Part shown: positions 1-60,844 of the stretch, piece after piece
Layout: the number at the start of each line of letters is the position of its first letter
How positions within the stretch are numbered: position 1 is the first letter of the stretch
NCBI GenBank assembly: GCA_024103355.1
Contig: JAGFIU010000041.1
Location: 1 to 60,844 of the forward strand
Direction of reading: 5' to 3'
Length of the DNA: 60,844 nucleotides
Source of the DNA: Bacteroidota bacterium
GTDB lineage: Bacteria > Bacteroidota > Bacteroidia > NS11-12g > UBA955
The notes under the pieces: model-generated
Database searches by the model: none
Told to the model about the DNA's origin: nothing
What the model saw: the letters and a program-made list of their open reading frames with translations, nothing else
Translations under genes and position numbers: made by a program

Positions 1-1763
1 TTATTTCTTGCAAGTGAAGCAATTTTCTTGTCTAAGCCTCTTACACCCGACTCCCGAGTGTATTCTTCAATGAGTTTTTCAAGTATTTTATCCTGAATTT
101 TAAGCTCTGTTGCTTTTAATCCATGCAGTTTTCTTTGTTTAGGAATCAGATATTTTTTAGCAATTTCAATCTTTTCTTCAACCGTATATCCGTTAATTTC
201 AATGATTTCCATTCTATCCAATAAAGCGGGTTGAATGCTGTCTAAAGAGTTAGCGGTAGCAATAAACATAACCTTGGATAAGTCATAATCCAATTCAAGA
301 TAATTGTCATGAAACGCATTGTTTTGTTCAGGGTCAAGCACTTCGAGCAAAGCTGAGGAAGGGTCTCCTTTAAAATCCCTGCCCACTTTGTCGATCTCGT
401 CAAGTACAAAAACCGGATTTGATGTTTTTGCCTTTTTAATATTTTGGATTATACGTCCGGGCATCGCACCTATGTACGTTTTTCTATGCCCCCGGATCTC
501 AGATTCATCATGAAGTCCGCCCAATGACATACGCACATATTTTCTCCCAATGGCTTTGGCAATGCTTTTCCCCAAAGATGTTTTACCGACTCCGGGAGGT
601 CCAACAAGGCAAAGAATCGGACTCTTCATGTCTCCTTTTAACTTAAGAACCGCAAGATATTCCAAAATCCTTTTTTTTACTTTTTCTAAACCAAAATGGT
701 CTTTATCTAATTGCTCACGGGCAGATTTAAGATTGAATTTATCTTCGCTGTATTCCTCCCACGGCAAATCCAACATTAGCTGCACGTAATTAAGAGAAAC
801 AGAATAGTCAGGTGCGGCAGGATTGATTCTTAACAATTTTTCAAGTTCTTTTTCAAAAGCATCCGCAATTTCTTTAGACCATTTTTTCTTTTTGCCTTTA
901 ATACGCAGATTTTCAACTTCTTTATCCGGAGAATCATTGCCAAGCTCCTCATGGATAGCTCTGATTTGTTGCTGTAAGAAATACTCTCTTTGCTGCTTGT
1001 CAATATCAAACTTTACTTTTGATTGGATTTTGTCTTTTAATTCAAGCATCTGCATTTCTTTTGTCAAATGCTCAAGTACAAGCGTAGCACGGTCAATGAG
1101 ATTGTGCTTTTCCAACAGTACTTGCTTCTCAGCTATCGAAATACTGAGATTGCTGGCGATGAAATTTACCAAAAACTGATGGCTGTCAATATTCTTAATT
1201 GCAAATGCTGCTTCTGAAGGAATATGTGGCGATAATTCAATTATCTTTAGAGCTATGTCTTTCGTAGAGGAAATCAAAGCTTTCAGTTCTTTGGATTCTT
1301 TAACAATCTCGTCTTCAATAGCTTCTACTTTGGCAATCAAATAAGGCTCTGATTTTACTTCTTCTTTGACAGAAAATCTTCTTTTACCTTGAATGATAAC
1401 CGTAGTATTTCCATCGGGCATTCTCAAGACCCTCATTATTTGAGCTACAGTACCAATATTGTACAATTGTGAGAGTTCGGGGTCTTCTTGACTTGGGTTA
1501 ATTTGACCGCAAACGCCAATAATCTTATTTCCTCTGTTCGCGTCTTTGATTAATTTAATGGATTTATCTCTTCCCACAGTAATTGGGAAAATCACACCCG
1601 GAAAGAGAATTGTATTACGAATCGGCAATATTGGCAGAGTGTCCGGTATTGCTTGTTTGTTCATTTCGTCTTCTTCTTGTTGTGAAAGAAGAGGTAGAAA
1701 CTCTTGATTGTCAGACTCTTCGCCAATAAAACGTATAGGATTTTCTTCAAACATGTTCTTCAT
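1..1763 (-). CDS. lon: ATP-dependent protease Lon, N-terminal and ATPase part (cut by window edge)
   Basis: About 587 codons of Lon, the cytoplasmic AAA+ serine protease that degrades misfolded and regulatory proteins. The N-terminal substrate-binding domain covers roughly residues 40-240 and a coiled linker follows. The ATPase has Walker A GPPGVGKTS near residue 387 and Walker B FVLDEIDK near 450. The frame is open to base 1, where the sequence reads VRGLDKKIASLARN, the sensor/lid region. The Ser-Lys protease domain therefore lies outside the window and its integrity cannot be judged. The start is ATG at 1763 (MKNMFEENP); a second in-frame ATG at 1754 is equally possible. An overlapping ATG at 1780 is in another frame and soon meets a stop. 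The reading frame was checked at several points and is unbroken. Confidence 0.95.
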   Translation of the reverse strand, partial: MKNMFEENPIRFIGEESDNQEFLPLLSQQEEDEMNKQAIPDTLPILPIRNTILFPGVIFPITVGRDKSIKLIKDANRGNKIIGVCGQINPSQEDPELSQLYNIGTVAQIMRVLRMPDGNTTVIIQGKRRFSVKEEVKSEPYLIAKVEAIEDEIVKESKELKALISSTKDIALKIIELSPHIPSEAAFAIKNIDSHQFLVNFIASNLSISIAEKQVLLEKHNLIDRATLVLEHLTKEMQMLELKDKIQSKVKFDIDKQQREYFLQQQIRAIHEELGNDSPDKEVENLRIKGKKKKWSKEIADAFEKELEKLLRINPAAPDYSVSLNYVQLMLDLPWEEYSEDKFNLKSAREQLDKDHFGLEKVKKRILEYLAVLKLKGDMKSPILCLVGPPGVGKTSLGKSIAKAIGRKYVRMSLGGLHDESEIRGHRKTYIGAMPGRIIQNIKKAKTSNPVFVLDEIDKVGRDFKGDPSSALLEVLDPEQNNAFHDNYLELDYDLSKVMFIATANSLDSIQPALLDRMEIIEINGYTVEEKIEIAKKYLIPKQRKLHGLKATELKIQDKILEKLIEEYTRESGVRGLDKKIASLARN

Positions 1764-1803
1764 TATTTTCAGTGCTCATTGTTGTTTCAATCTATATGCC
1801 AAT

Positions 1804-3531
1804 CTATTTGAAGAAACTTTTTCTGCCAAATATAATAAGCCCTACTGTAGATAAAATAAGTATTAAACCATATATGATGGTTTCGTTTAGGGGTTTTAGC
1901 ATAAGACTGCCAATGGTGAAAAGAAATGAATATGCCATAATGACTGCAAACAGCCATGTTAGCACCAAATAATAAAATTCAGTGTTGTTATTTTTTTCTA
2001 ATCTATATTTCTTCCAACCTAATGGTGGTTGAACACGTTCGAAAAATATTCTAAGAGTTCGATCATCTTCAGGCTTTGTAATAAATGTGATTAAAAGCCA
2101 AGCCACAGTTGTAAAGCTAAATGTTATAAAAAAGGTATTAGGGAACTCAATTTGAAAGTATCCGGATTTATTGAGAATTGTAATAATAATCATTGCTACA
2201 AAAGGAGCAAATGTTGCTGTAATTTCAGACCAAACATTGATTCTATGCCAAAACCATCTGAGGATTAATACAGTTCCCAAGCCGGCACCACACTCCATTA
2301 AAAATATCCAAGCCCCTGCTATCGTATTCATAAAAAGAGAGATAATACAAGAAGCAATCATAAAGAATAAAATGATTATTCGACCGTATCTTACCTTTTG
2401 TCTTTCAGTAATACTCTTTTTAAGTGCTGGCAGAACATCATTAACCAAGTATCCTGAACCCCAATTCAAATGTGTGCTGATGGTGCTCATATATGCAGAA
2501 AAAAATGCTGCAAGCATCAGCCCTTTAATTCCTTGTGGCATAAAATCTTTCATAGCCATGACATAACCCTCTTTTCCACTACCCGGATATAAAATAAAAG
2601 CACAAAGTGCAACAATAATCCAAGGCCAAGGACGAATACACAAATTCAATAATTGAAAAAGAAATACGGATAGCCCTGCATCTTTTTGACTTTTTGTACT
2701 CAAGATTCTCTGTGCTACGTATCCGCCTCCACCGGGTTCATTGCCCGGATACCACGTTGCCCACCAAGCAAAACCCAAAAAAGTAATGAAAGAAAGTAGT
2801 GGTAAAGCGGGATTATTAGTGTCGGAGTCAAACTTTGGAAAGAATGACATGGTCTCAGCCGGTATTTTTTCTTTCAAACCTGCTAATCCTCCAATTTCAG
2901 GAGAACGAACCACAAGAAATGCCAATACAATACATCCTATCATGGCTGTGATAAATTGAAAATTATCGGATAGTATCACCCCCTTAAGCCCAACGTATGA
3001 ACTATATATAGCTATTAACCCCATCATTACAAAAGAAATAATCAATGATTGAGTTTCATTAATATCAAAAAAGACTTTCAAAATGCTTACAAATGCAAGG
3101 TTTACCCAGCCCATGATAAAAACATTGATAAACAAGCCAAGGTAAGCAGATTTGAATATTCTCAAACCCTTAGCATTTCTACCTGAGTATCGTAATTCAA
3201 TAAGTTCAGCTTCGGTTTTTACACCTGAACGATACCAAAGTTTGGCAAAGAAGAATGCAGTGAGCATTCCTCCAATCACAAAATTCCACCATTGCCAATT
3301 TCCTGCAATCCCATAGCTTGCAACCATTTCGGTAACCGCGAGAGGAGTGTCCACTGCAAAGGTCGTTGCAACCATCGAAATTCCTGCTGCAATCCATCCC
3401 ATGTTTCTTCCTCCCAAGAAAAAACTATCATAGTTTTTTCCCGAACCTCGGCCATAAAAAATACCAATTCCTACAGTTCCTATTAGAACAGCTGCTATAA
3501 AAAGCCAATCAATCCATGTGATGTCTTCCAT
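1804..3531 (-). CDS. Sodium:solute symporter family protein
   Basis: A 575-residue inner-membrane protein with about 13 hydrophobic segments. It starts MEDITWIDWLFIAAVLIGT and carries the SSS-family pattern FFLGGRNMGWIAAGISMVATTFAVDTPL near residues 38-65, the sodium-site region after the first helix. The family couples sodium import to uptake of sugars, amino acids, vitamins or anions. The substrate cannot be told from sequence. Mid-protein Trp and Gly-rich segments (WWATWYPGNEPGGGGYVAQR) are typical of the sugar/unknown-solute branch. It lies 40 bases upstream of lon on the same strand, so the two may be co-transcribed. It is divergent from the lipoprotein at 3627. Confidence 0.88.
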   Translation of the reverse strand: MEDITWIDWLFIAAVLIGTVGIGIFYGRGSGKNYDSFFLGGRNMGWIAAGISMVATTFAVDTPLAVTEMVASYGIAGNWQWWNFVIGGMLTAFFFAKLWYRSGVKTEAELIELRYSGRNAKGLRIFKSAYLGLFINVFIMGWVNLAFVSILKVFFDINETQSLIISFVMMGLIAIYSSYVGLKGVILSDNFQFITAMIGCIVLAFLVVRSPEIGGLAGLKEKIPAETMSFFPKFDSDTNNPALPLLSFITFLGFAWWATWYPGNEPGGGGYVAQRILSTKSQKDAGLSVFLFQLLNLCIRPWPWIIVALCAFILYPGSGKEGYVMAMKDFMPQGIKGLMLAAFFSAYMSTISTHLNWGSGYLVNDVLPALKKSITERQKVRYGRIIILFFMIASCIISLFMNTIAGAWIFLMECGAGLGTVLILRWFWHRINVWSEITATFAPFVAMIIITILNKSGYFQIEFPNTFFITFSFTTVAWLLITFITKPEDDRTLRIFFERVQPPLGWKKYRLEKNNNTEFYYLVLTWLFAVIMAYSFLFTIGSLMLKPLNETIIYGLILILSTVGLIIFGRKSFFK

Positions 3532-3570
3532 ATCTGAAAATTTGATTAGGGGTTAAAAATCCTTTTTCTG

Positions 3571-3600
3571 TTGTATAAATCAAGTAAACAATTAATTTTG
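3571..3600 (+). promoter_or_regulatory. Promoter of the lipoprotein gene
   Basis: Bacteroidota-type promoter: TTG at 3571-3573, 19-base spacer, TAATTTTG at 3593-3600, 26 bases before the ATG at 3627. Both elements and the spacing fit the phylum consensus. Confidence 0.7.
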
Positions 3601-3626
3601 CAAACTAATCTAAATCAAAACATATT

Positions 3627-4517
3627 ATGAAATTAAAGAAACTAACATTTATCCTTTTTACATTGGCTATTGCAATAGCATTTTCTATTTCGGGCTGTAA
3701 AAAGAAAGAAAATCCTGATTCAGACGGTAATAATGGAGGAGGCGGTTCTAATAATAATAAAGGTCCTAAACTTGAATTCTATTCTACCGGTACTGTTGGT
3801 GATTTGTATTGGACATACCAAAATAGAACGCTAGATATTGGTGTTAAAGTAAATATGGGTGTCTATATTACTCATAGTAAAAAAGTTAAAAACCTTCAAA
3901 TCATTAGGGAAAATATTTCAGGTCCAGGGAAAGGAGATATTACTACAATTTTTGATACAACACTAAACGAAGCATACCCAACAAAGACGCTTGTGAAACA
4001 GCAGTTAAGAACCGATGGTGTTGTTCAAGCACAAATTGCTGTATTTACAGTTAAGGCAACAGATGAAGATGGTAATATCAGTGAAATTAAGGTTGAGGTG
4101 AGTCCAAGTATTACAGTAGATGAGAGGACAGGGATTGTTTGGGACAGAGATGAAGATAACGCATTTGACCTAACACGCGGGGTCTCTGTGAATAAATCAG
4201 AAGCAAAAGCTACTCATGATATTGAATTAGCAAAGTCTGGTGATGGATTTAAATTCGTTTCAGGAAACGGTAGCAAGTTTAAACTCTATAATGGTTCTGC
4301 TGTTGGATTGAGCAGGTTTGAAAATTATGATGAAATTGATGCAGCTTGGACAGCTAGTGGTGCTGAACTTACTGAAACACCTAAACTTGAAGAAGATCCA
4401 ACATCATATAAGTTTATTCTGGTTAAGTCTACACAAAATCAAAGGATTTATATTATTCAAATCTATATTGTAGATATTGATAATGTTGAATTTGATTATA
4501 TTGGTGAGATAGAATAA
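3627..4517 (+). CDS. Secreted lipoprotein of unknown function
   Basis: A 296-residue protein with a lipoprotein signal peptide: basic MKLKK, a hydrophobic stretch, then lipobox SISGC with the acylated Cys at residue 24. The mature part begins KKKENPDSD and has a Gly/Asn-rich flexible tether (about 34-46). The body looks beta-rich, with no cysteines and no motif I recognise; TDEDGNISEIKVEV resembles an immunoglobulin-like or cadherin-like strand pattern. It is probably anchored in the outer membrane. It is a single-gene unit with its own promoter and terminator. Function is unknown and a catalytic role is not evident. Confidence 0.8.
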   Translation: MKLKKLTFILFTLAIAIAFSISGCKKKENPDSDGNNGGGGSNNNKGPKLEFYSTGTVGDLYWTYQNRTLDIGVKVNMGVYITHSKKVKNLQIIRENISGPGKGDITTIFDTTLNEAYPTKTLVKQQLRTDGVVQAQIAVFTVKATDEDGNISEIKVEVSPSITVDERTGIVWDRDEDNAFDLTRGVSVNKSEAKATHDIELAKSGDGFKFVSGNGSKFKLYNGSAVGLSRFENYDEIDAAWTASGAELTETPKLEEDPTSYKFILVKSTQNQRIYIIQIYIVDIDNVEFDYIGEIE

Positions 4518-4535
4518 AGAACTTTTTCCCTTATG

Positions 4536-4565
4536 AAAGGCGGCAGTACATGCCGCCTTTTTTTG
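4536..4565 (+). terminator. Rho-independent terminator after the lipoprotein gene
   Basis: Perfect 10-base-pair stem AAAGGCGGCA / TGCCGCCTTT (4536-4545 and 4551-4560) with a 5-base loop, followed by a T run. It separates the lipoprotein from pfkA. Confidence 0.9.
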
Positions 4566-4589
4566 TGTCTATTGGATTGTAATAAAGAA

Positions 4590-4597
4590 TAATTTTG
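4590..4597 (+). promoter_or_regulatory. -7 promoter box of pfkA
   Basis: TAATTTTG matching TAnnTTTG, 8 bases before the pfkA ATG. No well-spaced -33 TTTG is seen. The expected leader is only a few bases. Confidence 0.55.
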
Positions 4598-4605
4598 TTG
4601 CGAAT

Positions 4606-5577
4606 ATGAAAAGAATTGGAGTGTTTACAAGCGGTGGGGATGCGCCCGGGATGAATGCTTGTATCAGGGCTGTAGTCAGAGCATCTTGTCAAAGGGAGAT
4701 TGAGGTTTATGGTATCAGAGAAGGATTGCAAGGAATGGTAGAAAATAAAATTGCTTTATTGCAAACACAAGATGTAGCAAATATCATACAGCGCGGTGGA
4801 ACAATTCTGCAAAGTTCAAGAAGTAAAGAGTTCAAAACTCCAACAGGAAGAGAAAAATCAATGCAAAATCTCAAAACCCATGGTATTGAAGGGTTAGTGT
4901 GCATTGGTGGCGATGGGAGTTATGCTGCAATGAAGGTTTTTAATAAGGAATTTAGTATCCCTGTCATTGGTTGTCCCGGTACAATTGACAATGATATTTA
5001 TGGAACTGATTTTACAATTGGTTTTGATACTGCTGTTAATACTGTTGTGGAAGCAGTTGATAAAATTAGAGATACAGCAGAGTCGCACAATAATGTCTTT
5101 TTTGTCGAAGTAATGGGCAGACATTCAGGTGCTATTGCTTTATATTCCGGTATTTCAAGTGGTGCAGAATCTATCTTGTTACCTGAAGTTACAAATGATT
5201 ATGATGACCTTATTTTAAAGTTTAAAAACAAATCAAAACGTAAAAAGAGGTTTTCTATAGTGATTGTTGCAGAAGGTGATGAGGAAGGAAATGCAATTCA
5301 AATTGCAAATAAGTTTAAAAACAGTTTTCCTGAATTATCTCCAAAAGTAACTGTACTTGGACATATACAAAGAGGGGGAGCGCCTTCTGCAAATGATCGT
5401 ATCTTGGCTTCTCGGTTAGGGGCTGCTGCTGTTGAAGCATTGATAGATGGGAAAACAAATTTTGCATTGGGAGTTGTTGATAATAATTTGACTTTTACCC
5501 CCCTTGAAAAAGCTATAAATAACAAAAAGGAATTTAACTTTGACTTTTATAATTTGGCAGAAATATTGAGTTTGTAG
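4606..5577 (+). CDS. pfkA: ATP-dependent 6-phosphofructokinase
   Basis: A 323-residue phosphofructokinase, which phosphorylates fructose 6-phosphate to the 1,6-bisphosphate in glycolysis. The nucleotide site GVFTSGGDAPGMN is at 5-17. GGDGS at 101-105 is the ATP-type signature (a Gly after the first Asp rather than the pyrophosphate-type Asp). The catalytic PGTIDND is at 124-130, and the substrate motif MGRHSG near 170 follows. Length equals that of bacterial PfkA. The ATG at 4606 is fixed by the promoter box just upstream. recN begins one base after the stop, so the two are probably co-transcribed. Confidence 0.97.
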   Translation: MKRIGVFTSGGDAPGMNACIRAVVRASCQREIEVYGIREGLQGMVENKIALLQTQDVANIIQRGGTILQSSRSKEFKTPTGREKSMQNLKTHGIEGLVCIGGDGSYAAMKVFNKEFSIPVIGCPGTIDNDIYGTDFTIGFDTAVNTVVEAVDKIRDTAESHNNVFFVEVMGRHSGAIALYSGISSGAESILLPEVTNDYDDLILKFKNKSKRKKRFSIVIVAEGDEEGNAIQIANKFKNSFPELSPKVTVLGHIQRGGAPSANDRILASRLGAAAVEALIDGKTNFALGVVDNNLTFTPLEKAINNKKEFNFDFYNLAEILSL

Positions 5578-5578
5578 A

Positions 5579-7249
5579 ATGACGGTTCTTAGAAAATTAA
5601 CATATAGAAACTTTTTTCTTTTTGAGAATTTAGAGTTTGAACCTTCAAATGGTTTGAATGTCATTACCGGAGAATCTGGTGCCGGAAAATCTTTATTCTT
5701 GGATGGGCTCAATCTGTTACTAGGCAGCCGCTTAGATAGCAATCTTATTGCGGGTCTTAAAGATAAGACGGTGCTTGAAGGTGTGTTTGAAGTGAATAGC
5801 AATATTGCTGTTAATGAGTTTTTACACGAAAATGACTTGGATGTAAGCAGTGAACTTATTATCAGACGCGAAATTGCTGCTAACGGAAAAAACAGATGTT
5901 TTGTGAATGACACACCCGTCAGTGTTCAAATACTAAAAGAGTTAGGCGAACAGTTATGTGAAATTCACAGTCAGCATGCAACTGCTTTTATTAAATCAAA
6001 TCATTACCAAATTGATTTGCTAGATAACTATTCAAAAGCATTTGAACTCAGATATGCATATAAAGAGACTTTTCAAGAAATCAAGAAATCGCAAACTCAA
6101 TTAATAGAGTTGCAAACTAAGCAATCCGATAGGGTTAAAGAGCAAGATTATCAATCTTATTTATTAGATGAACTAATAAAGGCGGATTTAAGCGATATTA
6201 ATGAAGAAAATATTCTTGAAGAAGAACAATCATTATTAGCAAACGCCTCAGAGATTGTAAACCTCACAGAAGCAATTCGTTTTGCTGTGAATGGAGAGGA
6301 ACAAAGCGTTGAGCATATTATTATAGAAGTGCGAAATCAATTAAGGAATCTTGCGCAACTTAGCCACACTTTTGAAGATGATTACCAACGATTTGAAAGT
6401 GCTTGGATAGAGCTTAATGAAATTGTAAAAGATGTAAGTAAGAAAGGTGAACATATTCAAATTGACCCTCAAAAGCTTACAGAAATAGAGGATAGGTTGG
6501 GGTTGATGCAAAATCTGAAACGTAAACATAATGTCACATCATTGGCTGAGCTTAAAGAAATTCAAAATCAATTAGCACATGATTTACAAGGTTTCGCATC
6601 ACTTGAGTCAGAGATTGAAGAACTTAAAAGTAATATTAAGGAATTAGAAATCAAAATCTCGAAACAAGCTCAAGAATTATCCTCAATTAGAAAAAGACAT
6701 TATGAAGAATTGTCTTTAAAAATTGTTAAGATATTGACTGAACTTGAAATTCCTTCTGCTGTTTTTAAGATTAAAATAGAACCATTGACAAGAGATAATT
6801 GGACAATTATGGGAGCGGATAAGGTTAGTTTTTTGTTTTCAGCCAATGCAGGTGTAGAGCCACAGATTTTAGAGAATATAGCTTCAGGGGGGGAGTTGTC
6901 CAGATTAATGCTGAGTTTTAAAGCAATATCAAACGGAGAACAATTTCTAACCGTATTCGATGAAATTGATACAGGAGTTTCCGGAGAGACAGCAATGCGG
7001 GTTGGTAAATTAATAGGTCAAATGGGTGCTACTTCTCAAATGCTCGTAATTACTCACCTTCCACAGGTTGCCTCAAATGGGCAAAGTCATTTTTTAATCA
7101 ATAAAATGACAGAGAATGAAAAATCATCATCACAATTAATAAAACTGTCAGGGAAGGAAAGAGTATTAGAGATAGCGAGGTTATTGAGCGGAAAAGTACC
7201 GGGCGAAAAAGCCATTAGAAATGCAGAAGAATTATTAGCTATTAATTAG
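5579..7249 (+). CDS. recN: DNA repair protein RecN
   Basis: A 556-residue SMC-like ATPase that acts early in double-strand-break repair. The N-terminal half-ATPase has Walker A GESGAGKS at 31-38. A long heptad-rich coiled coil spans about 150-380. The C-terminal half-ATPase has the signature SGGELSRLML near 435 and Walker B VFDEIDTGVSG near 460, followed by the switch His in ITHLPQVA. Length and order are standard. It follows pfkA by one base, and its last 8 bases overlap the 3' end of the convergent gene at 7242. Confidence 0.96.
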   Translation: MTVLRKLTYRNFFLFENLEFEPSNGLNVITGESGAGKSLFLDGLNLLLGSRLDSNLIAGLKDKTVLEGVFEVNSNIAVNEFLHENDLDVSSELIIRREIAANGKNRCFVNDTPVSVQILKELGEQLCEIHSQHATAFIKSNHYQIDLLDNYSKAFELRYAYKETFQEIKKSQTQLIELQTKQSDRVKEQDYQSYLLDELIKADLSDINEENILEEEQSLLANASEIVNLTEAIRFAVNGEEQSVEHIIIEVRNQLRNLAQLSHTFEDDYQRFESAWIELNEIVKDVSKKGEHIQIDPQKLTEIEDRLGLMQNLKRKHNVTSLAELKEIQNQLAHDLQGFASLESEIEELKSNIKELEIKISKQAQELSSIRKRHYEELSLKIVKILTELEIPSAVFKIKIEPLTRDNWTIMGADKVSFLFSANAGVEPQILENIASGGELSRLMLSFKAISNGEQFLTVFDEIDTGVSGETAMRVGKLIGQMGATSQMLVITHLPQVASNGQSHFLINKMTENEKSSSQLIKLSGKERVLEIARLLSGKVPGEKAIRNAEELLAIN

Positions 7250-7604
7250 CCCTAACAATAATCCTTTGGGTTGATTGTTTACGACCTTTTGTCAGCCTTA
7301 CAATATAGATTCCACTGGACATATTTGATAGTTCAATACGAAATCGACCGTCTATCATCTTCTCAATAGTAAACTCAACATTATTTCCGATTAAATTTAC
7401 TATCTTAATATCAAGGTCACTGATTTCGGTAGCTTCAGGAATTGTAACAAAGAAATAACCATCTTTTATCTCTGAAGGATAAATTTTTGCTTTTAAATCT
7501 TCATTTGAAACCTGAGAAATCTGTTGACCATATGTCTTATTGGTACTTCCCATAAAAAGAAAAACAAATAAGATAAGGATGTGATATAGTACTTTTTTTT
7601 GCAT
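7242..7604 (-). CDS. Small secreted protein consisting mainly of a T9SS type A sorting domain
   Basis: A 120-residue protein. It has a signal peptide at 1-26 (ending TYGQ) and a short spacer. The rest, about 38-120, matches the C-terminal sorting domain of type IX secretion cargo: IYPSEIKDGYF, a central KIVNLIGNNV strand, LSNMSSGIYIVRLTKG and terminal QRIIVRAN. Normally this domain follows a large cargo, and here there is none. It may be a decayed gene remnant, a short surface protein in its own right, or a lipoprotein-like accessory. It converges on and overlaps recN by 8 bases. Confidence 0.8.
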   Translation of the reverse strand: MQKKVLYHILILFVFLFMGSTNKTYGQQISQVSNEDLKAKIYPSEIKDGYFFVTIPEATEISDLDIKIVNLIGNNVEFTIEKMIDGRFRIELSNMSSGIYIVRLTKGRKQSTQRIIVRAN

Positions 7605-7642
7605 AGGCTTACGCTACTTTTTGATTTACAAAATACGTACCA

Positions 7643-7650
7643 CAAAATTA
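7643..7650 (-). promoter_or_regulatory. -7 promoter box for the T9SS mini-protein
   Basis: Read on the minus strand: TAATTTTG, 38 bases upstream of the ATG at 7604. No clear -33 element is seen. Confidence 0.45.
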
Positions 7651-7810
7651 AATGTTTTTTTTAGTATATATCAGAGAGAATATTGACCGTTTTTTTAACT
7701 AAGGTTAACGTCTAAAGCGAAGTAATATGCTAAGATATTGATATGTAGCGAATTAATCACTCGTTGGCTATATAATAAAATAGACATTCGCCCAATCCTT
7801 CAAGAAGTAT

Positions 7811-9328
7811 TTATTTGTTTATTGCTCTAAAATCATTTTGTTTCGGGTTTGCAGGCCTTACTAAAACGGTCTTTTCTTTTTCTACAATCACCTGTCCCGG
7901 TTTTAGATTTTTACCTTTTCTGACAAATTTTCTGAGTGTTACTATAACCGGAAGAAGTGACTGATTTTTCCCTTTTGAAAACCACGCAGCCCAGGAAGCA
8001 GCAGTTTGTACTATATTTTCAGGGATATTTTCTTCTGCATTGTTTCTTTTAATTAAAACATGTGAGCCGGCATAGTCCTTAGCATGAAGCCAATAATCAT
8101 TTTTGTTAGAATAATGTGCTAACATCTCATCGTTTGATTTGTCATTTTTCCCAATTCTAATATTGAAATTTTCTATTTGATATTCATGAAAAGGGAGATT
8201 TGCGACTTGTTTTTCTTTATCTGATGATTTAGTGAATGTCTTTAATTCTTTATATGTGTTAAGCGAAGCAATTTTTGAAATGGTTGTTTGCAATTGCTCT
8301 ATTTGTGATTCAAGTGATTGAATCTTGCTCTGAGTTAATATGATTTCTTGTTTTATGCCACTACTTTTTTTATATAGTTTTTCAGCATATTTTAATGGAG
8401 AGGTTTTAGTATCGGGCAAAGTGATTTTTGTTTTTGTACCTAAATAAAAATCATCAACAATGATTTCCATTTTATTGTTATCAAACAAATGAAGATTTGT
8501 CATTATTAAGTCTGCAATTTCTTTTTTAGAACGCTGAGATTGTAGTTCTAACAAGTATTTTTGAGTTGCTGCCAATGTCTTCTTTTTTTTCTTCAGCTCG
8601 TTTTCATTAGATTTTAAAAGGCTGTTCCTAAGTTCAGTTACCAGGATTGTGTTTATTGAGTATTGGAAAAAATGCTGAAGAGTTTCGAGAATATTGCTTT
8701 TTGACTGAGAATTTATTCTTGGAATAATTTGATTGTTCTCCCACAACCATTCTATATCGAATGAATAACAGAAATTCTCCAAGTCTTCTTGAGTGTTAAA
8801 TTTCTGATTAGGAAAGATTTTAATAATTTCGGGTGGGATGAATTTGATATCTTGTATTGAAGTATTATTGTGAATCCCAATTGATTTACTTTCTGTCAAA
8901 CTAATAAAACACCGGTTTTTGTCATTTTCTATATTATATCTGAAGATCTCTTTAGGCAATGTTTGTTTAGATTCATACAATAAAATATTAGAATGTCTGC
9001 CAAACAACATAAAGAGCAATATTGAACCATCTTCAAACTCTATATAGAAGATGCGTTCAAATTTTACCGATTTTATTTCGATAACTCTTTTATTTCTGAG
9101 TGTTGAGAATCTAGGTTTGGAAGTTTTTTTGTCAATAGATTTATCCTTAAACAATGTGTAGTAGCAGTTTCCATTCAAAAAATAAGCATGAATGCTGATA
9201 TTGTTCTCAAATTGAAGATATAGTTTTTCTTGCTTATCGGCTATTGCAAATTCAAGGCAAGTTCCTACCAAAAGCGATTTTGACGAATTAACAAATTCAA
9301 AAATGAAAAATGGATTATGAATAAGCAT
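7811..9328 (-). CDS. rqcH: NFACT family protein, RqcH-like ribosome quality-control factor
   Basis: A 505-residue relative of RqcH/Rqc2, which binds obstructed 50S subunits and directs C-terminal alanine tailing. The order is NFACT-N domain (1-200), with FERIFYIEF and GRHSNILLYE as its hallmark segments; helical and coiled-coil middle (230-390); then the NFACT-R RNA-binding domain (395-495) with GKNDKSNDEML, DYWLHAKDYAGSHVLIK and VIVTLRKFVRKGKNLKPGQV. The acidic-Arg pair needed for tailing in Bacillus RqcH (Asp-Arg) appears as Glu-Arg. It lies in the carB direction with a 34-base gap to the small membrane protein. Confidence 0.88.
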   Translation of the reverse strand: MLIHNPFFIFEFVNSSKSLLVGTCLEFAIADKQEKLYLQFENNISIHAYFLNGNCYYTLFKDKSIDKKTSKPRFSTLRNKRVIEIKSVKFERIFYIEFEDGSILLFMLFGRHSNILLYESKQTLPKEIFRYNIENDKNRCFISLTESKSIGIHNNTSIQDIKFIPPEIIKIFPNQKFNTQEDLENFCYSFDIEWLWENNQIIPRINSQSKSNILETLQHFFQYSINTILVTELRNSLLKSNENELKKKKKTLAATQKYLLELQSQRSKKEIADLIMTNLHLFDNNKMEIIVDDFYLGTKTKITLPDTKTSPLKYAEKLYKKSSGIKQEIILTQSKIQSLESQIEQLQTTISKIASLNTYKELKTFTKSSDKEKQVANLPFHEYQIENFNIRIGKNDKSNDEMLAHYSNKNDYWLHAKDYAGSHVLIKRNNAEENIPENIVQTAASWAAWFSKGKNQSLLPVIVTLRKFVRKGKNLKPGQVIVEKEKTVLVRPANPKQNDFRAINK

Positions 9329-9362
9329 AATGTGCTACTGAATCTAAAACAAAGATGAATCT

Positions 9363-9551
9363 TTATTTTATTTCCTCATAATCTATATACTCTTCGTCAG
9401 TTTTAGTGGTATTCTTGTTGTTGTTTACACTATTGTTATCTTGAGGAGGAGGCACATTATTGGTTGGGGGTTTAATTGTAAACATGTTTTTCAAGATTTT
9501 CCACGCATAATAAATAATTACTGCATAAAATAATGTTCTCAGTAGTCCCAT
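9363..9551 (-). CDS. Small single-pass membrane protein
   Basis: A 62-residue protein with one N-terminal membrane helix (MGLLRTLFYAVIIYYAWKIL), a Pro/Asn-rich linker and an acidic end EEYIDYEEIK. Small Bacteroidota proteins with the same helix-linker-acidic-tail plan (DUF4834-like) are common, but I cannot assign it firmly. It starts 3 bases after the carB stop, which argues for translation from the carB transcript. Function is unknown. Confidence 0.7.
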   Translation of the reverse strand: MGLLRTLFYAVIIYYAWKILKNMFTIKPPTNNVPPPQDNNSVNNNKNTTKTDEEYIDYEEIK

Positions 9552-9554
9552 AAC

Positions 9555-12380
9555 TTAATGACTTAAATACATACTCTTTTTCTTATCAAGTTCTCTAAAA
9601 TAAGGATCCTTTAAGTGTTTGATGAAGTAGATGGATTCGCCCGTTGATTTCATCTCAGGACCGAGTTCCATGTTAACATTTGGAAACTTATTGAATGAGA
9701 AAACCGGAAGTTTTATCGCATATCCTTCTAATTTAGGATTAAAATTAAAGTCTTTCAATCTGTGTGTACCCAACATTACTTTGGTGGCAATATTTACATA
9801 AGGAATATTGTATGCTTTGCAAATAAAAGGAACGGTTCTGGACGCTCTTGGATTTGCTTCAATTACATAAACCATTTCATTTTTGATAGCAAACTGAATA
9901 TTAAGTAGTCCTTTTACTTTCAATGCTTTAGCAAGTTTGATAGCATAATCTTCCATGTCTTTCTGAACTTTTGCAGACAAACTATAGCAGGGAAGTACTG
10001 CACTTGAGTCTCCGGAGTGAATTCCCGCAGGTTCAATATGTTCCATCATGCCGATTACAATACTATCTTCACCGTCACTGATTACATCACATTCGGCTTC
10101 TTCTGCTCTGTCTAAGAAGTGGTCAATCAATACCCTATTGCCCGGCAAATCTCCTAAAAGGTGAATGACCGCACTTTCGAGTTCTTCATCATTAATCACA
10201 ATTTTCATCCCTTGACCACCTAATACATAAGAGGGCCTAACCAAAACGGGATATCCAACTTGGTTGGCAATTACGATAGCCTCATCGGCTGTTTCGGCTA
10301 CTCCATATTTTGGGTAGGGAATATCTAGTTCTTTCAATAGGTCGGAGAAGCTACCTCTGTCCTCTGCCAAATCCATGTCATGGAATGAAGTTCCAATAAT
10401 TTTTATTCCTTCTTCTTGTAGCTTTTCAGCCAATTTTAATGCGGTTTGTCCCCCCAATTGCACTATAACGCCTTCGGGTTGCTCAAACTCAATGATTTCT
10501 CTTATGTTTTCCCAGAAGACAGGCTCAAAATACAATTTGTCAGCAGTGTTGAAATCTGTAGAAACTGTCTCCGGATTGCAATTTATCATGATTGCTTCAT
10601 AACCGGCCTCTTGACAAGCATATATGCCATGTACGCACGAATAATCAAATTCAATCCCTTGCCCAATTCTATTAGGACCTGAACCCAAAATGATGATTTT
10701 CTTTTTGTCTGATTTTACACTGTCATTTGCTCCGCCTTCTTCAAAGGTTGAATAGAAATAATTGGTGGGTGATGTAAACTCCGCAGCACAAGTATCCACC
10801 ATTTTAAACACCCTTTTGATGCCCATTTGATGGCGTTTTGCATAAACATCATCCTCCGAGCAGTTCTTTAAAAGGTAAGCTAACTGATAATCAGAATACC
10901 CTTTTTGTTTTGATTCAAGCATAACTTCATAAGGAATATTCTCTAAGGTAAAGCGCTTAATTTCTTTCTCTGTATCAACCAAATCCTTAATTTGCTCCAG
11001 ATACCAACGGTCGATTTTAGTTATTTTATAAATGGTTGTCAGAGGAACACCTAATGCAATTGCTTCTTTGATAAGGAAAAGTCTATCCCAAGAAGGATTT
11101 TCCAGTCCGTAAACAATTTTTTCGAGACTTAAATTGCTCATTGTACCGTCTGCGCCCAATCCGTATTTTCTAATTTCTAAAGATTGACAGGCCTTTTGAA
11201 GAGCTTCTTGAAAGTTTCTACCTATACTCATAACCTCTCCAACGGCTTTCATTTGCAACCCAAGTGTTGTGTCGGCACCTTTGAATTTGTCAAAATTCCA
11301 ACGTGGGATTTTGACTATAACATAATCCTGAACAGGTTCAAAAAATGCAGAGGTTGTTTGAGTTACCGGATTTTTTAGTTCGTCAAGGGTATATCCGATA
11401 GCAAGTTTGGCAGCAATTTTTGCTATAGGATATCCGGTTGCTTTGGAGGCCAGTGCAGATGAACGGCTAACACGAGGGTTAATTTCAATTGCAATGATTT
11501 CCTCGTTTTCAGGATTCAATGCAAATTGAATATTACAACCACCGGCAAAAGTACCCATCCCTTTCAACATTCTAAAAGCGGTATCTCTCATATTTTGATA
11601 AGCAACCTCACTCAAAGTCAAAGCGGGAGCAATGGTAATGGAATCTCCGGTGTGAATGCCCATTGGATCAAAGTTTTCAATAGTGCAGACTACAATCATA
11701 TTATCCTTACTATCTCTTAGCACTTCTAATTCATACTCAAGCCAACCTAAAACTGCTTGTTCTACAAGAACTTCATGAGTAGGAGAGGCTTCCAAACCTC
11801 GTTTTAGTGCTTCGTCTAACTCTTCTTTATTGTGAACAAACCCACCACCATATCCTCCAAGTGTATAGGATGGTCTAATTACGAGTGGGAATCCTACTCT
11901 TTGGGCTATTTCTTTTCCTTCTAAAAATGAGTTCGCGGTTTCGGCTTTTGCTACACCAACACCCAAATCTATCATCAATTGGCGGAACTCCTCGCGGTCT
12001 TCTGTTTTATCAATGGCTGCAAGGTCAACCCCTATAATTTTGATATCGTATTTTTCCCAAATCCCGAGATCTCCTGCTTCTTTGCATAAATTCAATGCAG
12101 TTTGTCCGCCCATGGTCGGTAAAACAGCATCTATTTGAACTTCTTTCAAAATTTGCTCAATGGATTCAACAGTCAGTGGCAATAAATAAATGTTGTCTGC
12201 TGTTGTCGGGTCAGTCATGATAGTCGCAGGGTTAGAATTAATAAGGGTTACGGTGATTCCTTCTTCTCTGAGGCTTCGTGCTGCTTGGCTTCCCGAATAA
12301 TCAAATTCGCAAGCTTGACCAATGATAATAGGACCTGAACCGATAATCAGAACGGATTTTATAGATTTGTTTCTTGGCAT
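9555..12380 (-). CDS. carB: Carbamoyl-phosphate synthase large subunit, short form
   Basis: A 941-residue synthase making carbamoyl phosphate for pyrimidine and arginine synthesis with CarA (not in this window). There are two homologous ATP-grasp halves. The first starts at IGSGPIIIGQACEFDYSGSQA (about 12) and has RPSYTLGGYGGG near 170. The second starts at LGSGPNRIGQGIEFDYS near 567 and has RPSYVLGGQGM near 710. The C-terminus stops at about residue 940, just where E. coli CarB begins its MGS-like allosteric domain (about 936-1073). The domain that binds UMP, IMP and ornithine is therefore absent, as in many Bacteroidota. No frameshift is seen, so this is a natural short form. Confidence 0.96.
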   Translation of the reverse strand: MPRNKSIKSVLIIGSGPIIIGQACEFDYSGSQAARSLREEGITVTLINSNPATIMTDPTTADNIYLLPLTVESIEQILKEVQIDAVLPTMGGQTALNLCKEAGDLGIWEKYDIKIIGVDLAAIDKTEDREEFRQLMIDLGVGVAKAETANSFLEGKEIAQRVGFPLVIRPSYTLGGYGGGFVHNKEELDEALKRGLEASPTHEVLVEQAVLGWLEYELEVLRDSKDNMIVVCTIENFDPMGIHTGDSITIAPALTLSEVAYQNMRDTAFRMLKGMGTFAGGCNIQFALNPENEEIIAIEINPRVSRSSALASKATGYPIAKIAAKLAIGYTLDELKNPVTQTTSAFFEPVQDYVIVKIPRWNFDKFKGADTTLGLQMKAVGEVMSIGRNFQEALQKACQSLEIRKYGLGADGTMSNLSLEKIVYGLENPSWDRLFLIKEAIALGVPLTTIYKITKIDRWYLEQIKDLVDTEKEIKRFTLENIPYEVMLESKQKGYSDYQLAYLLKNCSEDDVYAKRHQMGIKRVFKMVDTCAAEFTSPTNYFYSTFEEGGANDSVKSDKKKIIILGSGPNRIGQGIEFDYSCVHGIYACQEAGYEAIMINCNPETVSTDFNTADKLYFEPVFWENIREIIEFEQPEGVIVQLGGQTALKLAEKLQEEGIKIIGTSFHDMDLAEDRGSFSDLLKELDIPYPKYGVAETADEAIVIANQVGYPVLVRPSYVLGGQGMKIVINDEELESAVIHLLGDLPGNRVLIDHFLDRAEEAECDVISDGEDSIVIGMMEHIEPAGIHSGDSSAVLPCYSLSAKVQKDMEDYAIKLAKALKVKGLLNIQFAIKNEMVYVIEANPRASRTVPFICKAYNIPYVNIATKVMLGTHRLKDFNFNPKLEGYAIKLPVFSFNKFPNVNMELGPEMKSTGESIYFIKHLKDPYFRELDKKKSMYLSH

Positions 12381-12405
12381 TTAGATATGTACGTTAAAAA
12401 TCGGG

Positions 12406-12413
12406 CAAAGTTA
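12406..12413 (-). promoter_or_regulatory. -7 promoter box of carB
   Basis: Minus-strand TAACTTTG, 25 bases before the carB ATG at 12380. No clear -33. Confidence 0.55.
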
Positions 12414-12471
12414 TATAATCGAAACTTTTTATCCTGCCTTGTTTATATCTTGTTGATGTTGCCCGAGAATG

Positions 12472-13389
12472 CTATATTTTGGGGTGTTTTGAAGGTGCTA
12501 AATCAATGAACTCCAACCTTGAAATTTTTGGGTTGTATTTTGAAACCCTGATTATTGGTTTTTTATGGGTTATATAATAAACAATCTTGTCCGGAGGATA
12601 TTCGCTTGTAGATTTGAAAATAACTTCATTGTTAGCTAAATAGGAATAGTTAATTCTATCATTAGAGAAACTAATGTTTAGTGGCTCAATCATTACTCCA
12701 TATTGATTCAAATGATATTCTTTTTTATATGTATTAAAGCCTATGATGCTCATAGGGGCAATGAGTATAACGAAAATAAAAATTGTAATAGATGTTCTTT
12801 CAAAAGGATATTTCAATGATTTGCCTGCAATGTTGCGTGCACGAAGTTGAATATACAAGTGATTACAAAAGAAAAATACCGCAATTCCAAATGAGAAGAA
12901 TCCTAAAATTAAATAGAAATAATCCATTCCGGCTTCGTTTACAAACCAATTGTTAAATACATATAAATATCCGGATAATGCGGCTAAAATGAGGATTGGA
13001 TAACGAATTTTATGACTCAGTGATTTTTCTCTTCTTTTAAAAAGTCTGATATATTCAATGTTTTTTGTCAGTTGAATATTCTCAAGTTTTTTCTTGATTT
13101 CATCCACTGATAAAGATGTCCGTTTTCCATACTTTCTTTCTTCAAGGCTGTTTTTCTTTTCTTCCTCAAGAATAGCATATAGTAAGATATCATATTTAAC
13201 TTTTTCCTTTGGATTGGATAGTAAGTTGTATCCTTTGGTTATAATCTTAAAATACTCTTCTGCTCCTTCTTCATCAGGCATTTTGTCAGGATGATATTTG
13301 AGGGCAATCTTGTGGTATGCATCCTTTATTTCTTTTGGACCGGCTTTCTCAGAAATATTTAAGAGCTTATAATAATTATGAAAGGACAA
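12472..13389 (-). CDS. Membrane-anchored J-domain protein
   Basis: A 305-residue protein with an N-terminal J domain (residues 3-70), complete with YHKIALKYHPDK and its HPD motif, which stimulates Hsp70/DnaK ATPase. A Lys/Glu-rich linker follows. Three membrane helices sit near 127-150, 155-180 and 198-220, and a C-terminal non-membrane tail runs to 305. The glycine-rich and zinc domains of true DnaJ are missing. The start appears to be TTG at 13389: an in-frame TAA lies two codons upstream, and the J domain begins at once. It may recruit DnaK to the inner membrane; its client is unknown. Confidence 0.82.
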   Translation of the reverse strand: MSFHNYYKLLNISEKAGPKEIKDAYHKIALKYHPDKMPDEEGAEEYFKIITKGYNLLSNPKEKVKYDILLYAILEEEKKNSLEERKYGKRTSLSVDEIKKKLENIQLTKNIEYIRLFKRREKSLSHKIRYPILILAALSGYLYVFNNWFVNEAGMDYFYLILGFFSFGIAVFFFCNHLYIQLRARNIAGKSLKYPFERTSITIFIFVILIAPMSIIGFNTYKKEYHLNQYGVMIEPLNISFSNDRINYSYLANNEVIFKSTSEYPPDKIVYYITHKKPIIRVSKYNPKISRLEFIDLAPSKHPKI

Positions 13390-13411
13390 AATTTAAAGAG
13401 ATAATATTCCG

Positions 13412-13419
13412 CAAATGTA
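13412..13419 (-). promoter_or_regulatory. -7 promoter box of the J-domain gene
   Basis: Minus-strand TACATTTG, 22 bases before the TTG start at 13389, which supports that start. Confidence 0.5.
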
Positions 13420-13495
13420 GCTTTATTACTTATTATAGAAGTAAATATATACACTCGACTTGATTACAGGTGTGATAATATTTGTTATTTATCTA

Positions 13496-13524
13496 TTTGC
13501 ATAAGAGCTAATCCAATACCTTTG
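13496..13524 (+). promoter_or_regulatory. Promoter of pyrC with almost no leader
   Basis: TTTG at 13496-13499, 17-base spacer (slightly short), TACCTTTG at 13517-13524. The ATG is only 4 bases after the box, which predicts a leaderless transcript. Confidence 0.6.
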
Positions 13525-13528
13525 CTCC

Positions 13529-14860
13529 ATGTCTGATTTGATAATTACAAATGCTGTAGCAATTAACGAGGATAAGAAAGAAGAAGTCGATATTGAAATT
13601 TCTAAAGGTAGAATTCATAGAATTGAGCGAGCCGGTACTTTATCTAAGTCTAATAAGATAATAGATGCCAATGGAATATGGCTTCTGCCGGGTGTTATTG
13701 ATGACCAAGTACATTTTAGAGAACCCGGGTTTACTCATAAAGCTGAAATTGCGACAGAATCATCCGCTGCCGTTGCCGGAGGAGTTACTTCTTTTATGGA
13801 AATGCCTAATACAAACCCTCAGACAATCAACAAAGAAGAATTAGAAATGAAATTCAATAGAGCTGCACAAGTTAGTCCTGCCAACTACTCATTCTTCTTT
13901 GGAGCTACCAATAAAAATGCAGATGAAGTGTTGGCTCTCGATGATGATAGAGTATGCGGAATCAAGATTTTCATGGGTTCATCAACAGGTGATATGTTGG
14001 TGGACAATGAAGCAGCTCTAGAAAAGATTTTTGCTAATTGCAGTCTGCTAATTGCAACTCATTGTGAAGATGAGCCTACCATCAGAAAAAATATGGAAGA
14101 AGCAAAGATTAAGTTTAATAATCAAATTCCAATTAAGCAGCATCCGATAATCAGAAGCAGAGAAGTATGTATATTGTCAAGCCAAAAGGCGATTGCTTTA
14201 GCTAAAAAGTATAATTCGAGATTGCATATCCTTCATATAACCACAGCAGAAGAGGCAATGTCGTTTGAATCAGGTGCTATTGAGAATAAAAGAATTACTG
14301 CTGAGGCATGTGTTCATCATCTTTGGTTCAGTGATATGGATTATGACACCTTGGGGTCTGAGATACAATGTAATCCGGCAGTAAAAACGGCTAATGATAG
14401 AGATACAATTTGGCAAGCTTTGAAAGAAAATAGAATTGATATTATTGCTACAGACCATGCTCCACATACATTGGAAGAGAAGGCAAAGCCATATCCTCAG
14501 AGTCCGAGCGGTTTGCCATTGGTTCAACATTCTCTCAATATGATGATGCATCGTGCATTAGAGGGTAAAATCACTCCGGAATGGGTGGTTGAGAAAATGT
14601 GCCATGCACCTGCAAAATGTTTTAAACTTAGAGAAAGGGGATTTATCAGAGAAGGTTATTTTGCTGATCTTGTCTTATTTGACCCTACTCAAAATTATAC
14701 CGTTACCAAACAGAATATACTATATAAGTGTGCTTGGAGTCCTTTGGAAAATTTTACTTTTAATGGAAATATTTTCCAAACTTTTGTCAACGGTACCAGT
14801 GTTTTTGAAAATGGAAAATTAACAGGCCTAAAACCGGGGATGGCTTTGAAATTTCGGTAA
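13529..14860 (+). CDS. pyrC: Dihydroorotase, Bacteroidota type
   Basis: A 443-residue amidohydrolase that cyclises carbamoyl aspartate to dihydroorotate in pyrimidine synthesis. Recognisable segments are LPGVIDDQVHFREPGFTH near 53-70, GGVTSFMEMPNTNP near 90, the Lys-bearing GIKIFMGSSTG near 150, ATHCEDE near 179, LHILHIT near 237, and IIATDHAPHTLEEKA near 312. The usual metal motif is DxHxH, but here the first His is Gln (DDQVH). The same change occurs in the Porphyromonas gingivalis enzyme as I remember it. The rest of the metal-binding set looks intact. carB lies nearby on the other strand. Confidence 0.94.
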   Translation: MSDLIITNAVAINEDKKEEVDIEISKGRIHRIERAGTLSKSNKIIDANGIWLLPGVIDDQVHFREPGFTHKAEIATESSAAVAGGVTSFMEMPNTNPQTINKEELEMKFNRAAQVSPANYSFFFGATNKNADEVLALDDDRVCGIKIFMGSSTGDMLVDNEAALEKIFANCSLLIATHCEDEPTIRKNMEEAKIKFNNQIPIKQHPIIRSREVCILSSQKAIALAKKYNSRLHILHITTAEEAMSFESGAIENKRITAEACVHHLWFSDMDYDTLGSEIQCNPAVKTANDRDTIWQALKENRIDIIATDHAPHTLEEKAKPYPQSPSGLPLVQHSLNMMMHRALEGKITPEWVVEKMCHAPAKCFKLRERGFIREGYFADLVLFDPTQNYTVTKQNILYKCAWSPLENFTFNGNIFQTFVNGTSVFENGKLTGLKPGMALKFR

Positions 14861-14904
14861 CCACATTATTTAAAAGAAGAAAATAGATGGAACTTATATT
14901 TCTT

Positions 14905-14937
14905 TTTGGAATTTAAAAACCTTTGTTCTTATCTTTG
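14905..14937 (+). promoter_or_regulatory. Promoter of tetR-paaABCD
   Basis: TTTG at 14905-14908, 21-base spacer, TATCTTTG at 14930-14937: a full match to the Bacteroidota consensus. The expected transcription start is near 14941-14944, at the left edge of the palindrome at 14942-14959. No other promoter box is seen before paaA, so this one likely serves the regulator and the paa genes. Confidence 0.75.
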
Positions 14938-14941
14938 TGCC

Positions 14942-14959
14942 TTACCTAACGTTAGTTAG
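14942..14959 (+). promoter_or_regulatory. Candidate TetR operator
   Basis: An 18-base inverted repeat TTACCTAACGTTAGTTAG with 7 of 9 pairs matched and a perfect 10-base core CTAACGTTAG. It sits directly after the -7 box and ends 2 bases before the TetR start codon. A repressor bound here would block transcription initiation, the usual arrangement for autoregulated TetR genes. Binding by the encoded regulator is inference. Confidence 0.65.
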
Positions 14960-14961
14960 CG

Positions 14962-15540
14962 ATGAAGGTGGCGAAAAGACAATTAATAATAGATAAAGCA
15001 CTTGAATTAATTCGCAAGAATGGATATCGTGCTACCGGGATGAGAGAACTAGCAAAAGCCTTTAGTATGGAGGCTCCTAGTTTATATAACCATATCAAAT
15101 CAAAAGAAGAAATACTGCAAGAAACTTGTTTTGGAATGGCCAATAAATTCATTATTGCACTTGATGAAGTCAATGATATTTATTTTAATGGTGAAGAAAA
15201 GCTAAGAATGGCAATAAGAAATCATATCGAAATCCTTACATCCAATCTCAATGCAACCCATGTTTTTCTTTATGAATGGCAAAATTTGAGTGAACCGCAT
15301 TTGAGCAAATTTGTTGAATTAAGACATCGATATCAGGAGGGATATCGCGAAATTATCTCTACAGGAGAGAAGGAAGGAGTTTTTAAAGAGAGTGATATCA
15401 AATTTGCCACCTTAACAATTTTATCTGCTATTAACTGGGTAATTGAATGGTATAGACCTGATGGTAAAATGAATCCGAAAGAAATTGCAGATAAACTTAC
15501 AGACTTCATACTTTCAGGACTTAAAAAGGAAAAAATTTAA
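14962..15540 (+). CDS. TetR/AcrR family regulator of the paa genes
   Basis: A 192-residue regulator. The N-terminal helix-turn-helix (about 8-55) reads IIDKALELIRKNGYRATGMRELAKAF, with recognition helix MEAPSLYNHIKSKEEIL. The C-terminal domain is all-helical and would hold the ligand pocket. It precedes paaA by 14 bases on the same strand, so it is the first gene of the operon. By analogy with PaaR-type TetR repressors that respond to phenylacetyl-CoA, it probably represses its own operon; the effector here is inferred from context only. The start is ATG at 14962, abutting the palindrome. Confidence 0.88.
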   Translation: MKVAKRQLIIDKALELIRKNGYRATGMRELAKAFSMEAPSLYNHIKSKEEILQETCFGMANKFIIALDEVNDIYFNGEEKLRMAIRNHIEILTSNLNATHVFLYEWQNLSEPHLSKFVELRHRYQEGYREIISTGEKEGVFKESDIKFATLTILSAINWVIEWYRPDGKMNPKEIADKLTDFILSGLKKEKI

Positions 15541-15554
15541 AAACCAATAATATT

Positions 15555-16544
15555 ATGTACGGAAACGCTTACATCGATCCAGATCAGACACCAAACAAAT
15601 TAACGCAGGATGAAGACCCTGCAAGACTTGCAGAGTTCGAAGCTCGTATTGAGGGTGGGGACAAAATAGAACCAAAAGATTGGATGCCAAAAGAATACAG
15701 AAAACAGTTGATTAGAATGATTGAACAACATGCTCACTCTGAGATTATTGGCGCACTACCGGAAGGCACTTGGATTACAAGAGCACCGGGATTCAGACGT
15801 AAACTCGCATTGATGGCAAAAGTACAAGATGAGGTTGGACATGCTCAGTTGTTATATAGTGCTGCTGAAACCCTTGGAAAATCGCGTGAAGAAATGATTA
15901 ATGACTTGATTAGCGGCAAGTCGAAATACTCAAATGTTTTCAATTATCCTGCAGAAACATGGGCGGATACTGCTATTATCTCTTGGTTGATTGATGCAGG
16001 AGCTATTGTGAATCAATTGGCTAATTCTAAAGGTAGTTATGGACCCTATTGCAGGGCTTTGGAGAGAATCTGTGTGGAAGAATCATTTCATTTGAAATAT
16101 GGACATGACAATGTGGTTTTTCTTGCTACAGGAACAAAAACACAAAGAGAAATGGTGCAGGATGCGCTTATACGCTGGTGGAAACCGGTGATGCATTTCT
16201 TTGGCCCTAGTGATAATATTTCTGTTCATACAAAAACTTTGATGAAATGGAAAGTGAAAATGGCTTCCAATGATGAAATGCGCCAAACGTTCTTAAATAT
16301 GTATGTCCCTAAAATTTGGGATTTGGGATTGGTTATTCCTGACCCAAATCTGAAAAAGAATGAATCCACGGGATTGTGGGAATACACAGAACCGGATTGG
16401 GAAGAGTTTAAGAGGGTTATTAATGGCGATGGTCCATGCAATAAAGAGAGATTAGCGGTTAGAAAGTATGCTGAAGAGAAAGGAAGATGGGTGCGCAAAG
16501 CTTTACTTAGAAAAGATGCAGAATATGTTACACCCCTTGTTTAA
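15555..16544 (+). CDS. paaA: 1,2-phenylacetyl-CoA epoxidase subunit PaaA (catalytic)
   Basis: A 329-residue catalytic subunit of the multicomponent oxygenase that converts phenylacetyl-CoA to the ring 1,2-epoxide. It has the ferritin-like four-helix core, with di-iron ligand pairs visible as DEVGHAQ near 93-99 and VEESFHLKYGH near 174-184. ETWITRAPGF-like sequence (GTWITRAPGF) is a family hallmark. Length is close to the E. coli protein (309) with an extended N-terminus. It is the first structural gene of the cluster; paaB follows after 18 bases. Confidence 0.96.
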   Translation: MYGNAYIDPDQTPNKLTQDEDPARLAEFEARIEGGDKIEPKDWMPKEYRKQLIRMIEQHAHSEIIGALPEGTWITRAPGFRRKLALMAKVQDEVGHAQLLYSAAETLGKSREEMINDLISGKSKYSNVFNYPAETWADTAIISWLIDAGAIVNQLANSKGSYGPYCRALERICVEESFHLKYGHDNVVFLATGTKTQREMVQDALIRWWKPVMHFFGPSDNISVHTKTLMKWKVKMASNDEMRQTFLNMYVPKIWDLGLVIPDPNLKKNESTGLWEYTEPDWEEFKRVINGDGPCNKERLAVRKYAEEKGRWVRKALLRKDAEYVTPLV

Positions 16545-16562
16545 TTTTAAATAAAGTAGAAT

Positions 16563-16940
16563 ATGAAAATACAATCATTAGACCCCAGAATCACACGTTC
16601 TGAGATAGAATTAGAAAAACCTTTTGATGAAGCAAAAGAATTAGACCAATGGCAGACCTATGAAGTCTTTCATCAAACTAAACGCGGTCAACAACACCAG
16701 CACGTAGGGTGTGTTCACGCTCCCAATGCAGAGATGGCACTTTTGTTCGCTAAAGAAGTGTATGGTAGAAGAGGATTATGCGTTAATCTATGGGTTGCAA
16801 AATCATCTAATATTTTTGCCACTGATTATGAGGATGCCGATATTTTTGAATGTGAAGAAGTAAAAACTTATCGCGACCCGGGATATTATAAGGTGATGGA
16901 CAGAATCAAAGCATTTAAAGAAAAACAACAATCAATATGA
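16563..16940 (+). CDS. paaB: 1,2-phenylacetyl-CoA epoxidase subunit PaaB
   Basis: A 125-residue small structural subunit bridging PaaAC heterodimers. The conserved core WQTYEVFHQTKRGQQHQHVGCVHAPNAEMAL and FAKEVYGRRGLCVNLWVA lies at about 29-82. The E. coli protein has about 95 residues, so this one carries roughly 30 extra at the N- and C-terminal ends. Its stop overlaps the paaC start (ATGA), so translation is coupled. Confidence 0.94.
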   Translation: MKIQSLDPRITRSEIELEKPFDEAKELDQWQTYEVFHQTKRGQQHQHVGCVHAPNAEMALLFAKEVYGRRGLCVNLWVAKSSNIFATDYEDADIFECEEVKTYRDPGYYKVMDRIKAFKEKQQSI

Positions 16941-17707
16941 ACATATCAGAAAAAGGATTTGAAGCAATAAAGGATTTGCTCTATAAAATGGCAGATGACC
17001 AATTGATTATTGGGCATAGAAATTCCGAATGGACAGGACTAGGACCTGTTTTAGAAGAAGATATTGCTTTTTCTTCTATGGCTCAGGACAAACTTGGTCA
17101 TTCACAAGCACTGTATGATGTGTTAAGTCAAATGGGAGAAGGCGACCCTGATACCATAGCTTTTATGCGAAATGCAGAACAGTTTCATTGCTGTCATCTT
17201 GTTGAATACCCAATCGGTGAATATGAGTTTAGTTTGATGCGTCACTTCTTCTTTGATAATGCTGAATTATTGAGATTTGAGATGCTTGCAGACTCTTCAT
17301 TTGAGCCACTTTCTTTCATAGCAAAAAAAATTAAAGGAGAGATTAAATATCATTCAATGCACGCTGATATATGGATTTCACAGCTCGGTAGCGCTTCCGA
17401 AGAGAGCAAAATCAGAATGCAAAACGCCTTGAATGAAACTTTCCCTTTGGCATTAGGAGTGTTTGAAAAGGGTATTTTTGAAGATGTGTTAAAATCTGAA
17501 GGTATATTTGAGGGAGAGGATGTACTTAAAGAACGTTGGATGTCAGCAGTATCTCAAATAATTGAGAAAGCCGGATTAAAACTACCTGAGGTCAATTCAA
17601 TCACACCTTCATTGGGGGGCAGAAGGGGTAAACATACTGAATATCTTCAACCATTGTTGGATGAAATGACGGAAGTGTTTAGAATAGATCCTTCTGCTGA
17701 ATGGTAA
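16937..17707 (+). CDS. paaC: 1,2-phenylacetyl-CoA epoxidase subunit PaaC (structural)
   Basis: A 256-residue ferritin-fold partner of PaaA. The family motif GHRNSEWTGLGPVLEEDIAFSSMAQDKLGHSQALYD lies near 26-60. In one ligand-like position Lys replaces the metal-binding acid (DKLGH versus DEVGH in PaaA), consistent with a non-catalytic scaffold. It overlaps paaB by 4 bases and is followed by paaD after 4 bases. Confidence 0.94.
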   Translation: MNISEKGFEAIKDLLYKMADDQLIIGHRNSEWTGLGPVLEEDIAFSSMAQDKLGHSQALYDVLSQMGEGDPDTIAFMRNAEQFHCCHLVEYPIGEYEFSLMRHFFFDNAELLRFEMLADSSFEPLSFIAKKIKGEIKYHSMHADIWISQLGSASEESKIRMQNALNETFPLALGVFEKGIFEDVLKSEGIFEGEDVLKERWMSAVSQIIEKAGLKLPEVNSITPSLGGRRGKHTEYLQPLLDEMTEVFRIDPSAEW

Positions 17708-17711
17708 TGTT

Positions 17712-18191
17712 ATGACAGCAGAATCGGTTAGACAGGCACTATACGAGGTTTCAGACCCCGAGATTCCTACGATTTCGATTGTTGATTTGGGGATCGTTAC
17801 AAAAATAGAAACTTCTGATACAGAGACCCATGTAACGTTAACTCCTACATTCGCAGGATGCCCGGCACTCAGAATAATGGAAAGATTGGTGGAAAATAAG
17901 CTAAAGGAGAAAGGATTTCCTAATCCAAAAGCTACCACTAGTTTTGATGTGCAGTGGAACACCGGAATGATTTCAGAAGAAGGGCTGCAAGCATTAAAGA
18001 AACATGGTTTGGCACCACCGCCACCCACAACGGGAAATGATTATGCAGAATTATTAAAACACATGCCTTGTCCTTATTGTGATAGTAAAAATACGGAACT
18101 TAAAAGTCCTTTTGGGCCTACACTTTGTCGTTCCATACATTACTGCAACGATTGTCATCAAAGTTTTGAGGCTTTTAAACCAGTAAAATAG
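17712..18191 (+). CDS. paaD: Phenylacetyl-CoA epoxidase accessory protein PaaD
   Basis: A 159-residue protein with an N-terminal MIP18/DUF59 domain (VSDPEIPTISIVDLGIV near 13-29, TPTFAGCPALRIM near 44-56) and a C-terminal zinc-ribbon-like segment with CPYC (near 117-120), then CRSIHYCNDC (near 139-148). PaaD is thought to help assemble or repair the iron centres of the epoxidase. It is the last gene of this run. No paaE reductase follows; the next gene is convergent and ends 2 bases away. Confidence 0.92.
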   Translation: MTAESVRQALYEVSDPEIPTISIVDLGIVTKIETSDTETHVTLTPTFAGCPALRIMERLVENKLKEKGFPNPKATTSFDVQWNTGMISEEGLQALKKHGLAPPPPTTGNDYAELLKHMPCPYCDSKNTELKSPFGPTLCRSIHYCNDCHQSFEAFKPVK

Positions 18192-18193
18192 TC

Positions 18194-18589
18194 TTACGCG
18201 CTTATTTTGCCTTTAATATATTCTACAATTTCATCGGTTGAAGTTCCGGGAGGAAATAGTCTTGCAACACCTTGAGTATTGAGATTTTTTGAGTCATCAT
18301 CGGGAATAATGCCACCACCTATCAGCAATACGCCCTCCATTTCATTTTCTTTCATCAGTTCAATGATTCGTGGGAAAACGGTATTATGGGCACCGGATAA
18401 AATACTGATGCCTATTACATCCACATCTTCTTGCAACGCTGTTTTGACAACCATCTCAGGTGTTTGTCGAAGTCCGGTGTAGATTACTTCCATACCCGCA
18501 TCGCGAAGTGCGGTAGCAATTACTTTGGCTCCTCTGTCGTGTCCGTCAAGTCCTACTTTGGCTACTAATACTCTAATGGGTTTGCTCAT
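18194..18589 (-). CDS. mcmA2: Methylmalonyl-CoA mutase, separate cobalamin-binding subunit
   Basis: A 131-residue Rossmann-type B12-binding domain standing alone. The cobalt-coordinating motif DGHDRG (Asp15, His17, Gly20, pattern DxHxxG) is present. [15 protein letters not shown] and the nucleotide-tail loop [11 protein letters not shown] are typical of methylmalonyl-CoA mutase rather than methionine synthase. Its partner is very probably the 513-residue catalytic subunit at 54409-55950. It follows gltX by 12 bases on the same strand, so it is likely expressed with gltX, an unexpected pairing. Confidence 0.92.
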
Positions 18590-18601
18590 AGCTTCTTTGT
18601 T

Positions 18602-20137
18602 TTATGATTGGGATGATGCAGATAAATTATCACATGCCCACTTAATTCTATTGATTACATTGTCTTTGCCAAGCAGCTCAAGCATCTCAAATAGTGGAGG
18701 ACCTCCGGCTTGTCCGCTAACGGCAAGACGAAGCGGTTGCATCAAACTACCTGCATTTATTTCGTTTTCTTCAGCAAATGAATGAAAGATTGATTCAATT
18801 TGTTGTGCATTAAAATCACTTATATTTTGTAATCGTGTAACAAATTTTAATAGATTTTCTGGGATAGAGCCTTTCCATTTTTTCTCAACTACTTTTGTGT
18901 CAAATTGAGTTGGTGTTTTGAAAAAGTATTCAGCAATATCAGCTATCTCTTTCCAGAATGTTACTTTTTCTTTTGTAAGAGAAACAACTTTCGTCAAATA
19001 ACTTAAGTCAGTTGAAATGCCCTTGTTGTTGAATATGGGAAGAAGTTCTTTTGCAATATCTTCATCCGTTCTTTTCATTAGGTATTGGTGATTAAACCAT
19101 TTTGCCTTGTCAATATCAAATTTAGCTCCATTCTTACTGATTCTTTCCAAGCTGAAAGCATTAATCAATTCCTCGATGCTGAATAACTCTTGGTTGTCAG
19201 AGGGGTGCCAGCCGAGCAATGCGAGGAAATTTATTACCGCTTCAGGCTCATAGCCTGTTTCGCGATAGCCGGATGATATTTCACCGGTGTTAGGATCTTT
19301 CCATTCAAGCGGAAAAACAGGAAATCCGAGCCTGTCACCATCTCTCTTGCTTAGTTTCCCATTTCCTTCCGGTTTTAGAATGAGTGGCAAATGCGCAAAT
19401 TGTGGCATGGTATCTTCCCATCCAAGATATTTGTATAGCATTACATGAAGCGGAGCAGAAGAGAGCCATTCTTCGCCTCTAATTACATGGGTGATTTTCA
19501 TAAAATGGTCATCCACAATGTTTGCCATGTGGTAGGTAGGCATACCGTCATTTTTCATCAATACCTTATCATCCAATTGAGCAGTGTTAAAACTTACCCA
19601 CCCTCTAATCAGGTCGTTGAAACGAACTTCCTCTTTACGAGGCAATTTGATTCGTATAACATAAGGCACACCGGCATCTAACTTCAATTTTACTTCGTCA
19701 GCGGACAAAGTCAAAGAATTTTTCATACTCATTCTGCTGGTAGCGTCATACTGAGGACTCATCCCACTATCTTTTAGACGTTGACGCATTTCTTCCAGCT
19801 CTTCGGGAGTATCAAAGGCGTAATATGCATGTCCTGAAGCTACCAGTTGCTCTACATATTGTCTGTACATAGGTTTGCGGTCGCTTTGGCGATAAGGACC
19901 ATATTCTCCGCCAATATGAACACCTTCATCAAATGTGATTCCAAGCCATTTAAGAGATTCTATTATGTAATTCTCAGCACCGGGAACAAAGCGAGTCTGA
20001 TCAGTATCTTCTATCCTGAGAATGTTAATTCCGTTATTCTTTCTTGCAAACAAATAATTGAAAAGGGCTGTTCTTACTCCTCCAATATGCAATGCTCCGG
20101 TTGGGCTTGGTGCAAATCTTACTCTTACTTGACTCAT
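18602..20137 (-). CDS. gltX: Glutamyl-tRNA synthetase
   Basis: A 511-residue class I synthetase charging tRNA-Glu. The N-terminal FAPSPTGALHIGG carries the HIGH-type motif as HIGG, and KLSKRDGDRLGFPVF near 255 is the KMSKS equivalent. The anticodon-binding all-helical domain fills the C-terminal third. The frame extends 28 codons further upstream (to 20221), but a promoter box lies inside that extension and it overlaps the preceding gene. The start at 20137 (MSQVRVRFAPSPTG) is therefore chosen. Confidence 0.96.
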   Translation of the reverse strand: MSQVRVRFAPSPTGALHIGGVRTALFNYLFARKNNGINILRIEDTDQTRFVPGAENYIIESLKWLGITFDEGVHIGGEYGPYRQSDRKPMYRQYVEQLVASGHAYYAFDTPEELEEMRQRLKDSGMSPQYDATSRMSMKNSLTLSADEVKLKLDAGVPYVIRIKLPRKEEVRFNDLIRGWVSFNTAQLDDKVLMKNDGMPTYHMANIVDDHFMKITHVIRGEEWLSSAPLHVMLYKYLGWEDTMPQFAHLPLILKPEGNGKLSKRDGDRLGFPVFPLEWKDPNTGEISSGYRETGYEPEAVINFLALLGWHPSDNQELFSIEELINAFSLERISKNGAKFDIDKAKWFNHQYLMKRTDEDIAKELLPIFNNKGISTDLSYLTKVVSLTKEKVTFWKEIADIAEYFFKTPTQFDTKVVEKKWKGSIPENLLKFVTRLQNISDFNAQQIESIFHSFAEENEINAGSLMQPLRLAVSGQAGGPPLFEMLELLGKDNVINRIKWACDNLSASSQS

Positions 20138-20145
20138 AGGGTGTG

Positions 20146-20153
20146 CAAATTTA
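20146..20153 (-). promoter_or_regulatory. -7 promoter box of gltX
   Basis: Minus-strand TAAATTTG, 8 bases before the gltX ATG and overlapping the stop codon of the channel gene. It decides the gltX start. Confidence 0.55.
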
Positions 20154-21800
20154 GGGTTTAGGATTTGATTGAAGGTTGTCTTTGTCAGTAATTTGTTTTT
20201 TGAAATCTTCAATAAACTCATTTACTACGTATTTAATTTGCTCGGAATCAGGCATATAACGTGGAGTCAATGAAGGGAATCCCGGTTGATTCTCTATGTG
20301 GATTGTAGTTGTTGGGAAGGCAAATTGTACTCCTAGTTTGTCAGCTAGAGTAATGATTCCACTGATGATTTCTTGTCTTGATTGAAGTTCTGTGTTATAA
20401 TCAGGAACTTGAAAAAATAAATTAAAACGTATATTGATAGAACTCGCTTCTAAACTATAAAGTGAAACCTGAAAAGAGTCTTTGCGTGTTGCCGGATGTG
20501 CAAGGATAAGCCCTTTTAGTCCATTTATAAATGCTTCAGTCAAATAGGGTGGGGTACCATACATGATGCCTAAATTGGTGAAATATCTCCTATAAATTCT
20601 CAGTCCGTTATTGTTAATATATGAGTCTGTAAGCTTTGCATTTGGCACATATATTAATGCATTATCATAAGAACGAACTCGAGTAGCGCGTAACCCAACC
20701 AACTCTACAGTACCTTCGACTGAATCTACTCGTATGTCATCTCCAATTTTGAAAGGCTGATCAAAGAAGATAATAATTGAACCCAAAACATTCTTAACAG
20801 TGTCTTGTGCAGCAAGTGCTATTGCCAGTCCGGCAATAGAGACCCCTGCTAATAGAGCACCTATATTTACATTGAGTGTTTCTAGCATCATTATGATTCC
20901 AATTAACACTGCAATTGTTTTGAGTACTTTTTGAAGGATTGGTTTGAATTGATTAGCTAATGTATTGTCTTTCCCTGCGGTGATTTTAGTGTATCGTGCA
21001 ATCACAAAATCAATGGCTGCAAATAATAGGATAACCAAGAAGATGATAGTTGTGAACTCTAGTCCTCTTACCAAGAATATATTAATTTGTGCCGGAAGTT
21101 GGATTGATGGAATAAAGAGTCGAGAGTAATGCATTATTAAATAAACACTTGCATATTTGCCAAAAAACTTGATTGTCTTTAGAGCTTCTTGAGATATACT
21201 TTTATTGCGATAGAAGATTACTTTCATTAGTATGTTGAGTAACCATCTTTGAATCCTATAAATGATAAAAATAGAGATTATTAAAACTACTAAGCTTATC
21301 CATTGCCATACTTTTAAGCCTAATATTAATGTTTGTCCCCATTCCCCAAAAAAACCAATGATAGTATCACTCCCAAATGGAACTGCTTCATTATACAGTT
21401 CTTCTATTTTAGAAATAGTGTATGGAGAATAATACCATTTGCCTCCAATTCTCTGTAAATAGATATCTTTGTTCTCGCTAAAAGGGAAGTATATGTATTT
21501 ATGAGTAGTACTATCCCGATAATTTGCAATATTCGGATAGATTGCAGTGTCGATAATAAGTAGTTTTACATCAAAGTAGTGTTTAAGCTTAAATGCAAGT
21601 TCTTCGGCCACTTTGCCTCGTTTCCCATAAATCACTTTTGCTGAACGAGAGGGTTCGTATGAATCCGGTTCCAGATAGTGATAGTGAGTGTAAATGGATT
21701 GTGATGGAGTACTCATATCAAGTTCGTAAGCTGAAGCCAACATACTCGATATGAAACATAGTGATAGACATAGGAAGTGTTTATTGTACTTTGAAAACAT
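20151..21800 (-). CDS. MscS family mechanosensitive ion channel with extracytoplasmic N-domain
   Basis: A 549-residue membrane protein. It has a signal peptide (1-24, ending ASA), then about 130 extracytoplasmic residues, then membrane helices near 165-185, 210-225, 240-270 and 285-305. The pore helix is VSIAGLAIALAAQDTVKNVLGS near 318-339. The MscS beta domain follows (FKIGDDIRVDSVEGTVELVGLRATRVRS; IYVPNAKL), with a cytoplasmic cage. MscS channels release solutes on hypo-osmotic shock. The N-terminal domain is an extra relative to E. coli MscS (286 residues). The start codon is only 4 bases from its promoter box. Confidence 0.9.
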   Translation of the reverse strand: MFSKYNKHFLCLSLCFISSMLASAYELDMSTPSQSIYTHYHYLEPDSYEPSRSAKVIYGKRGKVAEELAFKLKHYFDVKLLIIDTAIYPNIANYRDSTTHKYIYFPFSENKDIYLQRIGGKWYYSPYTISKIEELYNEAVPFGSDTIIGFFGEWGQTLILGLKVWQWISLVVLIISIFIIYRIQRWLLNILMKVIFYRNKSISQEALKTIKFFGKYASVYLIMHYSRLFIPSIQLPAQINIFLVRGLEFTTIIFLVILLFAAIDFVIARYTKITAGKDNTLANQFKPILQKVLKTIAVLIGIIMMLETLNVNIGALLAGVSIAGLAIALAAQDTVKNVLGSIIIFFDQPFKIGDDIRVDSVEGTVELVGLRATRVRSYDNALIYVPNAKLTDSYINNNGLRIYRRYFTNLGIMYGTPPYLTEAFINGLKGLILAHPATRKDSFQVSLYSLEASSINIRFNLFFQVPDYNTELQSRQEIISGIITLADKLGVQFAFPTTTIHIENQPGFPSLTPRYMPDSEQIKYVVNEFIEDFKKQITDKDNLQSNPKP

Positions 21801-21804
21801 TGGG

Positions 21805-21812
21805 CAAAATTA
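21805..21812 (-). promoter_or_regulatory. -7 promoter box of the MscS gene, no leader
   Basis: Minus-strand TAATTTTG, then CCCA, then ATG. The 4-base gap predicts that the mRNA starts at or next to the start codon. Confidence 0.5.
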
Positions 21813-21893
21813 ACCAAATTCATTTCTAATCAGTGTAATGCCAATATGAACACACAAAAGAAAATCTCTAATATTGCATTCTGATTTCATAAG

Positions 21894-23003
21894 ATGAGAG
21901 TTGTTGAAGTAGTCAATCAAAGCGATAGAAATGAGTTTTTGGATTTCCCTTCAGTTTTGTTTAAGGCTGATAAATCCTTTATACGTCACTTGGATATTGA
22001 TATAGAAGCTGTTTTTGATGATAAGTCAAACAGGTTCTTACAATTTGGAGAAGCCAAAAGATGGTTACTCAAATCAGATGATAAAACAATTGGTAAAATA
22101 GCCGCATTCTATCATAAGGAAAAAATTGATAAGCCTTTTTGCGGACTTGGTTTTTTTGATTGCATCAATAATCAAGAAGCAGCCAATATTTTGTTCAAAA
22201 CCGGTTTGGATTGGTTGAAAAGTAAAGGATTTTCAAACGCATTAGCACCAATTAATTTTGGTGATAGGGACAGTTTTTGGGGATTGTTGATAGATGGATA
22301 CACAGACCCTTCATACCGAGAGAATTATAATTCCTCTTATTATCAGCAACTGTTTGAGAATTATGGTTTTATAAAGGATTTTGAACAGACCACTTCTGTA
22401 CTCAAACGAGGTGAATTTAATATAGAGCGTTTTAGTAAACTTTCTACCCGTGTTTTGTCAAATCCAAAATATAAGTTTCGGCATTTTGAGATATCTAAAC
22501 ATCAGCAATTTGCGGATGATTTTGCTGAAATTTATAACAAAGCATGGCAAAATCATAGTTTCTATCGCCCGATGTCGGTGGAACAAGTTCGCAAGCAAAT
22601 AAAATCATTGTCTGCAATTGCTCCCGAGAAATTGAATTGGTTTGTATATGCTGATGGGAAGCCTGCCGGGTTTTATATTAATGTTCTGAATATCAATAGC
22701 ATATTTAAGAAGTCAAAGGGTAAGTTTAATTTATGTACAAAACTTAGGTTCTTATTCAATAAGTCTAAAATCCATTCAATTAGAGGTATTGTGTTTGGTG
22801 TTATTCCGGAATACCATAACTTGGGATTGGAAGTAGGAATGATAATGAAGACCTATGAACAGTTACAACTAAATGAGTTTAAACATATTCAAGAGACAGA
22901 ATTATCTTGGGTAGGTGATTTTAATCCGAAGATGTTGAGTATGTTTGAAAGTTTAGGAGCAAGAGTTTCTAAAGTGCACTATACATACAAAATAGAGTTC
23001 TGA
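21894..23003 (+). CDS. GNAT-fold N-acetyltransferase-like protein
   Basis: A 369-residue cytoplasmic protein resembling the YghO-type GNAT relatives. LPINFGDRDSFWGLL-like sequence (LAPINFGDRDSFWGLLIDG, about 118-136) and a C-terminal GIVFGVIPEYHNLGLEVGMIMKTYEQL (about 300-326) correspond to the acetyl-CoA-binding side of the second lobe. FYRPMSVEQVRKQIKSL precedes it. Substrate and activity are unknown, and the N-terminal half lacks a clear acetyl-CoA loop. It is a single gene, divergent from the MscS gene and convergent with pyrG (8-base gap). Confidence 0.65.
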   Translation: MRVVEVVNQSDRNEFLDFPSVLFKADKSFIRHLDIDIEAVFDDKSNRFLQFGEAKRWLLKSDDKTIGKIAAFYHKEKIDKPFCGLGFFDCINNQEAANILFKTGLDWLKSKGFSNALAPINFGDRDSFWGLLIDGYTDPSYRENYNSSYYQQLFENYGFIKDFEQTTSVLKRGEFNIERFSKLSTRVLSNPKYKFRHFEISKHQQFADDFAEIYNKAWQNHSFYRPMSVEQVRKQIKSLSAIAPEKLNWFVYADGKPAGFYINVLNINSIFKKSKGKFNLCTKLRFLFNKSKIHSIRGIVFGVIPEYHNLGLEVGMIMKTYEQLQLNEFKHIQETELSWVGDFNPKMLSMFESLGARVSKVHYTYKIEF

Positions 23004-23011
23004 GAATCTAT

Positions 23012-24640
<1,629 letters not shown>

Positions 24641-24653
24641 TTATAACGGGCCT

Positions 24654-24661
24654 CAAAGTTA
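24654..24661 (-). promoter_or_regulatory. -7 promoter box of pyrG
   Basis: Minus-strand TAACTTTG, 31 bases before the pyrG ATG, in the gap between kdsB and pyrG. Confidence 0.5.
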
Positions 24662-24679
24662 GCCATTACATTTTTACTC

Positions 24680-25429
24680 TCATTGATATTGTGGGTTGTC
24701 TTTCAAAAAGATTTCAACATTTAATAAATCTTCGGGGCTGTCTATTGCAGGACTTTGGAAGTCTGTTTCAGATACCCATATTTTAAAGCCATTTTGCAAC
24801 CACCGGAGCTGTTCTAATTTTTCGATTTCTTCTAATGAGGACGGAGTCAATGTTTTGATTTTTGGAATGACTTGTTTTTTGAAAGCATATATTCCTAAAT
24901 GCTTATAATAGGAAGCAATTCCGGATTTGTCCCTATCGTAGGGGATAACACTTCTGCTAAAATAAAGTGCATGGTTGTCATTATTACATACAACTTTAAC
25001 CGAATTGAGACTGTTGATTTCTTGTTGCGAACTGATTTTTCTTTTTAGTGTACCTATTTCACTGTCTGAGTTCCCTAAACCATGTGCTAAGGCTTCAATT
25101 TGTTTGGGTTGTACAAAAGGTTCATCGCCTTGAATATTGATTAGTATGTCAAAGTCAAAATCATTTTTTTGCGCAACTTCAAAACACCTGTCAGTACCTG
25201 AGGGGTGGTTACCTGAGGTAGATATAACTACTGCGCCAAAATTTTTTGCTGCATCCGCTATTCTGTTGTCATCAGTTGCAATTATCACTTGTAAATTAAA
25301 TCCTGAAACTTTGCAAGCCTGCTCCCAAACCCTTTGAATCATTGATTTGCCTGCTATATCAATCAGCGGTTTGCCCGGAAAGTGAGTGGAAGCATATCTG
25401 GCAGGTATTACTATCAGAAGTTTTTGCAT
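24680..25429 (-). CDS. kdsB: 3-deoxy-manno-octulosonate cytidylyltransferase
   Basis: A 249-residue enzyme activating Kdo to CMP-Kdo for the lipopolysaccharide inner core. Family features are IPARYASTHFPGKPLIDIAGKSMIQRVWEQ (residues 6-36, CTP binding), ATDDNRI near 51, GDEPFVQPKQI near 102 and YFSRSVIPYDRD near 160, then KHLGIYAFKK. Full length. Its presence shows a Kdo-containing Gram-negative outer membrane. Confidence 0.96.
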   Translation of the reverse strand: MQKLLIVIPARYASTHFPGKPLIDIAGKSMIQRVWEQACKVSGFNLQVIIATDDNRIADAAKNFGAVVISTSGNHPSGTDRCFEVAQKNDFDFDILINIQGDEPFVQPKQIEALAHGLGNSDSEIGTLKRKISSQQEINSLNSVKVVCNNDNHALYFSRSVIPYDRDKSGIASYYKHLGIYAFKKQVIPKIKTLTPSSLEEIEKLEQLRWLQNGFKIWVSETDFQSPAIDSPEDLLNVEIFLKDNPQYQ

Positions 25430-25436
25430 TTGAGCG

Positions 25437-25444
25437 CAAATATA
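25437..25444 (-). promoter_or_regulatory. -7 promoter box of kdsB
   Basis: Minus-strand TATATTTG, 7 bases before the kdsB ATG; a very short leader is expected. Confidence 0.5.
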
Positions 25445-25483
25445 AGGAAGCCTCTTTCTGTGATGATTTATTTATGAGTATTT

Positions 25484-27289
25484 TTAACTCATAGGTTGTG
25501 GTGTAGGAATGACGATAGAATTTATCTCTTCATAAAAATTATTCAACTCTGCCTGCCAATTGCTGTGAGTGTCGAATTTTCCCAATGTGTTTCTGTAATA
25601 TTCAATCCCCGACAACAGATTCTCTTTAAAAGCCAAAAAATGTTTGTTTTTTTTCTCATTAATTTCATCCGGCTTGCAATCATCAATTTCCTTTTTAAGG
25701 TATTCTACATACATTCCAAATTCTTTCATATACATATTGGGTCTGTATGTGTTGTTAAGGATATTGATTTTCCCGTAAATATGTCCCACCATCTCTACTA
25801 ATGTGGATTTGTTGGAGAAATATGCCATATTGGGTCCGGGACAAATTGAGACACCTGCTTCATCAGAGGTTTTTAATATATTATTTTCTGAATAAGCTGT
25901 TCTGACCAAACCCGTGCAAATGCAGGTCTTTTCTGTAATTTTATCATATTGTCTTTGATATTCTTTCTCATCCACAATGTTTTTTTCATCAAGTTCTTTT
26001 ATTTTAAGTTTTTGGTACTGACTTGAAGCTTCACAGATAGGTTTTTCTGTAAACTCAGTATTGTATAGTTTTAAATATTGGCTCTTGCAGGGACTCCCCG
26101 GTTTCCCTTTAGCCAATCTTTCATCACGTTGCAGGTCTTTGGAGTTGCCTCGAACTGAATTGAAAGGTACGCCTAAAGGTGAAATACCACTCAGGTATAA
26201 GTCTTCTTCTTTTGCATTGGTTAATAGTTCAAGAGTTTCATTATCAATATTAACAACTTCAGGGACAAGCAAAAATGGAGTTCCCCACCCGACACTGTCA
26301 ATTTGGTAATAATCTGTCAGGAACTTATGTTCTGCATAATTTCCAACACCTCCTTGAGCAGAAATTTTCATCTCCAAAGGAGCAGAAATAGAATTTTTCC
26401 CAAGCGTTTTAAGAGCTTCGTTCAGAATTTGGTGAGTAGTGTCAATGAGTGCTTGTCTGTTTTGTTTGAATTCTTCCAATATGGGTCCTAGTGTATGTCC
26501 CTCACTTGCAAAAGCATGCCCACCGCAGTTTAGCCCTGATTCTATTCTATATTCCGAAACCCATATTCCTTTTTTTGCCAACATTTTACCTTGCACAATA
26601 GCGGAGCGGTAATCACTTACTTTTAAAATTATTTTTTTATCTAACTCCCCGTTTTTATTAGGGAAAAAAGAATCAAAGTTAGCGATATAGCTATAAAGTC
26701 TTGGGCTCAAACCTGCTGACAATACCAATGAAGATTTTAGGCTGCTGTTTGCAAATCCTCTTACTGCCGCATGCGCATCATTGTACTCGATAGGATATGC
26801 TTCTCCTTTTGAATTGTAGTTAGTCCGGTCTAATTTTGTCATCACATTGACATCAATAGAACCTGCCACAATTAGTTCTCTAAGTCGTTTTTGAAGGTTC
26901 TGTTTGATTTGAACCTCTTTTTCATTCAGCATTTTTAGATATTCTTTTTTCAAAGAAGAGAAATCCGGGAGCATATCAAAGTATTTGGTTATCTCGGAAG
27001 CTTTTTCAAATGCCGAGTTTTTTAAGTCTTTAAATTTTTCTTGAACTATGTGGTTCATCACGTCAAGATAAGCAGTAATTCTCTTTGCTCTACTGTCAAT
27101 ATCGGATTTGCTAATCGGGCTGAATGATAAATTGAATTTTTTACAATAGTGCTCTCTCAAACGTTCAATAAGCATGTCGTCACCTAAAGAAAGTACGGAT
27201 GAAATACCTAAATGAGCAACTTTAACGGGTGTGTCTATGGTGTAGCCAATTCCCATAACAGGAATATGGAAATTGTGAGGAGATATCAT
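25484..27289 (-). CDS. Uncharacterised 601-residue protein, possible TIM-barrel with C-terminal cysteine cluster
   Basis: I do not recognise the family. It begins HIPVMGIGYTIDTPVKVAHLGISSVLSLGDD (8-38), like the first strand-helix of a barrel enzyme. It continues with GSIDVNVMTKLD (143-154), SSLVLSAGLSPRLYSY (187-201), ESGLNCGGHAF (250-260), and AQGGVGNYAEHKFL (311-324) leading to SVGWGTPFLLVPE (332-344). The last two segments resemble the Gly-rich phosphate/FMN loop and the terminal strand of nitronate-monooxygenase or IMPDH-type barrels. A second part holds Cys401, Cys419, Cys456, Cys458 and Cys483, the last in SICPGPNMAYF, which could bind a metal or cluster. There is no signal peptide or membrane helix. 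It is monocistronic with a long leader. The enzyme class is inference. Confidence 0.6.
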   Translation of the reverse strand: MISPHNFHIPVMGIGYTIDTPVKVAHLGISSVLSLGDDMLIERLREHYCKKFNLSFSPISKSDIDSRAKRITAYLDVMNHIVQEKFKDLKNSAFEKASEITKYFDMLPDFSSLKKEYLKMLNEKEVQIKQNLQKRLRELIVAGSIDVNVMTKLDRTNYNSKGEAYPIEYNDAHAAVRGFANSSLKSSLVLSAGLSPRLYSYIANFDSFFPNKNGELDKKIILKVSDYRSAIVQGKMLAKKGIWVSEYRIESGLNCGGHAFASEGHTLGPILEEFKQNRQALIDTTHQILNEALKTLGKNSISAPLEMKISAQGGVGNYAEHKFLTDYYQIDSVGWGTPFLLVPEVVNIDNETLELLTNAKEEDLYLSGISPLGVPFNSVRGNSKDLQRDERLAKGKPGSPCKSQYLKLYNTEFTEKPICEASSQYQKLKIKELDEKNIVDEKEYQRQYDKITEKTCICTGLVRTAYSENNILKTSDEAGVSICPGPNMAYFSNKSTLVEMVGHIYGKINILNNTYRPNMYMKEFGMYVEYLKKEIDDCKPDEINEKKNKHFLAFKENLLSGIEYYRNTLGKFDTHSNWQAELNNFYEEINSIVIPTPQPMS

Positions 27290-27484
27290 AATATTATTAA
27301 AACTAACATGTGTTAATTGACTTGCAATAATACAAGAAATTTTTAGACTAATAAAAGGATAATTAATAGTACTCTATTTATATCTTATAATGAGTAAATG
27401 ATTGCAATGTGATGTAAAGCAAAGAAATCCAAATTGACACTCAATGAGGATTCGTAGTTAAATATATTAACTCATAAATAGAGG

Positions 27485-27492
27485 CAAATGTA
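27485..27492 (-). promoter_or_regulatory. Possible promoter box for the 601-residue gene
   Basis: Minus-strand TACATTTG, with a TTG about 23 bases further upstream. If used, it leaves an untranslated leader of about 190 bases before the ATG at 27289, unusually long for this genome. Confidence 0.35.
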
Positions 27493-27520
27493 AATTCAAA
27501 AGAAATGAATAAAACTCAAG

Positions 27521-27961
27521 CTAAATCTTTTCAACCCTTCTTTCATGTCTTCCTCCTTCAAATGCAGTTGAAAGAAAAGTGGATACCATTTCTTCAGCTT
27601 GAGTAGTTGTAACAAAGCGAGCGGGTAGGCAGATAACATTTGCGTTGTTATGCAATCTGGCAAGTTCGGCAATCTCTTTTGTCCAACATAGTGCAGCTCT
27701 GATATGAGCGTGTTTATTGGCTGTCATACAAACTCCATTTCCCGAACCGCAGATTAAGATACCGCCATGTCCTTGATTTGTTTCAACTGCACTTGCAAGC
27801 GGATGTGCATAGTCAGGATAATCAGTGGATTCTTCTGAATAAGTTCCGTGATCGGTGATTGTGTACCCGAGATTGGCTAAGAATTTTTTTAATTCCTCTT
27901 TTAGCTTGAATCCTGCATGGTCAGAGCCAATATGAATATGTGAAAATATTTTATTGTTCAT
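27521..27961 (-). CDS. rpiB: Ribose-5-phosphate isomerase B
   Basis: A 146-residue RpiB/LacAB-family isomerase interconverting ribose 5-phosphate and ribulose 5-phosphate in the pentose phosphate pathway. IHIGSDHAGFKLKEELKKFL (9-28), YPDYAHPLASAV near 68, the anion-hole loop GILICGSGNGVCMTANKH (87-104) with catalytic Cys, and NVICLPARFVT near 128 are all present. Its start overlaps the end of tatC by 11 bases, so the two are co-translated from one mRNA. Confidence 0.95.
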   Translation of the reverse strand: MNNKIFSHIHIGSDHAGFKLKEELKKFLANLGYTITDHGTYSEESTDYPDYAHPLASAVETNQGHGGILICGSGNGVCMTANKHAHIRAALCWTKEIAELARLHNNANVICLPARFVTTTQAEEMVSTFLSTAFEGGRHERRVEKI

Positions 27962-28790
27962 TTTCTTTTAATTGTTTGCGTTCAATATTCTCGGTTAGTT
28001 TTATGCCAAGTTCAAAAAGTAAATAGATTGGGATTGTGAGTATGATTTGGCTGAAAACATCAGGAGGAGTGACTATCGCGGCAATAATAATAATAACCAA
28101 AAGCGCGTATCTTCTTATTCTCTTTAATGTACTAGAAGTGACCAGCCCGATTCTTGCTAAAAGATACATGAGCATAGGTAATTCAAACATTAAACCTGTG
28201 CCAATAACCAGAAAGGTGATTAGACTCACAATATTTTGAAATGTGGGTTGATTTTCAATTTGATTACTAATAGTAAAATTTGCAAAAAAGTTTAAACTGA
28301 TTGGTGAGAGAACATAATATCCAAAGAGGACCCCTAGAAAAAACAATAATGAGCAACTTGCCACTAATCCTTTAGAAACTTTTTTCTCAGTACTTTTTAA
28401 AGCCGGTTTAATAAATCGCCATAACTCCCAAAGGAAATAAGGAAATCCTAAGATGATTGCAGAGATAATACTAATCTTAAACGCCTCTAAAAATTGTCCT
28501 TGCATCTGAAGGTTAACCAGTTTGATATGAATGTCTTTTATACAAAACTTGTCGCTATGATAGAAGTAATGGGAGAATTTACATACCATTTTATATGTAA
28601 AGAAATCCGGTCTGGTTGGTGCTATAATAATTTGAGTAAATAGAATCTCAATATATGAGAAGCAGACTGCTACTAAAAGAATGAATACGACAAGGGATCT
28701 GATAATATGTCCTCTTAATGCATCAACGTGATCAAAAAAAGACATTTCTTTTTTATCAAAATCCTCAATTTCTCCTTGATCTAAAGGCAT
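27951..28790 (-). CDS. tatC: Sec-independent protein translocase TatC
   Basis: A 279-residue inner-membrane receptor of the twin-arginine pathway. The cytosolic N-terminus holds MSFFDHVDALRGHIIRS, the conserved (E/D)HLxELRxR motif in the form DHVDALRGH. Six membrane helices follow. PFLWELWRFIKPAL-type sequence (FLWELWRFIKPALKSTEKK) marks the second cytoplasmic loop, and GLMFELPMLMYLLARIGLV is the conserved fifth-helix region. The first periplasmic loop is extended. No tatA is in the window. Confidence 0.94.
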   Translation of the reverse strand: MPLDQGEIEDFDKKEMSFFDHVDALRGHIIRSLVVFILLVAVCFSYIEILFTQIIIAPTRPDFFTYKMVCKFSHYFYHSDKFCIKDIHIKLVNLQMQGQFLEAFKISIISAIILGFPYFLWELWRFIKPALKSTEKKVSKGLVASCSLLFFLGVLFGYYVLSPISLNFFANFTISNQIENQPTFQNIVSLITFLVIGTGLMFELPMLMYLLARIGLVTSSTLKRIRRYALLVIIIIAAIVTPPDVFSQIILTIPIYLLFELGIKLTENIERKQLKENEQ

Positions 28791-28808
28791 TATAGTTGAT
28801 TCCAGTGA

Positions 28809-29558
28809 TTACATTACCATACCGCCACACACATTGATAGTTTGTCCGGTGATGTATGCGGACAGGTCAGATGCTAGGAATAAACAAGCATTAGCGACTT
28901 CTGCAGGTGTACCACCTCTTTTCAATGGGATTGTTTGAGTCCATGCTTCTTTCACTTCTTGACTTAAAGCATCTGTCATTTCGGTTTCGATAAACCCGGG
29001 TGCTATTGCATTACATCTTACATTTCTGCTACCTATTTCTTTGGCTACAGATTTGGTAAAACCAATCATTCCGGCTTTGGATGCTGCATAGTTTGCTTGT
29101 CCTGCATTACCGGTTATTCCAACAATAGATGTTATATTGATGATAGAGCCGGCTCTGTTTTTCATAAAGGTCTTCAAACATGCCTTTGTCATATTAAATG
29201 CAGATTTTAAATTGGTGTCCATAATCTCATCCCATTGTTCCTCTGACATTCGCATGAGTAATGAATCTCTTGTAATACCTGCATTGTTTATCAAAACATC
29301 AATATTGCCAAAATCTGCAATTATATCATCTGCAAGTTTTTGCGAACCTTCAAAGTCGGCAGCATTGGATTGATAACCTTTTGCTTTTACACCGAATTTG
29401 TTTTTGAGTTCTTCTTCAAAAATTTTGGCTTTTTCAACACTTGATACAAAGGTGAATGCAACGTTAGCGCCCTGTTCGGCCATACGCTCAGCAATACCTT
29501 TTCCGATTCCTCTCGAACCGCCAGTAACCAAAACTGTTTTGTTTTGCAATAATTTCAT
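28809..29558 (-). CDS. fabG: 3-oxoacyl-[acyl-carrier-protein] reductase
   Basis: A 249-residue short-chain dehydrogenase of fatty-acid elongation. It has the NADP loop TGGSRGIGKGIAERMAEQGANV, NNAGITRDSLLMRM near 87, the catalytic Ser in INITSIVG, YAASKAG (Tyr-x3-Lys) near 154, the IAPGFIETEMTDAL loop and a C-terminal YITGQTINVCGGMVM. The frame extends 7 codons further to 29579, but a promoter box overlaps that extension, so ATG at 29558 (MKLLQNKTVLVTGG) is preferred. Confidence 0.95.
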   Translation of the reverse strand: MKLLQNKTVLVTGGSRGIGKGIAERMAEQGANVAFTFVSSVEKAKIFEEELKNKFGVKAKGYQSNAADFEGSQKLADDIIADFGNIDVLINNAGITRDSLLMRMSEEQWDEIMDTNLKSAFNMTKACLKTFMKNRAGSIINITSIVGITGNAGQANYAASKAGMIGFTKSVAKEIGSRNVRCNAIAPGFIETEMTDALSQEVKEAWTQTIPLKRGGTPAEVANACLFLASDLSAYITGQTINVCGGMVM

Positions 29559-29576
29559 AAACTCTGAATTTTCGGG

Positions 29577-29584
29577 CAAAGATA
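29577..29584 (-). promoter_or_regulatory. -7 promoter box of fabG
   Basis: Minus-strand TATCTTTG, 18 bases before the ATG at 29558. It overlaps the alternative upstream start and so rules it out. Confidence 0.6.
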
Positions 29585-29656
29585 AGTTAAGAATGGAAAG
29601 TTGAAAATCAGGTTATAGTTATTTTCATAATTCTTATCAGCGGTGGAAACAGTATG

Positions 29657-29688
29657 AAAAAAAGCCGCTACTCTTTGTAACGGCTTTT
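29657..29688 (-). terminator. Terminator after tRNA-Arg
   Basis: On the minus strand, a 12-pair stem AAAAGCCGTTAC / GTAGCGGCTTTT (one G-T pair) with a 5-base loop, followed by T residues, 7 bases after the tRNA. Confidence 0.85.
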
Positions 29689-29694
29689 GTGCTG

Positions 29695-29768
29695 CGCACC
29701 CGTAGGGATTCGAACCCCAAACCTTTTGATCCGTAGTCAAATGCTCTATCCAATTGAGCTACGGGTGC
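29695..29768 (-). tRNA. tRNA-Arg (anticodon ACG)
   Basis: Folds as a full cloverleaf on the minus strand: acceptor GCACCCG/CGGGTGC, D arm GCTC/GAGC, anticodon stem TTTGA/TCAAA with loop CTACGGA (anticodon ACG, read as ICG), 5-base variable loop, T arm TGGGG/CCCTA with TTCGAAT, and discriminator G. CCA is not encoded. It lies between lnt and fabG, same strand as both, with its own terminator. Confidence 0.97.
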
Positions 29769-29837
29769 TGATTTTGGTGGCGCGAAATTAAGTGCATTTT
29801 CTAACTTATCACAAAATCATGGCCACTATTTTTTGAT

Positions 29838-31439
29838 TTAGGCTGCTTTGCGTTTTACCATCGCTCCCAAAAACATAAATATGGCAACAAATTGACAAGC
29901 AATCCCAATTAAATCACCATTTTGGGTATAGAATGTTTTTTTTGTATTGGTTTGTATTTCTCCTTTGATTACTTCTTTTTTCCACCATGAACTTCGATTT
30001 CTTACAATACCTCTATCGTCAATGATAGCTGAAATTCCCGTATTGGCACTTCTTGCAATATACTTGCGGGTTTCAATGGCACGCAACGCCCCGTAAAATA
30101 GATGTTGTTTGTATCCCGGAGTGTTATGCCACCATCCGTCATTGGTAATAACGGTAAGAAAATTGGTGCCTTTCTGTGCAAACTCTCTTATGTAATTGCC
30201 ATAGATTGACTCATAACAAATTAAACCACAGGTTGCGATGTTGTCAGGTCCATAGAAAATAACCGGGTTCTCGCTTCTGCCTAGACTGCCACTTGTGCCA
30301 CCCATGTTGATGGAAAGTTTTTCCAGAAAACCAAGATATTTCGGATAGGGCATTTTCTCAACACCTAACACTAGCTTGGATTTGTGATAATAAACCGGAG
30401 CTTGGTTTCTATATATTAGAGCAGAAGTGTTATAAACATCATAATAACTACAACTGTCTTCGCCTCTGCGAGCAGTGAGTGTAGGCTTTTTGCATCCCGC
30501 ATCGCTTGTGTTATATTGCTTAAATGTCTCAAGTCCGGTTATGATTGCAAGATTGGGGTATCTTTTGGTTAAATCGTATAGAAGTCTTATTTTGGCTTCA
30601 TGTTCCCATTCTGAAACTTCGAAATATTCGGGAATAGCAGTTTCCGGCAGAACAACAAACCGTGTTTGGGGGGTAATACTTTCTTTAATCTGATTGAGCA
30701 TTTCAGAAGTAATATCAAAGGGGTCGCGCTCAAACTTTTCTGAATAAGGGTCTATATTAGGTTGCACAATCAGTACCTCTATGTTTTTACTGTTTTTTGG
30801 TGAACTGTATGAGAAATACATCCATACAGAAAGCAGGGCAGGGAAGAACAACAAAAAAAGCGGTTTGAATTTGCCATACTTGTTTGGATTGTTTAATACT
30901 TTAAAAATTGCAATGTTGACTATCAAAATCCAAAAACTGCCCCCCAATACTCCGGTATATTCATACCATTGAACAAAAATGGGGAACTTGGCAAATCCGT
31001 TTCCCAATGTTAGCCATGGGAAATCTAAATCCCAGTTATAGTGAAACAATTCGAATGCTATCCAATATGCTAAAAAAGAAGTGTAACCACTATTGGGAAG
31101 TTTTTTCCTTGTATAATAAACAGCGGCCAGTATCAGCGACATTAAAAAAGAGTTGGCCAAAAGCATTGCGATGGCTCCGCCCTCTGAGGCAAACCAAACC
31201 CACCATGTTGTACCTAAATTCCATGTAAACATTGACAAATAAGACCATTTCCAAAACCAAAATGTTTTTTTATCTGTGTTAATGCCTATTTCCATTAACT
31301 TCAGCAATGGAATCCAGCTTATAAACAAAACAAAGAAGAGCGAAGAAGGAACCCAAGCGGAAAAAAGCAGCAAACCTGTCAACAGACTGAGACCTAAGGG
31401 AGATTCTTTTATTTTATTTATCATGTTTTCCTTCAACAA
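29838..31439 (-). CDS. lnt: Apolipoprotein N-acyltransferase
   Basis: A 533-residue inner-membrane enzyme adding the third acyl chain to lipoproteins. About seven N-terminal membrane helices (11-220) lead to a nitrilase-type domain: catalytic Glu in VVLPETAIPEYFE near 263, Lys in YHKSKLVLGVEKMPYP near 341, Cys in CGLICYESIYGNYIRE near 400, and a C-terminal helix. The window also encodes several lipoproteins. Its start overlaps the end of rsmI (by 26 bases from the first Met, 11 from Met6). Confidence 0.94.
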   Translation of the reverse strand: MLKENMINKIKESPLGLSLLTGLLLFSAWVPSSLFFVLFISWIPLLKLMEIGINTDKKTFWFWKWSYLSMFTWNLGTTWWVWFASEGGAIAMLLANSFLMSLILAAVYYTRKKLPNSGYTSFLAYWIAFELFHYNWDLDFPWLTLGNGFAKFPIFVQWYEYTGVLGGSFWILIVNIAIFKVLNNPNKYGKFKPLFLLFFPALLSVWMYFSYSSPKNSKNIEVLIVQPNIDPYSEKFERDPFDITSEMLNQIKESITPQTRFVVLPETAIPEYFEVSEWEHEAKIRLLYDLTKRYPNLAIITGLETFKQYNTSDAGCKKPTLTARRGEDSCSYYDVYNTSALIYRNQAPVYYHKSKLVLGVEKMPYPKYLGFLEKLSINMGGTSGSLGRSENPVIFYGPDNIATCGLICYESIYGNYIREFAQKGTNFLTVITNDGWWHNTPGYKQHLFYGALRAIETRKYIARSANTGISAIIDDRGIVRNRSSWWKKEVIKGEIQTNTKKTFYTQNGDLIGIACQFVAIFMFLGAMVKRKAA

Positions 31440-32103
31440 TAATTACAAATTCTCCTTTTGGAGTGTTTTTTTCAAAATGTTCTTTGACTTCTGTGATAGT
31501 GCCACGTATTGTTTGATGGTATATCTTGCTCAACTCTCTGCTCACCGATACTAATCTGTCTTGTCCAAAATAGCCGGCAAATTCATCCAAAGTTTTTACA
31601 ATCCTATATGGACTCTCATAAAAGATGAGTGTTCTGTTTTCATTTCCAAGAAACTCTAATCGGGTTTTTCGTCCTTTTTTCTGTGGTAAAAAACCTTCAA
31701 AACAAAATTTGTCGCATGGTAATCCGGATTCTACCAATGCAGGAACAAAAGCGGTTGCTCCGGGAAGTGCTTCAACCGTCAGTCTTTTTTCTATGCAAGC
31801 TCTTGCAGCTAAAAAGCCCGGGTCAGAGATAGCAGGAGTACCGGCATCGCTGACAAGCCCGATTGTTTTGCTGTCTTCGACCAAACGAACAATTTCTTCA
31901 ATTTTTTCATGTTCATTGTGTATGTGAAATGAACGTAATGGAACATTAATTTCGTAATGTTTGAACAAAATCCCGGATGTTCTGGTGTCTTCTGCATAAA
32001 CATAATCACATGATTTGAGAACTTCTACGGCTCTGAAAGTCATGTCTTTCAGGTTTCCTATAGGTGTTGGCACCAAAAACAATTTTCCACAGGATGCTTG
32101 CAT
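31414..32103 (-). CDS. rsmI: 16S rRNA (cytidine1402-2'-O)-methyltransferase
   Basis: A 229-residue tetrapyrrole-methylase-fold enzyme methylating C1402 in the ribosomal decoding centre. It has KLFLVPTPIGNLKDMTFRAVEVLKSCDYVYAEDTR (8-42), GLVSDAGTPAISDPGFLAARAC near 85 (SAM loop) and GATAFVPALVESGLPCDKFCFEGFLPQKKGRK. It lacks the extra C-terminal helix-turn-helix of E. coli RsmI (286 residues); short forms are usual in this phylum. Confidence 0.95.
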   Translation of the reverse strand: MQASCGKLFLVPTPIGNLKDMTFRAVEVLKSCDYVYAEDTRTSGILFKHYEINVPLRSFHIHNEHEKIEEIVRLVEDSKTIGLVSDAGTPAISDPGFLAARACIEKRLTVEALPGATAFVPALVESGLPCDKFCFEGFLPQKKGRKTRLEFLGNENRTLIFYESPYRIVKTLDEFAGYFGQDRLVSVSRELSKIYHQTIRGTITEVKEHFEKNTPKGEFVIIVEGKHDK

Positions 32104-32120
32104 GTGACAAAAGTAGGAGA

Positions 32121-32744
32121 TTAGGATTTCTTATGATACTTTAATGCCTCCTGAATTTCACTATAAGTTGCATCTATGCATTTCACCGAGTCAAAGCCAT
32201 TAGACTTCAAAAAAGAGCTTGCTGCAACGCTTGAATATCCGTCAATGCCAATAATATAATAGGATTTAGTTCGGTCTAGTTCAGCTATTTTATCAGAAAT
32301 ATCTTCTAAAGGTATATGGATTGAGTTTTCAATAAAATCTAATTTTCTTTCATCAAACTCTCTTGTGTCAATCAGAATCTCGTGTTCGTTTAAAAAATAA
32401 ATATCTGTTGCTAATTCATCGGCTTGAATCATTATCATCATATCAATTTTCTTTGATGATTGCTGCCAATTTTCAAAACCGCCTTCTAACCAACCTATAA
32501 TGTTTATAAAACCTTGTTTGGCAAGAAGTGTAGCACATTCATTTTCGATTTTGTCAGAACAAACCAAAATAATTTTTCTGTCCTTTTCAACAATAAGGTT
32601 CAGGATGTCTTTGAATGCACCATCAATCCCAATGTTTATTGAATTTGGAATAAATCCGTTTTCAAAAATATTTTTATTTCTTAAATCCAAAATCAGAGCA
32701 TTTGGCAACTCTTTTTGAAATTCTATGATTGATAAAGGTTTCAT
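32121..32744 (-). CDS. Tandem rhodanese-domain protein, second domain inactive
   Basis: A 207-residue cytoplasmic protein of two rhodanese folds. The first (1-95) has ALILDLRNKNIF and the active-site strand IILVCSDKIE with Cys62, as in sulfurtransferases. The second (105-205) has ILIDTREFDERKLDFIENSIHIPLEDI but at the loop reads YYIIGIDGYSS, with no Cys, so it is structural only. It sits between tsaB (no gap) and rsmI (17 bases), both rRNA/tRNA modification genes, so a role in RNA thiolation is conceivable but unproven. Confidence 0.82.
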   Translation of the reverse strand: MKPLSIIEFQKELPNALILDLRNKNIFENGFIPNSINIGIDGAFKDILNLIVEKDRKIILVCSDKIENECATLLAKQGFINIIGWLEGGFENWQQSSKKIDMMIMIQADELATDIYFLNEHEILIDTREFDERKLDFIENSIHIPLEDISDKIAELDRTKSYYIIGIDGYSSVAASSFLKSNGFDSVKCIDATYSEIQEALKYHKKS

Positions 32745-33431
32745 TTAGCTGTTGTGTTGAATGGGTTTTGCGTTGGTATAAAAGGGTTTAAGATAAGCAG
32801 GTTCAAAATTAATCAGATTGTCAAATTTCTTTTGTTCAAATCTGTCAAAAGCAATGTGAACCATACTTTGAGCGTCAGGATAACAGTTTTCTATGATTTC
32901 AGTGTTTACTCCTATTTCTTTAAGGAAATGAAAAGTTTTGTTTGCTCCCGAACCGGCAAGTACAACGTTCTTATGATTCCACAAATCGGGTGTCTGAAAT
33001 GACAATATATGAGGTTGGTCTTCACTTATTCGCTTTGCGTTGGAATCAAAAACGGCAGTATAAACTTCCATTCTCCGTGCATCTAAAAGCGGAATTAGAA
33101 AATCTGCATTGTGTGCATTGTTTTTCATTTTGAATGCCAAAATCTCTAAAGTGTCAATGGCAATTAAAGGAATAGTCAAAGCCATACAAATACTTTTTGC
33201 GGCAGCACTTCCAATTCGCAGCCCTGTATATGAGCCGGGGCCCGAGGAAAGTGCTATTGCTTTAAGTTCAGTTCTGGAAATATTGTTTTCAGTCAAAATC
33301 TTATCTATCATAGGAAGCAATACCTTTGAATGAGCATTTGCTTCTTTATTTTCAAGATAGAAAACGGAGTATATGTTGTCTGCCAAGGCAACACTGCATA
33401 TTTCACCGCTTGTTTCGATACACAAAATCAT
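32745..33431 (-). CDS. tsaB: tRNA threonylcarbamoyladenosine biosynthesis protein TsaB
   Basis: A 228-residue ASKHA-fold scaffold that pairs with TsaD for t6A formation at position 37 of ANN-decoding tRNAs. ILCIETSGEICSVAL (2-16), the HSKVLLPMIDKIL helix, IALSSGPGSYTGLRIGSAAAKSICMALTIPLIAIDTLE (61-98) and LLDARRMEVYTAVFD near 116 are diagnostic. It starts 9 bases after the DUF4175 gene ends and its stop touches the next start codon. Confidence 0.95.
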   Translation of the reverse strand: MILCIETSGEICSVALADNIYSVFYLENKEANAHSKVLLPMIDKILTENNISRTELKAIALSSGPGSYTGLRIGSAAAKSICMALTIPLIAIDTLEILAFKMKNNAHNADFLIPLLDARRMEVYTAVFDSNAKRISEDQPHILSFQTPDLWNHKNVVLAGSGANKTFHFLKEIGVNTEIIENCYPDAQSMVHIAFDRFEQKKFDNLINFEPAYLKPFYTNAKPIQHNS

Positions 33432-33440
33432 TTTGCTTTT

Positions 33441-36400
33441 TCAGGATTGTAAATTTTGGAAATAATCTTTCACCTTATCCTTGTAATATGGACTAAACTC
33501 CGGTGGGAGTGTTTTATAAAACTCAAGTTCTTTGGCTTTTTCTTTGAGGTATTTTTCTATTGAAGGTGGTATTTTTCTCTCTTTCTCGGTAGCAGTTTCA
33601 CCTTTTCGTTTCTCGTCTTCACCTTGTTCTCGCTCAGCTTTTTCATGCTCAAACAAGCGATGAGCAATTTCTTCTTGTCTTTGAATAGTCCGGGTGTCAA
33701 GCTGCTTGTTGTAAAGTTGTTTTTCAGTTTCTTCCATCATCTTTCGTGTTTTTTCAATTTCTTTCATCAGCTCTGTATTCCCTTGACCTTGTTCTCCCAT
33801 TTCTTTTTCAATTCTTTCTAATTCTCTTCTCAATGCTTCTTGTTGTGCAGCAGTTCTTGCAAATTCTTCACTTGAAGGATTTTTTCCGTTCATTTTCTGC
33901 TGTTGCATATCCTTCATCATTTGATTGAGTCTGTCTTGCAATTGTTTCATCCCTTGCATTCCCGGTTTGGGTTTTCCTTTACCCATCTGATTTTTTTGAC
34001 CGGGGTTGTCACAACTTTGTTTTGGCTCACCATCCTTAGGCTCTCCGTCTTTTTTCTTTTCTTCATTCATTTGCTGCTGCATTTGCTGAAGAATTTCTGT
34101 TAGAAATACTGCAAGGTTATTGGTGTGGGTCATTGCATATTGCTGTTTCACCACTGCGGAACCGGTATATCTTTCCGATAAATCTGAAACAGCCCCTTCC
34201 ATATTGTTTGTCAACGACCCCAACTCCTTTGTTACATAAGATGAAATCATGGGCTGTCTTTTTGCAAGATTGTTTAGACTGTCTTCTATCATCAAAGCTG
34301 ATTGACGTAATTCTTTTTGTTTTTTGGAGAGCTCAATATAGCGAGGATTATACTCTCTGATATTGTTAAACTCCTTCATAATTTCTTCTTGCTTATTAGA
34401 TAGCAGCACCAAATTCTTCAATAGTTGACGCAAGGTATTGTAGTCTTCTTCATTTTGTTGTTGCTGGTTTTCTTGCATTTGTTGCTCCATTTTTTGAGCA
34501 AGTTCTTTCATCTTTTTGGCAGCATCTTGTTGGTTTTTGGTAGCACTGTTTTTTTTGTTCTTTGAAATATTCTCTTCCGCTTGATTCATATCTGATTGAA
34601 TGTCCTGACTTGATTCCTCTGTGTCATCAAGTTTCATCGGTTCTTCCAGATTGTTGTTTTTTTGTTTTATTTCTTCCAAATCTTTTTGCACTGACTCAAA
34701 TTCTTTGTTCAACTCTTCTTGTTGTTTTTGCAATTCAGGGTTTTGGGATTTGTCGGAGTTTTCTGTTTTTTTCTTTAACTCTTCTTGTTTTTCAGAAAGC
34801 TTTTCAAGTTTATCGGTTGTTTCATTGATTTTTTTCTCAAGTTCGTATTGTTTAAACTGTTCCAAGGTTTTGTCTAACATGTTTTCCAAATCCTTGTTGT
34901 TTTTGTTGATTTCATTCAGTTTTTCCTGAATCTTGTCTTTGTTTTGCTGCATCAACATTTCCTCTAACTTTTTAAACAACTCTTTTGTTTTATCATCAAA
35001 CAACTCATCAAACATTTTTTGAATTTGTTCCTGCTTTTTCCTTAACTCTTCATTCTTGTTTTTGAATTGGTCTTCGTATTCGTTGCGTTGTTGGAAATCC
35101 TTCTTCATTTTTTCAATCTCTTCCTGCAATTTCTTTTGTTCTTCCAGTAATTTCTCAATTTTTTGTTTGTCTTCCCATGTAAGGTTGCTTTTTTGTTTTA
35201 ATTCATTGTTTAAAGCTTTGATTTTCTCTTGTAATTCAGCCGCTTTTTGCAATGAATTCTGCATGTTTGCCTGAAGTGCTTTTCCGGTTTCACTTACTCT
35301 GTTCTCAAGTTCTTTGTCTGATTCCCTTTTGAGTGTTTGAGTAGATGTTTTAGTAGATTTAGGTCCGAGTACTTTGTCATTGTCCCAGACTTGGAAATAA
35401 TATTCCAATTCTTGATTTTGTTCTATTCCCAAATCTTTCAGATTAACAGGAAGGAAAAAGTTTTGTTTAAAAGTACCTGAAACCGGCAATTCAATTTTTT
35501 TGTAGTTTTCTTCTTTACCAACGGTTTTATAGAAGAAAGTAAGTCGGCTGATTCCGTTGTCATCACTCGCTTCACCAAATAAATAATTGGTATATATCAT
35601 ATTGCTGTCTTTTTGCTGTTCAGAAAAAATGCTTGGGTATTCATCCGCTATGATATTGATATGAAAGCCAATGCTGTCAACGCCTTTTGTTTCTGAATTA
35701 AGAATACTAACTTGATAAGCAGTATTGTGCAAAAATCTTTGATTAAGAACGAAATTATTGTCTTTGTCTCTTTGCGCGATTTTTTGGACTGTATCAAAAT
35801 ATAACTTTAGCTTGTCAGCATCTTTTGTTTTAAATGTCCAAATGACCTGAGTTCCTGCGGGTATAGTAAGGTCACCTACATTATCTAATGTTTCATTCTT
35901 CTTTTGTAGATAAGCAGGGTAGTGCAGTGCAACATTAAAATTAAGTATAATCGGTTTGGGAATAACAGTCAGTGTATATTCTCCTGAACTGTATTTGCCG
36001 GTGGTGAAGTGGAAACTGCGGGTTGATTGAATATTCCTAAATGTAAATGAGAACTTGCCTTTTGATACAGATTCCATTTTCATTGTATTTCCGGCAGAAA
36101 TGATAAACATCTCTGATGGTATTTGGTCTCCCGGGGTTTGCAGTTCTACTGTATAATCTTGATTTCTGTATATTTTGGGGTTATTTTCATTTATCAAAAA
36201 TTTGAAAGGGGCAGGAATGGCATAATGTGTTTTGAAATGAATAATTCTTTCCCCGCTCTCTAGAAAAACACCCGAGTTAAAAATAATTGCAATCAAAAAT
36301 AAACTCACGGGAATCAAGCTGTATTTGGCTACTTTTTTCACACCTTCCCATGTAATGGCATTAAGAAAAGGTATTCCTGATATTTCCTTTGTTTTTTGTT

Positions 36401-36794
36401 CAATCGCAGCGAGCAATAATTCATTATTTGAACCCGATTCAGACATGGTTTCCAATTGCAGTGCATTCAGTAATTTGTCTTGTACTTCGGGAAAATGGTT
36501 ACCAATAATCAGAGACGCTTTTTCATAACTCAGAGTTCCTTTGCTCAATTTGAAAAGTTGCAAAAGAGGTATAACAATATTTTTAGTGACAACCCATAGC
36601 GTTACAGCAAGGATAGAAAAGAACAGAACTGCCCTTACACCGGTCCCAAACCTACCATAATATTCAAGGAGTGCAGCAATCAGATATGTGCTTAGGAAAA
36701 TACCCACAACAGCTACAACACCGCGCAGTAGTTGCATACGATGGTATTTGCTGATAAAAGAATCTAATTTATTTCTTAGAATAGAGTGGTACAT
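33441..36794 (-). CDS. DUF4175 family large membrane-anchored coiled-coil protein
   Basis: A 1117-residue Bacteroidota protein. Membrane helices lie near 22-45, 53-72 and 155-173. Next is a beta-rich region (about 180-480) with ALHYPAYLQKKNETLDNVGDLTIPAGTQV, typical of DUF4175. A very long Lys/Glu/Gln coiled coil follows (about 510-860). After that comes a Met/Gln/Lys-rich low-complexity stretch (about 930-1010) and a final helical tail. No catalytic motif is seen. The large extracytoplasmic coiled coil suggests an envelope scaffold; function is unknown. It heads the operon DUF4175-tsaB-rhodanese-rsmI-lnt. Confidence 0.85.
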   Translation of the reverse strand: MYHSILRNKLDSFISKYHRMQLLRGVVAVVGIFLSTYLIAALLEYYGRFGTGVRAVLFFSILAVTLWVVTKNIVIPLLQLFKLSKGTLSYEKASLIIGNHFPEVQDKLLNALQLETMSESGSNNELLLAAIEQKTKEISGIPFLNAITWEGVKKVAKYSLIPVSLFLIAIIFNSGVFLESGERIIHFKTHYAIPAPFKFLINENNPKIYRNQDYTVELQTPGDQIPSEMFIISAGNTMKMESVSKGKFSFTFRNIQSTRSFHFTTGKYSSGEYTLTVIPKPIILNFNVALHYPAYLQKKNETLDNVGDLTIPAGTQVIWTFKTKDADKLKLYFDTVQKIAQRDKDNNFVLNQRFLHNTAYQVSILNSETKGVDSIGFHINIIADEYPSIFSEQQKDSNMIYTNYLFGEASDDNGISRLTFFYKTVGKEENYKKIELPVSGTFKQNFFLPVNLKDLGIEQNQELEYYFQVWDNDKVLGPKSTKTSTQTLKRESDKELENRVSETGKALQANMQNSLQKAAELQEKIKALNNELKQKSNLTWEDKQKIEKLLEEQKKLQEEIEKMKKDFQQRNEYEDQFKNKNEELRKKQEQIQKMFDELFDDKTKELFKKLEEMLMQQNKDKIQEKLNEINKNNKDLENMLDKTLEQFKQYELEKKINETTDKLEKLSEKQEELKKKTENSDKSQNPELQKQQEELNKEFESVQKDLEEIKQKNNNLEEPMKLDDTEESSQDIQSDMNQAEENISKNKKNSATKNQQDAAKKMKELAQKMEQQMQENQQQQNEEDYNTLRQLLKNLVLLSNKQEEIMKEFNNIREYNPRYIELSKKQKELRQSALMIEDSLNNLAKRQPMISSYVTKELGSLTNNMEGAVSDLSERYTGSAVVKQQYAMTHTNNLAVFLTEILQQMQQQMNEEKKKDGEPKDGEPKQSCDNPGQKNQMGKGKPKPGMQGMKQLQDRLNQMMKDMQQQKMNGKNPSSEEFARTAAQQEALRRELERIEKEMGEQGQGNTELMKEIEKTRKMMEETEKQLYNKQLDTRTIQRQEEIAHRLFEHEKAEREQGEDEKRKGETATEKERKIPPSIEKYLKEKAKELEFYKTLPPEFSPYYKDKVKDYFQNLQS

Positions 36795-36810
36795 TCCATT
36801 TTAGGGCTAA

Positions 36811-36818
36811 CAAAGATA
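36811..36818 (-). promoter_or_regulatory. -7 promoter box of the DUF4175-tsaB-rsmI-lnt operon
   Basis: Minus-strand TATCTTTG, 16 bases before the ATG at 36794. All following genes are within 17 bases of each other or overlap. Confidence 0.6.
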
Positions 36819-36944
36819 AGAAATTTGGAGACAAGATTTTTTGTTGGTTAATATGAAATCAGTTTTGCAAAATAGAACGAAGATTGGCTCCTATCTTTGT
36901 TTTGCAAGTTTTTATTTAGGAGAACAATAGGAGAGGCTTCAGCA

Positions 36945-39422
36945 CTACTTTATCGTGAATCCTTTGTCTCTCAACAATTTTTTTATCAAATAAGGTTGAT
37001 TCTTTAAAGTTTGATAAATAAGAAGTTTGTAAGGATGCTGTGATGCAAATCTTTTATAAACCTCGTTGGCAGGACCTGCTAACCTGGAATTAGGTCTTGA
37101 GATTGCTTCAAAAAGATTGTTGAAAACTGCTTCATTAGCATAGTTCAATCTGCCAAGAGATTCGAAAGCGTTTACCCTTGTTCTGAATTCGTAATCTGCA
37201 CTGCTGTACCTAATTAGTTCCTCCAAAAACTTGGCAGTTTCTTCCTTGCTTGAACTCACCACAATAGAATATTCTAGCCATTTGATTCTGATAGATTTAG
37301 CCATTCCTTCCAAGTCTTTAACTTTTGATAACCAAAGACCTGCCAATTGATAATATCCCGTATTTGTCTGTAAAAACATTGATGAAAAAAGATTGTCCAA
37401 AGCTGTTTCAATAACTTGATATGAATGGTCTTCAAGTAATTGCTCCAAAAGAGCGCGTTGTTCATTCTGTTCAGGATTAAGATTATTAGCAAGAGTCATT
37501 CTAACCTCTCTGTGCTCTTTTTTCAAATCAATCTTGGGTAATTTGCCATTCTCTTTATTAGCGTTGAGCCATTGTTTCCACGCTTCTGCCTTAACTGAAT
37601 GAAATTCATTGCTGTTATTGATAATTTGTTCAATGACATTTTGTTTTTCGCTGAAGCTAAAGCTTGCAAGTGACTGCACTGCTTCAAGTCTGTCGGCCAT
37701 ATTAACCGCCTTCAATGCTTGTTCAGTTAGCTCTTTAAGGCTTCGCTCAAAGGTCATCTTCTTCATTATTTCAGAGTTTTCATCAAAAACAACAAAGTTG
37801 ACAGTTTTCTTGCTTGGATCTGGAATTAAAACTTGTTGAAAACGCTTGTCAATCATAACTTTTTGTCTGTCAACGCTTCCATCAGTATAATAAACAGCAA
37901 ACTTGATAGGCATTTTAAAAGGCCCTGTAACAAAATCCATTTTGTGAATTTGTTCAACGGTAATCATAGTTGCATTATCTGTATTAGTCCAATTTACTTT
38001 GTAATGTGGTTCTCCGCCTTTAAGAATCCATTCTTCAAAAAACCAATCTAAGTTCATCCCCAAGCGGTCTTTGAAAGCATTTTGAAAATCAGCTGCTTCA
38101 ACATTTTGGAATGCATGTTTTTCAAGATAATATTTAATGGTTTGTTTGAAAGCTTCATCACCTACAACATAACGAAGCATTTGCAACACGGCAGAACCCT
38201 TTGGATATGCCCTTGCAGAACCGCTTTGTGTATGCCTGATGGGTAGGTTATTTGATTCAGATGCTTTGAATGCAGACTGGTATTCACCTAATTCATTCAT
38301 TTTCATTTCATCCTGTCCAAATTCAGGAATCGAACCGTAGAACAATTTTGCATAATAAGTTGCAAAGTTTTCTTGCATCCAAATATCATTGGCAGATCTT
38401 GCGGTAATCAGGTCTCCAAACCATTGGTGTGTAAGTTCATGAGCATTAACTCCTATGTAGTTTCTGTCTTCGTAAGCCCTATCATCAACAAAGAAAAAAT
38501 CTCCAAATACTGTCGCAGAGGTGTTTTCCATTGCCCCGTAAAGAAAGTCTTGTACCATAATCTGACTGTATGAACCCCATTGATATGGCACTCCTGTTTC
38601 ATCTTCCAAAAATTCTATAATGTTTTCTGTGTATTTGCTCGTAGGCTCAACCCTATCTTTAAATTCAGGATAATACCAAAAATTAACCGGGGTTCCTCTC
38701 TTTGTTTTGGTTGATTTGACTTCATAAATACCTATGGCAAGCATTACCAAATAACCGGAATGTGGCTTATCCAAACGGTAATTCCATGTAATTGTTCCGT
38801 CTTTGTTTTTCTTTTGTGATAAAAGTTTACCATTTGATAATACTTTGTAAGGCTCCGGGAATGTAATTACTGTTTCGGTAGTGTATTTATCATTCATGTT
38901 ATCATACATGGGAATCCAATAGCGATTATCTATACCTTGTCCTTGGGACCAAATCTGTCTTCTAACTTTGAAAAGATCGGGTTTTTCGGTAGATTCAGGT
39001 CTATCCCAACCTATGAAATAAAGACCTTTTCGCGGATGAGCTTCGTATTCGAATGACAGGTTGTAGCTTTTTTCCCAGGTTAAAGCGGGTGTGAAATAAA
39101 CAGTAACTCCTGTTTTACTCGTGTTAAACTTAACAGTTTTGCCATCCAATTCTGCTTTTTTTATGAGGATATCCGGTCCGTCAAAAAAAAGTGAATCTAC
39201 AGCAGGAATAAGTGGTTTAAAACTATGTGTAACCTTGCCAATGACTTTCCCTCCATTCATATCATTTACATCAAAACTGACTTCGACCTTCATATTGGTA
39301 ATGTCAGCATAATGCTCGCGCTCAGCTGCATTGGGGTCGGCATAAAAAATAGAATACTCTTGTTGTGCATGCAAGAAACCGCTAATCATTATGATTAGAG
39401 CGGTAATTGAAAACTTTTTCAT
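36945..39422 (-). CDS. M1 family zinc aminopeptidase, secreted
   Basis: An 825-residue metallopeptidase with signal peptide MKKFSITALIIMISGFLHAQ. Exopeptidase motif GAMENTSATVFGD is near 300. Zinc site HELTHQWFGD, then Glu in DIWMQENFATYYAK (HExxH-x18-E), is near 332-360. The N-terminal beta domain carries the substrate-anchoring region, and the C-terminal third (about 570-825) is all-helical and repeat-like. It probably trims peptides in the periplasm or at the surface. It follows the outer-membrane protein gene by 12 bases, so the two share one mRNA. Confidence 0.93.
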   Translation of the reverse strand: MKKFSITALIIMISGFLHAQQEYSIFYADPNAAEREHYADITNMKVEVSFDVNDMNGGKVIGKVTHSFKPLIPAVDSLFFDGPDILIKKAELDGKTVKFNTSKTGVTVYFTPALTWEKSYNLSFEYEAHPRKGLYFIGWDRPESTEKPDLFKVRRQIWSQGQGIDNRYWIPMYDNMNDKYTTETVITFPEPYKVLSNGKLLSQKKNKDGTITWNYRLDKPHSGYLVMLAIGIYEVKSTKTKRGTPVNFWYYPEFKDRVEPTSKYTENIIEFLEDETGVPYQWGSYSQIMVQDFLYGAMENTSATVFGDFFFVDDRAYEDRNYIGVNAHELTHQWFGDLITARSANDIWMQENFATYYAKLFYGSIPEFGQDEMKMNELGEYQSAFKASESNNLPIRHTQSGSARAYPKGSAVLQMLRYVVGDEAFKQTIKYYLEKHAFQNVEAADFQNAFKDRLGMNLDWFFEEWILKGGEPHYKVNWTNTDNATMITVEQIHKMDFVTGPFKMPIKFAVYYTDGSVDRQKVMIDKRFQQVLIPDPSKKTVNFVVFDENSEIMKKMTFERSLKELTEQALKAVNMADRLEAVQSLASFSFSEKQNVIEQIINNSNEFHSVKAEAWKQWLNANKENGKLPKIDLKKEHREVRMTLANNLNPEQNEQRALLEQLLEDHSYQVIETALDNLFSSMFLQTNTGYYQLAGLWLSKVKDLEGMAKSIRIKWLEYSIVVSSSKEETAKFLEELIRYSSADYEFRTRVNAFESLGRLNYANEAVFNNLFEAISRPNSRLAGPANEVYKRFASQHPYKLLIYQTLKNQPYLIKKLLRDKGFTIK

Positions 39423-39434
39423 GTGTTAATTTGA

Positions 39435-40238
39435 TTAGAAATAGAACATCAATCTAAGATTACTCCAGTTTATTAAACCAAAGTTGATATCGCCTGTCCT
39501 GTTGTTAAGGCTTGTTGTAACCGTATTTGAATTTAATGCGACCGGGTCCCATACTTCCGACTTATTAATGTTTTGCCCGCCAAAAGTATAGGTTGCGTTT
39601 AACACAGCTTCTCCACCAATCGAAATTTTGGGAGCAAAGAAAAATTCGAATCCTAAAAATCCTTGTGCACCTATAGAGAAGGTGTAGGGTGTAGCTGCAA
39701 TTGTGAGTGGACGGTTATTACCAATTGAACCTGCATAATGCTCCATGCTGTTTCCATATTTGAATTTGGTTTTACTTCCGGTTCCGTATCCTAAGAGCCC
39801 TTCTACACCATAGATACCTTGAAGTCTTCCTGAACCTCTCCTTTTTTCAATACCGTATGTTAGGGTAATATTGAACTCATATTGTGTTAAATGATCGTTT
39901 ACGGTTGAACCCGGCTCGGCATTTGGGTCAAGATTATTTACAACTATTCTTTCTCTGTGATAATTACTCTTAAGCATAATACCGGCTCTTTGGGCATTTT
40001 TCTCATCAATAAATCGTTTAATATTAAGGTTCTGAAAATCAAGTCCCGGAACTACATTGTTGTTTGTAAACATACTTCCAATATAGGAAAAGAAAGGATT
40101 TACGCTTGTTCCAATTCCCCAATCACCCGTTTGGGGGTGAATGTAGATTCCCTTTTTTGATTTTAAAATCGGTTCAGCTTGTGAGTTTGCTAAGCTGCTA
40201 ATAGTCAGAAGTGTAGTGATAAAAAATAGCTTTTTCAT
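39435..40238 (-). CDS. Outer-membrane beta-barrel protein of unknown function
   Basis: A 267-residue protein with signal peptide MKKLFFITTLLTISSLANSQ. Alternating hydrophobic/polar strands end in the C-terminal pattern NLRLMFYF, typical of outer-membrane barrels. Aromatic and Gly-rich strand pairs such as GIYGVEGLLGYGTGSKTKF and FSIGAQGFLGFEFFFAPKISIGGEAVLNATYTFGG support this. The frame extends 23 codons further upstream, but the promoter box lies inside that extension and it overlaps dapB, so ATG at 40238 is chosen. It forms an operon with the M1 peptidase. Confidence 0.78.
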   Translation of the reverse strand: MKKLFFITTLLTISSLANSQAEPILKSKKGIYIHPQTGDWGIGTSVNPFFSYIGSMFTNNNVVPGLDFQNLNIKRFIDEKNAQRAGIMLKSNYHRERIVVNNLDPNAEPGSTVNDHLTQYEFNITLTYGIEKRRGSGRLQGIYGVEGLLGYGTGSKTKFKYGNSMEHYAGSIGNNRPLTIAATPYTFSIGAQGFLGFEFFFAPKISIGGEAVLNATYTFGGQNINKSEVWDPVALNSNTVTTSLNNRTGDINFGLINWSNLRLMFYF

Positions 40239-40255
40239 TTTGTTAAATTGCTTTG

Positions 40256-40284
40256 CAAAAGTAAGTTTTTTACTCAAACCCCAA
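40256..40284 (-). promoter_or_regulatory. Promoter of the outer-membrane protein / M1 peptidase operon
   Basis: Minus strand: TTG (40284-40282), 17- to 18-base spacer, TACTTTTG (40263-40256), 17 bases before the ATG at 40238. It decides that start. Confidence 0.55.
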
Positions 40285-41010
40285 CATGTCATCCATATTG
40301 AAAACACCTTGTTTTCCTATTATCCACTCGGCAGCAAGTACAGCACCTAATGCAAAACCTCTCCGATTGTGTGCAGAATGTGAGAATTCGATTTCATCTA
40401 TATCACAATCCCATTTAACTTTGTGAATACCCGGAATATGTTCTTTTCTAAATGAATATATTGGAATTTCGTTTCCTTCAATGTCTTTATAGTCCCCCTC
40501 TTCAATACTTATCCATTTGTCTTTCAGATTATAAGTCGAAAGTATTTGTTCGGCAGTGGTTATTGCTGTTCCGCTGGGTGCATCTTTCTTTTGGGTGTGA
40601 TGAATTTCTTCAATAGAGGCCTGATATTCAGGGTATTGATTCATAATGGATGCAAGTTTTTTATTAATCTGAAAAAAAATATTAACTCCTATGCTAAAGT
40701 TTGTAGCAGTAAAAACAGCGGATTTTTTTTCCAATACAAGATTTTTTATGTGTGAAAAATTATCATACCATCCGGTTGTCCCAACAATAATTGGAATCTT
40801 GTTATTTACACAAAATTCAATATTCCCAATAGCTGACTTGGGTTGGGTAAATTCGATAGCAACATCATTTTTTGATAGAATGAGTGCTTTCTTATCTGTC
40901 TTGCTGTCAATAATAGTAGAGATCTTATGCCCTCGTTCAACAATAATCTTCTCGATTTCTTTTCCCATTTTTCCATAACCAATAAGCGCAATATTTAAGG
41001 CATTTTTCAT
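40270..41010 (-). CDS. dapB: 4-hydroxy-tetrahydrodipicolinate reductase
   Basis: A 246-residue NAD(P)H-dependent reductase of the diaminopimelate/lysine pathway. It has the nucleotide loop IALIGYGKMGKEIEKII, VAIEFTQPKSAIGNIEFC, IIVGTTGWYD and ATNFSIGVNIFFQI, then the catalytic EIHHTQKKDAPSGTA near 150. Full length. Of two close Met codons (41016 and 41010), the second is preferred because the promoter box overlaps the first. Confidence 0.95.
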   Translation of the reverse strand: MKNALNIALIGYGKMGKEIEKIIVERGHKISTIIDSKTDKKALILSKNDVAIEFTQPKSAIGNIEFCVNNKIPIIVGTTGWYDNFSHIKNLVLEKKSAVFTATNFSIGVNIFFQINKKLASIMNQYPEYQASIEEIHHTQKKDAPSGTAITTAEQILSTYNLKDKWISIEEGDYKDIEGNEIPIYSFRKEHIPGIHKVKWDCDIDEIEFSHSAHNRRGFALGAVLAAEWIIGKQGVFNMDDMLGFE

Positions 41011-41015
41011 GAGCA

Positions 41016-41023
41016 CAAAACTA
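41016..41023 (-). promoter_or_regulatory. -7 promoter box of dapB, near-leaderless
   Basis: Minus-strand TAGTTTTG, then 5 bases, then ATG at 41010. Confidence 0.4.
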
Positions 41024-41046
41024 ATTTATTTTATTACTTGTATGAT

Positions 41047-41054
41047 TAAATTTG
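41047..41054 (+). promoter_or_regulatory. -7 promoter box of mltG
   Basis: TAAATTTG, 15 bases before the ATG at 41070. It overlaps a possible TTG start at 41052 and so argues against it. It is divergent from the dapB box 24 bases away. Confidence 0.5.
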
Positions 41055-41069
41055 CCCGCAACTGTATTA

Positions 41070-42116
41070 ATGAGAATTCTGAGAATTTTTCTAAAGTCAT
41101 TATTTGTAATAGTTTTGGTTGTTTCAGCATGTGGAATAACTTTGTGGTATTATATTTACTCTCCAGCTCTCACTATTACAGAGCCTTATCGATTAATTGT
41201 TCAAAGAGGGGATAATTTACAAAATGTAACAATGAAGTTACATAAGAATTGTGGATTAAAACACCCAAAGGTATTTATATGGATAGCGGAGAGAATGAAT
41301 GTCGAAAAGAATCTTCATGCAGGAAGGTTTGAGTTTTTGCCCACTATGAATAATCGTGAAATAGCGAAACTTCTTAGGAGCGGTAGTACCTATACAGTTA
41401 ATGTTACGATTCGAGGTTCAACAGATTTAAATAATATCCCAGTGTTGTTAGGAAAATATTTGGAACCTGACAAGGATTCCTTTCAAGTAATGTTAGATAG
41501 TAATGCTTATTTGTCTAAGTATGGATTTAATAAAAAAACAGTAGCAGCAATGTTTATTCCTAATACTTACAATATGTATTGGTTTACTACAGCTGATGAG
41601 ACTCTGGAGCGATTTTATAAAGAGTATAAGAGATTTTGGAATATAGAACGAAGAGTCAAAGCAGACTCTGTGGGCTTAACAATATTGGAAGTCTCGATTT
41701 TAGCATCTATTATAGATAAAGAAACAAATCAAGTTTACGAAATGCCTCGTATAGCAGGGGTGTATCTCAATAGGTTAAGGAAAGGGTGGAAACTTCAAGC
41801 AGATCCAACCGTCAAATATGCGTTGGATAGCATGTCAATGAAACGCATTTTAGTAGAGCATACGCAAGTTGAAAACCCTTATAACACATACGATATTGTT
41901 GGACTTCCTCCTAGTCCCATCTGTATTCCCTCTGTTCAAGCAATTGATGCGGTGCTTAATTACGAGCATCATCAATATATGTATTTTTGTGCAAAACCTG
42001 ATTTTTCAGGCTTACATATCTTTGCTGAAAATTTGGATGAGCATAATCGCAATGCCAAGGCTTATCACAGATTTTTGAATCAATTAGAAAGAAGTAGTAA
42101 AATACAAAAGAAATAA
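41070..42116 (+). CDS. mltG: Endolytic murein transglycosylase MltG
   Basis: A 348-residue enzyme cleaving nascent peptidoglycan glycan strands at the inner membrane. An N-terminal anchor helix (3-25), a LysM-like region (RGDNLQNVTMKLHKNCGL, about 45-62) and the YceG catalytic domain follow. The catalytic Glu is in LASIIDKET near 211-219 (E. coli has EKET; the second acid is kept). LQADPTVKYAL and NTYDIVGLPPSPICIPSVQAI are conserved. A TTG six codons upstream extends the frame but lies in the promoter box. Confidence 0.93.
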   Translation: MRILRIFLKSLFVIVLVVSACGITLWYYIYSPALTITEPYRLIVQRGDNLQNVTMKLHKNCGLKHPKVFIWIAERMNVEKNLHAGRFEFLPTMNNREIAKLLRSGSTYTVNVTIRGSTDLNNIPVLLGKYLEPDKDSFQVMLDSNAYLSKYGFNKKTVAAMFIPNTYNMYWFTTADETLERFYKEYKRFWNIERRVKADSVGLTILEVSILASIIDKETNQVYEMPRIAGVYLNRLRKGWKLQADPTVKYALDSMSMKRILVEHTQVENPYNTYDIVGLPPSPICIPSVQAIDAVLNYEHHQYMYFCAKPDFSGLHIFAENLDEHNRNAKAYHRFLNQLERSSKIQKK

Positions 42117-42182
42117 ACTTTGTTACTTTGTTTCCAATGATAACTTATATCTAAGATATCAAAAATAGGTTAGGTTGCAAAA

Positions 42183-43157
42183 TTAGAACTCGAATGACTC
42201 TATTGCTTTGTTAATAGCATCTTCAATTTGAGTTTGAATGTTGGTGTAATCTCTTGGAACAAACTTAGATTGAGTAAATGTTTCATACATTTCTACATAG
42301 CGAGCAGTCACAGACTCAATGAACTCAGGTGTCATTTCAGGAACCAATTGTCCTTTCTCTCCCCAGAAACCATTTGCCATCAACCATTCTCTAACAAACT
42401 CCTTTGAAAGTTGTTTCTGAGTTTTTCCTGCTTTTTGTGCTTTTTCATACGAATCGAGATAGAAAAATCTTGAGGAATCCGGAGTATGAACTTCATCAAT
42501 AAGCATTATTTTTTTGTCATATACTCCAAATTCATATTTTGTATCTACCAAAATTAGCCCGCGCTCCGCAGCAAGTTGAACACCCCTTTCATATAATTTA
42601 AGGGAAGCATCTGCCATTTTATCAAGTTGTTTTTTTGTGCAAAGTTTTTGCTCAATAATATCTTTCATTGTCACATCCTCATCGTGTCCAGCGTGATTTT
42701 TGAATGTAGGTGTGATAATCGGGTGGGGTAGCTTGTCGTTTTCTTTAAGTCCTTCGGGTAGTTTCTCTCCGCAGATGGTTCGTTTTCCTGATTTGTAAAC
42801 ACGCCAGGCATGTCCGCACAAATAGCCTCTCACAACCATTTCCACAGGAATAGCTTCGCACTTATATCCGATAGTAACATTGGGGTCAGGTGTGGAGATT
42901 TTCCATGTAGGAATAATATCACTGCATTTATCGAGGAATAGAGATGAAATCTGTGTTAAGATTTGCCCTTTGTAAGGAATTGCTTTAGGAAGCACGTTGT
43001 CAAAGGCTGATATACGGTCACATGCAATTAAAACGATGTATTTATCTGCGAGATTATATACGTCTCTAACTTTTCCTCTGAAGAAAGAAGTTTGGTTTCT
43101 AAAGAAGAAGTTAGTCGCCATTAATTCGGTATCCATTTCTGCTGCCATAATATTCAT
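42183..43157 (-). CDS. purC: Phosphoribosylaminoimidazole-succinocarboxamide synthase
   Basis: A 324-residue SAICAR synthase of purine synthesis, of the long (yeast-like) class rather than the 237-residue E. coli form. FFRGKVRDVYNLADKYIVLIACDRISAFDNVLPKAIPYKGQIL lies at about 25-67. VEMVVRGYLCGHAWRVYKSG, LILVDTKYEFGVYDKKIMLIDEVHTPDSSRFF and the tail RYVEMYETFTQSKF follow. Three Met codons (43157, 43148, 43136) could start it; none is excluded. Confidence 0.95.
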   Translation of the reverse strand: MNIMAAEMDTELMATNFFFRNQTSFFRGKVRDVYNLADKYIVLIACDRISAFDNVLPKAIPYKGQILTQISSLFLDKCSDIIPTWKISTPDPNVTIGYKCEAIPVEMVVRGYLCGHAWRVYKSGKRTICGEKLPEGLKENDKLPHPIITPTFKNHAGHDEDVTMKDIIEQKLCTKKQLDKMADASLKLYERGVQLAAERGLILVDTKYEFGVYDKKIMLIDEVHTPDSSRFFYLDSYEKAQKAGKTQKQLSKEFVREWLMANGFWGEKGQLVPEMTPEFIESVTARYVEMYETFTQSKFVPRDYTNIQTQIEDAINKAIESFEF

Positions 43158-43175
43158 TATTTATTTTTGAGGGCG

Positions 43176-43183
43176 CAAATTTA
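43176..43183 (-). promoter_or_regulatory. -7 promoter box of purC
   Basis: Minus-strand TAAATTTG, 18 bases before the ATG at 43157; a TTG lies 22 bases further upstream, inside the 3' end of phoH. Confidence 0.5.
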
Positions 43184-43194
43184 TATGATTATGT

Positions 43195-44181
43195 TTATCC
43201 TTCGACAATTCCTTCAGCTTCGTAGGCCTTAAGAATTTCCACAACTAATTTGTGCCTAAGAACGTCTTTGTTATTTAGGTGAATGATTTTGATACCTTCA
43301 ATATCGGTTAATATTTTTATAGCTCTTTTGAGACCGGATTTTTGTTTCTGAGGCAAATCAACCTGACTGAGATCCCCGGTAACAATGACTTTTGCTTCTT
43401 TTCCCATACGAGTTAGAAACATTTTTAGTTGTAAATCTGTTGTATTTTGGGCTTCATCCAGAATGATAAAACAGTTATTCAGTGTTCTTCCTCTCATAAA
43501 TGCGAGTGGAGCGATCTCAATGGTTCTGTTCTCTAAAAATATTCTTAGTTTGTCTAGAGGAATCATGTCCTCGAGTGCATCATAGAGAGGTCGCAAATAA
43601 GGGTCAATTTTTTCTTTTAAATCACCGGGTAAGAATCCCAAACTCTCACCGGCTTCAACAGCAGGTCGCGTGAGAATGATTTTTTTAACTTCTTTGTTTT
43701 TTAGAGCTCTAACTGCCAGTGCAACAGCAGTATAAGTTTTTCCTGTTCCTGCCGGCCCAACGGCAAAAACTACATCATTTTGCTCTATACTCTCAACCAT
43801 CTTTTGTTGATTGAGCGTTCTTGCAATTACTGGGCGTGCATCATTCCCGTATAAGATGACAACGCCATGAGGATGCTTATGGTGTGTGTGTTCTGGTGAA
43901 TGCACGTTCTTTTCTCTCATTTCAGTTTTCTCAGGGCCAAAGATTTCATACAAATGATAGTCGCTTATATTGACATTCTTACTTAAGAAAGTTAGATATT
44001 GATTGAATTTTGACTCAAAACTATCGATGTCTTTAGAGTTTCCCTTAATTCTGATTTCGTTTCCTCTCCCAACAATTTTAACGTTGGGATTGAGTTCTTT
44101 TATTAGATTTAATGAGTAATCATTACTCCCGTAAATTCGTTGAGGCTCAATGCCATCAATGGTAATTAACTTTTCTTGCAA
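43195..44181 (-). CDS. phoH: PhoH family ATPase
   Basis: A 328-residue cytoplasmic P-loop protein. A short N-terminal KH-like region (about 1-75) precedes the ATPase domain: Walker A GPAGTGKTYTAVALAV near 143, TRPAVEAGESLGFLPGDLKEKIDPYLRPLYDAL near 172, Walker B NCFIILDEAQNTT near 237, VTGDLSQVDLPQ near 270. Related proteins act in RNA metabolism and nutrient stress; the role here is not known. The start appears to be TTG at 44181; no in-frame ATG exists upstream before a stop or in the promoter. Confidence 0.9.
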   Translation of the reverse strand: MQEKLITIDGIEPQRIYGSNDYSLNLIKELNPNVKIVGRGNEIRIKGNSKDIDSFESKFNQYLTFLSKNVNISDYHLYEIFGPEKTEMREKNVHSPEHTHHKHPHGVVILYGNDARPVIARTLNQQKMVESIEQNDVVFAVGPAGTGKTYTAVALAVRALKNKEVKKIILTRPAVEAGESLGFLPGDLKEKIDPYLRPLYDALEDMIPLDKLRIFLENRTIEIAPLAFMRGRTLNNCFIILDEAQNTTDLQLKMFLTRMGKEAKVIVTGDLSQVDLPQKQKSGLKRAIKILTDIEGIKIIHLNNKDVLRHKLVVEILKAYEAEGIVEG

Positions 44182-44210
44182 ACTTTTTCTTTTATTAGTG
44201 AAGTGTCCGA

Positions 44211-44218
44211 TAAATTTG
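44211..44218 (+). promoter_or_regulatory. -7 promoter box of the DUF62 gene
   Basis: TAAATTTG, 25 bases before the ATG at 44244; 3 bases from the opposing phoH box. Confidence 0.5.
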
Positions 44219-44221
44219 CCC

Positions 44222-44229
44222 CAAAATTA
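44222..44229 (-). promoter_or_regulatory. -7 promoter box of phoH
   Basis: Minus-strand TAATTTTG, about 40 bases before the TTG start. It faces the DUF62 box only 3 bases away, so polymerase can occupy only one promoter at a time. Confidence 0.45.
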
Positions 44230-44243
44230 CTATTTTTATTTAA

Positions 44244-44996
44244 GTGAATGTCATTACATTAATTTCTGATTTCGGGACAGGTTCGCATTACATCGCTTCT
44301 GTTAAAAGTGCGATTTATGCAGAACTAGGGGAAGTTCCTATTCTGGATATTTCACATGACATTAGCCCATGGAATCTCGAACAAGCAGTATTTTTGCTTG
44401 CATCCACATATAAAAAAGTGAGTGGTCATGCTTTTCATCTTGTAGGTGTGAATATTGATTCGGTTGTTCATGTAGCAGCAAAACTCGATAATCATTGGTT
44501 CTTCGCACCGGATAATGGTATTTTGACTGAAGTTCTAAGAAATGAAAATGCTGAATTTTTTTCTTTGGGCAAGTTTTATCAATCTTCTTTTTTAGAAAGT
44601 TTTTATCCAAAGATGATTAAACCGTTGATAGAGAATAGATTGCCAAACGAGTTTGTACCTGGTTTCAAACCCGAGATAAAGATTTTTAAAACTCCTCAAC
44701 AAAATGCCAATATGATGAAAGCATATTATGTTCTTTTTGATAGGTTTGGTAATGCGATTGTTAATATTAAAAAGGATGAGTTCTATTCGTTTGTGGGTAA
44801 ACATCAATATCGAATTATTGTAAATAGAAGTGATTTTATAGACCGAATAAGCTCCGGATATTATCAAAGTGAGAAGGGGGCACTCATCGCTACATTTAAC
44901 TCATCTGACTATCTTGTTATCTCATTCACCTATGGCAATGCAAAACAATTATTTGGATTCGACAAAACTCAATATATATACATAGAACGTTATTAA
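44244..44996 (+). CDS. DUF62 / SAM hydroxide adenosyltransferase family protein, divergent active site
   Basis: A 250-residue protein of the fluorinase-like fold. VITLISDFGTGSHYIASVKSAI (3-24), ILDISHDISPWNLEQAVFLLAS (33-54), APDNGILTEVL near 88 and the C-terminal FGNAIVNIKKDEF and SYGNAKQLFG-like segments match the family. Active members use an Asp-Arg-His triad to turn SAM plus water into adenosine and methionine. The loop that should carry Asp and Arg reads VGVNIDSVVHVAAKL, so the Arg is not evident. Activity is uncertain. Confidence 0.82.
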   Translation: MNVITLISDFGTGSHYIASVKSAIYAELGEVPILDISHDISPWNLEQAVFLLASTYKKVSGHAFHLVGVNIDSVVHVAAKLDNHWFFAPDNGILTEVLRNENAEFFSLGKFYQSSFLESFYPKMIKPLIENRLPNEFVPGFKPEIKIFKTPQQNANMMKAYYVLFDRFGNAIVNIKKDEFYSFVGKHQYRIIVNRSDFIDRISSGYYQSEKGALIATFNSSDYLVISFTYGNAKQLFGFDKTQYIYIERY

Positions 44997-45001
44997 AACC
45001 A

Positions 45002-45289
45002 ATGATTAAGCGAATTGTTAAAATGACTTTTAAGCCGGAAGAAGTGGATAACTTTTTAAAGTTGATAGACCATGTATTGCCGTTAATAGAACAGATGGAA
45101 GGATGCCGAGGTGTTAAATTATATTCACAAGAGGGGGCAAAGAATGTGATGTTTACTTTAAGTTTGTGGGACAATAATGAATCACTTGAAAAATATCGAG
45201 CAAGCGATCTTTTCAAAACTACTTGGACACAAACCAAGCGTTATTTTTCTGATAAACCTCAAGCATGGAGTATTAACCAAATTAGATAA
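45002..45289 (+). CDS. Antibiotic biosynthesis monooxygenase (ABM) domain protein
   Basis: A 95-residue single-domain ferredoxin-like protein: IVKMTFKPEEVDNFLKLI, EGCRGVKLYSQ, VMFTLSLWDNNESLEKYRASDLFKTTW. ABM proteins are cofactor-free monooxygenases, haem-degrading enzymes or stress proteins; the substrate cannot be told. It starts 5 bases after the DUF62 gene and ends 3 bases before the TPR-CAP gene, so all three look like one operon. Confidence 0.8.
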   Translation: MIKRIVKMTFKPEEVDNFLKLIDHVLPLIEQMEGCRGVKLYSQEGAKNVMFTLSLWDNNESLEKYRASDLFKTTWTQTKRYFSDKPQAWSINQIR

Positions 45290-45292
45290 TAT

Positions 45293-47611
45293 ATGGCATT
45301 CAACAATAAATCATCAATTTTTAAAATCGGAGTCCTTTTGCTCTTTGTTCTTATCCCATTGGGTTCTATCGCGCAACAAAAGGAAACCATTAAAGCAGAG
45401 AAAGCATTAAAAGAGAAAAAGTACGAACGTGCTTTAAAATTCTCAGAAAAAGCTTTAAAGAAAGATAGCAAGGATATTCTTGCATTGATATACAAATCCC
45501 AGTCATTATATTATTTATTTAAAACCCCTTCAACTTCTGAGAAATATAGCAATGGATTGAAAAACGCGGTAAAAGCGGCACAAAGAGCAATGGAAAAAGA
45601 CGAAGAAAACTTAGTTGAAACAGTTTTCGGAGATTATTTGAAATTGCTGGCAACTGAGAATAATGCAGAAGGTGAAAAGTATTTCAAACAAGAACGATAT
45701 AATAAAGCAGAGCAATATTTTGAATTGAGTGTGAAATTTAATCCGAATGATACAAACGCCTTATTTTATTTAGGTTCGTGTTATTGGTATGAAGAACAAA
45801 GACCAGCGGCAGTTGAATTGTTTAAGACAGTAGCACAAAATAACTTCTCAACATTTTCGGAGAGTGGGTTTATTAATCAAGCTCATTTTAAAGCATATCG
45901 TTTCCTAACAGAGTATTATATGGGCGAAGAAAAATGGGATTCTGCGAATATTTATGTCTCAATGGGCTTAGAAATGTTTCCGGATGATCATATTTTAAAA
46001 GGGAATCGTTATGGGCTGTACAGAGTTAGAGTAAGGACACTCCCGCCATCTTTAAATTACTTGGCAGAAGTGAGAGCTGCATTGCAAGATTACCCCTCAG
46101 ATTCCTTCTTTCTAATAAAAGAAAACGCACTATATATATATCTGTTCAAGAATGCATTATCCAATAACGAGATTGCCTATTGTGATTCATTGCTTGGAAT
46201 TTTTGTATTGGATAGGCTTGAAAGAGCCAATAGAGAGGATAGAGGTTGGATTGAAAAATTTGATATTTTTGTAGGAAACAAGCCCATAGAAATATTTAGG
46301 AAACTACTCGATTATAGTACTTCCTACTATCATAAAGATATTTTTGCTTGGTTAATTCAAAAGTGGGTAAGTGAATTGCTCAATAAAGACACTGTTAGTG
46401 CAAAAGAATATTTGACTATTGCGGAGAATGAATTTAATGCGGGGAACAAAGAATATGCTGTATTAATGCTCTTAGCAGAATATAATCGACCCGGAAGGAA
46501 GGGTGAAAATGAATTACAGTTGATATCAATGCTAACAAAATGGTCAAAAAGTCAATTGCCATTATTGGCTATTGATTATGCACATGAGATGTTTGGCTTG
46601 ATTCGCAAAACAAAAAATAAATCAAAGGTGGAACCCGTATATAAAAGTATAAAGTATAGATTTATTGATTCACTTGCTGCCAATAATTATTTCTTTCGAG
46701 CATATTCAATTTTTGAAGAAGCTATTCAAGATTTTCCCGCAGATAAAAAATATCTTCAAGAAGACAAACTTCGCAATTTGGCTAACTTAGATTTTAAAAT
46801 GAATTATTACGGTTCACGAATTGCAACATGGGGCAAAGAACCCAAAGCAGGAGAGGTTGCTTTTACTACCAATATGCTACCTGCCAATTGTGAAATAGGT
46901 TCGGTTTCGAAAGATGTTTATGAGAGGGTTTTGCAAAGAGTCAATTATTTTAGAAGAGTCTCCGGTGTTCGCAAACAAGTTTATTTTACAAAAGATTTAA
47001 ACGAAAAATGTCAATTTGCAGCATTATCATTCGAGGCAAACAAGAATCTGACACATAATATGGTTGATGGACTTCGCTGCTTTACTGAAGCAGGAAAAGA
47101 AGGTGCAGATAAAAGTCTTTTAGTCAGAGAGTCAAATCCGTCATTAGCAATTACGGCATTGATGGGTGATAAAGCAGGGAGTCAAGGAAATAGAAGATGG
47201 CTTCAATATCCCCTTTCTTTAAATATGGGCTTTGGAGCAGGACCTACTTCGCAAGTCTTGTGGGTCATGGATAATGCAAATGTTGGAGATTCAGTCTATT
47301 ATAAAGAACGTTTTATAGCATATCCTAATGCAGGTTATACTCCCAAAATGCTATGTTTTTCTAAATGGACTTTTTCTGTCTTTGATGACGTTGAAGGTGC
47401 TGTTATTAAGGTGAAAAACAGTGCAGGAAAGGAAATACCGGTTATAGTTGAGCCGGTTGTAAATGGGTATGCGATGCCCACCCTTGTTTTTGCACCTGAA
47501 TTTGAATTAGATAAGGGTGAAAATGACCAAAAGTTTTCAGTTAATATCAAACTTAAAAATGGCAAAACCTTTTCTTATGATGTGACTTTGTTCACACCTG
47601 ACTTGAAATAA
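45293..47611 (+). CDS. Secreted TPR protein with C-terminal CAP (SCP/YkwD) domain
   Basis: A 772-residue protein. A signal peptide or anchor (8-27, ending SIAQQ) precedes TPR-like helical repeats, clearest at 28-65 (AEKALKEKKYERALKFSEKALKK) and 125-180 (AEQYFELSVKFNPNDTNALFYLGSCYW). A long helical middle follows. The CAP domain (about 540-690) has VLQRVNYFRRVSGV, CQFAALSFEANKNLTHNM, QGNRRWLQYPLSLNMGFGAG and VLWVMDN. The last 80 residues form a beta-rich domain. CAP proteins bind lipids or act at the cell wall; the repeat-plus-CAP build suggests a periplasmic complex member. Confidence 0.8.
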   Translation: MAFNNKSSIFKIGVLLLFVLIPLGSIAQQKETIKAEKALKEKKYERALKFSEKALKKDSKDILALIYKSQSLYYLFKTPSTSEKYSNGLKNAVKAAQRAMEKDEENLVETVFGDYLKLLATENNAEGEKYFKQERYNKAEQYFELSVKFNPNDTNALFYLGSCYWYEEQRPAAVELFKTVAQNNFSTFSESGFINQAHFKAYRFLTEYYMGEEKWDSANIYVSMGLEMFPDDHILKGNRYGLYRVRVRTLPPSLNYLAEVRAALQDYPSDSFFLIKENALYIYLFKNALSNNEIAYCDSLLGIFVLDRLERANREDRGWIEKFDIFVGNKPIEIFRKLLDYSTSYYHKDIFAWLIQKWVSELLNKDTVSAKEYLTIAENEFNAGNKEYAVLMLLAEYNRPGRKGENELQLISMLTKWSKSQLPLLAIDYAHEMFGLIRKTKNKSKVEPVYKSIKYRFIDSLAANNYFFRAYSIFEEAIQDFPADKKYLQEDKLRNLANLDFKMNYYGSRIATWGKEPKAGEVAFTTNMLPANCEIGSVSKDVYERVLQRVNYFRRVSGVRKQVYFTKDLNEKCQFAALSFEANKNLTHNMVDGLRCFTEAGKEGADKSLLVRESNPSLAITALMGDKAGSQGNRRWLQYPLSLNMGFGAGPTSQVLWVMDNANVGDSVYYKERFIAYPNAGYTPKMLCFSKWTFSVFDDVEGAVIKVKNSAGKEIPVIVEPVVNGYAMPTLVFAPEFELDKGENDQKFSVNIKLKNGKTFSYDVTLFTPDLK

Positions 47612-47615
47612 AGAG

Positions 47616-48197
47616 CTACTTTTTTGTTATAATTATCAAACTCAGCTCATCGGCAAAGTACCAATTTCCATTCATTTTAAGAAGCAAAATCCTAATTCTA
47701 ATTTTGTCTTTTTTGCCCCGTTTCATTTCCAAATTTAGATAACAAAATTCTCGGTCATAATCAGGATGAATGCCATGTTCAAGAAAGAAATGAAGGGGTT
47801 CACTTTTTTTTAAATTAATATCTGATTCCTTGGCATCCTTAAAAACCCTCTTAAATTGTTTGTTGAGCCCGGATTTGAACAATAAGAATTTGTATCTGAA
47901 TGTAGTTTCAGAATATTTCTGCTTTGCAGTTGAATCTAAAAAGTTTTGATAATCCTCCCAGGTTGGAGTATTATTGAGGATATATTCTTTCTTCTTTCTG
48001 GAAATTGATTTATAAAGAGTATCAGCCAACCGTATCAAAGAGTTGTTTTCTTCTAAATATAAACTGTCTTGAAAACTTCTAAAGGGGATTGGATTAGTTT
48101 TCGCGCTTTTTTCAAAATCCTGAGCAGAGATTTGGCAGATTCCTATTATTAGTGAAGTGAACAACACAAAGTATTTCACATCTGCAAATATAATCAT
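47616..48197 (-). CDS. Secreted hypothetical protein
   Basis: A 193-residue protein with an N-terminal signal sequence (VKYFVLFTSLIIGICQISAQ) and a soluble mixed alpha/beta remainder rich in Lys and Phe. The tail MNGNWYFADELSLIIITKK resembles the end of small DUF-type lipocalin or NTF2-like proteins, but I do not recognise the family. A TATATTTG box overlaps the first codons (ATG ATT ATA TTT GCA). The true start may therefore be the GTG six codons in, which would give a shorter, more usual signal peptide. It converges on the TPR-CAP gene (4 bases apart). Confidence 0.6.
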   Translation of the reverse strand: MIIFADVKYFVLFTSLIIGICQISAQDFEKSAKTNPIPFRSFQDSLYLEENNSLIRLADTLYKSISRKKKEYILNNTPTWEDYQNFLDSTAKQKYSETTFRYKFLLFKSGLNKQFKRVFKDAKESDINLKKSEPLHFFLEHGIHPDYDREFCYLNLEMKRGKKDKIRIRILLLKMNGNWYFADELSLIIITKK

Positions 48198-48219
48198 TGT
48201 GATTTAAGTATATTTGATG

Positions 48220-48564
48220 TTATTTTACAAGACTTTCAGGGTCCCAAAATATATTTTCAAAATCAACAATTTTATTGTCTTTAACCAAAACACCTTCTCT
48301 CGCAAGCAACTCTTCCATACTTACGGACTTGAAATGAAATTTGCCGGTAATGAGTCCGTTTCGATTTACTACTCTGTGAGCAGGTACGCCATGCTTTTTA
48401 TCATTGCCAAGGCTGTTTAATGCATATCCAACCACTCTGGAACTACTTGCTGCTCCTAAGAAACGTGCAATAGCTCCATAAGAAGTAACTCTTCCTTCCG
48501 GTATTTGTTTAACTGTTTCCCAAACTTGTTCAAAGAAATCATTCGATATACTCGTTTTTTTCAT
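48220..48564 (-). CDS. Alkyltransferase-like protein (MGMT family, Cys to Ala)
   Basis: A 114-residue DNA-binding domain of the O6-alkylguanine transferase fold: FFEQVWETVKQIPEGRVTSYGAIARFLG, then SSRVVGYALNSL with the base-flipping Arg, then PAHRVV at 61-66. Repair enzymes have PCHR with the acceptor Cys; here the Cys is Ala. This places it among alkyltransferase-like proteins (Atl), which bind alkylated guanine and hand it to nucleotide excision repair. The C-terminus is slightly extended. Confidence 0.9.
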   Translation of the reverse strand: MKKTSISNDFFEQVWETVKQIPEGRVTSYGAIARFLGAASSSRVVGYALNSLGNDKKHGVPAHRVVNRNGLITGKFHFKSVSMEELLAREGVLVKDNKIVDFENIFWDPESLVK

Positions 48565-48597
48565 CTACATTGGTATAATACTTGTTCAGTCAAGAAC

Positions 48598-48605
48598 TAT
48601 CTTTG
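48598..48605 (+). promoter_or_regulatory. -7 promoter box of the thioredoxin-like lipoprotein gene
   Basis: TATCTTTG, 22 bases before the ATG at 48628. Confidence 0.55.
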
Positions 48606-48627
48606 CAAATCTAAAAACTAAATATAT

Positions 48628-50145
48628 ATGAAAAAATACCTTTTCAGCATACTCGTTTTGCTTTCAGGACTAACTGCATGTGCACAAAACAAAAACAGTA
48701 AAGATGATTATCCTCCTGCTCGTGAAGGATATGCAATAAAGGTAAAAATCAAAGGGATTAAGCCTGGGAGTCAGTTTATTCTCGCAAATTACCTTGGAGA
48801 TAAACCCTATGCTCGAGATACAGCCTTTGCAGACGCTAAAGGTATTGCCACATTTTCAGGGAAGGACAGACTCGAAAGGGGGATTTATATGGTACTTCTG
48901 CCCGGAATGTCCTATTTTGAAATATTATCAACCGACAATAATTACTTCTCTATAGAAACTGATACAACCAAGGAAGATTATTACCAAGAAATGGTCATCA
49001 CGGGTTCGCCTGAAAATACTCGTTTTGTTGCATACAATCTGTTTCTAACAAAGAAAGGAATTGAGAGGAGCAAAGCAAAGGATGATGAAGCCAAAAAAGT
49101 GATAGATAAGGAAGTTGATGCATACAAACAAAAGCAAATTAAAGAATACCCAAAAGATTTATTATCCCATGTACTTTTGATGATGGAACAACCCAAGGTT
49201 CCCGATGCCCCAGAAGGAATGACTCCGGAAGATGCTAAACAATGGCAGTACAACTATTATGTTGCACATTATTGGGATAATATAGACTTGAAAGAAGAAG
49301 GATTAACAAGAACCCCGGGTGCAATATTTCAAAATATTCTCGATAGATTTTATGATAAAGTTATAAGCCAAGACCCTGACTCTCTCATTAAATACATTGA
49401 TATTGTTTCTGCTAAGATGGATGGCAACAAAGAGGTAGAAAGATTTTATATTTGGTATATGACTCGCAAATATGAAACTAGCAAAGTGATGTGTCATGAT
49501 GCTGTTTTTGCACACATGGCTAGAAAATTCTATTGTGCAGGGAAAGCTTTCTGGGCAGACAGTACTACCATTGCCAAGATTTGTGAAAAAGCTGAGATGA
49601 TAGGTTATACTACTTGTAAAACAAAGGTTCCTGATTTGAGATGTGCTGACATTAATGACCAATACCATCATTTGTATCAAGAAAAAGGACGTTATATAGT
49701 TTTGATTTTTTGGGATCCTACTTGTGGGCATTGCAAAAAGGTATTACCTAAAGTAGAAGATTTAAAAAAACGTATGGGAGATACTATTTCAGTTTATGCG
49801 GTATCTTCAGAAGGAAAATATGACGAATGGGTTAAATACACCAATGAACATCCTGAACTCAATAAAATTTTTACTAATGTTTGCAAGACTGACCGATATT
49901 TCCCATGGCCTGTCAATAGACAACATTATGATATTCAAGCTAATCCAACCATTTTCTTGTTAGACAGCGAAAAGAAAGTAATTGCCAAGAAAATTGACGA
50001 AGACCGCTTGGAAGAGTTTATTATCTATATGTTAGGAGAAGACAATGTGCTTCCTAAGGAGCTAGTCAATGCAAGAATAAAGGATTTTCAGGCAAAACAT
50101 CCGGAGCCAAAAGAAGAACCGGCAACAAATTCTGAGTCCAAATAA
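48628..50145 (+). CDS. Thioredoxin-fold lipoprotein (DUF4369/TlpA-like)
   Basis: A 505-residue lipoprotein: signal peptide with lipobox GLTAC, Cys at 18. A DUF4369-like beta domain (about 34-130) contains KVKIKGIKPGSQFILANYLGDK. A helical middle (130-340) follows. The thioredoxin domain (about 345-470) has VLIFWDPTCGHCKKVLPKVEDL (CxxC as CGHC) and the cis-Pro in IQANPTIFLLD. The tail is charged and Pro/Glu-rich. It is likely a periplasm-facing thiol reductase or oxidase, as in many Bacteroidota TlpA relatives. Monocistronic, ended by the hairpin at 50154. Confidence 0.88.
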   Translation: MKKYLFSILVLLSGLTACAQNKNSKDDYPPAREGYAIKVKIKGIKPGSQFILANYLGDKPYARDTAFADAKGIATFSGKDRLERGIYMVLLPGMSYFEILSTDNNYFSIETDTTKEDYYQEMVITGSPENTRFVAYNLFLTKKGIERSKAKDDEAKKVIDKEVDAYKQKQIKEYPKDLLSHVLLMMEQPKVPDAPEGMTPEDAKQWQYNYYVAHYWDNIDLKEEGLTRTPGAIFQNILDRFYDKVISQDPDSLIKYIDIVSAKMDGNKEVERFYIWYMTRKYETSKVMCHDAVFAHMARKFYCAGKAFWADSTTIAKICEKAEMIGYTTCKTKVPDLRCADINDQYHHLYQEKGRYIVLIFWDPTCGHCKKVLPKVEDLKKRMGDTISVYAVSSEGKYDEWVKYTNEHPELNKIFTNVCKTDRYFPWPVNRQHYDIQANPTIFLLDSEKKVIAKKIDEDRLEEFIIYMLGEDNVLPKELVNARIKDFQAKHPEPKEEPATNSESK

Positions 50146-50153
50146 TACTGAAT

Positions 50154-50184
50154 AAAAAGGGTTAACAACAGTTAACCCTTTTTT
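50154..50184. terminator. Bidirectional terminator between convergent genes
   Basis: A 13-pair stem AAAAAGGGTTAAC / GTTAACCCTTTTT with a 4-base loop (50167-50170). A-run on the left and T-run on the right allow termination in both directions, serving the lipoprotein gene (plus) and the dnaA-ppx-lplA-nth run (minus). Confidence 0.88.
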
Positions 50185-50212
50185 GTTACAATAAAGGCAA
50201 GTAGCTTAATGT

Positions 50213-50848
50213 TTATTTGAATAACTCTTTTCTTCCTGCAAAACTACAAATAGGGCAGGTATGAGGGTCGTGGCCTCTTGCAGGACAATAAGTTCTTCCA
50301 AAATAGATGATTTGTAAATGGACTTTATTCCACAATTCTTTTGGTATTAGCCTTTTAAGGTCTTTTTCAGTTTGAGTTACAGATTTGCCGTTACTTAATC
50401 CCCATCTCCAGGCCAATCTATGAATATGAGTGTCTACAGGAAATGAAGGAATACCAAATGATTGTGACATGATTACCGATGCTGTTTTGTGTCCTACACC
50501 CGGCAATTCTTCAAGCAATTCTATTTTATTTGGAACTTCACCTTTGTACTTCGTGAGTAAAATATTGCTTAACTCATAAATCGCTTTTGATTTGGCAGGG
50601 GAGAGTCCACAAGGTTTTATAATTTCTCTGATTTCTTCAACACTGAGCTTGATCATGTCAAAAGGGTTGTCAGCAAGAGAAAACAACTCCGGGGTTACTT
50701 TGTTTACTCGTTCATCTTTACATTGAGCAGAGAGTAATACCGCAATAAGCAAGGTATAGGTATCCTTGTGGTGTAGAGGAATAGGAGGGTTTGAGAATTT
50801 TTTATCTAATACATTTAAGATCAGTGATATCTTTTCTTTTTTGTTCAT
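50213..50848 (-). CDS. nth: Endonuclease III, altered iron-sulfur site
   Basis: A 211-residue HhH-GPD DNA glycosylase/AP-lyase removing oxidised pyrimidines. Catalytic Lys is in LEELPGVGHKTASVIM and catalytic Asp in FPVDTHIHRLAWRWGL. The C-terminal cluster region has only Cys188, Cys198 and Cys201 (C-x9-C-x2-C). The canonical pattern is C-x6-C-x2-C-x5-C, so the fourth Cys is missing and the first spacing is longer. The cluster is probably lost or has a different ligand. It ends the dnaA-ppx-lplA-nth run, 2 bases after lplA. Confidence 0.92.
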   Translation of the reverse strand: MNKKEKISLILNVLDKKFSNPPIPLHHKDTYTLLIAVLLSAQCKDERVNKVTPELFSLADNPFDMIKLSVEEIREIIKPCGLSPAKSKAIYELSNILLTKYKGEVPNKIELLEELPGVGHKTASVIMSQSFGIPSFPVDTHIHRLAWRWGLSNGKSVTQTEKDLKRLIPKELWNKVHLQIIYFGRTYCPARGHDPHTCPICSFAGRKELFK

Positions 50849-50850
50849 GC

Positions 50851-51828
50851 TTAAAAGAAACTGAATGTTAATGGAGATAAATGAGATGTATTATTATGAG
50901 TAAAGTGTTTAATAATTGAATCAATTTTTGAAGGGAAATGCTTTTTGCCAAGCATAATTCTTTCTAAATTATCAAAGAGATTCCTATCTGGATGTTCAAT
51001 TTTTACTTTAGTAATCAATGAATCTCTGGCAACTTCCAAAAAAATATTTCCCATAGACTCATTAAATTCAAATGAGTTGCGAAAAGTATAAGAAGGTGAA
51101 TACCCATAGTTCCATTCGTCTGTTTCATATTTGGTAACTGCCAAAGCTTCTATCTGGTCTGTCTCATCGCATGAAAAACCTCTGGTTTCTCTAACACCAA
51201 AATGTTGGATAAGATGTTGGGCGAGGCCTTCCGAAAACTTATTTATATCCATGTCAAATTGCATGAGTTTTCTAATATTGGTGACCTTACTTCTGATAGA
51301 TTGAACTGACATATCCGAATATCGATTTGGAATAGCTTTAATAGCATTTCCTAAATTTTCTATATCGGAATCAAAAAGCAGTGTTCCATGATGAAGAATC
51401 AGCTTTTCTTTTCGAAAATGATGTTCTGCATTGCCGCTTATTTTTAAATCTCCAACTATAATATCATTACGTCCACTAGGCTCTGCCTTAATACCTAAAG
51501 AGTTTAAGTAAGAAATAACTGGGCTGATAAATCTTATAAAGTTTACTATTTTATTCTCATTTTCAATCGGTAATGCAATGCTAAAATTTAAATTCCCTTT
51601 GTCGTGAAATACGGTTCCACCTCCGGAAATTCTTCTGACTACTTTAATGTTATTTTCGTAAACATGCTTAAAGTTTATTTCTGCAAGTGCGTTCTGATGT
51701 TTTCCAACAACAACAGTATTATCATTTTGCCATAACATAATAAATCCTGTTGTAATCTGATTCAATAAAAATTCTTCAGCAGCGAGGTTGAAATATGGAT
51801 TTGAATATGGATTAAAAATAAAAATCAC
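50851..51828 (-). CDS. lplA: Lipoate-protein ligase A
   Basis: A 325-residue enzyme that activates lipoate and transfers it to lipoyl domains of 2-oxoacid dehydrogenases and GcvH. Its core has NPYFNLAAEEFLL, RRISGGGTVFHDKGNLNFS (lipoyl-AMP loop, about 70-88), and GDLKISGNAEHHFRKEKLILHHGTLLF with the catalytic Lys. The C-terminal accessory domain follows. Its start overlaps the end of the Ppx gene by 4 bases. Confidence 0.93.
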   Translation of the reverse strand: MIFIFNPYSNPYFNLAAEEFLLNQITTGFIMLWQNDNTVVVGKHQNALAEINFKHVYENNIKVVRRISGGGTVFHDKGNLNFSIALPIENENKIVNFIRFISPVISYLNSLGIKAEPSGRNDIIVGDLKISGNAEHHFRKEKLILHHGTLLFDSDIENLGNAIKAIPNRYSDMSVQSIRSKVTNIRKLMQFDMDINKFSEGLAQHLIQHFGVRETRGFSCDETDQIEALAVTKYETDEWNYGYSPSYTFRNSFEFNESMGNIFLEVARDSLITKVKIEHPDRNLFDNLERIMLGKKHFPSKIDSIIKHFTHNNTSHLSPLTFSFF

Positions 51829-52739
51829 TTAGGAACGACTTTTAGTTGATGTGATGCCTTATTATGAAAATACTCATTCCACAATTCCTGAATGATACCA
51901 TCTTTAAGTCCAAAATCAGGAGAAATAATCTGATTCGAATTGATGATACCCATAATTTTTATGTAGATATCACCTGCATAATCAATTACTTCAGCTCTGT
52001 CGGGATTGAGTTGTAATTTGTAAACTCTTTCTTCATGGTTCATCTTATGAACTTTGTTTGTGATACTTTTTAGTTTTTTCAGAGACATGAATGAGCCTTC
52101 CTTGGTACCGGCAAGTTGATACAATTTGTTCATGCTTCCCCCGGTACCGATAGATTTAAACTTTCCCAACTTAGAGAGGTTTAGCCTGCACCAATCTTCA
52201 AGTTTATCCCATTCTTTTTGCTTCACTTTTCCTTCTCTCATTCTCACTACCCCAATATTAAAACTCTTAGTAAATAAGGCCTTTCGGTTTTTTAAATAAG
52301 AAATTTCAGTACTTCCACCTCCAACATCGATGTGAATATAATCTGTTTTTTCGTCTAATAGATGTAAGAAGGATTTGATAATTAATTTAGATTCATCAAC
52401 CCCACTTATGATTTCAATTTCGATTCCTGTTTCGTTTTTTATTTTATTGATTATTTTCTTTGAATTCTCGGCATCTCGCATTGCACTGGTGGCACATGCG
52501 CGATAGTAATCTACGTTGTAAACATCCATTAATAAGGCAAATGCTTTGATTGACTTAATGAGTAGGTCTGCTTTTTTTTTGCCAATCTCCTTGTTCTTAA
52601 AGACATCATCCCCCAATCTTAATGGAAGACGTGTAAATTCAATTTTCTTAAAAACCGGATAAGAAGAATTTAAATCTAGCGGCCTGCTAATCAGGAATTT
52701 AACACCATTTGAACCAATATCGATTGCCGCAAATTTCAA
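51825..52739 (-). CDS. ppx: Ppx/GppA family phosphatase
   Basis: A 304-residue ASKHA-fold phosphatase. AAIDIGSNGVKFLIS (4-18), RACATSAMRDAENSKKII near 80, IISGVDESKLI near 106, YIHIDVGGGSTEISYL near 130 and SIGTGGSMNKL near 196 are the family phosphate-binding loops. It lacks the C-terminal HD domain of long Ppx proteins. It may hydrolyse polyphosphate or pppGpp; sequence does not decide. It follows dnaA after 6 bases. Confidence 0.88.
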   Translation of the reverse strand: MKFAAIDIGSNGVKFLISRPLDLNSSYPVFKKIEFTRLPLRLGDDVFKNKEIGKKKADLLIKSIKAFALLMDVYNVDYYRACATSAMRDAENSKKIINKIKNETGIEIEIISGVDESKLIIKSFLHLLDEKTDYIHIDVGGGSTEISYLKNRKALFTKSFNIGVVRMREGKVKQKEWDKLEDWCRLNLSKLGKFKSIGTGGSMNKLYQLAGTKEGSFMSLKKLKSITNKVHKMNHEERVYKLQLNPDRAEVIDYAGDIYIKIMGIINSNQIISPDFGLKDGIIQELWNEYFHNKASHQLKVVPK

Positions 52740-52745
52740 TTGTGT

Positions 52746-54188
52746 TTAGATAGTATTGATTTTAATTCTTTTTTGTAGCTCATCTACATCATATCTGAAT
52801 TTTTTATCTGTATCAATCAAGTCATTTACAGTTTGGCAAGCATGAATTACTGTAGAATGATCGCGACCTCCAAAATGAGAGCCTATGTTTTTTAGTGATG
52901 CCTTAGTGAAGTCTTTTGCAAAGTACATTGCAATCTGTCGTGCTTGAACAATTTCTCGCTTTCTTGTTTTTGATTTAACAGTATCAACTTCAATATTGTA
53001 ATAGTCACAAACGACTTTTTGGATAAAGTCGATTGAGATTTCTCTTGCGGCATTTTTAACTAAATTCTTCATTACTTGCTTTGCTAAGTCTAAATCAATT
53101 TCTTTTCTATTAAGAGAAGATTGTGCAAGTAGCGAAATCAATGCACCTTCAAGTTCTCTGACGTTATTATCTAGATTGTGTGCTATGTATTCGACTACTT
53201 CTTTTGATAAAGTAATTCCCTCGCTATATATCTTATTTTCAAGGATTTTTATTCTAGTTTCAAAATCAGGAGTTTCAACATCAGCACTCAAGCCCCATTT
53301 AAATCTACTAAGAAGTCGTTCATCTACATCTTTAATATCTTTAGGAGGCCTGTCGGATGTTAAGATAATTTGTTTTCCATTTTGATGTAAATGGTTGAAG
53401 ATTTGGAAAAAGATTTCTTGAGTCTTTTCTTTTTTGGAGAGTTCATGAACATCATCAACTATTAGTACATCAATCTGTTGGTAGAAGTTTATGAAATCAT
53501 TATGAGTATTATTTTTACAAGCTTCAACATATTGATTTGTAAACTTTCCTGTTTGAATATAAAGGACAACTTTGTTTTTATGGTTGATTTTGATTTGATT
53601 TCCAATTGCTTGCACAAGATGGGTTTTGCCAAGTCCGGTTCCTCCAAAAATCATAAATGGATTAAATGCAGTTTCACCGGGTTGTTGCGCTATTGAGAAG
53701 CCTGCAGAACGAGCAAGCCTGTTGCATTCCCCTTCAATAAAGTTATCAAAATTATATCTGCTTTGCAACTGGCTGTTGATATTGAGCCTTTTAATTCCGG
53801 GAATAATAAATGGATTTTTAATTTCTGTAATTACTTCCAAAGGCATATTAACTTCATTAGCGGTATTCTTATTTTGCTTAGAAGTTGGTAAATTAACAGT
53901 ATAAGGTATTTTTCCTGCATTAGAATTTTCTACGATTACATTGTATTCTAACTTGGCTCCGGGACCGACTACTTTACGAAGAGATTTCTGGAGAATATCG
54001 ACATAGTGTTCTTCAATCCATTCATAAAAAAACTGACTAGGTACTTGGATTGTAAGTACCTTATTTTCTAATTTTATAGGTGTAATTGGTTCAAACCATG
54101 TTTTAAAACTTTGTGGTGTAAGGTTATCTCTAAAAATCTTTAAGCATTTATTCCATGCTTCTTCGTGGTTTTGTAATTCTTCTGTCAT
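52746..54188 (-). CDS. dnaA: Chromosomal replication initiator DnaA
   Basis: A 480-residue AAA+ initiator. Domain I (1-85) has AWNKCLKIFRDNLTPQSFKTWF. A short linker precedes the AAA+ domain: YNFDNFIEGECNRLA, Walker A GGTGLGKT near 181, Walker B VLIVDDVHEL near 240, sensor 1 ILTSDRPPKDI, and LLSRFKWGL. Domain IV (about 385-480) has the signature GGRDHSTVIHAC. Full length. It heads dnaA-ppx-lplA-nth. The 220 bases upstream hold no DnaA-box cluster, so the origin is probably elsewhere. Confidence 0.97.
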   Translation of the reverse strand: MTEELQNHEEAWNKCLKIFRDNLTPQSFKTWFEPITPIKLENKVLTIQVPSQFFYEWIEEHYVDILQKSLRKVVGPGAKLEYNVIVENSNAGKIPYTVNLPTSKQNKNTANEVNMPLEVITEIKNPFIIPGIKRLNINSQLQSRYNFDNFIEGECNRLARSAGFSIAQQPGETAFNPFMIFGGTGLGKTHLVQAIGNQIKINHKNKVVLYIQTGKFTNQYVEACKNNTHNDFINFYQQIDVLIVDDVHELSKKEKTQEIFFQIFNHLHQNGKQIILTSDRPPKDIKDVDERLLSRFKWGLSADVETPDFETRIKILENKIYSEGITLSKEVVEYIAHNLDNNVRELEGALISLLAQSSLNRKEIDLDLAKQVMKNLVKNAAREISIDFIQKVVCDYYNIEVDTVKSKTRKREIVQARQIAMYFAKDFTKASLKNIGSHFGGRDHSTVIHACQTVNDLIDTDKKFRYDVDELQKRIKINTI

Positions 54189-54408
54189 TTTGTTTTATCC
54201 TCTTTTCTTGTTATTCCTTATTCTATTTAGCTTTCTCACCTTTAACAATCACCTCTCAATGCGGTTGCTAAATTGTTGTTTATTTTTACTTAAAAAAAAT
54301 TTATTTCGCTTGCATTTTAATATTCTTTTTTGCATAGTGAACTTGGCTATTTCGTTTATATACATTAAAGAACTAACAATTGTTATTTAACTGGGGCTAA
54401 AATAATCT

Positions 54409-55950
54409 TTATCCTTTGTATTCTCCAAATATTTTTCTCAATCTGTCAGAAATTTCACCAAGGGTTGCAAAACCTTCTACTGCATCTAGTATGTGTGGCA
54501 TTAGATTGATATTTTCTTTAGCAGCAGTTTCTACTTTATTGAGTAATATTTCTACTTCAGAATTATTTCGACTATTCCTAAGTTGAGTTAGTTTTTTAAT
54601 TTGGTTTTGGCGAATACTATCGTCAATTTTTAGTATAGAATTGTTTTGATGCTCTTCTTCAGAAAATTTGTTTATTCCCACAATAACCTTTTCATTGCTC
54701 TCAATAGATTTTTGGTATTGATAGGAGCTGTTTGCAATTTCTTGTTGCATAAATCCCTGCTCAATAGCAGCAACTGCACCACCTATATTATCAATAGCAC
54801 TTATTAATTTGTTTGCTTCTTCTTCTGTTCTGTTTGTTAGTTCTTCTATATAGTATGAACCTCCTAATGGGTCATCTGTTAAAGTAGCACCACTTTCGTA
54901 GGCAATAATCTGTTGTGTTCTGAGTGCAATTGATGCAGCTTTCTCTGTTGGTAGTGAAAGTGCCTCATCATAACCATTGGTATGAAGTGATTGTGTCCCC
55001 CCACATACTGCGCTTAGTGCTTGAATGGCTACTCTGATAATATTGTTTTCGGGTTGTTGAGCGGTTAATGTTGAGCCTCCTGTTTGAGTATGAAACCGGA
55101 GCATCATTGCGTGTGGATCTTTTGCTCCCATTTCCCTCATCATTTTTGCCCACATTCTCCTTGCTGCTCTATATTTTGCAATCTCTTGAAAGAAATCATT
55201 GTGTGCATTAAAGAAAAACGAGAGTCTTTTCCCGAATACATCAATATCTAGTCCTTTTCTTATTGCCGCTTCAACATATGCCTTTCCATTTGCAAGTGTG
55301 AATGCGAGTTCTTGTATTGCTGTTGAGCCGGCTTCTCTGATGTGATAACCGGATATAGATATTGTATTCCATTTGGGAACCTCTTTACTGCAATATTCAA
55401 AGATGTCAGTTATGATTCTCATTGAAGGTTTGGGTGGGTAAATATAAGTCCCGCGAGCTATATATTCTTTGAGAATATCATTCTGGATCGTACCCGAGAT
55501 TTTCTTTAAGTCAGCACCTTGTTGTTTTGCAAGTGCAATATACATTGCCAAAAGTATTGAAGCACTCGCATTAATGGTCATCGAAGTTGTGATATCTTCT
55601 AATTTAATGCCATCAAAAAGTATCTGCATGTCTTCCAAAGAGTCAATTGCAACCCCAACTTTGCCAACTTCTCCTATGCTCATTTCGTGATTGGAGTCGT
55701 ATCCTATTTGTGTGGGTAGATCAAATGCAACAGATAACCCGGTTGTACCTTTGTTTAATAGGTAATGATATCTTTTATTAGATTCTTCGGCAGTACTGAA
55801 GCCGGCATATTGGCGCATTGTCCATAGTTTGCCTCTGTATTGTTCTTTTCTTATACCTCTAGTATATGGAAAGATTCCGGAACTTTCCAATCCTCCTTCA
55901 TATTCACTCTTTATTTCAATTCCTGAATCGTTATAAATCTTGTTTGACAT
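54409..55950 (-). CDS. mcmA1: Methylmalonyl-CoA mutase, catalytic subunit (split type)
   Basis: A 513-residue TIM-barrel subunit without a B12 domain. The substrate tunnel segment [19 protein letters not shown] gives Tyr48. [17 protein letters not shown] gives Arg166, and [12 protein letters not shown] gives His203. The spacings 118 and 37 equal those of Tyr89, Arg207 and His244 in the Propionibacterium enzyme. That fits methylmalonyl-CoA rather than isobutyryl-CoA mutase, which has Phe and Gln at the first two. The C-terminus ends at [10 protein letters not shown], as in archaeal-type large subunits. The partner B12 protein is at 18194-18589. Confidence 0.94.
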
Positions 55951-55960
55951 CTTGAATGAA

Positions 55961-56494
55961 TTAGAAATAGAGTCTTATCTCTGCTTTAAGAAAGTCAATT
56001 GCTTTTTGGGTTGGTTGGCTATTGTTTTCAATCATTTTATCAATCATTATTTTGCTAAGTTCAATACCGGTTGCATCCTTAGCAAGCATATTGAAAGAGA
56101 GGTTAATGAACTCAATTACTTCTTCCTTAACTAACTTTGTAAGAGTCCATGCTTGGTTTGAAATATAGATTTGTTGTGAAATGTTATGTGAGAATTCGGT
56201 GTTGATTGCAACCAACATTATATTTTTTAATTCCAGTGCACTTAATACCGAATTATTATATTCTTGAATGAGTGTTGGAGGGCTTATACGTTCCATTAAT
56301 AGAACCAATCTCTCGTAAGCTTGTAGTTTTATCGGTGTGAATGTGTGATTGTTTGCTTTTCTGATTTCATAATCTAACTTCTTTAGATTGTCTTCTGTTA
56401 GTTTGCTGATAAGAAGATAGGCTATTACCGCTACAACAACTGATGGTAAAGTAAATTTGATAATCTCAAGTAATATTTGGAGGATTGATTCCAT
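55961..56494 (-). CDS. Conserved hypothetical membrane-anchored protein
   Basis: A 177-residue protein with one N-terminal membrane helix (about 10-30, [20 protein letters not shown]) followed by an all-helical cytoplasmic part: [23 protein letters not shown], then [30 protein letters not shown] do not recognise a functional family, though proteins of this plan seem common in Bacteroidota. It ends 10 bases before the mutase gene on the same strand, so the two are probably co-expressed. Confidence 0.72.
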
Positions 56495-56682
56495 GTAGAA
56501 TTCGTTAGTATTTAAGGTGGGCGAAGATATATTCTCTATTTTTATTGTGCAATAGAGAAGTTGAATTTTACTTCCGACTTGTCTATTGGTTGATGAAATC
56601 AGATTTTAACTTGTTGTAAGTGTATTAGTTGACTCATTAATTTTAATTAATTAGCTGATTTGAAGATGTTTTTTGAGTCACC

Positions 56683-57441
56683 TCAGATACTTTTCAGTTG
56701 GAAAATTTTAAAGCAGTATTTTAGCCAAATCAGAACGAAATTACTATTTATCCCATTCTTTTTTAGGGAAATAAGATTCTCTTTGTTCATTCTGATTTTA
56801 CTTTTAATGCCTCTGCTACTTAATCCGCCATCACGCATTTTGACACTTATCTTTTTAGTATAGACTGCTTTTAACTTATTTACATAGAGCATTCGAAGAA
56901 GGATATCAAAATCACCTGAAATGCGAAATTGAGTATCATACAACCCTAGTTTCTGATAGTAAATTCTTTTTACATAAAAACCAGGATGTGGAGGTTGGCT
57001 CCCCAACCTAAACTGCCATAAGCGAAACCTTTCTGCATTATAGAATCGCCACGGTTTATCAAAATTTTCTCCCTTATAAATAACTACACTGCTGCATACA
57101 GCATCTGTATCAGTCTCCGAAAATATCTCGGCAATCTGGGTAATTACATTATTGTTTGCAAGAAAATCATCGGCATTTAAAATTCCTACGATGTCACCTG
57201 TTGCTCTTTCAATTCCTTTGTTCATTGCGTCATAAAGACCTTTGTCAGGTTCGCTTATAAAGGTTGTAATCTTGTCCTTATACAATTCAATAATAGATTG
57301 AGTTCCGTCATTAGAATTTCCATCAATTACTATGTATTCGATATTTTGATACTCTTGAGAAAGTACTGATTCTATGCATTGTGCAATGGTTAAGTGCCCA
57401 TTGTAAACGACTGTAATGATTGATATTTTGGGGTTATTCAA
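56683..57441 (-). CDS. Family 2 glycosyltransferase
   Basis: A 252-residue GT-A glycosyltransferase: ISIITVVYNGHLTIAQCIESVLSQEYQNIEYIVIDGNSNDGT at 5-46, EPDKGLYDAMNKGIERATGDIVGILNADDFL with the metal-binding Asp-x-Asp-type LNADD near 88-92. SGDFDILLRMLYVNKL carries the acceptor-side acids. The donor sugar is unknown. Its start overlaps the acetyltransferase end by 8 bases, so the two act in one surface-polysaccharide unit. Confidence 0.92.
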   Translation of the reverse strand: MNNPKISIITVVYNGHLTIAQCIESVLSQEYQNIEYIVIDGNSNDGTQSIIELYKDKITTFISEPDKGLYDAMNKGIERATGDIVGILNADDFLANNNVITQIAEIFSETDTDAVCSSVVIYKGENFDKPWRFYNAERFRLWQFRLGSQPPHPGFYVKRIYYQKLGLYDTQFRISGDFDILLRMLYVNKLKAVYTKKISVKMRDGGLSSRGIKSKIRMNKENLISLKKNGINSNFVLIWLKYCFKIFQLKSI

Positions 57442-57991
57442 TGTTTCTGTCTTTGATTTTTACGGCAGGATTTCCTTTGTAAATACTATAAGCATCTAAG
57501 TTTGATGATGCAACAGAGGCAATTAATAGTACGCTATGACTCTGGCAGGTAACACCACCCGTAACAACGGCCCTTGCCCCAATCCACACACCATCTTCAA
57601 GCACTATTGGTTTAGCAATCAAATCAAAGTGGGGTTTCTTGTAATTGTGATTGCCACTAATTAGCAATGCATCTTGTGAGATGCAAACATTATCACCAAT
57701 AAAAACAAAATCTAGGTTGTCTATCCAGACATTTTCTCCAATCCAAACATTTTCTCCTACTCTTAATTTCCATGGGTATTTAATATTTACTTTAGGTTTG
57801 ATGAGAACGCCTTTGCCAAGCTTTGCTCCAAATAATATTAATAACAAACTCTTTAGCTTGTAAAACGGAAATAAATACGTATTGAAAATACAGAAGTTGA
57901 CTAGATACCATAGTGCAATAATGAATTGAGAACGACCTCGTTCAAATTCTGAGTTTTTGAATCCATTTAGATTAGTTGTTCCCGAATTCAT
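57434..57991 (-). CDS. WcaF-like left-handed-beta-helix acetyltransferase
   Basis: A 185-residue sugar O-acetyltransferase of the hexapeptide type: FGAKLGKGVLIKPKVNIKYPWKLRVGENVWIGENVWIDNL (about 53-92), DNVCISQDALLISGNHNYKKPHFD with the catalytic His, and VWIGARAVVTGGVTCQSHSV, SIYKGNPAVKI at the end. It resembles colanic-acid acetyltransferase WcaF. It is paired with the glycosyltransferase gene; no flippase or polymerase is in the window. Confidence 0.9.
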   Translation of the reverse strand: MNSGTTNLNGFKNSEFERGRSQFIIALWYLVNFCIFNTYLFPFYKLKSLLLILFGAKLGKGVLIKPKVNIKYPWKLRVGENVWIGENVWIDNLDFVFIGDNVCISQDALLISGNHNYKKPHFDLIAKPIVLEDGVWIGARAVVTGGVTCQSHSVLLIASVASSNLDAYSIYKGNPAVKIKDRNIE

Positions 57992-58001
57992 TTTATGTGG
58001 G

Positions 58002-58009
58002 CAAAATTA
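58002..58009 (-). promoter_or_regulatory. -7 promoter box of the acetyltransferase-glycosyltransferase pair
   Basis: Minus-strand TAATTTTG, 10 bases before the ATG at 57991. Confidence 0.45.
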
Positions 58010-58181
58010 GAAATTACTTCAATGAAAATTATGCAACATTATTAAAAATCTCGCTCTTGATACATACTTATTTTCATGATAATTTTTTCAAATTATCTCT
58101 TACGCTTTTCTTATTAAAGATAAATGTGTCTACTTTTATCCTTGTTAATCGATATTGAAAATTAATGAAGTTTGGGTTCTT

Positions 58182-58189
58182 TAGATTTG
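58182..58189 (+). promoter_or_regulatory. -7 promoter box of sppA
   Basis: TAGATTTG, 36 bases before the ATG at 58226. Confidence 0.4.
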
Positions 58190-58225
58190 CCTTCTCTTTA
58201 AATATAAAATTATTAAATATAATCT

Positions 58226-60001
58226 ATGAGGCAATTTTTCAAATTTTTCTTAGCATCAGTTCTCGGATTCTTTGTTTCGATTTTCTTAATCGTATTTATA
58301 GGTGTTATACTCATTGCAGGAATGGTGGCAGCACTTGGTGATAAAAGCGTAAAACCTAAGCAGAACATGGTACTTGAACTAGATTTGAATTATTCAATTG
58401 GTGAGCAAACAATCGATAATCCACTTCTTGAGTATATCGACAAATCAGGCTCTCAGCCTCTAGGATTAGACGAGATATTATACAATATTGAAAGGGCATC
58501 CAAAGACGATAATGTCAAAGGGTTGTTGATTAGACCGGGTATATTGTCTGCCGGATACGGAACCTTAGAGGAAATTGCCGGAGCAATTCAGGATTTTAGG
58601 AAATCCGGTAAGTTTGTATATGCATATTGTGAGTTCTTGTCAGAAAAGAACTATTTGATTGCTAGTGCTTGTGATAGTGTTTTTCTTAATCCATCAGGAA
58701 ATATTGCTCTGGATGGACTGAGTTCAAACGTGATTTTTTATAAAGGATTATTAGATAAACTCGGTGTTGAAATGGAGTTGTTCAAAGTAGGTACTCATAA
58801 GGGCGCTGCGGAAGTTTTTACACAAGAGAAACTCAGTGAGCTAAATAAAGAACAAATTCAACGATATATAGATGGGGTCTATGAATTGTTCTGTACTGAT
58901 GTGTCAAAAAACCGGGGTGTTAGTAAAGATGAATTAAAAAGAAAGATTTCCAATTTTGAAGTTCAAACGCCTCAACAAGCCCTCGATAGTAAATGGATAG
59001 ATGGAATATGGTATGAAGATCAAGTTGCAGATTTAATCAAACAGAAAACAGGGCGTTCAGTGAATGAGAAAATTTGTTTTACTAATATTTCAAACTACAG
59101 AAAAATGAGTGGTCCAAATCTGAGAATTTCCAATTCAAAGAATAAGATTGCTTTTGTATATATTGATGGTGAAATTAGTTATAATAACAACAAAGAATCA
59201 ATGGGGCAATCCAATTGCAAATCATTGATGAATACTCTAAGAAAGATTAGATATAACAAAGATATTAAGGCATTAGTTGTTAGAGTTAACTCTCCCGGGG
59301 GAAGTGCTTATGGCTCTGACCAGCTATGGCGCGAAATCGGACTTATTAAGAAAGTAAAACCTGTTATTGTTTCTATGGGAGATGTGGCTGCCAGCGGAGG
59401 TTATTATTTATCTGCTCCCGCTGATACTATTGTTGTATCAAAATACACGCTCACAGGTTCAATAGGAGTCTTCGCATTATATCCAAATGCAAATGCATTT
59501 TTAAAAGACAAGCTAGGCCTATCCTTCGAATCTGTTAAAACAGGAGAATTTGCTGATATGGGTATGCCGGGAAGAAATTTTTCATCGACTGAAAGGGCAA
59601 TTATCCAAAATGGGGTTAATAATGTTTATAATAACTTTACTAAAGTTGTCAGAGAGGGAAGAGGGCTAGATAGTGCATCTGTCGAAAGTGTTGCTCAAGG
59701 GAAAATTTGGATTGCCCAAGATGCAATACAATATCATTTAGCGGATGTTGTGGGTGGAATTCAGAAAGCAGTTGATATTGCTGCATATAAAGCCGGAGTC
59801 GATTCTGGAGATTATAGCATAATCTATCTACCCAAAAGAGATGATTTTACTTCCATGTTCCTCAATATGTCTTCTATGTTTACAGATTATAAATTAAAAA
59901 CTCAACTAGGGGATTTTTATCCTTATTATATCAATTTAAAATCAGTTAGAGAAAGAGCAGGCATGCAGATGTATTTGCCAATCTCTCCATTATTGGACTA
60001 A
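58226..60001 (+). CDS. sppA: Signal peptide peptidase SppA (67K type)
   Basis: A 591-residue membrane-anchored serine protease that degrades cleaved signal peptides. N-terminal helix (about 8-35), then two tandem ClpP-like S49 domains. Catalytic Lys is in the first: FKVGTHKGAAEVFTQEKLS near 185-203. Nucleophile Ser is in the second: MGDVAASGGYYLSAPADTIV near 385-404, followed by TLTGSIGVF. The Ser/Lys dyad and length match E. coli SppA (618). Confidence 0.94.
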   Translation: MRQFFKFFLASVLGFFVSIFLIVFIGVILIAGMVAALGDKSVKPKQNMVLELDLNYSIGEQTIDNPLLEYIDKSGSQPLGLDEILYNIERASKDDNVKGLLIRPGILSAGYGTLEEIAGAIQDFRKSGKFVYAYCEFLSEKNYLIASACDSVFLNPSGNIALDGLSSNVIFYKGLLDKLGVEMELFKVGTHKGAAEVFTQEKLSELNKEQIQRYIDGVYELFCTDVSKNRGVSKDELKRKISNFEVQTPQQALDSKWIDGIWYEDQVADLIKQKTGRSVNEKICFTNISNYRKMSGPNLRISNSKNKIAFVYIDGEISYNNNKESMGQSNCKSLMNTLRKIRYNKDIKALVVRVNSPGGSAYGSDQLWREIGLIKKVKPVIVSMGDVAASGGYYLSAPADTIVVSKYTLTGSIGVFALYPNANAFLKDKLGLSFESVKTGEFADMGMPGRNFSSTERAIIQNGVNNVYNNFTKVVREGRGLDSASVESVAQGKIWIAQDAIQYHLADVVGGIQKAVDIAAYKAGVDSGDYSIIYLPKRDDFTSMFLNMSSMFTDYKLKTQLGDFYPYYINLKSVRERAGMQMYLPISPLLD

Positions 60002-60060
60002 CCTGCCGGATCTTCTGAAATATAGGATAACTCTGGCAACTGAGGTTATAACTTTTAAGT

Positions 60061-60068
60061 TACCTTTG
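60061..60068 (+). promoter_or_regulatory. -7 promoter box of the IPExxxVDY-like gene and pyk, no leader
   Basis: TACCTTTG, then CCCT, then ATG: a 4-base gap that predicts a leaderless mRNA carrying this gene and pyk. Confidence 0.5.
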
Positions 60069-60072
60069 CCCT

Positions 60073-60468
60073 ATGAACACAGACATCAATGGCTATATAA
60101 TATACTACCCTGATAAATATTATAGATTGATGTGGGAACTTGACAAAGATTGTGAACTTGGGTTTGAGCGGAGAGACACAGAAATTGGAGCAATTTCAAA
60201 ATTAGAAAAGGATTTCTTTTTTGGGTTTTATAACAACTTTGAGGAACTTGAGGTTGAAGTTTTTCTCTATAAAAATAGAGGTGAGAAAGGAAGCAGTCTA
60301 ATTAATGCTAAACCAATGCCCGACTTCATTCTTCTTGCTAAAGGTGAAGACCCGGGAGATTTTCTTGGACAACTTGCCAGAAAAATCAGTTCTACACGTG
60401 GAGTACATTCTGTGGTACCCGTTAAGATGAATAACTTTTTGAAAATTAAAGAACTAATTTATATTTGA
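60073..60468 (+). CDS. Divergent IPExxxVDY-like small protein upstream of pyk
   Basis: A 131-residue soluble protein. YYRLMWELDKDCELGFERR at about 16-34 and DFFFGFYNNFEELEVEVFLYKNRG near 47-70 match the layout of the Bacteroidota IPExxxVDY family. The naming motif appears degenerate as LINAKPMPDFILLA at 76-89. The family is often next to pyruvate kinase, as here, and its function is unknown. Its stop overlaps the pyk start by one base (TGATG), so translation is coupled. Assignment rests on layout and position. Confidence 0.6.
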   Translation: MNTDINGYIIYYPDKYYRLMWELDKDCELGFERRDTEIGAISKLEKDFFFGFYNNFEELEVEVFLYKNRGEKGSSLINAKPMPDFILLAKGEDPGDFLGQLARKISSTRGVHSVVPVKMNNFLKIKELIYI

Positions 60469-60844
60469 TGACAATGCTTAAAAATGTTTATAGGTCGGAG
60501 TTTAATAGGACAAAAATAGTTGCTACAATAGGGCCTGCAACATCCTCTAAAGAGATGCTTAGGAAAATAATTTTAGCAGGAGTTGATGTATGTAGAGTTA
60601 ATATGTCGCATGGTACGCATGAACAACATAAACAAGTGATTGAAGATATTCGGTCAATCAATAAAGAATTTAATTCAAACATTTGTATTCTGCTCGACTT
60701 ACAAGGACCTAAACTTCGTGTAGGTGATATGGGGGAAGACGGGTGTATGTTACTTAAAGATGCTAAACTGGTACTAACCTCTAAAAATGTACGCGGTTCA
60801 GCATCTTTAGTACCTATAAAATATGATTCACTTTCAAAAGATGT
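60468..60844 (+). CDS. pyk: Pyruvate kinase, N-terminal part (cut by window edge)
   Basis: About 125 codons of pyruvate kinase, which makes pyruvate and ATP from phosphoenolpyruvate. FNRTKIVATIGPATSSKEMLRKIILAGVDVCRVNMSHGTHEQH holds the conserved TKIVATIGP and the Arg-x-Asn-x-Ser-His active-site segment. ICILLDLQGPKLRVGDM precedes the B domain, where the window ends. The start may be ATG at 60468 or at 60474. With pfkA the window holds both committed steps of glycolysis. Confidence 0.95.
   Translation, partial: MTMLKNVYRSEFNRTKIVATIGPATSSKEMLRKIILAGVDVCRVNMSHGTHEQHKQVIEDIRSINKEFNSNICILLDLQGPKLRVGDMGEDGCMLLKDAKLVLTSKNVRGSASLVPIKYDSLSKD

Follow-up and report, generated by a model that had tools for sequence, protein, structure and literature searches.

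The gene and its surroundings

The window, by which we mean the whole stretch of 60,844 nucleotides analysed here, contains the gene 25484-27289, whose features are collected in Table 1. The next gene upstream is found at 27521-27961, and the 231 non-coding bases between it and the start codon correspond to the long leader that was pointed out in the preliminary description of this locus. That the gene stands alone, as was also stated there, is only partly right, as a same-strand gene (24680-25429) begins only 54 bases downstream and the two genes may therefore be co-transcribed. The three segments which had been taken for parts of a flavin-binding barrel are located at residues 250-260 (ESGLNCGGHAF), 311-321 (AQGGVGNYAEH) and 334-344 (GWGTPFLLVPE) of the 601-residue frame, and the five cysteines had been placed correctly at 401, 419, 456, 458 and 483, of which 456 and 458 lie within CIC and 483 within SICPGP. 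The same genome also encodes a FabK-type protein (L141).

Table 1. Features of the gene 25484-27289 and of its upstream region. Positions are those of the window.
Feature	Position	Strand	Remarks
Coding sequence	25484..27289	minus	ATG start, 601 aa, intact ORF; putative FabX-like flavin/iron-sulfur protein; homologues found
TIM barrel with predicted FMN site, residues 1-360 including helical insertion	26210..27289	minus	AlphaFold2 and fold matches; putative barrel end, by comparison with FabX
Mostly helical insertion after second strand, residues 36-143	26861..27184	minus	Predicted helices 38-51, 66-91, 99-105, 112-121, 126-139
His258 of NCGGH	26516..26518	minus	Invariant; aligns with catalytic His182 of FabX
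Cysteine-bearing subdomain, residues 361-507	25769..26209	minus	Matches FabX [4Fe-4S] subdomain; structural alignment ends at residue 507
Cys401, proposed cluster ligand	26087..26089	minus	Invariant; aligns with FabX Cys300
Cys419, proposed cluster ligand	26033..26035	minus	Invariant; aligns with FabX Cys320
Cys456-Ile-Cys458, proposed cluster ligands	25916..25924	minus	Invariant; stretch without FabX counterpart; putative ligand role
Cys483 of CPGPN	25841..25843	minus	Invariant; tentatively placed by hand opposite FabX Phe339
C-terminal helical extension, residues 508-601	25487..25768	minus	Predicted helices 519-537, 545-569, 578-590
Palindrome TTAACACATGTTA, TAAC-N4-GTTA	27304..27316		CRP/FNR-type operator architecture
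TATTATTGC, putative -7 promoter element	27324..27332	minus	From sequence; also in congener L002

Recognition and distribution of the family

The window protein belongs to a real family of proteins, which is separate from FabX and much diverged from it, and for which neither the window protein alone nor a search together with 30 relatives gave a matching Pfam or NCBIfam model. For PF03060, the model of the nitronate monooxygenases (NMO), no row was obtained with the window protein at E values up to 10, and the model is also absent among the 25 families listed for 30 family members at E values up to 1. No paper on the family was found among the open-licence articles in PMC.

Members are present in 117 of 395 Bacteroidia genomes (67 of 196 genera), in 75 of 198 phylum genomes (51 of 103 genera) and in 7 of 57 close relatives. 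The named genome collection contains at least 580 matching stretches, and the contigs concerned are labelled Ignavibacteria, Calditrichota, Cloacimonetes, Sumerlaeota and Omnitrophota as well as Bacteroidota, labels of metagenome-assembled genomes that may be wrong. Among the viral contigs and plasmids searched no relatives were found. The best match outside the genus comes from a genome of another taxonomic family (G089) and is 71% identical to the window protein, whereas carriers of its own order share 48-53% identity with it. Since in addition 32 of 35 genomes of the window's own taxonomic family are without the gene and only three carry it, lateral transfer is likely, and the patchy distribution would fit a gene that has probably been passed between lineages. 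Some copies decay: G341 contains a second, broken copy with internal stops and split pieces (contig C1, about 4371179-4372862), and the copy L088, which was left out of all alignments, has one internal stop codon.

Conservation

Two alignments, A1 with 30 and A2 with 80 sequences, were used, both of which include the window protein and span about 45-75% identity to it. C255, H258 and the five cysteines C401, C419, C456, C458 and C483 are invariant in both of them (30/30 and 80/80). At this level of identity the motif pattern is therefore not due to chance, and cysteines varying freely among homologues, which had been named beforehand as speaking against the early reading, are not what was found. 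Further invariant residues in A1 and A2 are N148, E250, G257, G313, G314, G334 and W335, as well as S370 and P371. A basic helix with R228, K235, K239 and K240 is also conserved in the family, residue 240 being lysine in 78 and arginine in two of 80 sequences.

Predicted fold and structural matches

The AlphaFold2 model, which was built with 80 sequences (pLDDT 91.9, pTM 0.92), falls, according to Foldseek and realignment, among the TIM barrels of the FMN-dependent NMO/FabK/FabX class; a fold without a barrel, the other outcome that had been thought to count against the early reading, is thus not predicted. First matches in Foldseek were PfaD (E 6.3e-9), FabX (E 7e-9), FabK and nitronate monooxygenases. 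On realignment five FabX entries lead with Z 27.0-28.7 and an rmsd of 3.1-3.2 A over 324-336 residues, followed by PfaD (Z 23.5; the top row has an rmsd of 6.0 and hence a poorer superposition than FabX), FabK (up to 23.3) and nitronate monooxygenases (about 20-22), and fungal and mycobacterial fatty acid synthases are also among the next-best folds. The top solved match, FabX 9lt5, aligns with 331 of its 363 residues (Z 28.7, rmsd 3.1, predicted model against solved structure), so that most of the FabX cluster subdomain must take part in the match.

Residues 355-520 were also folded alone (pLDDT 82.9). This model matches FabX weakly (Z 2.3-2.5, 99-101 residues, 3.6-3.8 A, 18-24% identity, chain 259-363) and PfaD likewise weakly (Z 2.5-2.6, rmsd 6-7 A), and these are the only two which reach Z 2 or more. 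Weak as it is alone, the predicted subdomain points in the same direction as the FabX match of the whole chain.

Relation to FabX, FabK and nitronate monooxygenases

In PMC8626469 FabX from H. pylori is described as an acyl-ACP dehydrogenase/isomerase of unsaturated fatty acid synthesis that contains FMN and a [4Fe-4S] cluster. Of its 363 residues, 1-266 form a barrel and 267-363 a [4Fe-4S] subdomain with the ligands C300, C304, C308 and C320, which replaces the NAD(P)H-binding part of FabK; Ser273 in the SPxGxP motif holds the catalytic His182, and FMN is contacted by Glu175, G220-G221, Q240-T243 and the loop F339-T340-G341, where Phe339 touches it (PMC8626469). An iron-sulfur cluster is stated there to be absent from all other characterised family members (PMC8626469). 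The early impression that no known enzyme has such a combination thus had to be given up, as FabX contains both cofactors and is the best structural match. The reading as an oxidoreductase with flavin barrel and metal cluster, on the other hand, gains support from the predicted FabX-class barrel and the five invariant cysteines.

FabX homologues could be identified in three Bacteroidia genomes (G128, G161 and G222), one of them matching H. pylori FabX with E 3e-71 and containing all four ligand cysteines. Aligned by MAFFT with six family members, the three show 22-24% identity to the window protein and are largely without the insertion 36-143. The columns that are invariant across the six members and these homologues include G143-I145-N148-M150, S191-A192-G193, V224-S225-R228, G256-G257-H258, G313-G314, S370-P371-G373, C401, C419, G485 and N487, and the motifs GxIxxNxM, GGH, GG, SPxGxP, two cysteines and GxN are aligned accordingly. 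SPxGxP is present in all three FabX proteins and, within the family, in 27 of 30 and 70 of 80 sequences; none of 17 FabK/NMO proteins has it. The stretches G313-G314 and G334-T337 correspond to FabX G220-G221 and Q240-T243, G485 and N487 align with the FabX G and N, and FabX Glu175 aligns with Ser251, the neighbour of the invariant Glu250. In the basic helix, K240 aligns with Arg164, described as an ACP-binding residue of FabX, and Met236 with Arg160, which together with Arg164 is assigned to the ACP-binding helix of that enzyme.

The cysteines are spaced differently, C401-x17-C419-x36-C456-x-C458 plus C483 in the family compared to C300-x3-C304-x3-C308-x11-C320 in FabX. Two of them align with FabX ligands; the family does not have the FabX ligand pattern as such and is therefore called FabX-like rather than filed as FabX. 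Cys456 and Cys458 may supply the two ligands that remain beside Cys401 and Cys419. The whole layout, with His258, the FMN stretches, four cysteine ligands and Cys483 at the FMN loop, is a proposal read from the alignments.

Profile-profile comparison gave E 7e-4 at a probability of 26% with NMO and E 2e-3 at a probability of 15% with FabX, that is, significant E values with low probabilities. In a tree without two long rows the family groups with FabX, though not decisively: the support is 89/86, the branch is long (5.5 changes per site), and a grouping with FabK is not rejected (p-AU 0.226); with these two rows, PfaD and one odd NMO sequence, included, the family was not placed, and they were then omitted.

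Several other matches were set aside. When the PDB was searched by sequence, neither the single protein nor a 30-sequence profile found an enzyme match that could be trusted; rows for ApoA-I and vimentin (E 0.009 upward) cover the C-terminal helices and were taken as chance, as were the isolated weak matches of one member to the hybrid-cluster protein (E 0.016) and one to Prismane (E 0.03). A match of the subdomain profile to FabX was judged to be spurious.

Putative promoter and operator sites

Upstream of the gene, TATTATTGC resembles what we take to be the consensus of the Bacteroidota -7 promoter element. The site common to the window and its congener, TTAACAYRTGTTA, has the spacing of TGAYN4RTCA, presumably the usual one for FNR, with a different half-site. 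One copy of it, at the promoter of 25484-27289, is present in the window's own genome at up to one mismatch, and two exact copies occur in the congener G001, one at the family-gene promoter and the other in the gap that separates a Crp-family gene from a divergent HGD-D pair, HGD-D being the D-component of 2-hydroxyglutaryl-CoA dehydratase. The latter locus (L170, contig C6 78500-86500) has TTAACACGTGTTA between the gene of the Crp-like regulator and two divergent HGD-D genes. The occurrence of TTAACACGTGTTA at the family gene and at the HGD-D/Crp-like genes suggests a small shared regulon in G001. Within the genus of the window, the putative -7 box is closely followed on its downstream side by the palindrome, an arrangement that suggests repression.

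Across the family, TGAYN4RTCA occurs within 200 bases upstream of 30 of 112 genes, compared to a mean of 1.4 in shuffles; L057 and L088 are omitted from this set. In comparison to intergenic regions of neighbouring genes, with one further short region omitted, the operator is enriched (30/111 against 16/286, p 2e-8, kinship ignored), which is also seen for the named collection alone (12/78 against 16/286, p 0.007). The remaining 81 of 111 upstream regions do not contain this operator.

Neighbours and co-occurrence

In some genomes the family gene is found next to cbb3 oxidase operons (G198, same strand; G168, divergent), and other neighbours are NrdD/NrdG, a NorB-type reductase, RIC, NadA/NadB and regulators of the CRP/FNR and Rrf2 types. 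One or more such genes lie within 1.5 kb in 16 of 80 loci and beyond 4 kb in ten, and most of the 80 loci have no anaerobic seed gene close by; since the seed genes were picked after the loci had been viewed, the count of 16 is an illustration and not an unbiased test. By eye, no fatty acid gene was recognised as a recurrent neighbour. At locus L171 (G198) the family gene is located between genes that resemble nosDFY/nosL by eye and a same-strand cbb3 cluster, of which a ccoNO protein and a cation ATPase were confirmed. At L180 (G128) the gene of a FabX homologue is divergent to an adjoining PF03405 acyl-ACP desaturase gene, so that an oxygen-using and a FabX-type enzyme are encoded side by side.

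Co-occurrence was studied across 198 Bacteroidia genomes, 58 of which are carriers, a genome counting as non-carrier when it was not listed as a match in the family search. ccoN is present in 39 of the 58 carriers and 68 of the 140 others, a modest difference with kinship ignored (p 0.019); the ccoN rows of G095, G134, G156 and G167 fell below the curated cut-off and did not count towards ccoN, and the truncated one of G149 did. No association is seen for the oxygen-dependent desaturases of PF00487 (54/58 carriers, 126/140 others) or for NrdD (4/58 and 5/140). FabX occurs in three of the 198 genomes and in none of the 58 carriers, so that no genome contains both, and FabA over the cut-off was found in none of 40 carriers searched out of 119 known. 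Oxygen-dependent desaturases are thus usual in carriers, and of the known routes to unsaturated fatty acids that work without oxygen none was found in them.

Proposed function

We favour, with a confidence that comes close to even, an FMN-dependent TIM-barrel acyl-thioester dehydrogenase with a [4Fe-4S] cluster, by which unsaturated fatty acids would be made under oxygen scarcity; though unproven, a low-oxygen dehydrogenase of the FabX type fits the fold, the motifs, the operator and the missing pathway. The enzyme would work like H. pylori FabX, probably on acyl-ACP. His258 and FMN would oxidise a saturated acyl chain by two electrons, the enoyl chain so formed may be isomerised to the cis-unsaturated form, and the cluster, held by Cys401, Cys419, Cys456 and Cys458, would carry the electrons to an acceptor which need not be oxygen. 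Its role would be the formation of unsaturated fatty acids under scarce oxygen in bacteria equipped with oxygen-dependent desaturases but not with FabA. The cbb3, NrdD/NrdG, NorB-type, RIC and NadA genes near some copies also speak for it. The missing recurrent fatty acid neighbour, the missing link to desaturases and to NrdD and cluster ligands other than those of FabX count against this proposal, as do Ser251 at the place of FabX Glu175, the low profile-profile probabilities, the indecisive tree, the 81 upstream regions without the operator, the small share of loci with anaerobic seed genes and the palindrome position suggestive of repression.

Unlikely, but deserving attention, is an enoyl-thioester (or dienoyl) reductase, in which the same FMN and cluster would be used with electrons entering via the cluster, as FabK and PfaD reduce enoyl chains with NAD(P)H. 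The next-best folds, namely FabK, PfaD and the fungal and mycobacterial fatty acid synthases, are in line with it, the direction of the reaction is not readable from sequence, and FabK-type L141 makes it possible that the protein is a second reductase of its genome. What argues for a dehydrogenase is that FabX, itself one, leads the fold matches by a clear margin and shares SPxGxP with the family to the exclusion of FabK and NMO, and that the FabX cluster subdomain is described as standing where FabK binds NAD(P)H (PMC8626469).

We also regard it as rather improbable that only the FabX-type chassis is shared and that an oxygen-independent redox enzyme of another pathway, be it cofactor, cell-envelope or aromatic metabolism, is encoded here. 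Such an enzyme would suit the oxygen-independent or low-oxygen functions of some neighbours (NrdD/NrdG, NadA/NadB, cbb3 oxidase), the second palindrome of G001 beside the HGD-D pair and the Crp-like gene, and the lack of recurrent fatty acid neighbours by eye; however, the whole fold including the cluster subdomain matches FabX above any other solved structure examined.

Nitronate monooxygenases need oxygen, and an enzyme of that type acting on nitronate or in nitric-oxide stress is very improbable, even if the fold class of the protein includes these enzymes and genes for NorB-type reductases, RIC or Rrf2 regulators are found close to some copies: the protein is not recognised by PF03060, the Z values for nitronate monooxygenases are below those for FabX, and the cluster is described as absent from characterised family members other than FabX (PMC8626469). 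A plain flavoenzyme whose cysteines bind structural zinc or form disulfides is hardly credible: the number of cysteines (four to five can bind zinc) and their spacing unlike FabX would allow it, but all five are invariant in a region matching the FabX cluster subdomain, and two align with its cluster ligands.

Should the FabX-like dehydrogenase be correct, it would explain how membranes stay fluid without oxygen in bacteria whose desaturases depend on oxygen and in which both FabA and FabX are missing, and it would be a second solution found by nature for connecting a flavin barrel to an iron-sulfur cluster. More speculatively, and with clear doubt on our side, it might represent a third way of making unsaturated fatty acids, next to the FabA-type dehydratase/isomerase and FabX/UfaA, Bacteroidota-wide and under CRP/FNR control, in which a rearranged cluster would pass electrons to an acceptor other than oxygen and which would replace oxygen-dependent desaturases at low oxygen. 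Even if the substrate should prove wrong, a new family of redox enzymes is defined by the model together with the five invariant cysteines, one that is present in roughly a third of the sampled Bacteroidota genomes and unrecognised by Pfam and NCBIfam.

Comparison with known systems

FabK and the nitronate monooxygenases share with the family the barrel, the GGH motif and the GG loop; they have no SPxGxP, the gathering cut-off of PF03060 is not reached by the window protein, and FabK is described as binding NAD(P)H where FabX has its cluster (PMC8626469). PfaD and the trans-acting enoyl reductases (4z9r, 6lkc) are alike in belonging to the TIM barrel enoyl-reductase class. UfaA of Neisseria gonorrhoeae (NGO1024), compared by description only, represents the same physiological idea: PMC11300592 presents it as a FabX homologue of about 36% identity on which the synthesis of unsaturated fatty acids under anaerobic conditions depends, with an electron acceptor given there as unknown. 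Closest is FabX itself (HP0773; 7e1q, 9lt5), with the TIM barrel of the FMN class, the GGH histidine, SPxGxP, the C-terminal cysteine subdomain and the GxN loop in common. In contrast to its 363 residues the window protein has 601, and what is new in the family are two extra helical parts, one of about 110 residues inserted behind strand 2 and the other a C-terminal extension, together with a different spacing of the cysteines and a fifth invariant cysteine.
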